Assembly (NCBI GenBank): GCA_009701305.1
Contig: WLKK01000006.1
Coordinates: forward strand, 1 to 32,445
Length of the DNA: 32,445 nucleotides
Direction of reading: 5' to 3'
From: Actinomycetota bacterium
GTDB taxonomy: Bacteria; Actinomycetota; Actinomycetes; Nanopelagicales; Nanopelagicaceae
Shown here: piece after piece, positions 1 through 32,445 of the stretch
Position numbering within the stretch: the first letter of the stretch is position 1
Layout: every line of letters begins with the position of its first letter
Translations under genes and position numbers: made by a program
Notes under the pieces: generated by a model
Databases searched by the model: none
Seen by the model: only the letters and a program-made list of their open reading frames with translations
Told to the model about the DNA's origin: nothing

Positions 1-420
1 AGAATTTTTATAATTGGACGCGGCGAATCGATGGCTGCTGCCCGTACCGGTTCACTGATTATCAAGGAAGCAGCACGCGAAGGTTTGGAAAGTCTTACAA
101 CAGCACAGTTCAGACACGGTCCGCTAGAAATGGCTTCAGAAGATGTAGCAGTTCTCATTTTTGATGGCTATGACCATCTTCGATCTCTCAATTCATCGAT
201 GTACAAAGATTTGATTAAGCTAAAAGCAAATCCGATCTGGATCTCTGCAGAAGCCCATCCTTTACATCCGGGTATTTCAGCTCCTCCATTAACATCTCAA
301 CTCACCCGGCCAATTGGCGAAGTAATTGTCATGCAGATTCTGACTTTAGTATTGGCTAATCGTAAAGGCGATGAGCCCGGCAAGTTTCGTCAGATTAGCA
401 AAATCACCACAATTTTATAA
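1..420 (+). CDS. SIS-domain sugar isomerase-like protein (GlmS isomerase-domain-like), C-terminal part; 5' truncated by window edge
   Basis: Frame 1 is open from base 1 (RIFIIGRGESMAAARTGSLIIKEAAREGLESLTTAQFRHGPLEM...GEPGKFRQISKITT-like end). SIS-type RG.S..AA..G.L.IKE and E.RHGP motifs. The Met at 31 is internal. Confidence 0.85.
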   Translation, partial: RIFIIGRGESMAAARTGSLIIKEAAREGLESLTTAQFRHGPLEMASEDVAVLIFDGYDHLRSLNSSMYKDLIKLKANPIWISAEAHPLHPGISAPPLTSQLTRPIGEVIVMQILTLVLANRKGDEPGKFRQISKITTIL

Positions 421-490
421 TTTTACAATCTTATAATCCCATAATTCCTTCGTTCTGAAATTATTAGCATTCGCCACTATTCTTTGTTCC

Positions 491-634
491 ATGTCGCGGA
501 TCGCTAAAGATAAGAATGGGTTTCCTCCAAAAATCTGCATCCGCTGCAACCTTGAATTTGAGTGGCGAAAAAAATGGGCCAAGAACTGGAATGAAGTTAA
601 ATACTGCAGCGATAGATGCCGAGAAAATAAATGA
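491..634 (+). CDS. DUF2256-like 47-aa zinc-ribbon-type protein
   Basis: Hand translation [47 protein letters not shown]; CxxC...CxxxC; stop TGA overlaps the photolyase ATG (ATGA at 631-634). Below the ORF-track length cutoff. TATTCT at 478-483 could be a -10 for a leaderless start. Confidence 0.85.
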
Positions 635-2103
635 AGCGGATTATCTATGTTCCCTTTGATCACCTACATCGCAAATTTGGTGCACTTAAAGATTCCGATC
701 CAAAACATGACCTGATTGTCTTGGTCGAAAGCGCTCGCATGACTACCGGGAGAAATTGGCATAAAGAACGGCTATTCTTTCTAATTTCTAGTGCCCGTCA
801 CTTTGCAAAATCTCTTGAAGATGAAGGATTTACAGTTGAATATGTAAAAGCCGCAACGACAGTAGCTGGTCTGAAAATCGTTCAAAAGAATTACCCAAAA
901 CTTCCGATCACCTGTGCAGAGCCTTCATCTTTTCGACATTTTGAAGCACTCAAAGCTCATGGCGTTGTTTTTGTAGAGAATGATTTCTTTCTGACTCCTC
1001 GACCACTATTTCACTCATGGGCTAAAGATCAAAAAAGTTATTTAATGGAAAGTTTCTATCGGAAACAAAGAACACGTCTCAATATTTTGATGGATGGCAG
1101 CGAGCCTGTCGGCGGTTCATGGAACTTCGATAAAGAGAATCGTTTGCCACCACCAAAGAAATATGAAGGACCGAAATATCTCGAGCATCAGAGAGATGAG
1201 ATTGATAATCAAGTAGCACTTGAGATTTCTCACGAACCCACAACTACTTGGGCCACCACCCGTAAAGGGGCACTCGCCCAATTAAAGAACTTTATTGATA
1301 ATCACTTCGCTGAATTTGGCCCACTTGAAGATGCGATGACCACTGATAACTGGGCGCTTCATCATTCATTGCTGTCTCCCTATTTAAACAACGGACTACT
1401 CCATCCAAGTGAAGTAATAAGGGCAGCTGTGCAAGCATTTAACACGGGTTCGATACCAATCGAGTCTGCCGAAGGCTTTATTCGGCAAGTTATCGGATGG
1501 CGTGAATACGTAAACGGAATGTATTGGTTCCTTGGCCCTAATTACCGTGAAAACAATCAATTAAATGCCACCAGGAAATTACTTCCTTTATTTAGCGACC
1601 CAGATAAAACCGAGATGAATTGCATTAAACAAACCGTGACCGATATCAATGATCGGGCTTGGGTTCACCACATCCCGCGCCTGATGTTACTTTCCAATCT
1701 TGCTCTGATTACCGGCACAAATCCGCAAGAGTTTTTGGAGTGGATGCGTGAGGTCTTTATTGATGCCAGCGAATGGGTGATGGTTCCCAATGTGATTGGA
1801 ATGGGTGTTCATGCTGATGGTGGCACCATGATGACAAAACCATATGCGGCAGGTGGTGCTTACATTTCACGAATGTCTAACTACTGCAAGCCCTGTGTTT
1901 ATGATCCTAAATTGCGCGTAGGTGAAAAGGCCTGCCCATTCACAACTTTGTATTGGGATTTCTTGGATCGACATAAAGCAGCATTTGTTAAGAATCACCG
2001 AATGAGCCAACAGATCTTTGGGCTTAATCGCCTTTCAGACCTACCTCAATTAAAAGTACGCGCAACGGATGTTCTTGAAGGCTTAGAGGCGGGAACAATT
2101 TAA
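631..2103 (+). CDS. Cryptochrome/deoxyribodipyrimidine photolyase-related protein, FeS-BCP (PhrB-like) class
   Basis: 490 aa; contains [43 protein letters not shown]...[14 protein letters not shown]. Four candidate [4Fe-4S] cysteines with spacing 88/3/13. Confidence 0.93.
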
Positions 2104-2105
2104 CA

Positions 2106-4565
2106 TTAACTCTTCATTCGCAGCCCTTGCGGATCTAATAGTGGTTCTTCTTGGACGGTGGCTGTTTTAATTATCCCGAACATTTCAATATCAACCTTGG
2201 TACCAATTTTCGTATTTTCAACAGGTAAATAGGCATAAGCAATTGCCTTATTTATGGTGTAACCCTGGCCGGCAGACTTAACTCGGCCGATAACTCTGTT
2301 ATTTATGAGAATAGGTTCATTACCCATCGGAACATCCTTTATATTCTCTAACGTCAAGGCAGTTAACTTTCGTGTTAAGTTCTCATTTGCATTTAATAGA
2401 GCGGCTCTCCCAACGAAATTTTCTTTCTTCAAGGAGACAGCAAAACTTAATCCGGCCTCATAAGGATTGGTCTCGCTGTTAATTTCACCAGCCCAAGCGC
2501 GGTAACCCTTTTCCAGTCTTAAAGATTCAATTGCCCGATACCCGCATGGACGCAACCCAAACTCTTCGCCAGCGGCGATTAGTTCGGACCAAACTTGCAG
2601 AGCGTCCGCTCTCGATATGTACAACTCCCAACCGAGTTCACCTACATAGGTGATACGTGTAGCACGAACGTCGATGTCCGCAATTTTTAATATTTTAGAA
2701 CTCATGAATGTAAATGCTTCATTTGAGAGATCTGTATCAGTTAATTTACTTAATATCTTCCTTGCATTTGGTCCCCAGATTCCAAAACAGGCCAAATCTT
2801 TGCTCAAATCTCTTATTTTGATCTCGTTGTATCCCAATTGTCTACACATCTTTTCAAGCCAGCCCATATCGTGATTTAGGAAAGCTGTTCCAGTTACGAT
2901 AAAGAATTTATCATCTGCTACCTGAGTTACTGTGTAATCAGATTCTATTCCACCGCGCGAATTTAGAGCCTGAGTATAAATCGTCCGGCCAATACCCCGA
3001 ACTACGTTATTTGCACAAATTGAGTTTAAGAACTGTGCAGATATCAAACCGCTAACTTCAATTTTGGCGAAACTTGATTCATCAAATAGACCAGCTGTAT
3101 TTCGCGCTGCAAAATGCTCTAACGCAACTGCCGGATGCCAATTCTTTCCAACCCAACCATTTGGGCGATTACTTTCATCAAGATTGGATGCCGCCTGATC
3201 ATGATAATAATTGACTCGTTCCCATGCAGCTTTCTCGCCAAATACTGCGTGATTCGCTTTATGCCAATTATAAATTGGAGATGTATTTTCACCTCTAGCA
3301 CTTTCACGTTCCTCACCAGGATAATGAATGTCGTAGTAGGCCTCATAATTTTCCGTTACACGTTCAAGAGTGAATTTTGGTGATTCGTATGCCGAAGCAA
3401 AACGTTTGATATCCATATGCCATAAATCCATTGTTGGTTCGCCAGCAACAATCCACTCTGCTACAACTTTGCCAATACCGCCTGCCCCCGCGATTCCGTG
3501 AGCACAAAATCCAGCAGCGACATAGAAGCCACCCACTGATGTTTCACCTAAACAAAATTCATTATCTGGGGTAAACCCTTCTGGGCCATTAATGAAATTT
3601 TTAACGCCAATCTCCCCCATAATCGGTACGCGATTCGCAGCGTTAATTGCAATATCTTCAAAGCGATCCCAATCTGGATTAAGTAGCTTTGCATTGAAAT
3701 CTGCAGGTATGGCGTCGAAAGAATCGTGACTTGTCTGCCAAGCTTTAGAATTACGTTCATATCCGCCCATTAACAGACCTTTAACTTCTTGTCGGAAATA
3801 AATTAAATTATCTGGATCTCGAAGTGATGGAAGCATCGGTGAATTATCTGGTAGAAAGTTCTCAGTTATTAAATATTGATGGCTCATTGGAATAATTGGG
3901 ATTCGAACACCAAGCATTCGACCAATTTCTGCGGCAAACATGCCACCGCAGTTGACAACAATTTCACATTCAATCTCGCCCTTATCAGTCAAAATTGAAT
4001 TAATCTGATTATTCTTAGCGCTTATCTGCAAAACTCGAGTGTTGGTAAAGATCTTAACTCCACCTCTTCGAGCTCCGCTTGCAAGCGCATGAGTTAATTG
4101 TGAGGGATCAACTTGACCGTCAGTTGCCATATAGCATCCGCCAATAATTCCTTCAGTGTTAATTAGTGGAAAAAGTTCTGCAATCTCTTTAACACCAATC
4201 TCCCTTAGGTCTAACCCAAAAGTTTTTGACCACCCAATTTGACGGCGGATCTCCTCCATGCGCTCTACCGTTGAAGCAATCTTTATGCTTCCGCATTCTC
4301 GCCAACTTGCGGGAGTTTCAGTCATCTCTAACTTTCTATAGAGATCAACAGAATGCATATTCATTTTTGTCAGAGTTGGATCGGCTCGCAATTGCCCGAC
4401 TAGTCCTGCGGAATGAAAGGTTGATCCACTGGTCAAATCGGATCGATCTAAAAGAAGTACGTCGCGCTCTCCGAGTTGCGCAAGATGATAAGCAACTGAA
4501 GCGCCACCAACGCCACCGCCAATAATTACAATCTTTGCGCGCTGCGGAAGTACTTGTGCCGACAC
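2106..4565 (-). CDS. FAD-dependent oxidoreductase with C-terminal GcvT-like domain (dimethylglycine/sarcosine dehydrogenase family)
   Basis: N-terminal dinucleotide-binding IVIIGGGVGGASVAYHLAQLG, then TSGSTFHSAGLVGQL (family site of His-linked FAD); C-terminal GcvT-type YVGELGWELYI, GYRAIESLRLEKGYRAW. ORF opens at 4697, but GTG at 4565 (VSAQVLPQRAKIVIIGGG) with upstream GAGAAAGGA is a better start and removes the overlap with the divergent gene. Confidence 0.88.
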   Translation of the reverse strand: MSAQVLPQRAKIVIIGGGVGGASVAYHLAQLGERDVLLLDRSDLTSGSTFHSAGLVGQLRADPTLTKMNMHSVDLYRKLEMTETPASWRECGSIKIASTVERMEEIRRQIGWSKTFGLDLREIGVKEIAELFPLINTEGIIGGCYMATDGQVDPSQLTHALASGARRGGVKIFTNTRVLQISAKNNQINSILTDKGEIECEIVVNCGGMFAAEIGRMLGVRIPIIPMSHQYLITENFLPDNSPMLPSLRDPDNLIYFRQEVKGLLMGGYERNSKAWQTSHDSFDAIPADFNAKLLNPDWDRFEDIAINAANRVPIMGEIGVKNFINGPEGFTPDNEFCLGETSVGGFYVAAGFCAHGIAGAGGIGKVVAEWIVAGEPTMDLWHMDIKRFASAYESPKFTLERVTENYEAYYDIHYPGEERESARGENTSPIYNWHKANHAVFGEKAAWERVNYYHDQAASNLDESNRPNGWVGKNWHPAVALEHFAARNTAGLFDESSFAKIEVSGLISAQFLNSICANNVVRGIGRTIYTQALNSRGGIESDYTVTQVADDKFFIVTGTAFLNHDMGWLEKMCRQLGYNEIKIRDLSKDLACFGIWGPNARKILSKLTDTDLSNEAFTFMSSKILKIADIDVRATRITYVGELGWELYISRADALQVWSELIAAGEEFGLRPCGYRAIESLRLEKGYRAWAGEINSETNPYEAGLSFAVSLKKENFVGRAALLNANENLTRKLTALTLENIKDVPMGNEPILINNRVIGRVKSAGQGYTINKAIAYAYLPVENTKIGTKVDIEMFGIIKTATVQEEPLLDPQGLRMKS

Positions 4566-4587
4566 CCACCAACTGTATCCTTTCTCG

Positions 4588-5496
4588 ATGAGCAGTTCCA
4601 CTAGTGACTTCGATGAAATTCTTAATTTAGTACCGAGGTTGCAAACGCGGATTTCCGTGACTGAATTATCGGGTGGGCTGACAAATAGAAATCTCAAGAT
4701 TACAACTCCTGCTGGGAATTATGTTGCTCGGATCTCCAGCAGTAAATCCGCACTCCTATCAATTGACCGACAATCTGAATACGAAAATTCCAAGATTGCG
4801 GCTAGTGCTGGCATCGGTGCAGAAGTTTACGATTTCCTGCCAGAGTTTGGATTATTAGTTATTGGGTACATCGATGGAAAGACTTTTGGCGCTGATGATG
4901 TCGGAAAGAATTTGAAATCAATTGCTGAAAGTTGTAAAACACTACATTCTGCGGCGCCTTTTGTAAGTGATTTCGATATGTTTGTAATACAACAGAGGTA
5001 TCAAAATTTAGTGAAAAGTAGTGGATTTAGATTTCCCAAGAATTATCACAATTACGCTGATCATATTATTCAAATGAAGCGCGCTTTTGCGGTGCTAGAT
5101 GAGAGCAAAGTCCCATGTAACAATGATTTACTGCCAGCAAATTTTATTAATGATGGCGAGCGAATTCGACTGATTGATTATGAGTATTCTGGAAATAATG
5201 ATGCCTGTTTTGAGTTAGGCAATATTTGGAGTGAAGCAAAATTGCCAAGGCAGGCTCTAGATGATTTAGTGAGTGCTTACTACGGGGGAATCAGGCCAGA
5301 AAAAATTGCTAGGGCGTGGCTGTTTGCACTCCTAGCTAAATATGGGTGGACTCTTTGGGCCTCGATTCAAAGTTCGATTTCTGACTTAGATTTTGATTTC
5401 TGGAGTTGGGGCGCAGAGAAGTATGAAGATGCTCAAAAGAGCTTTACAAGTAGAGAATTTGAAAAGGCGCTCTTTGAAGTTACTAGAAAATCTTAA
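4588..5496 (+). CDS. Aminoglycoside phosphotransferase / choline-ethanolamine kinase family protein
   Basis: 302 aa; ELSGGLTNRNLKI...YVARI, CNNDLLPANFI (HxDxxxxN-like catalytic loop with N in place of H), RLIDYEYSGNNDACFELGN. Confidence 0.82.
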   Translation: MSSSTSDFDEILNLVPRLQTRISVTELSGGLTNRNLKITTPAGNYVARISSSKSALLSIDRQSEYENSKIAASAGIGAEVYDFLPEFGLLVIGYIDGKTFGADDVGKNLKSIAESCKTLHSAAPFVSDFDMFVIQQRYQNLVKSSGFRFPKNYHNYADHIIQMKRAFAVLDESKVPCNNDLLPANFINDGERIRLIDYEYSGNNDACFELGNIWSEAKLPRQALDDLVSAYYGGIRPEKIARAWLFALLAKYGWTLWASIQSSISDLDFDFWSWGAEKYEDAQKSFTSREFEKALFEVTRKS

Positions 5497-6266
5497 TTAT
5501 CAAGTGGGGTTACGTAAGCTCCAGAGATACCACCATCTACTAAGAAGTTTGATGCGGTAATAAAGCTTGAGTCATCAGAGGCTAAAAAGGCAACAGCACC
5601 TGCAATCTCAGATGCATCAGCAAAACGTCCCATTGGTATATGAACTAGTCGACGTGCTGCGCGCTCTTTATCCTTCGCAAATAACTCTTGTAGCAATGGT
5701 GTGTTAACTGGACCTGGCGACAACGCATTAACTCGGATTCCCTCTCGTGCAAACTGCACACCTAACTCACGGCTCATTGCTAACACGCCACCTTTAGATG
5801 CGGTGTATGCAATCTGGCTAGTTGCAGCTCCCATAGTCGCCACAAAGGATGCGGTATTAATAATTGATCCCTTTTTCGCCTTTTGCATATATGGAAGTAC
5901 CGCTTTACAACATAAAAATACGCTTGTTGTGTTTACCCTCAGCACTCGCTCCCAAGCATCTAATCCTGTAGTTAAAATTGAATCATCATCAGGGGGTGAA
6001 ATACCCGCGTTATTAAAAGCAATATCAATCCGGTTATATGTATCAAAGGCGACCTTATAAAGATTAGCAACCTGTGCTTCATTGCTTACATCACACTTAA
6101 CAAATAACCCACCAACTTCTATTGCAACCTTATTGCCGCTCTCCTCATTGGTATCGGCAACAACCACCTTGGCACCTTCGGCAGCTAAGCGAACTGCTGT
6201 GGCATAACCAATTCCGCTACCAGCGCCAGTGATTACTGCAACTCTGCCCTCAAGTCTTTTACTCAT
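5493..6266 (-). CDS. Short-chain dehydrogenase/reductase (classical SDR)
   Basis: TGAGSGIG cofactor motif, NNAG, YTASK active site, C-terminal LASDDSSFITASNFLVDGG. Confidence 0.93.
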   Translation of the reverse strand: MSKRLEGRVAVITGAGSGIGYATAVRLAAEGAKVVVADTNEESGNKVAIEVGGLFVKCDVSNEAQVANLYKVAFDTYNRIDIAFNNAGISPPDDDSILTTGLDAWERVLRVNTTSVFLCCKAVLPYMQKAKKGSIINTASFVATMGAATSQIAYTASKGGVLAMSRELGVQFAREGIRVNALSPGPVNTPLLQELFAKDKERAARRLVHIPMGRFADASEIAGAVAFLASDDSSFITASNFLVDGGISGAYVTPLDN

Positions 6267-6289
6267 TTGCCTATCCCCTTATTTGTTGG

Positions 6290-7651
6290 TTAGTTATCGG
6301 TAGCAATAAAAAGATTTTTAACTTCAGTAAATGAATCTAGCGCATCAGGTCCGAGCTCACGGCCGAGTCCTGATTGCTTATATCCCCCAAACGGGGTCCA
6401 GTAACGCACTGATGAGTTTGAGTTCACAGATAGATTTCCACTCTCAACCGCTCTTGCTACTCTGATCGCTTTGCCAGAGTTATTGGTCCAGATCGAACCA
6501 GATAAACCAAACTCTGTATCATTAGCTTTTGCGATTGCATCTGCCTCATCATCAAAGGTCATAACTGAAACTACTGGCCCAAAGATCTCTTCATTCCAAG
6601 ATTTACTCATTGTGTCTTTTGGTAATAAAACAGTTGGTGCCATCCAAAAACCTTTTCCTGTTGGTGCTGATCCAGTAAATGCAACTGGCTCAGTTAAATA
6701 TGCCTGCACAGCCTCGAGCTGCTTCTTGCTAATAAGTGGTCCCATCTCAGCGGTGGCAAGGGATGGCTCTTCAACTCTAAATTTCTTAACCGCGCTTTCA
6801 AAGGCAGCCATAAATTTGTCAAAGGCGCTTTTTTCAACCAGGATCCGAGATCTTGCGCAGCAATCCTGTCCGGCGTTATCAAATACTGCTCCCGGGGCTG
6901 CTGCTGCTGCTCTTTCAATATCACTATCTGCAAAAATAATGTTGGCACTCTTGCCGCCTAGTTCAAGTGTTACTCGCTTAATCTGATCAGCACAACCTGC
7001 CATGATCTGTTTACCAACTGTCGTTGATCCGGTAAAGACAATTTTGCGCACTAATGGATGAGTGACAAATCTATTTCCAACAATTGATCCCTTACCAACT
7101 ACTACATTAAATACACCTTCTGGGATTCCCGCTTTTAATGCTAACTCACCAAGTTTGATTGCAGTAAGGGGTGTGTACTCGGCAGGTTTTAATACAACTG
7201 TATTTCCAGCAGCAAGTGCTGGTGCAAAGCCCCAACCGGCAATTGGCATTGGAAAGTTCCACGGAACAATAACTCCAACCACCCCAAGCGGTTCTTTAAA
7301 AGTTATATCAATGCCATTTGCAACTGGGATCTGCTTACCAAATAACCGCTCAGGGGCGGCAGAGTAGTAATTTAAAAGATTGGCAACATTATCTGCCTCC
7401 CAAAGGGCATTTCCAATGGTGTGGCCTGAGTTTATTACCTCAAGTTTTGCAAGCTCTTCTCTATGATCTGCCACCACTTGGGCAAATGCGCGTAGCAGCT
7501 TTGCACGATCACCTGGTGCTACTTTTTTCCAAGAATCAAAGGCTTTATTTGCTTTTTCAATTATTTTATCTGTGGCAGCAAGATCAGCAAGATCAACGTT
7601 TTTAACAGATTGTTCATTGGCAGGGTTAATTACCTCATATGTTGATGACAT
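6290..7651 (-). CDS. NAD(P)-dependent aldehyde dehydrogenase (aminoaldehyde/PuuC-like context)
   Basis: 453 aa; PWNFP, VTLELGGKSANIIF, GQDCCARSR (catalytic Cys), EEIFGPVVSVM, PFGGYKQSGLGRE. Confidence 0.93.
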   Translation of the reverse strand: MSSTYEVINPANEQSVKNVDLADLAATDKIIEKANKAFDSWKKVAPGDRAKLLRAFAQVVADHREELAKLEVINSGHTIGNALWEADNVANLLNYYSAAPERLFGKQIPVANGIDITFKEPLGVVGVIVPWNFPMPIAGWGFAPALAAGNTVVLKPAEYTPLTAIKLGELALKAGIPEGVFNVVVGKGSIVGNRFVTHPLVRKIVFTGSTTVGKQIMAGCADQIKRVTLELGGKSANIIFADSDIERAAAAAPGAVFDNAGQDCCARSRILVEKSAFDKFMAAFESAVKKFRVEEPSLATAEMGPLISKKQLEAVQAYLTEPVAFTGSAPTGKGFWMAPTVLLPKDTMSKSWNEEIFGPVVSVMTFDDEADAIAKANDTEFGLSGSIWTNNSGKAIRVARAVESGNLSVNSNSSVRYWTPFGGYKQSGLGRELGPDALDSFTEVKNLFIATDN

Positions 7652-7657
7652 TTTTTA

Positions 7658-9016
7658 TTAAAACCTTTCAAAGTTTCTAATTAACTCCCAGTCGGTCACA
7701 GTTTTACTATATGCATCAAGTTCAACCTGGGCCATATTGGCATAGTGTGCTTGAACCTCTGCGCCAAATACCTCTTTCACCCAAGCAGAGTCCGCCCACA
7801 ATATCTGGGCTTCAAGTATTGTCGCTGGAACTCTTGGTGAATCAGAGTCATAAGCGTTACCAGTAAAAGCATTTTCTAACTTTAAGTTGTTCTTAACTCC
7901 ATCTAAACCTGCAGCAATAATGCCAGCAACTGCTAGGTATGGGTTTACATCCCCGCCTGGCACTCTATTTTCTAATCTTAAGGATTGACCATGTCCGACC
8001 AAACGCAGTGCGCAGGTGCGGTTATCTCTTCCCCATCTAATTGCAGTAGGTGCAAAAGAGCCTGGCACATAACGTTTATATGAGTTGATATTTGGGGCAA
8101 AAAGAAGTGACAGCTCACGAAGATGTTTTATTTGACCAGCAATAAAGCTCTTTCCAACCTCAGATAAGCCATGCGCTTTATCCTTATCATCTGCCATTAC
8201 CATCTCATCTTTTAATCCTCTAAAGGATAGGTGGATGTGGGATGAGTTACCCTCTTTTAAGTTTGGCTTTGCCATAAAGGTCAATGCATATCCAGTTGCT
8301 GCTGCAATCTCTTTTGCACCATTTTTATAAATCACATGGTTATCACAAGATGTCAAAGCGTCAGAGTATTTAAATGCAATCTCATGTTGGCCAAAGTTGC
8401 ACTCACCCTTAACTGACTCAACATTCATGCCAGCATCAGTCATACCTAATCTAATTGCCCGTAGTAATGGTTCAACTCTAGATCCACCCAGTATTGAGTA
8501 ATCTACGTTGTATTGATTAGATGGGGTTAGATCCTTATAACCCTTATTAAATGCTTGCTCATAGGTGTTGTTATAAACAATAAACTCTAATTCAGTACCG
8601 ACCATCGCCTTCATGCCTGCATCAGCTAAAACTTTAATTTGCTTCTTGAGTATCTGGCGCGGACTGGCTACAACATCTGAATGATCTAGCCACTGCACAT
8701 CAGCAAGTATTAATGCTGCCCCATCTTGCCAAGGGATGTATCGCAATGTGTTTGTATCTGGCATCATCGCCATATCTGGGTAGCCGCGCTCCCAAGAGCT
8801 CATTGCATAACCTGGCACAGTATTCATCTCAACATCAACAGCTAATAGGTAATTACAACCTTCTGTGCCGTGTTTTAAGACATCTGATAAAAAGAAGTTA
8901 GCATCAACTCGCTTGCCAACCAGGCGCCCCTGCATGTCGGTCATCGCAATGACCACAGTATCTATTTTCTTATCTGCCACATCTTTGCGCAGCTGCTCAA
9001 CAGTTAGGGGAAACAT
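7658..9016 (-). CDS. Glutamine synthetase-family protein (gamma-glutamylamine/polyamine synthetase, PuuA/GlnA3-like)
   Basis: 452 aa; D(M/L)QGRLVGKR start typical of GlnA3/PuuA type, ESVKGECNFGQHEI, GNSSHIHLSF, VPGSFAPTAIRWGRDNRTCALRL, RVPGGDVNPYLAVA. Confidence 0.9.
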   Translation of the reverse strand: MFPLTVEQLRKDVADKKIDTVVIAMTDMQGRLVGKRVDANFFLSDVLKHGTEGCNYLLAVDVEMNTVPGYAMSSWERGYPDMAMMPDTNTLRYIPWQDGAALILADVQWLDHSDVVASPRQILKKQIKVLADAGMKAMVGTELEFIVYNNTYEQAFNKGYKDLTPSNQYNVDYSILGGSRVEPLLRAIRLGMTDAGMNVESVKGECNFGQHEIAFKYSDALTSCDNHVIYKNGAKEIAAATGYALTFMAKPNLKEGNSSHIHLSFRGLKDEMVMADDKDKAHGLSEVGKSFIAGQIKHLRELSLLFAPNINSYKRYVPGSFAPTAIRWGRDNRTCALRLVGHGQSLRLENRVPGGDVNPYLAVAGIIAAGLDGVKNNLKLENAFTGNAYDSDSPRVPATILEAQILWADSAWVKEVFGAEVQAHYANMAQVELDAYSKTVTDWELIRNFERF

Positions 9017-9082
9017 GTGGGCAAGTATTCCACCAAATCAAGTAATTAAAAACCCGCCTAAATTTGATAACAAAGGGGTAAT

Positions 9083-9113
9083 AAACAAAAAAGGCCCGCG
9101 TTATGCGGGCCCT
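9083..9113 (-). terminator. Rho-independent terminator of the permease gene
   Basis: Minus strand reads GGGCCCGC-ATAAC-GCGGGCC-TTTTTTGTTT, starting about 21 nt after the permease stop. Confidence 0.85.
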
Positions 9114-9133
9114 TCTCGCTGTGAACTTCTTCG

Positions 9134-10672
9134 TTAGATAGTCCGCTTAGGACCGGTGAACCACTTTTTTGCAGATAGTTGCCACCAGATACCAAGGATT
9201 AACAATGCGCCACCTGTAACAATTGGTGCGTAGTTAACTGAGGTCCAAGTGAAATCCTTATTACCAGGAGTTCCAGTTGGCGTGAAAGGCAGAATGAAGT
9301 AAACCGAGATAATTACAATCTCAGCTACTGCAACTGTGCACATCCACTTGTACTTAGCTCCAAGGGTCCACTCACCAGCTTTAAATGATGAGCCAGCTTT
9401 TAGACGTAAGTAAATTGGAATCAAAAACGCAAGGTATAGAGAGATAACACAAACTGATACCACTGCATAAAACGCAGTTGGTACACCAGTTGGGCTCTTC
9501 CACAACGCAGGAAGTGTTAATACCACTCCAGCGACTGCAGATGCCATCACAGCATTTACAGGTACGCCATGGCTATTAACTTTCTTCCAACGATTTCCGC
9601 CAGGAACTGCGCCATCACGGCTGAATGCATACATCATGCGTGAGCATGATGTTAAACAAGCAGTAACACAGAAGATCTGGCCCGCAGTAGTAATAATCAT
9701 TACCAACTTAAATGCTATTCCTCCACCTAAAGCTGAGAACAACAAAGCGATGATCTGGCCACCACCATATGGGTTTACCGCTGGATCAAATGAGTTGATG
9801 TAATCAGTATTTGAGGCTGCATATAAAAATGCCATCAGCAGGATATATCCACCAATTGCAGAGTATGCAATTGATTTCCAAATTCCCTTAGCTGATGAAA
9901 TGTGAGCATCCTTGGTCTCTTCAGAAAGGTGAGCAGATGCATCAAAGCCGGTGATTGTGTACTGGGTCAGTAAGAAACCAAGTGGTAACACAAAGTACCA
10001 ATATGCATGATCGCCAAAGCCTGAGTTATTGATGTGTGTAGTAAACATCCAGGAAACACTCTGATGCTTATCTGGCACAATTACCAAAATTGCAATAATC
10101 ACTACGGTGCCAAATACGTGCCACCACACTGAGATGTTATTAAACATTGAAAGCAAGGGACCTGAGTAGATATTTATCAAAGTTACTAAAGCAATAACTA
10201 TCAAAAAGAGTACGAACTGTTGCTTTATGAAATCTCCACCCATAAAGCTGGTGGCATAACTTGGTGAGTAAAGACCAAGCAGATTGTTAATAAAGCCAGT
10301 CACACCGTATCCAACCGATGCGGTAACAGAGACAAGACCAATTAAGTTAAGCCAGCCGGTGAAGAAACCAGCTCTAGGTCCACCTAACTTTGCCGCCCAC
10401 CAGTAAATACCACCGCTGGTTGGATAGGCAGAGGCGAGCTCTGACATACAAAAACCAATAATTAAAATAAATAGTGAGATCAGTGGCCAACCAAGGGATA
10501 TTGCAACTGGACCACCATTGTTCCAAGCCTGAGCAAAGGTTGTGAAACATCCGGCGAGGATAGAGATAATTGAGAAAGAGATCGCAAAGTTAGAGAAGGA
10601 GCTCCAACTTCTATTCAGTTCTTGCTTATAGCCAAGATCAGCTAAGCGTTTCTCATCTGAGTTCATACTCAT
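9134..10672 (-). CDS. APC-superfamily amino acid/amine permease
   Basis: 512 aa from ATG at 10672 (MSMNSDEKRLADLGYKQELNRSWSSFSNFAISFSIISILAG...; AYPTSGGIYWWAAKLGG). AGAAGGG upstream of this ATG. The track's N-terminal extension to 10981 is antisense to the next gene. Confidence 0.92.
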   Translation of the reverse strand: MSMNSDEKRLADLGYKQELNRSWSSFSNFAISFSIISILAGCFTTFAQAWNNGGPVAISLGWPLISLFILIIGFCMSELASAYPTSGGIYWWAAKLGGPRAGFFTGWLNLIGLVSVTASVGYGVTGFINNLLGLYSPSYATSFMGGDFIKQQFVLFLIVIALVTLINIYSGPLLSMFNNISVWWHVFGTVVIIAILVIVPDKHQSVSWMFTTHINNSGFGDHAYWYFVLPLGFLLTQYTITGFDASAHLSEETKDAHISSAKGIWKSIAYSAIGGYILLMAFLYAASNTDYINSFDPAVNPYGGGQIIALLFSALGGGIAFKLVMIITTAGQIFCVTACLTSCSRMMYAFSRDGAVPGGNRWKKVNSHGVPVNAVMASAVAGVVLTLPALWKSPTGVPTAFYAVVSVCVISLYLAFLIPIYLRLKAGSSFKAGEWTLGAKYKWMCTVAVAEIVIISVYFILPFTPTGTPGNKDFTWTSVNYAPIVTGGALLILGIWWQLSAKKWFTGPKRTI

Positions 10673-10852
10673 ATGTTCATGCCCTTCTTTTGATGTTGCT
10701 GGTGGGGAGACCAGGTAATGCCTTAGATCACATCCGCTAGTTTGCGCCTGAAGCAGGCAGAAAGGAATAACCCTGACCCGCTTTTTAGGTGAATTTTTTG
10801 AACAAATCCCCCAAATCACGCATGAAGCAGAAAAATAATTAGACTTACATCC
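10673..10852. promoter_or_regulatory. Divergent intergenic region between permease and class II amidotransferase
   Basis: 180-nt non-coding gap between two divergent genes; contains a short perfect inverted repeat GCCTG-AAG-CAGGC at 10746-10758. Confidence 0.5.
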
Positions 10853-11593
10853 ATGTGCCGCCTCCTGGGTTACATCTCCCCTACAGCTACCACCTTTAAT
10901 GATGTGGTCGGCTCTAACTTCAATGAGTTTGTAAACCTTGCAAATGACCACGGTGATGGTTGGGGTATTTCCACAACCCAAAACCAGAAAGCTTCTCTCT
11001 ACAAAGAGCCATTTGCTGCAACTAAGAGTTCACGCTTTGAAGATGAGATCGCCAAACATAAATCAAATGCCGCCCTCCTTCACCTGCGCTGGGCAACAGA
11101 AGGCATGCCAGTTAACGAAGTCAACACCCACCCCTTTACCTACCAAGATACAACCTTCATACATAACGGCTCAATCTCACCTTTTGATTGCCTTGATCGA
11201 CTAATAGATAAGAAGTATTTAGAACTTGCAAAAGGAACCACAGACTCTGAGCGTTACTTTCTCTATCTTTTAACCCAAATAGAAAAACATGGATTTGTTG
11301 AAGGAGTTAAAGAAGGCCTTTCCTACATCAAAAACAACTGCACATTCTCATCCATCAATATGCTGATTATTAACGACACCACTTTTATGGCAGCTTGCAT
11401 CTATTACCAAGATAAAATCCCAGAACGGTTTAAAAACGATGCTGATTACTACCACCTTAAATACACCAACCAAAATGGCCAGATTGTGGTGGCATCTTCT
11501 GGGTGGAATCAAGATGGGTGGCAAGAGATCGGAAATGGGAGTGTGCTGATAGTGGATAGAGTGGGGCAGAAAGAAAAATTAGAAAAGATTTAG
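10853..11593 (+). CDS. Class II glutamine amidotransferase (Ntn; EgtC/DUG3/YafJ-like)
   Basis: Starts MCRLLGY (Cys2 nucleophile); DHGDGWGI, HLRWATEG, NTHPF, FIHNGSI, DSERYF. Confidence 0.92.
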   Translation: MCRLLGYISPTATTFNDVVGSNFNEFVNLANDHGDGWGISTTQNQKASLYKEPFAATKSSRFEDEIAKHKSNAALLHLRWATEGMPVNEVNTHPFTYQDTTFIHNGSISPFDCLDRLIDKKYLELAKGTTDSERYFLYLLTQIEKHGFVEGVKEGLSYIKNNCTFSSINMLIINDTTFMAACIYYQDKIPERFKNDADYYHLKYTNQNGQIVVASSGWNQDGWQEIGNGSVLIVDRVGQKEKLEKI

Positions 11594-11610
11594 TAACCGT
11601 TAACTCTTAA

Positions 11611-12327
11611 CTACCAAGGAATTACCTTCATCTCTTCCCAAAGTACTCCGGTTAACCGCTCTTGATCAGTTGAACCATTCAGGTCAAAATTTCGCGTAGC
11701 CAACCAGATTGCAGTGCGGGCACCTTCTTCAGCAGATAGCAGAGCTGCTGGCCCACCCATGTCGGTCTGTGAATGATTGGGACATATGGCATCAACTAAA
11801 ACTCCCCTACTACCTAATCCGGTTTCATGCGCCAAGTTGCGGACTAATGCATTTACCCCCGCTTTACTGATTCGGTAAGGAGCCAATCCGCCAGCATTGC
11901 CTGGCCCGGACATTCGACCTAAGCAAGCAGAGAAAATAATGACTCTTCCATTTCGTGCTTCAGCCATTGGGGCTGCCAATGTATTCACTGCACAAAAAAC
12001 TGAATCCAGATTAATTGCCATCACTCGACGCCACTCTTCATTATCTGTTTTTAAGGTCTTCGACATCTTTGCGCTCATTACTCCATGCGCCAAAACTAAA
12101 ATTTCTGGTGTGCCGAAACTTGCCAATATCTCTTCAAAGGTTTTCTTAGCTGCATCTATATCTACTAAATCCACTGCTCTATATTCACAATCTAATTGCG
12201 CTGCGACTTCGGCCAATCGATCTTTATCTTTGGCGACTAATACGATCTGATTTCCTTGGGCTCGTAATGCTTTGGCAGTTTCAAAGCCAAGTCCGCGCGA
12301 TCCCCCAGTGATAATTATTAGTGACAT
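11611..12327 (-). CDS. Short-chain dehydrogenase/reductase
   Basis: TGGSRGLGFETAKAL, LAHGV (NNAG-like), YRISKAGVNALVRNLA, DAICPNHSQTDMGG. Confidence 0.9.
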   Translation of the reverse strand: MSLIIITGGSRGLGFETAKALRAQGNQIVLVAKDKDRLAEVAAQLDCEYRAVDLVDIDAAKKTFEEILASFGTPEILVLAHGVMSAKMSKTLKTDNEEWRRVMAINLDSVFCAVNTLAAPMAEARNGRVIIFSACLGRMSGPGNAGGLAPYRISKAGVNALVRNLAHETGLGSRGVLVDAICPNHSQTDMGGPAALLSAEEGARTAIWLATRNFDLNGSTDQERLTGVLWEEMKVIPW

Positions 12328-12368
12328 GGTCCAATTGTGCCAAAGTATTCAGAAAAGTGCAGAAGTTC

Positions 12369-14051
12369 TTACTTTTTCTTGAATCCAGCAGGACATTTTG
12401 GATTTGTGCCACTTATTTTTCGGATAATCTTTCCTTTTGCACAGCTAATCGATTTAATAACAATTTTCTTTACCTCAACTGGCGCAGCAGTTGTCGTATT
12501 TGTTGCTGCAGCTTCTTGCTTAGGTAATACTTTTTCAGGTACCACTGGACTCTCTTCTTTTACTGCAACCAAAGGTTTATCCTGTACCAATTTGACTTTA
12601 ATAGTTGGCGCGGAAAAAGTGAAGTTTTTAGCACTCAGATAGAGCCATTGACGAGCTGCATCCTCCCGCAATGATTCGGTCGCAATATTTTGCGTAGAAC
12701 CATCTGTGGAAACAACTGAAATTTTTGCACTAATCGGCGCGTTCGAGAACCCATATAAACAACGGGCAAAATCACTGCGTAGCACTAGATCGTACGAACC
12801 CTTGAATAAGGTCACACCATCCGCTAAGTGGTGCGCCCCTGCTACTTTATAAGTTAATTCGCCATTCACAAATGCAGGTGGATTCGGATAATAAGTAGGT
12901 GCATTCGTGGTAACTAAACCTTGAAGTTTAGTTTTATCATCGAAACATTTACTGCCAGATGCAGATCCAGTTCCTGTTTGCGTGCCAAATCGCCAGATCG
13001 AACTCACGAGTGGGCCCGACTTAACCAGATCTTCGAAAGCCTCAAAATCACCCATCGCCCATTCCGGGGATGGACCAGTATCTACAGTGTCCTTACTCGT
13101 GAAATCATCTGCGGCTAACTGTCGCCTGCGATCTTTCCAATACTCTACGATTTTCGGATACCTACTTAAATCACTTTTGGCTACGTAGGCATAAATTTTA
13201 GGAACATCAATCGGATCGGCTTCAACTCTAAGTAAATTTGTCGAAGGTGAGAGTGGAGTTAAATCTAGGTTCACATTTTTAATTCGTCCAAAAAGAAAGC
13301 CGGTTAGCAAATTATCGATTCGCACCGTAAGGGCTGCGCGCGCTATGGGAGAAAAATCAACTTTCTGGGCACACTTTTGACCTTCGTTCCATAGGCAATT
13401 TGAGTTTGCTCCGGTATTCGAAACTAGATTAATCGGATACACCCTGGCCCTGAATCCTCGATTAAAAGCACAAGGAGCAGTTACGAACTGAGTGCAACCT
13501 TTATTCTGATAGTTCTGAAAAGTTGTGCTAACAACGACTGCATATGTATCCGACCCAGATGAGTTAGGCGATTCCTTAGCGTTCCATACACTTGGTGTTC
13601 CACCAGCCGGTGAATTTCGAACTTTGCTCGCTGGAAACTTCTGTCCTGATAATTCATAACCGTATGTTGCCTTTTTCAATACGCCTTTTGTATCTGAAAC
13701 CTCTAAAGATTCAACGCACATTTCAGTCACGGAAGCCGAACATGGCGGCAGGATCAGTTGTGCAAAGATGGAATCTGAACTGGAGCATGCAACATCGTCG
13801 ACAGAAGTGCATGAAACCGTGCGTGTGTAGAGGCCACTAGTGGCGCCTTCAGCGTAAGAAAAACCCGTCACGTATGAGTTAGTTTCTATCAAGCTGTCAT
13901 CACTCGCTGAAAATCCTATTGAAGGAACTGTCGGCCACGTGCTTGGTACTCCCGAGGTTGAAGAATGAGCGGGAATACTTCCACCAATAGCAGATCCAAT
14001 AATGCTAAATGAGAGCAGAAGTGCATAAATAACTTTCATGCTATTTTTCAT
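12369..14051 (-). CDS. Secreted protein of unknown function, paralog A
   Basis: 560 aa; signal peptide MKNSMKVIYALLLSFSIIGSAIGGSIPAHS; conserved Cys pattern; tail CAKGKIIRKISGTNPKCPAGFKKK; homologous along its length to 14184-15908. Confidence 0.85.
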   Translation of the reverse strand: MKNSMKVIYALLLSFSIIGSAIGGSIPAHSSTSGVPSTWPTVPSIGFSASDDSLIETNSYVTGFSYAEGATSGLYTRTVSCTSVDDVACSSSDSIFAQLILPPCSASVTEMCVESLEVSDTKGVLKKATYGYELSGQKFPASKVRNSPAGGTPSVWNAKESPNSSGSDTYAVVVSTTFQNYQNKGCTQFVTAPCAFNRGFRARVYPINLVSNTGANSNCLWNEGQKCAQKVDFSPIARAALTVRIDNLLTGFLFGRIKNVNLDLTPLSPSTNLLRVEADPIDVPKIYAYVAKSDLSRYPKIVEYWKDRRRQLAADDFTSKDTVDTGPSPEWAMGDFEAFEDLVKSGPLVSSIWRFGTQTGTGSASGSKCFDDKTKLQGLVTTNAPTYYPNPPAFVNGELTYKVAGAHHLADGVTLFKGSYDLVLRSDFARCLYGFSNAPISAKISVVSTDGSTQNIATESLREDAARQWLYLSAKNFTFSAPTIKVKLVQDKPLVAVKEESPVVPEKVLPKQEAAATNTTTAAPVEVKKIVIKSISCAKGKIIRKISGTNPKCPAGFKKK

Positions 14052-14103
14052 TTGGCTCCCCGTACAACTCCAGCGTTAATAGGTCTAAGTCTAGAACTCA
14101 ATC
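14052..14103 (-). repeat. Duplicated 52-nt upstream (5' UTR/promoter) segment, copy A
   Basis: Ungapped match to 15909-15960, 40/52 identical by hand count. Confidence 0.85.
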
Positions 14104-14177
14104 TCAGCAATAAGCAGGTGCAACCCTCCAACAGCATCTCCGAATCGGTGTAGTCGCAAAGAGTTAGTAAGTTCAGG
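14104..14177 (-). pseudogene. Relic of the pyk 3' end (last 25 codons)
   Basis: Hand alignment to 15961-16035: 53 of 74 aligned nt identical with a 1-nt deletion. Translation P-E-L-T-N-S-L-R-L-H-R-F-G-D-A-V-G-(fs)-V-A-P-A-Y-C-* against PGSTNAMRVHRVGDAIAGVVPAYR*. Confidence 0.85.
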
Positions 14178-14183
14178 TTGAAG

Positions 14184-15908
14184 TCATCTCTTTCTGTATC
14201 CAGCCGGACATTTTGGATTTGCGCCAGAGAACTTCTTGGTCGCTTTCCCTTTAGTGCAGGTAATTATTATTACTTTTTTAACAACTGCAGCACTTGGTGC
14301 TTTCGCTACTTCGGATTTCGCTACTTCAGATTTTGCTACTTCGGCTTTAGCTGTTTCGGCTTTAACGCTTTCCAGCGGTTTATCCTGCATTAATTTAACT
14401 TTTATAGTTGGGGATGAAAAAGTGAAATTTTCTGCTTGTAATTTAATAAATCCAGTTGTTGCATTCTCGCTAACTAACACAGTTGCAACTTGAGTAGAAT
14501 TATCTGCTGAAACCACTTCTACAGTTGCAGCTATCGGGGCGTTTGAAAAGCCGTAATAGCACCGCGCCGTGTCGGCGCGCACAATGTAGGTATAACTGCC
14601 TTTGAACAAAGTTCCATCATTATTTAGATGAATTCCGGCAACTCTGTAATTTAGTGTTCCATCCTTAAATTCAGGCGGTCCTCTATCAAAAATTGGCGCA
14701 TTTGTTACCACAAGCCCAAGCAATTTGGTTTGATCATTAGAACAACCCGTAAACCCGTTATTAGCAATCGCACTAATATTCCAAAATATAGAATTTGTCT
14801 CGCGCGAGAAAGACAACCCATATACATTTTCAGCTTTTGGTGAGAATGGCTTCAGATAGCTTTCAAATGCCGAAAACAAATCAAAATCGCCCGCATAGGG
14901 CGGCGCATCTATTCTGGTTATCGTTTGAGCCGCTAAGAAATCTGGATAAGTTTTAGACGGTGCCCCTAATCCGTTGTCGTTAGACGACCCTGAGCCTGGA
15001 CCAGTACCCCAAGGCCATGCTCTTCCAATAGTATAAAAATCAGTTAAAAACTTTTCTAACTTAGGGTCTTTAGCGATATCCGATTTTGCTACAGAAGCTT
15101 TTAGCTCAGGAACCAGAGTGACGTCACCTTCAATACGAATTTGGTTGTAGACATAATCTATTGGTGACACTGAAAAGTCTGCATTTTGCATTCGTCCGAA
15201 AATCCAGCCAGTTAAATAGTTATCCATTCGAAGTGTGAGTGAAATTCTTTCCGAACCAGTGAAATTCATTGAATCTACACATTTTCCTTGCAACGCAAAT
15301 TCGCGACAATTTGTTCCAGGTTTAATAGATACTGGGAAAACGGAGCCTTTAAAATCACTTGGAGTTACCGGACATGTAATTTTTGCTGTGTTTCTATCGC
15401 AGACAGATATCAATCTTAAGAGGACATGTGCAGCATAAAATTTTTCCGAACCATCAGGATTTAATTCACTACTTTTCCAAACAGATAAACCTCCGCCCGC
15501 TGGCATCTGCCTAGTTCCCACCTTGTATGAAGCTATTTTTTGACCTGTACTTTCGCCATACAAAGTCAACTTTTCCATAACACTATTTGAGTTTTTTGCT
15601 TCTACGTTTTCCACACAGGCCCTGTCCAATTCAGTTACACAAGGACGTAAAATCAAATCTGCATAAAGTGAGTCGTACTCAGCGCACTTTGGATCTTCCA
15701 ACCCCGTACACCAATTTTGTTTATTCGTTGATCCCATTCTGGTGTTGGCATAGATCGTAGATTCCTTCCAAAGTCCAAAACTATTAGCTTTAAACTCTGA
15801 AGCTACTATTGCATCAGCTGCTTGAGCCGGAAGAACCTCGCTGATTGTAGAAGCTAAAACACTGAAGGAGAGCAGAAGTGCATAAATTATTTTCATGGTA
15901 TTTCTCAT
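14184..15908 (-). CDS. Secreted protein of unknown function, paralog B
   Basis: 574 aa; signal peptide MRNTMKIIYALLLSFSVLASTISEVLPAQA; (A/S)E(V/T)AK repeat linker; tail CTKGKATKKFSGANPKCPAGYRKR. Confidence 0.85.
   Translation of the reverse strand: MRNTMKIIYALLLSFSVLASTISEVLPAQAADAIVASEFKANSFGLWKESTIYANTRMGSTNKQNWCTGLEDPKCAEYDSLYADLILRPCVTELDRACVENVEAKNSNSVMEKLTLYGESTGQKIASYKVGTRQMPAGGGLSVWKSSELNPDGSEKFYAAHVLLRLISVCDRNTAKITCPVTPSDFKGSVFPVSIKPGTNCREFALQGKCVDSMNFTGSERISLTLRMDNYLTGWIFGRMQNADFSVSPIDYVYNQIRIEGDVTLVPELKASVAKSDIAKDPKLEKFLTDFYTIGRAWPWGTGPGSGSSNDNGLGAPSKTYPDFLAAQTITRIDAPPYAGDFDLFSAFESYLKPFSPKAENVYGLSFSRETNSIFWNISAIANNGFTGCSNDQTKLLGLVVTNAPIFDRGPPEFKDGTLNYRVAGIHLNNDGTLFKGSYTYIVRADTARCYYGFSNAPIAATVEVVSADNSTQVATVLVSENATTGFIKLQAENFTFSSPTIKVKLMQDKPLESVKAETAKAEVAKSEVAKSEVAKAPSAAVVKKVIIITCTKGKATKKFSGANPKCPAGYRKR
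14302..14361 (-). repeat. In-frame 15-bp tandem repeat (4 units) in paralog B
   Basis: ttcgctacttcggat / ttcgctacttcagat / tttgctacttcggct / ttagctgtttcggct; encodes AETAKAEVAKSEVAKSEVAK-type linker. Confidence 0.9.
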
Positions 15909-15960
15909 TTTGCTCCCCTAATAACTCCAGTGCTAATGGGCGTAAGGCTAGAACTTAACC
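15909..15960 (-). repeat. Duplicated 52-nt upstream (5' UTR/promoter) segment, copy B
   Basis: Ungapped match to 14052-14103; ends in AGGGGAGCAAA-ATG (SD-like). Confidence 0.85.
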
Positions 15961-17400
15961 TCACCTATAGGCAGGCACAACCCCTGCAATAGCATCCCCG
16001 ACTCGGTGAACCCGCATTGCATTGGTTGAACCAGGTATTCCAGGCGGACTTCCAGCCACAATCAATATGAAATCACCAATATTTGCTCTCTTGCTCTCAA
16101 TTAATTTGCTATCAATCTGCTTAACCATTTCATCAGTATGGCTCGCGGGTGGAATCACAATTGATTCAACTCCCCAACTAAGTGCCAGAACTCGAGAAGT
16201 TCTAACATCTGGAGTTAGCGCCAACATAGGAATTGGAGAGCGAAGGCGCGACATTCTTCTCGCGGAATCCCCACTTTGAGTGAATGCAACTAGAAATTTT
16301 GCTCCGACAACTTCACCAACTTCTGCAGCCGCTTTTGTAATTGCACCGGCGGTTGTATGTGGATTATGACGGAGTGGTGCAACGGTGTCCAAGGCTTCTT
16401 CTTCGGTTTTAGCAATAATTCTGGCCATCATCTCAATGGTTTCAATTGGAAATTTTCCAACACTTGTTTCCCCTGAAAGCATTAAAGCATCTGCTCCATC
16501 TAGTACCGCATTAGCGCAATCATTTACTTCAGCACGTGTTGGACGAGAATTTGTCATCATCGAATCAAGCATTTGAGTAGCAACAATTACTGGTTTTGCA
16601 TTTTCACGGGCAAGAGTAATGCAACGTTTCTGAACCAATGGAACTTCCTCCATCGGAAGTTCTACTCCCAAATCACCACGCGCCACCATGATTGCATCAA
16701 ATGCTGCAACTATCTCTTCTAAATTTGCAACTGCTTGTGGTTTTTCAATTTTTGCAATTACCGGTATCCGAACTCCAGCACTATCCATGATTTGATGCAC
16801 GCGTTTAATATCTGCCGCATCGCGAACAAATGAGAGCGCTATAAAATCTGCACCCATCCCGATCGCCCATTTCAAATCTTCTTCATCTTTTTCAGAAAGC
16901 GCCGGCACGGATACTGCAGCTCCTGGCAAATTTAAGCCTTTATTGTTACTTACGGTTCCGCCTTCTAAGACAATAGTTTCAATTCTTGGAGCCTTTACAG
17001 AAGTAACTTCTAAAGCTACTCGTCCATCATCAATTAATATCCGATCGCCAATTTTGCAATCCCCTGGTAACCCCAAATATGTTGTAGAGGAGATATTTTC
17101 ATCGCCTTCAATTACCTCAGTTGTGATTGTGAACTTTGCACCTTTGATAATTTCATGAGAACCATTTTTGAATTTACCTAATCTGATCTTTGGTCCTTGC
17201 AGATCCACAACAATTGCAACCGAAAGATCGGCTTTTGCTGCGGCTTGGCGCACCATTTCAAAGGTTTTTTCATGACCTTCCCGCGCCCCATGCGAAAGAT
17301 TCAATCGCGCCATATTCATACCTGCAGCGATCATCCGATCGATCATTACGGCGTCTTCAGTGGCCGGACCTAAAGTACAAACTATTTTGGCTCGACGCAT
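15961..17400 (-). CDS. pyk: Pyruvate kinase
   Basis: RRAKIVCTLGPAT, RLNLSHG, VDLQGPKIRLG, PVIAKIEKPQAVANL, MVARGDLGVELP, VIVATQMLDSM, RPTRAEVNDCANAVLDGADALMLSGETSVGKFP. Confidence 0.98.
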   Translation of the reverse strand: MRRAKIVCTLGPATEDAVMIDRMIAAGMNMARLNLSHGAREGHEKTFEMVRQAAAKADLSVAIVVDLQGPKIRLGKFKNGSHEIIKGAKFTITTEVIEGDENISSTTYLGLPGDCKIGDRILIDDGRVALEVTSVKAPRIETIVLEGGTVSNNKGLNLPGAAVSVPALSEKDEEDLKWAIGMGADFIALSFVRDAADIKRVHQIMDSAGVRIPVIAKIEKPQAVANLEEIVAAFDAIMVARGDLGVELPMEEVPLVQKRCITLARENAKPVIVATQMLDSMMTNSRPTRAEVNDCANAVLDGADALMLSGETSVGKFPIETIEMMARIIAKTEEEALDTVAPLRHNPHTTAGAITKAAAEVGEVVGAKFLVAFTQSGDSARRMSRLRSPIPMLALTPDVRTSRVLALSWGVESIVIPPASHTDEMVKQIDSKLIESKRANIGDFILIVAGSPPGIPGSTNAMRVHRVGDAIAGVVPAYR

Positions 17401-17454
17401 GAGGCAATTCTACTTGTTTACTACTGCCTCATTCTTTAAAAGAGTTAAATCCAG

Positions 17455-18912
17455 TTAAACAGTTAAAGATCGATCTGTAGGCTCGATTGGAGCAGGCAAT
17501 TGAGTGCGTCCCATTAAGGAGCGATCAACTGCTGCGGCTGCTGCACGTCCTTCAGCAATCGCCCAAACTATGAGTGATTGCCCACGTCCAGCGTCACCGC
17601 AAACGAAAACACCTTCAGAAGTGCTTTCAAAATTCTCATTACGGGCAATATTGCCACGGTTATCTAATTCAACCTCTAATTGAGTTACTAAAGGAGATTT
17701 TTCTACTCCAGTGAATCCCATTGCTAGGAGAACTAAATCAGCTGGAATCTCTTTTTCAGATCCTGCAACTTTTTCAAATTTTCCGTTTTTGAACTCTGTT
17801 TCGACCAGACGTAATGCTTTTACATTTCCATTATCATCACCAAGGAAAGATTCAGTTGAAACTGCAAATAAGCGCTCACCTGATTCTTCATGTGCACTTG
17901 ATACTCGATAAATCATTGGGTAAGTAGGCCAAGGTTGTGTAGATGGTCTCTCCCCTGTTGGTCTAGGCATGATCTCAAGTTGGGTAATACTGGCTGCACC
18001 TTGGCGAATTGCAGTGCCCAGACAATCTGCACCGGTATCTCCGCCGCCCAAAATTACAACATGTTTTCCACTTGCATTTATTGGAGGTGGTCCACTTAAT
18101 TCAGCGAGCCCCTGTTTGTTGCCCCAAGGTAGGTATTCCATGGCTTGATGAATTCCATTTAACTCACGTCCTGGTACTGGAAGGTCCCGCCAATTAGTTG
18201 CACCAATAGCAAGAACTACCGCGTCATATTTAGTGCGTAGATCTGATCCAGTTATCTCAACACCAACATCAACGCCAGGTCTAAATCTGGTTCCTTCAGC
18301 TTTCATCTGATCCAGACGCCGATCCACAATACTTTTCTCCATCTTAAACTCAGGGATTCCATAACGAAGTAATCCGCCGATCTTCTCAGCCCGCTCATAA
18401 ACTGCGACTGTATGGCCAGCGCGAGTTAGTTGCTGCGCGGCTGCCAATCCTGCAGGACCTGATCCAACAACTGCAACCGTTTTACCGGTTAGGCGATCTG
18501 GAATCAGCGGTTTAACTGATCCACTACCGAATGCTTCCTCAATCGTTCTTAGTTCTACCTGCTTAATCGTTACTGCATCCGAATTGATTGCTACTACGCA
18601 AGCAGTTTCGCAAGGTGCCGGACATAGCCTGCCGGTAAATTCTGGAAAATTATTAGTTGCATGCAATCGTTCAATTGCTTCTTCTTTTTCTCCACGCCAA
18701 ATCAAATCATTCCACTCTGGAATTAGATTTCCGAGCGGGCAACCTTGGTGACAAAACGGAATACCGCAATCCATGCAACGGCCAGCCTGTTTTTGCAAAT
18801 CTTCAAAAGGCTGCTCTTCGTAAACCTCTTTCCAATCCCGAATCCGAACATCAACTGGACGCCTAGTTGGTGTTTCCCGCTCGGTTTTCATAAAACCAGT
18901 TGGATTAGCCAT
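17455..18912 (-). CDS. gltD: Glutamate synthase (NADPH) small subunit
   Basis: [59 protein letters not shown]. Confidence 0.97.
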
Positions 18913-21900
18913 GAGTTGCCTCCATTACATAAGTTTCGCGTGGCAATCCTTCAGCTTCCGCACGATCCATGGCAGCAAGCACGCGAGCGTAATCTCTTGG
19001 CATCACCATAGAGATGCGATCACTTCCAGATTTCCAATCATCCAATAACTCTTTGGCAACTAATGAGCCAGTTTCGACAAAGTGGTTTGAAATAATTTTA
19101 TGCACTAATTCTTTTTGTGCCTCAGGCATCACAAGCACATCCACCATCTCACCATTAACTAGTGCTGGATTTAAATCAAGAATAAATATTCTTCCACCGG
19201 ACATACCTGCTGCAATATTTCGACCAGTTTTTCCTAGAATTACAACAGATCCACCAGTCATGTACTCACATGCATGATCTCCAACGCCTTCAACAACAGC
19301 AGTAGCACCTGAGTTGCGAACACAGAATCGCTCACCAACAACTCCGCTAATGAAAATTTCGCCGAACGTTGCTCCGTATCCAATTACGTTACCTGCTATT
19401 ACATTCTCATTTGCTGCAAAAGTTGCTTTCTCATCTGGACGAACAACAATTTTGCCGCCAGATAAACCTTTACCTACATAATCATTTGCGTCACCATATA
19501 GGCGGATTGATAATCCTTTTGGAATAAATGCTCCAAGTGATTGTCCAGCAGAACCATGAAGTGAGATATCGATGGTTCCCTCTGGTAATCCAGCGCCACC
19601 AAAACGTCGCGTGATTTCAGAGCCCAGCATCGTTCCAACTGTGCGGTTAACATTTCTAACCGCCATCTCGATCCGAACTGGTGTCGCGTCTTCGAGAGCC
19701 GGTGCTGCTAATTTAATTAACTCTTTATCCAGCGCTTTGTCCAAGCCGTGATCCTGAGTGATGGAACTTAATCTTGGACCTGCTGGCACATCAGCAAGTA
19801 GTGGTGAAAGGTCTAATCCACTGGCTTTCCAATGATCAACAGCAGCTTTGGTTTCAAGCGCTTCAACTTGGCCAATCGCCTCTTTGAGCGTTCTAAAACC
19901 TAAGGATGCCAATATTTCGCGAACTTCTTCGGCAATGTATTCAAAGAATGTTTCCACAAACTCTGGCTTACCATTGAATTTTTCACGCAATTTTGGATTT
20001 TGGGTTGCAACTCCGACTGGGCAAGTATCAAGGTGACATACGCGCATCATTACGCACCCTGAAACTACTAATGGAGCAGTCGCAAAGCCATACTCTTCAG
20101 CACCTAGCAATGCCGCAATAACAACATCGCGCCCAGTTTTAAGTTGTCCATCTGCCTGAACCACAATCCGATCACGCAAACCATTTAACATCAAAGTTTG
20201 TTGAGTTTCGGCAAGTCCTAACTCCCATGGTGCTCCTGCATGTTTCAAAGATGTAAGCGGAGATGCTCCAGTTCCACCATCATGGCCAGAGATTAAGACA
20301 ACGTCAGCATGAGCTTTACTAACTCCAGCAGCAACGGTACCTACTCCAACTTCAGCAACTAATTTCACGTGAATGCGTGCCTTATCATTTGCATTTTTTA
20401 AGTCGTGAATTAATTGAGCTAAATCTTCAATTGAATAAATGTCATGGTGAGGAGGAGGCGAAATCAGTCCAACTCCAGGAGTTGAATATCTGGTTTTTGC
20501 AATCCACGGATAAACTTTTTGACCAGGCAACTGTCCGCCCTCGCCTGGCTTAGCTCCTTGCGCCATCTTGATCTGAATATCATCAGCGTTAACAAGGTAT
20601 TCACTTGTCACACCAAAACGACCGCTGGCGACCTGCTTAATTGCAGATCTCTTTGAATCACCATTTGCAATTTTAAGATAGCGATCTGGGTCTTCTCCAC
20701 CTTCACCAGTATTGGACTTTCCACCCAATCTATTCATCGCAATTGCTAATGTCTCGTGGGCTTCTTGGGAGATCGAACCATAAGACATCGCACCGGTTGA
20801 GAATCTCTTAACAATCTCTGAAATTGGCTCCACTTCATTGATTGAAATAGCAGTTTTGTTTGAACTCTTAAATGTAAATAGTCCGCGCAGAGTCATTAAA
20901 TCTTTAGTGCGTACATCAACTTTCGTCGTGTATTTCTTGAATAGTTCATACTGTTTATTTCGGGTTGAGTGTTGCAATAAGAAGACGGTTTCTGGATCGA
21001 AAAGGTGCGGCTCTCCATCTCTTCTCCATTGATACTCACCGCCAGTCAAAAGTTTTTTAGCACCAGGAATTTCACCGCCTGGAGGATAGGCAATGTGATG
21101 GCGAGCAATAGCTTCATCAGCGACAGTTTCAAGATCTATTCCACCAAGACGAGAAGTGGTTCCTGAGAAATACTCATCGACTAATTCATGCGATAAACCG
21201 ACTGCTTCAAAAACTTGAGCTCCGGTATATGAGGCAATGGTTGAGATTCCCATCTTTGACATAACTTTCAAGACTCCCTTACCAAGGGCCTTGATTAAAT
21301 TCCGCACCGCTTTTTCAGGGGTAACTCCGCTAATCACACCTTGGTGTACCAGATCTTCAACGCTTTCCATCGCGAGGTATGGATTAACTGCTGCTGCTCC
21401 ATAACCAATCAAAAGTGCAACATGGTGAACTTCGCGCACATCTCCTGCTTCTACTACTAATCCAACTCGGGTTCGTGTTTTTTCGCGAATTAAATGATGG
21501 TGGATCGCTGAAGTTAAGAGCAATGAAGGGATAGGAGCGTTCTCAGAATCTCCATCACGATCTGAAAGGACAATAATGTGTGCACCATCTTTTATTGCAT
21601 CACTAACTTCACGTCTAATCTCTTCAATTCGGGCACGTAATCCTTCGCCACCCTCCGAAACTTGGAATAATCCACGCACGATATGAGACGCGAATCCTGC
21701 TTGGTTTCCATCCGCATTTACGTGAATAATTTTTGCCAACTCATCATTATCTATAACCGGAAATGGCAGCTGAATCTGGCGACAAGAAGCCGCTGTTGGA
21801 TCTAATAGATTTTGCTCAGGTCCAAGTGAAGCGCCTAAACTGGTAACTAATTCTTCCCGGATAGCATCAAGTGGTGGGTTAGTTACTTGAGCAAAAATTT

Positions 21901-23425
21901 GGGCAAAATAATCAAAAAGTAATCTTGGCCGTTTCGACAAAACAGCTATTGGGGTATCAGAGCCCATTGATCCAAGTGGTTCAAGTCCAGATTTTGCCAT
22001 TGGCGCCAAAATGATCCGCAACTCTTCTTCGGTATAACCGAATGCACGTTGCCTTCTAACTACGGATGAATGTGGATAAATAATATGTTCACGTGCTGGT
22101 AAATCTTCTAATCGCACCATCCCAGCTTGTAACCATTCTCCATACGGAGCAGCGTTTGCCAGGCTATCTTTAATCTCTTCATCTTCAACAATTCGGCCTT
22201 GTTCGATATCAACAAGAAACATACGACCAGGTTGCAATCTGCCTTTACGTACAACATCTTCTGGTTTGAAATCTAATACTCCAACCTCACTTGCTAATAC
22301 AACTAATCCATCTTTTGTCACCCAATATCGAGATGGGCGTAACCCATTACGATCTAAAACAGCGCCAATTTGATTTCCATCAGTAAAAGTTACACAAGCA
22401 GGTCCATCCCATGGCTCTATTAATGTCGAGTGGAATGAATAGAAATCCCGTCTTAGTTGCGAAATAGTTGTGTTATTTTCCCACGCTTCAGGAATCATCA
22501 TCAACATTGCATGTGGCAACGAACGACCACCTAGATATAAGAGTTCGAGTACTTCATCAAATGAAGCAGAGTCAGATCCACCTTCGGCAACAATCGGGAA
22601 TAACCGTTTTAAATCACCAGGAATGAGATCACTTTCTAGCAAGCTTTCGCGTGCCTTCATCCAATTTCGATTTCCTTTGACTGTATTGATTTCACCGTTA
22701 TGCGCGATGTAACGGTAAGGGTGCGCAAGTGGCCATGAAGGGAACGTATTTGTTGAAAAGCGTGAGTGCACTAACGCAAGTGGTGAGTGCAACCGCTCAT
22801 CTGACAAATCTGGAAAAAACTCTTCTAACTGCCCAGTGGTAAGCATTCCTTTATAGACAAGGGTTCTGGAAGATAGGGATGGAAAATAAACAGCTAGCTC
22901 ATGTTCTGCCCTTTTGCGAAGTGCAAATGCTAAGCGTTCAAGAACTAATTCACTTTCATTTTTTAAACCTGAGACGAAGAGTTGCTTGAAAATTGGCATT
23001 ACAGATTTGGCGGTATTGCCGAGAATTGAAGAGTTTACTGGGACATCGCGCCACCCAAGAATTTTTAAACCCTCTTCTTTTGCAATCGCCTCAATCCGTG
23101 CTATCGGCGCATCAGATGCTAAAAATGCAATTCCCGCGGCATATGAGCCAGCGGCTGGTAAATCAAAATCAGTTACGGCACGCAAAAATAAATCCGGAAT
23201 TTTAATTAGAATTCCAGCACCATCGCCGCTATCCGTTTCAGCACCAGATGCACCACGATGCTCTAAGTTACGTAATGCTGTTAACCCTTGCGCCACAATT
23301 TCATGAGTGGCTTTCCCAGTAAGGGTGGCCACCATTGCAACGCCGCAAGAATCCCGCTCATTTTCAGGGTTGTACAACCCAGAAGCTGGTGGGAAATTAG
23401 AGAATTTGCTTTTCATGCTTGCCAT
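18905..23425 (-). CDS. gltB: Glutamate synthase large subunit
   Basis: 1506 aa; [15 protein letters not shown] (Ntn Cys), [36 protein letters not shown]-terminal GXGXG beta-helix domain; 8-nt overlap with gltD. Confidence 0.98.
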
Positions 23426-23538
23426 TGAATTTGCGCCTGTCCTTCTAGCTTGTTAAGTAATTGCTTTCGAAGCGGGACAGCGCTGGCCCGAGAAGGAAAT
23501 TATAGCCGGAATATCTCTAGCGTGCGATTTCCAGAATA

Positions 23539-23580
23539 TGACAAGCCTGACAAGCCTTACGAGCCTTACGAGCCTTACGA
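23539..23580 (-). repeat. 9-bp tandem repeat spanning the VIT1-family stop codon
   Basis: Minus strand, in codon phase: TCG TAA GGC x3, TTG TCA GGC x1, TTG TCA TAT. Confidence 0.8.
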
Positions 23581-24285
23581 GATGGTGACATGGACTAATT
23601 GACCGATCCCGGCGGTTACCAGCATTGCTAGTGATCCCCCAAGCAAAATGCGTGCGGTCGGACGCAAAGCCCCAGTTCCGGCAATCTTTGCCCCGGTGAT
23701 TCCAGCGATTACCAACCCAATCAAAGTGATTGCCACAATGGTAGTTGTGCGTCCATTTGGAGTTGGAGCGAACATTCCTAGCATTGGAATTAATCCACCT
23801 AATGTGAATGCTGCCGCTGAAGCAACCGCTGCTTGAGTTGGTCGAGCCCTGGTTTTGTGATGTTGACCGAGCTCGTCTCGCAAATGTGCAGCTAGCGCAT
23901 CATGATCATGCATCTCTTTGGCAACTTGCAACGCTAGCTCTTTTGGTAATCCCCGGGCAACATAAATTTCGGCTAACTCTTCTAGTTCGCCTTCTGGATC
24001 TACAGCTAAGTGACCAGCCTCGATTTTGCGATCGGCATCTTCAATATCTGTTTGCGAACTAACAGAAACATATTCGCCCGCAGCCATGGACATGGCACCA
24101 GCTGCAATACCTGCAAATCCTGCAGTCACGATTGCATTTGTGCTGGCTTGCGCAGCGGCAACACCAATCATCAAACTTGCAGTGGAAACTAGCCCGTCAT
24201 TTACACCCAAAACCGCAGCTCGCAACCATCCAGAACGGTGAGTACGGTGCTCTAAATTTCTAATGTAAACATCTTTAAGTGGCAC
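23575..24285 (-). CDS. VIT1/CCC1 transporter family protein
   Basis: HRSGWLRAAVLGVNDGLVSTASLMIGVAAA, AGAMSMAAGEYVSVSSQTDIE, E-rich cytoplasmic helix region, C-terminal TM helices. Confidence 0.92.
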   Translation of the reverse strand: MPLKDVYIRNLEHRTHRSGWLRAAVLGVNDGLVSTASLMIGVAAAQASTNAIVTAGFAGIAAGAMSMAAGEYVSVSSQTDIEDADRKIEAGHLAVDPEGELEELAEIYVARGLPKELALQVAKEMHDHDALAAHLRDELGQHHKTRARPTQAAVASAAAFTLGGLIPMLGMFAPTPNGRTTTIVAITLIGLVIAGITGAKIAGTGALRPTARILLGGSLAMLVTAGIGQLVHVTIS

Positions 24286-24294
24286 GAGAGTAGG

Positions 24295-25113
24295 TTATCT
24301 CTTTTGCCCTGCTTTTCGCATTACAAACCATGCGGCCGAGCCTATAAAAATTACAAGTGAGGTCCAGAAATTCAACCGCATTCCTAAAATTTGGGAACTG
24401 GTATCAATCCGCAATACTTCGATTAGACCTCGCCCTAAAGTGTATAAAGCGATGTAGGCGATAAATAAAGTGCCGGATTTTGCTCCTGCAAAAAACCCAG
24501 CTTTGTCAGCCTTGATCAAAAGTATGGCTACAACCACACACCAAATAGATTCGTACAAAAATGTTGGGTGAAATGTTGGAAAAGATTCATATCCATTTGG
24601 TCTACTAGCTAATGGCACCTGTAAAGCCCACGGTCCATTAACTGGTTTTCCAAAAAGTTCTATATTAAACCAATTGCCCCATCTCCCAATGGCTTGGGCA
24701 AGCAATACTCCAGGAGCAAGGGCATCGAGGAAAACTCCAAAAGTTGGTAACTGTGGCTTACTCTTTAAAAGAAATTTATATCCAAACCAAGCTCCAACTG
24801 TGCCAAGTGAAATTGCGCCCCAAATTCCTAACCCACCACGCCAAATTGCAATTGCATCCAATGGTGAGGAAAAACTGCCCCAAGATGTAATCACATGATA
24901 AATCCGCCCACCAATGATTCCAGCCGGGACTGACCAGAAAGCAATTGTTGCCACATCACCGAGATCTCCACCACGATTTACGAATCGCTTATCGCCAACT
25001 CGAACTGCAATAACTATTCCGGCAATTATACAAAGTGCATAAAAATGTAAAGTTAACGGACCAATATTTAATTCAGATAACGTGGGAGAAGGAATCGCGG
25101 CCCAATTACTCAC
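24295..25113 (-). CDS. lgt: Prolipoprotein diacylglyceryl transferase
   Basis: LHFYALCIIAGIV, GIIGGRIYHVI, AIWRGGLGIWGA, AQAIGRWGNWFNIELFG. Confidence 0.96.
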   Translation of the reverse strand: MSNWAAIPSPTLSELNIGPLTLHFYALCIIAGIVIAVRVGDKRFVNRGGDLGDVATIAFWSVPAGIIGGRIYHVITSWGSFSSPLDAIAIWRGGLGIWGAISLGTVGAWFGYKFLLKSKPQLPTFGVFLDALAPGVLLAQAIGRWGNWFNIELFGKPVNGPWALQVPLASRPNGYESFPTFHPTFLYESIWCVVVAILLIKADKAGFFAGAKSGTLFIAYIALYTLGRGLIEVLRIDTSSQILGMRLNFWTSLVIFIGSAAWFVMRKAGQKR

Positions 25114-25121
25114 GTGATTTT

Positions 25122-25811
25122 TTACTTGATGCCAGCTGCAACTAATAACTTCATAAATTCTGGAGCTGAGTAATAAGCACCACTTGCGCGATCAATTTCT
25201 TTTCCATTTATGAAAACTGTCGGCGTTGAATTAACATTTTGCTTTGATCCTTCGCTACCAACATTTCCAACCCAATCAGCGTACTTACCTTTATTTACAC
25301 AAGTTTCAAACTCAGCACCTGTTACACCTGCAGCTGCTGCAGTTGCGATAACGCCTTCATTACTCCATGCGCCAGAATTTTCAGCTGGTTGATTTGCATA
25401 CATAAATGCGTGGTACTCAAGGAATTTTCCTTGGTCTGCAGCACATGCTGCTCCATTTGCCGCATAAACTGATTCGGGACCTAAAAATGAAAGTGGATGG
25501 AATACCACCTTTGCTTTCTTTTCTACCGCAAGCGCTTTTAGTGCTGCTCCATTTGTGGTCTCAAAGACTTTGCAACTTGGACATTGAAAATCTTCCCAGA
25601 CATCAATCACAGGTGTTAAGTCACCATTAAAAACAATTCCATAGCCATCTTTTACTGAGGCGGCACTAGGGAGTACTGCAGCTTTCTTGCTCGTATTATT
25701 AAAGATAGAAATACCTGCTCCCACGACAACAACTAACGCAACCATTCCAATAACTAACCATCTTGTTATTGGATCACCTGAAGATTTGCCTTTGTTATTG
25801 ACCATTCTCAA
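25122..25811 (-). CDS. Membrane-anchored DsbA-like thioredoxin-fold protein
   Basis: N-terminal TM segment, DVWEDFQCPSCKVFE (CxxC), STPTVFINGKEI (cis-Pro). Confidence 0.93.
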   Translation of the reverse strand: MRMVNNKGKSSGDPITRWLVIGMVALVVVVGAGISIFNNTSKKAAVLPSAASVKDGYGIVFNGDLTPVIDVWEDFQCPSCKVFETTNGAALKALAVEKKAKVVFHPLSFLGPESVYAANGAACAADQGKFLEYHAFMYANQPAENSGAWSNEGVIATAAAAGVTGAEFETCVNKGKYADWVGNVGSEGSKQNVNSTPTVFINGKEIDRASGAYYSAPEFMKLLVAAGIK

Positions 25812-25814
25812 ATA

Positions 25815-26291
25815 CTACCTTGACCCCGGCTCTAAAGCCCACTTGGTATGCGGCCGCCAATATAAATAAACCGCTAAAAGGGCTAGTCCGAAGTCGCGCA
25901 ATACTTCTTGCAAATACTTAGTTTCCCCAGGGGCTACCTGTCCACCGCCGCCAAAACATCCGCAATCAATAGAGAGACCACGCGCCCATGCTGAAGAGAT
26001 CGCCAATATAAATATAAACATTAGAGATCCTGCAAAAAATGCTGAGAGCCGAGTTGCAACTCCTAATATCAATAACGCGCCTAAACCTACTTCAAACCAA
26101 GGTAGTGCATAGCCAAATATATTTGCCACACTGATTGGCAATAGTTCATACGCACGCATCGCTGCCGCAGCTTTATAGGGAGTTGTTACTTTCAATGCAC
26201 CGGCAACAAAGATCACACCACCGAGAGCTAAACGAACAAATAATCCAAGCCAATTGAGTCGAGTCTCTGTCAAAAAGGCCGGTAATTTCAT
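25815..26291 (-). CDS. MauE/DoxX-family redox-associated integral membrane protein
   Basis: Four-TM pattern, R.ALGGVIFVAGALKV, YALPWFEVGLGALLILGV.TRL, DCGCFGGGG. Confidence 0.88.
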   Translation of the reverse strand: MKLPAFLTETRLNWLGLFVRLALGGVIFVAGALKVTTPYKAAAAMRAYELLPISVANIFGYALPWFEVGLGALLILGVATRLSAFFAGSLMFIFILAISSAWARGLSIDCGCFGGGGQVAPGETKYLQEVLRDFGLALLAVYLYWRPHTKWALEPGSR

Positions 26292-27088
26292 CTCGCTTGT
26301 CTTATTCCATCAGCCAAACTTTTAGTCAAAGTTGCTAACTCTTTTAATCCGGTTTCAAAATCTGGTTGTTCTAATAGGATTTTAATGAGTGCTGATCCAA
26401 CAATTACCCCATCTGCGTAAGAAGCGACTTCTTTTGCTTGCTCTGGAGTTGAAACTCCCAGACCAACACAAACCGGAGTTTGTACCGATTCGCGAATCCG
26501 TGCGACTAAATCTTTTGCCGATGATGAAACGCTTGTTCTCGTTCCAGTTACTCCCATTAAACTCGCTGCATAGACAAAGCCAGAACATGCGGACGCAACA
26601 TGATTTAGTCGCTCAGGCAACGAACTTGGTGCGGCCACAAAAATATTATCGATACCTGCTCGATTACTTTCGTTAATCCACGGATTTGCTTCTTCCAGTG
26701 AAAGATCAGGGGTAATGACACCAGAACCGTTGGCAGATTTAATAGCATCTGCGAATTTGGAAATCCCATATTGCTCAATCGGATTCCAGTAAGTCATGAC
26801 AACTGCCGGAACATTTAAATTAGTTGTAAATTCCAAAATTTCTAAAACTTCTTTGGCACCTGCACCATTTGCTAGGGCGATATCTGCTGCCTCTTGAATA
26901 ATTGGTCCGTCCATAATTGGATCGCTATAAGGAAAACCAATTTCGATGATGTCGGCACCATTTTTTACTAGTACTTCGATTGCTGCTTTGCTTTTTTCTA
27001 CTGTCGGAAATCCCGCTGGAAGGTATGCAATAAATGCCGCTCTGTTTTCACTTTTTAACTGCGCAAGTCTTTCTGATAAATGGCTCAT
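26288..27088 (-). CDS. trpA: Tryptophan synthase alpha chain
   Basis: AFIAYLPAGFP, DIIEIGFPYSDPIMDGPIIQ, GFVYAASLMGVTGTR. Confidence 0.97.
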   Translation of the reverse strand: MSHLSERLAQLKSENRAAFIAYLPAGFPTVEKSKAAIEVLVKNGADIIEIGFPYSDPIMDGPIIQEAADIALANGAGAKEVLEILEFTTNLNVPAVVMTYWNPIEQYGISKFADAIKSANGSGVITPDLSLEEANPWINESNRAGIDNIFVAAPSSLPERLNHVASACSGFVYAASLMGVTGTRTSVSSSAKDLVARIRESVQTPVCVGLGVSTPEQAKEVASYADGVIVGSALIKILLEQPDFETGLKELATLTKSLADGIRQAR

Positions 27089-28308
27089 TACATCTTCAGA
27101 TTTTCGAAGTAATTAGCCGCCGTCTCAACATCTTTATCGCCGCGCCCACTTAGATTTATTAGCAAAGTAGCCTTTGGACCTAACTCATTTCCTACTTTCA
27201 TGGCACCTGCTAAAGCGTGTGCAGTTTCAATCGCAGGAATTATTCCTTCGGTTCGAGAAAGAAGTGAGAACGCTTCCATCGCTTCTTTATCGGTAATCGG
27301 GCGATACTCCGCTCTCCCGATGTCATGAAGGTAGGCATGTTCTGGACCCACTCCGGGATAATCAAGGCCGGCTGAAATTGAATGAGATTCACGGGTTTGT
27401 CCATCTTTATCTTGAAGCATGTAAGAACGTGCGCCATGTAATACGCCAGGTCTGCCACCGCTAATCGCACTCGCATGACGTCCGGTTTCAATTCCATCAC
27501 CACCTGCTTCAAGTCCAATTAATCGAACCGAAGTATCTTGAATGAATGGATAGAAAATCCCAATTGCATTTGAGCCACCGCCAACACAAGCAAGTACGGC
27601 ATCTGGAAGTTTCCCGGTTAATTCAATTACCTGAGCCCTAGCTTCATCACCAATTATTCGGTGGAAATCGCGAACCATTGTTGGAAATGGATGCGGTCCT
27701 GCAACTGTTCCTAAAATGTAATGCGTATCTGCAACATTTGTTACCCAATCCCGCATCGCCTCATTTATCGCATCCTTTAGCGTGCGCGAACCTGAAGTAA
27801 CAGGGACTACTTCTGCTCCTAGCAATTTCATCCGGGCAACATTTAAAGATTGACGCTTGGTGTCTTCTTCGCCCATGTAAACAACGCAATCAAGACCCAT
27901 AAGTGCAGCCGCTGTTGCAGTTGCAACTCCGTGCTGCCCCGCACCAGTTTCTGCGATTACGCGACTCTTACCCATTCGTTTAGTTAAAAGAGCCTGACCT
28001 AGAACGTTATTTATTTTATGCGAACCTGTGTGATTTAAATCTTCTCTTTTTAAAATAATCCTTGCCCCGCCGGCATAGCAAGCGAATCTTTTTGCTTCAG
28101 TGATGATGCTCGGCCTTCCCGAATAAGTACGGTGCAACTCATCTAGTTCCGCAATAAATGTTGGATCAGTTTGGGTTTGGGCATGCATCTGAGCAAGCTC
28201 ATCCAGCGCTGCCACCAATGCTTCAGGTACAAACCGACCACCATATTCGCCAAAATGGCCTACTGAGACGTCGGGCTTGCCCCCAGTTAAATCAGTTGTA
28301 GTACTCAT
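27088..28308 (-). CDS. trpB: Tryptophan synthase beta chain
   Basis: [57 protein letters not shown]. Confidence 0.98.
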
Positions 28309-28310
28309 GG

Positions 28311-29141
28311 CTATACCTTAGAGATATCCGGGGTATCGGCGCGATTTATAAAATTCTGGATCATCTGGGCTGGATCCCCATCTTTGACAAGGGCTTCGCC
28401 CACCAAGATCGCCTCGGCGCCGCTATTCCGATACGAAATTACATCAGCTAGAGAAGCAATTCCTGATTCGGCTACTTTTACCGTTCCAGCAGGTATTGCT
28501 TTGGCCAACTCATTAAATGCATTTTGATTTATTTTTAAAGTAGTTAAATCACGAGCGTTCACCCCAATGATTTCTGGGTCAAGTAATAGGGCTCGTTCTA
28601 CTTCTTCAAGAGTATGAGTTTCTACTAACACTTGCATCCCAAGTGATTTTGAAATTACGAAGAATTCACTTAGTTGCAGATCAGATAATGCTGCAACGAT
28701 CAACAAAATAATATCGGCACCATAAGCCCTTGCTTCAAATATTTGATATTCATCAACTGTAAAATCTTTACGTAAAATTGGAATATTGACTGCTGATCTA
28801 ACGGCTGCTAAATCTGCAAGTGAGCCACCGAATTTACGGCTTTCAGTCAGGACGCTCACTGCAGTAGCTCCTCCTGTTTGATAGCTAAGAGCTAGAGCCG
28901 CCGGATCTGATATTTGCGCAAGTGCGCCTTTGCTTGGAGATGATCGTTTAACTTCAGCGATCACAGACAACTTAGAACTTTGTAGTGATGGAAGTACATC
29001 AATAACTGGATTTACCTCAGATATTTTTGCAATCAATTCATTTAATTCAACTAACTTTTTGCGTTCTGCTAAATCTTCTCTTACACCTTCGATTATTTGG
29101 TCTAGTACGTTCAAAATTTTACCGTTTGGCTTTCTGACCAT
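28311..29141 (-). CDS. trpC: Indole-3-glycerol phosphate synthase
   Basis: [45 protein letters not shown] at 29114 ([15 protein letters not shown]) may be the real start and would remove the overlap with the upstream gene. Confidence 0.96.
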
Positions 29142-29316
29142 ATCCCAGTTGACGAAGAACTAGACCGACAAACGGGGCTGCCACAGTCACAATGATTCCA
29201 GTAATTGCAACATTTACATTTGCGATAACAAAAGCCACGCTTGCCACAGTTGAACCCAAGATAGCCAAAATAGTTGTCACCCATGCAGCGACGGTATGAC
29301 CGTGATTGTTGTCCAT
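29119..29316 (-). CDS. HGxxPAAW-type small membrane protein of actinobacterial trp operons
   Basis: [65 protein letters not shown]; strong RBS AGGAGGAG; sits between trpE and trpC. Confidence 0.85.
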   Translation of the reverse strand: MDNNHGHTVAAWVTTILAILGSTVASVAFVIANVNVAITGIIVTVAAPFVGLVLRQLGYGQKAKR

Positions 29317-29375
29317 TTAGCTCCTCCTGCTTATTCGTTTATGACTCTCTTGTTGCCCGTTCACTTGGCTCAATT

Positions 29376-29507
29376 CTAGAGGGTTGGATCCACTCCTTTA
29401 TCCAAAGCGCGCCAAGGATCTTGGACGGAGCGCTCGTATTTAGCAGGAAGCTTTTTTGAACCACTTTTCCGCAGAAATCTGAAAAAACCCTTAAAAAACG
29501 ATCGCAT
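29376..29507 (-). CDS. 43-aa small ORF between trpE and the HGxxPAAW gene; possible short form or remnant of the Trp-associated membrane protein
   Basis: Hand translation MRSFFKGFFRFLRKSGSKKLPAKYERSVQDPWRALDKGVDPTL*; starts 18 nt after the trpE stop; below the track cutoff. Confidence 0.55.
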   Translation of the reverse strand: MRSFFKGFFRFLRKSGSKKLPAKYERSVQDPWRALDKGVDPTL

Positions 29508-29525
29508 CGCTTTCAATTTATTCAA

Positions 29526-31007
29526 TTATTTAACTAAATTCTTAGCAGCAGCAATAGCGCCTAAAACTGCTGCAGCCTTATTCAGGCACTCATTATCTTC
29601 ACTTTCTGGAATTGAATCTGCAACAATTCCAGCACCTGCTTGTACATAAGCAATTCCATCTCTGATAAGTGCCGTGCGAATTGCGATTGCGGTATCAAGA
29701 TTGCCGTTGAAGTCAAAGTAACCGATGCATCCGCCATACAAAGCACGCCTTGTAGGTTCTAATTTTTCAATAATTTCCATAGCGCGCGGTTTCGGAGCGC
29801 CTGACAAAGTTCCCGCTGGAAATACGGCTGCAAGGGCATCCACTACAGATATCTCATTATTTAATTCGCCTGTCACCGTTGAAACTATATGCATGACATG
29901 CGAATAACGTTCGACATTCATGAATTCAATTACCTCGACAGAGCCGGCTTTACATACGCGGCCTAAATCATTGCGTCCTAAATCGACCAGCATTAAATGC
30001 TCGGCACGTTCTTTGGGATCAGCGATCAACTCATTGCCAATTTCGATATCTTCTTCAGCTGTAACGCCTCTTTGTCTAGTGCCAGCAATAGGGTGGATCA
30101 TGGCTTTGCGATCTGAGATTTTTATCAAAGCTTCTGGACTTGAACCAACGATATCTACACCATCATGAAATCTGATCAGGTACATATACGGACTTGGATT
30201 ATGCAAACGCAACATTCGATAAACATCGATAGAACTTGCTTCACAAGGAGTGGAAAAACGTTGCGAAAGTACAACCTGGAATGCCTCACCAGATCTAATT
30301 TCTTCTTTTATTAACTCTACATTTTTTCTAAAATCGACTGATGATGTGGCGCGAATAAAATCAGCCTTGCTTTTTTCACCGACAGTATCGACTTGTCCCG
30401 CCAATGGCGCCAAAAGATCTTTATGCATTTTCTCAATGCGCTCAATTGCATTTTCCCAAGCTTGATCAACTCGTTCACTCGTACCATCCCAGTTAATGGC
30501 ATTTGCAACAAGTAAAACTGTTCCATCAGAATGATCAAATACCGCTAAATCTGAAATTAATTGAAAAGCCATCTCTGGAAGATGAAGATCATCTTTGGCT
30601 AAATTGGGTAACTTCTCCATCCTTCTGACTGCGTCATAACCAAGGTATCCAACTAATCCACTCGCCAGCGGAGGAAGTCCAGAAATCTCAGCACTTTTTA
30701 GATGAGAGGTTGTGATCCGCAATGCCTCTAGCGGATCTATACCTTCTGGTGCACCGGCAGGTTTGCTTCCTTTCCATACTGCTAATCCATGCTCTTCAGT
30801 TAGCGTTGCTTGACTATTAACGCCAATGAATGAATATCTTGACCAAATCTTTCCATTCTCAGCAGATTCAAGTAAAAAAGTACCAGGCCGTTCTTGCGCT
30901 AACTTCCGATATAAAGATAACGCTGTTTCACCATCGGCTAAAAGTTTGCGCGTTACTGGAATAACATTATTTTTTTTAGCAAGTTCGCGAAACTCTTCTA
31001 CTTTCAT
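29526..31007 (-). CDS. trpE: Anthranilate synthase component I
   Basis: [19 protein letters not shown] (LLES feedback motif), [78 protein letters not shown]. Confidence 0.97.
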
Positions 31008-31360
31008 TCTGAAATCTCAATCTCATTTGAGAAGCATGAGTGGGTACCGGTATGGCATGCAACACCTTTTTGATGCACCCGAAGCAATATTGCATCGCCG
31101 TCACAATCTACTGAGGCTGAAACGACTTCTTGCGTATTCCCAGAAGTTGCACCTTTTACCCATAATTCATTTCTACTTCTACTCCAATAAGTAGCTTTAT
31201 GACTTTCTAATGTTTTTTCAAGTGCCTCACGATTCATCCAAGCGAGCATTAAAACTTCATTGCTTTCATCCTCTTGAACCACAACAGCCACAAGGCCATT
31301 TTCGCGATCAAGTAAATTCGCTAAATCAGCGGAGATCTTCATCTGGCTATTCTCCCCCAT
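31004..31360 (-). CDS. hisI: Phosphoribosyl-AMP cyclohydrolase
   Basis: [58 protein letters not shown] overlap with trpE. Confidence 0.96.
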
Positions 31361-31385
31361 CTGTCACCATTCCCGCATTTGCCAT

Positions 31386-32144
31386 TTATCGGATCAGATA
31401 TCCAGCAGAGCGTAAAAAATCCTTGACCTGTGAAATCCGATAGACCCCAAAGTGAAAGACGCTAGCCGCCAGGAGTGCATCTGCGCCAGCATCAATCGCC
31501 CGTGAAAAATCTTCAAGCGCGCCAGCGCCACCACTGGCAATCATTGGGGTTGAAATATGTGGTCGCAAAAGTTGGATCATCTCTAAGTCATAGCCGGCTC
31601 GAGTGCCATCAGCATCCATTGAGTTAAGTAAAATCTCTCCTACGCCCAAATCGCAAGCTTGCTTTACCCATTCAATTGCGTCAATTCCGGTGCCTTTTGT
31701 GCCTCCATGAGTTGTAAGTTCAAAAGTGCTTGCAGTTGCACCTCGTCTTGCATCCACTGATAAAACTAAAACTTGAGCACCAAAATGTTGATTAATCTCA
31801 CTTAACAATTCAGGTCTTTCAATCGCTGCGGTATTCACTGAGATTTTATCTGCACCGGCTCTCAACAATTTATCAACATCAGCCACCGTACGTACTCCAC
31901 CACCAACAGTTAATGGGATAAAAACTTGTTCAGCAGTACGACCAACAACATCATAAGTGGTCTGCCGATTGCCGGTACTTGCACTGATATCAAGAAAAGT
32001 TAATTCATCTGCACCTTCGAGGTCGTAAACCCGAGCCATCTCAACTGGATCTCCGGCATCTTTCAGATTAGTAAAATTGATTCCTTTTACAACTCTTCCT
32101 TCCGTTACATCTAAACACGGAATAATTCTGATCGAAGGATTCAC
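31386..32144 (-). CDS. hisF: Imidazole glycerol phosphate synthase cyclase subunit
   Basis: [64 protein letters not shown]. Confidence 0.97.
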
Positions 32145-32445
32145 TATTGACTAACTTTCGCTAACGCTTCACTTAAAGTAAATGCACCTGCATATAGAGC
32201 TTTACCAACTATTGCTCCTTCGACTCCTATTGTTGTTAATTCTCGAAGTGCTTCAAGGTCAGCAAGTGAGGAGACTCCACCACTTGCAATAATGGGACGA
32301 TCAGTTACTGCTGCAACTTCTCTCAATAATTTGATGTTTGGGCCCATCAATGTTCCATCTTTCGCCACATCAGTTAACACATAACGTGCACACCCATCAC
32401 GATCTAATCTTTCAATCGTTTCAAAAAGATTTCCACCTTCGGTAG
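32144..32445 (-). CDS. priA: Phosphoribosyl isomerase (HisA/PriA), C-terminal part; 5' end outside window
   Basis: Open through the window edge: [36 protein letters not shown]...[17 protein letters not shown]...GAIVGKALY. PriA rather than HisA inferred from the actinobacterial context. Confidence 0.88.

Follow-up and report, generated by a model that had tools for sequence, protein, structure and literature searches.

What does the short gap after trpE encode in this actinobacterium, and is its product related to tryptophan? The stretch of DNA that was analysed (hereafter, the window; 32,445 nucleotides) belongs to family f1, taken as Nanopelagicaceae, and its genus is referred to as g1. In the gap lies a reading frame of 43 codons, in which the first-pass annotation saw a possible remnant of a multi-spanning membrane protein known from tryptophan operons.

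The reading frame and its neighbours

The genes around the frame are read from the minus strand in the order hisF, hisI, trpE, the frame itself, HGxxPAAW (DUF6704), trpC, trpB, trpA, a MauE/DoxX protein, a DsbA-like protein and lgt (trpB, trpA and lgt were named from sequence and position):

31004..31360, minus: hisI, left border of the locus in relatives without trp genes
29526..31007, minus: trpE, upstream neighbour of the frame
29376..29516, minus: the frame with an alternative start, 46 residues from a TTG common to 5/5 congeneric species
29376..29507, minus: the same frame, 43 residues from ATG; putative reduced PF09534 (Trp_oprn_chp) protein
29119..29316, minus: HGxxPAAW / DUF6704 small membrane protein, downstream neighbour
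28311..29141, minus: trpC
27088..28308, minus: trpB
26288..27088, minus: trpA
25815..26291, minus: MauE/DoxX-type membrane protein, right border in most relatives without trp genes
25122..25811, minus: DsbA-like thioredoxin
24295..25113, minus: lgt

The gap of 209 nt between the trpE stop (29526) and the HGxxPAAW start (29316) was reported correctly, as was the translation, which belongs to the minus strand; positions 29376-29507 are not open on the plus strand. An overlapping plus-strand frame, 29274-29459, was rejected, since relatives do not keep it. The frames of HGxxPAAW and trpC overlap by 23 bases (29119-29141).

A frame of 43 codons is unremarkable by itself; its conservation is the remarkable feature. 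It is present in all five genomes of the window genus. The ATG at 29507 is missing in one of them (G004), and the sole ATG of another (G002) lies three codons further in; the TTG at 29516, three codons upstream, is common to all five species and gives MKAMRSFFKGFFRFLRKSG... (46 residues). The start is therefore uncertain by three codons.

Conservation of the frame in relatives had been named as a check, and the outcome is favourable: the frame is kept in 5/5 genomes with pN/pS of 0-0.14 over ten genome pairs. A comparison of G000 with G003 shows seven differences within the last 40 codons, every one of them a synonymous third-position change; the 52-59 nt just 3' of the stop codon vary freely among the five species. 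Considering this conservation and these ratios, we regard the frame of 43-46 residues as a real translated microprotein under selection. A chance frame, the conservation of which is owed to an RNA or DNA element, would fit its small size and nothing more; the changes concentrate at third codon positions, and the protein motif described below matches full-length homologues of different DNA and base composition. We consider this explanation refuted, its probability being next to nil.

Relation to Trp_oprn_chp and the graded shortening

Two segments of the product are discussed below:

29463..29501, minus: residues 3-15 (FFKGFFRFLRK region), predicted to form a cationic amphipathic helix that replaces a transmembrane (TM) helix; hydrophobic moment 0.94
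29382..29441, minus: conserved C-terminal tail, KYERSVQDPWRALDKGVDPT

The C-terminus, KYER...WRALDKGVDPT, aligns with the end of Pfam PF09534 (Trp_oprn_chp): residues 23-42 match the last 18 positions of the profile (163-180 of 180) with E=0.0084 and 16.4 bits, which is under the curated cut-off of 29.6 bits. A search of the frame against NCBIfam gave no match. An HMM of the tail was built from 54 full-length proteins outside f1, which were picked for carrying the motif and are biased to that extent; among 9567 stop-to-stop frames from f1 loci, all 74 of its matches at E<0.01 were tail frames (two had escaped only the text pattern), and the window frame scored E=5.8e-4. The frame also fills the Trp_oprn_chp slot between trpE and HGxxPAAW/trpC. 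The similarity to Trp_oprn_chp tails, proposed in the first-pass annotation, is thus borne out by the Pfam match, by the HMM built outside the family and by the slot.

In the full-length proteins the tail positions W, L, D, G, D, P and T are conserved at 94-100%. The invariant residues of 21 full-length homologues (start M aside) are W24, G43, W176, D184, P185 and T186, of which four out of six fall in the tail; the kept pattern is [KR]Y[ED]R, a linker and W..LD.G.DPT. The window frame has neither W24 nor G43 (numbering of L282), the two invariant residues outside the tail, their N-terminal region being absent, and it lacks the four TM helices: it has no hydrophobic stretch of 17 or 19 residues. 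Neither a second PF09534 copy nor a hidden other half of the protein was found in the window's genome, and the viral contigs searched gave nothing. The tail is single-copy in each of the ten genomes searched; weak extra matches in G020 and G037 were rejected as off-frame chance matches overlapping other genes.

The frame is far shorter than its presumed ancestor and scores under the Pfam cut-off, as a decaying remnant of a lost gene might; however, it is intact, and purifying selection acts strongly on it throughout the family's genera, so that decay is refuted by the substitution pattern and appears very improbable. What is observed is a graded series. PF09534 scores above its cut-off in 216 of the 247 genomes sampled class-wide, including mycobacteria and Streptomyces, and in only 2/121 genomes of f1, because the protein is reduced there; family models overlook the short forms. 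By a simple hydropathy rule, the protein of G017 (g14; about 174 residues) has four hydrophobic segments, those of g10, g7, g11 and g6 have one or two (g10 supplying the 2-TM stage), most genera have one TM helix with the tail, and the window genus has none, its tail being preceded by the cationic amphipathic segment. Genera g1 and g10 are sisters with full support, and the last TM helix was therefore lost on the branch of the window genus. The tail is kept in 92 of the 109 genomes with an examined locus, a count that includes a fused form in G016 and omits G118, where the hisI locus was not seen; most genomes compared are metagenome assemblies. From the shared slot, the tail and the 4, 2, 1, 0 series we infer that the frame descends from a full-length four-TM gene. 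The proposed reduction to a C-terminal motif agrees with this series, but the product is not a bare tail, as it carries the amphipathic helix. Genome size as the sole cause of the reduction was rejected: f5 (1.0-1.7 Mb) and G248 (1.5 Mb) are streamlined yet keep the long form.

The segment that replaces the TM helix reads FFKGFFRFLRK or VFKGIFRVLRK in the window genus, with a net charge of +7 or +8 and a hydrophobic moment of 0.91-0.99, higher than in about 99% of same-residue shuffles (p 0.004-0.012, which is modest). In the AF2 model of the 43-mer, residues 3-15 are helical, at low-to-moderate confidence (pLDDT 64). Such a helix would be expected to bind the membrane.

In nine of ten groups pN/pS is lower over the tail (0.13-0.31) than over the segment upstream of it (0.24-0.66), the exception being the g11 pair with too few changes. 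The values are 0.22 vs 0.62 in g8, 0.29 vs 0.66 in g4, 0.31 vs 0.60 in g16, 0.25 vs 0.42 in g2 and 0.25 vs 0.59 in g10; these are uncorrected proportions with synonymous sites near saturation, and a few of the codons counted as upstream may not be translated. Purifying selection thus appears strongest on the tail. The TM segments are also somewhat constrained (0.24-0.66), and the membrane part cannot be called ballast in every case. One could therefore take one TM helix plus the tail as the functional unit, the helix itself acting in an oligomer or as a regulator in a membrane complex, with the window genus as a degenerate exception. Most family members do keep one TM helix under some constraint; however, its sequence diverges faster than the tail, and in the genus without it the entire peptide is very strictly conserved (pN/pS 0-0.14). 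We consider this explanation unlikely.

The tail where tryptophan genes are lost

The name of the family and its usual slot suggest a service to tryptophan synthesis, for example, tethering or regulating TrpE/TrpC or coupling their translation. In most genomes the frame is found between trpE and trpC, often overlapping the trpC start. In one genome (G016, g13; L071 7949-8923, plus strand) a frame with one TM helix and the tail is fused in frame with TrpC (324 codons) and begins on the trpE stop codon; this rests on one assembly. The fusion may be a natural membrane-anchored IGPS; alternatively, a stop codon may have been lost, with TrpC translated from an internal GTG.

The distribution of the tail speaks against such a service. 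What is new here is that the tail persists between hisI and MauE/DsbA/lgt where trpE, trpC, trpB and trpA are lost from the locus. This arrangement, with the tail frame between hisI and MauE/DsbA, is found in 17 genomes of g6, g11, g15 and g16, and the tail evolves with pN/pS of 0.10-0.29 in these groups. Eleven of the 17 have no trpB anywhere, at completeness of up to 99%:

Genomes with the tail and without trpB: G018, G073, G094, G100, G112, G130, G136, G028, G062, G072, G143

An incomplete assembly may explain the missing trpB of an individual genome, but it is an unlikely explanation for eleven genomes that come from three genera and share one type of junction; these genomes are therefore probable tryptophan auxotrophs, as judged from gene content. 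Variable amino-acid auxotrophy at the strain level has been noted in Nanopelagicales (PMC7771536). The other six of the 17 (three of g6; G029, G082 and G124) have trp genes elsewhere in the genome, and the relocated trpE-trpC junctions, where read (L165-L167), carry no tail. Conversely, in 13 genomes of g17 trpE adjoins trpC and the tail is gone; g9, the sister of g17, has lost both. According to the tree, trp genes left the locus about five or six times and the tail was lost about once, in g9+g17; the deep nodes are weak and these counts are approximate.

Selection thus maintains the tail in at least 11 genomes that lack trpB and in six whose trp genes have moved elsewhere; the tail is dispensable for trp in g17, and the relocated operons are without it; a role in tryptophan synthesis seems improbable to us. 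The tryptophan link implied in the first-pass annotation is contradicted. Since the tail is kept without trp genes, and trp genes without the tail in g17, the “Trp-associated” family probably has a function independent of tryptophan, carried by the membrane-presented tail.

Other neighbours do not account for the tail either. MauE was rejected as the linked gene, as g4, g7 and G100 keep the tail without it; so was HGxxPAAW, which most genera have lost without losing the tail. As for hisI/hisF, the tail of g2 is kept although its locus has no hisI.

Several loci deserve separate mention. Three g15 genomes (G082, G124 and G029; L165, L166 and L167, respectively) have a relocated trp operon, which lacks the tail frame and encodes a divergent TrpE (about 674 bits vs about 780), while the tail persists at the original hisI site; this suggests that tryptophan synthesis was lost and then regained. 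In g6 (L064, L065, L179; L290, L291) the tail and HGxxPAAW remain at the hisI site without trp genes, trpB-trpA are found elsewhere, and TrpE of the usual type was not found at E 1e-60. The TrpE model used for the class-wide look at PF09534 without trp genes outside f1 misses alternative TrpE types. In g42 (G145 and G228; L198 and L205) PF09534 lies directly 3' of hisI with no trp genes within reach, and about 2.9 kb with apparent glycosyltransferase and sugar-transferase genes separate it from HGxxPAAW.

A possible docking role and comparison with known systems

We found no published function for the PF09534/TIGR02234 family in the literature. In M. tuberculosis, Rv1610 is located between trpE and trpC (PMC5573416). 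A list of membrane-protein mutants associated with non-culturable states in potassium-limited conditions includes it (PMC4221891); this is at least no obvious tryptophan phenotype.

The AF2 model of a full-length homologue, which is of good confidence (mean pLDDT 89.7), shows four long helices; the loops of one side carry strands, and the tail is flexible, with a short helix at 172-180 over the W..LD motif. An even number of TM helices places both ends on the same side, and the basic residues between the last TM helix and the tail suggest that this side is cytosolic; together with the predicted topology, we presume that the tail faces the cytosol. The earlier suggestion of a functional, cytosolic tail is plausible in view of the selection, which is strongest on the tail, and of the predicted topology.

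We propose the following mechanism. The tail would be a docking peptide that brings a partner, cytosolic or peripheral, to the membrane's inner face, and the membrane part would mainly present the tail: by four TM helices in most actinobacteria, by one in most Nanopelagicaceae, and by a cationic amphipathic surface helix with no bundle in the window genus. The membrane domain of the four-TM protein would have been lost, and the short tail kept as a microprotein; reduction to one TM helix and then to a surface helix would remove the bundle and leave the tail near the membrane. The function would not be tryptophan synthesis, and the gene would stand in the trp block by inheritance. As a whole, a Trp_oprn_chp-derived microprotein that presents a docking tail at the membrane and does not serve tryptophan synthesis is our best explanation, with a probability of roughly 0.6. 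A broader proposal, to which we give slightly less than an even chance, is that about 20 residues of tail form a portable membrane-presented docking peptide for an actinobacterial partner that is widely conserved and has nothing to do with tryptophan, while the domain of four TM helices that defines the family would be dispensable and Nanopelagicaceae would have the minimal natural version.

The name of PF09534 ties a widespread family to tryptophan, while Nanopelagicaceae show that trp genes can go and the protein stay. They also single out 20 residues kept by selection, and the question becomes what binds W..LD.G.DPT.

Among known proteins, the closest is Trp_oprn_chp itself (PF09534 / TIGR02234, e.g., Mycobacterium tuberculosis Rv1610): the window frame shares its C-terminal motif, its single copy and its slot after trpE and before HGxxPAAW/trpC, and differs in having no TM helix, no W and G of the first half, and 43-46 residues vs about 190-230. 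The single-TM short forms of other Nanopelagicaceae (e.g., a BACL15 MAG, locus L267) have the same tail in the same slot but keep one hydrophobic helix, instead of which the window genus has the cationic amphipathic segment. For the four-TM domain, a claudin-like fold is possible. The Mycolicibacterium iranicum homologue (L282 8917-9507, plus strand) has a predicted claudin/TARP-like topology of four helices with strands in loops, and the PDB matches listed by Foldseek for the full-length homologue are nearly all claudins/TARPs (best E=7e-3; TM-scores mostly 0.34-0.54). Claudin/TARP proteins carry a cytosolic C-terminal docking tail. The likeness to them concerns only the manner of working and the similar predicted topology of four helices with extracytosolic strands: no Foldseek E is below 0.001, no sequence relation is shown, and the actinobacterial tail is unlike a class I PDZ ligand.
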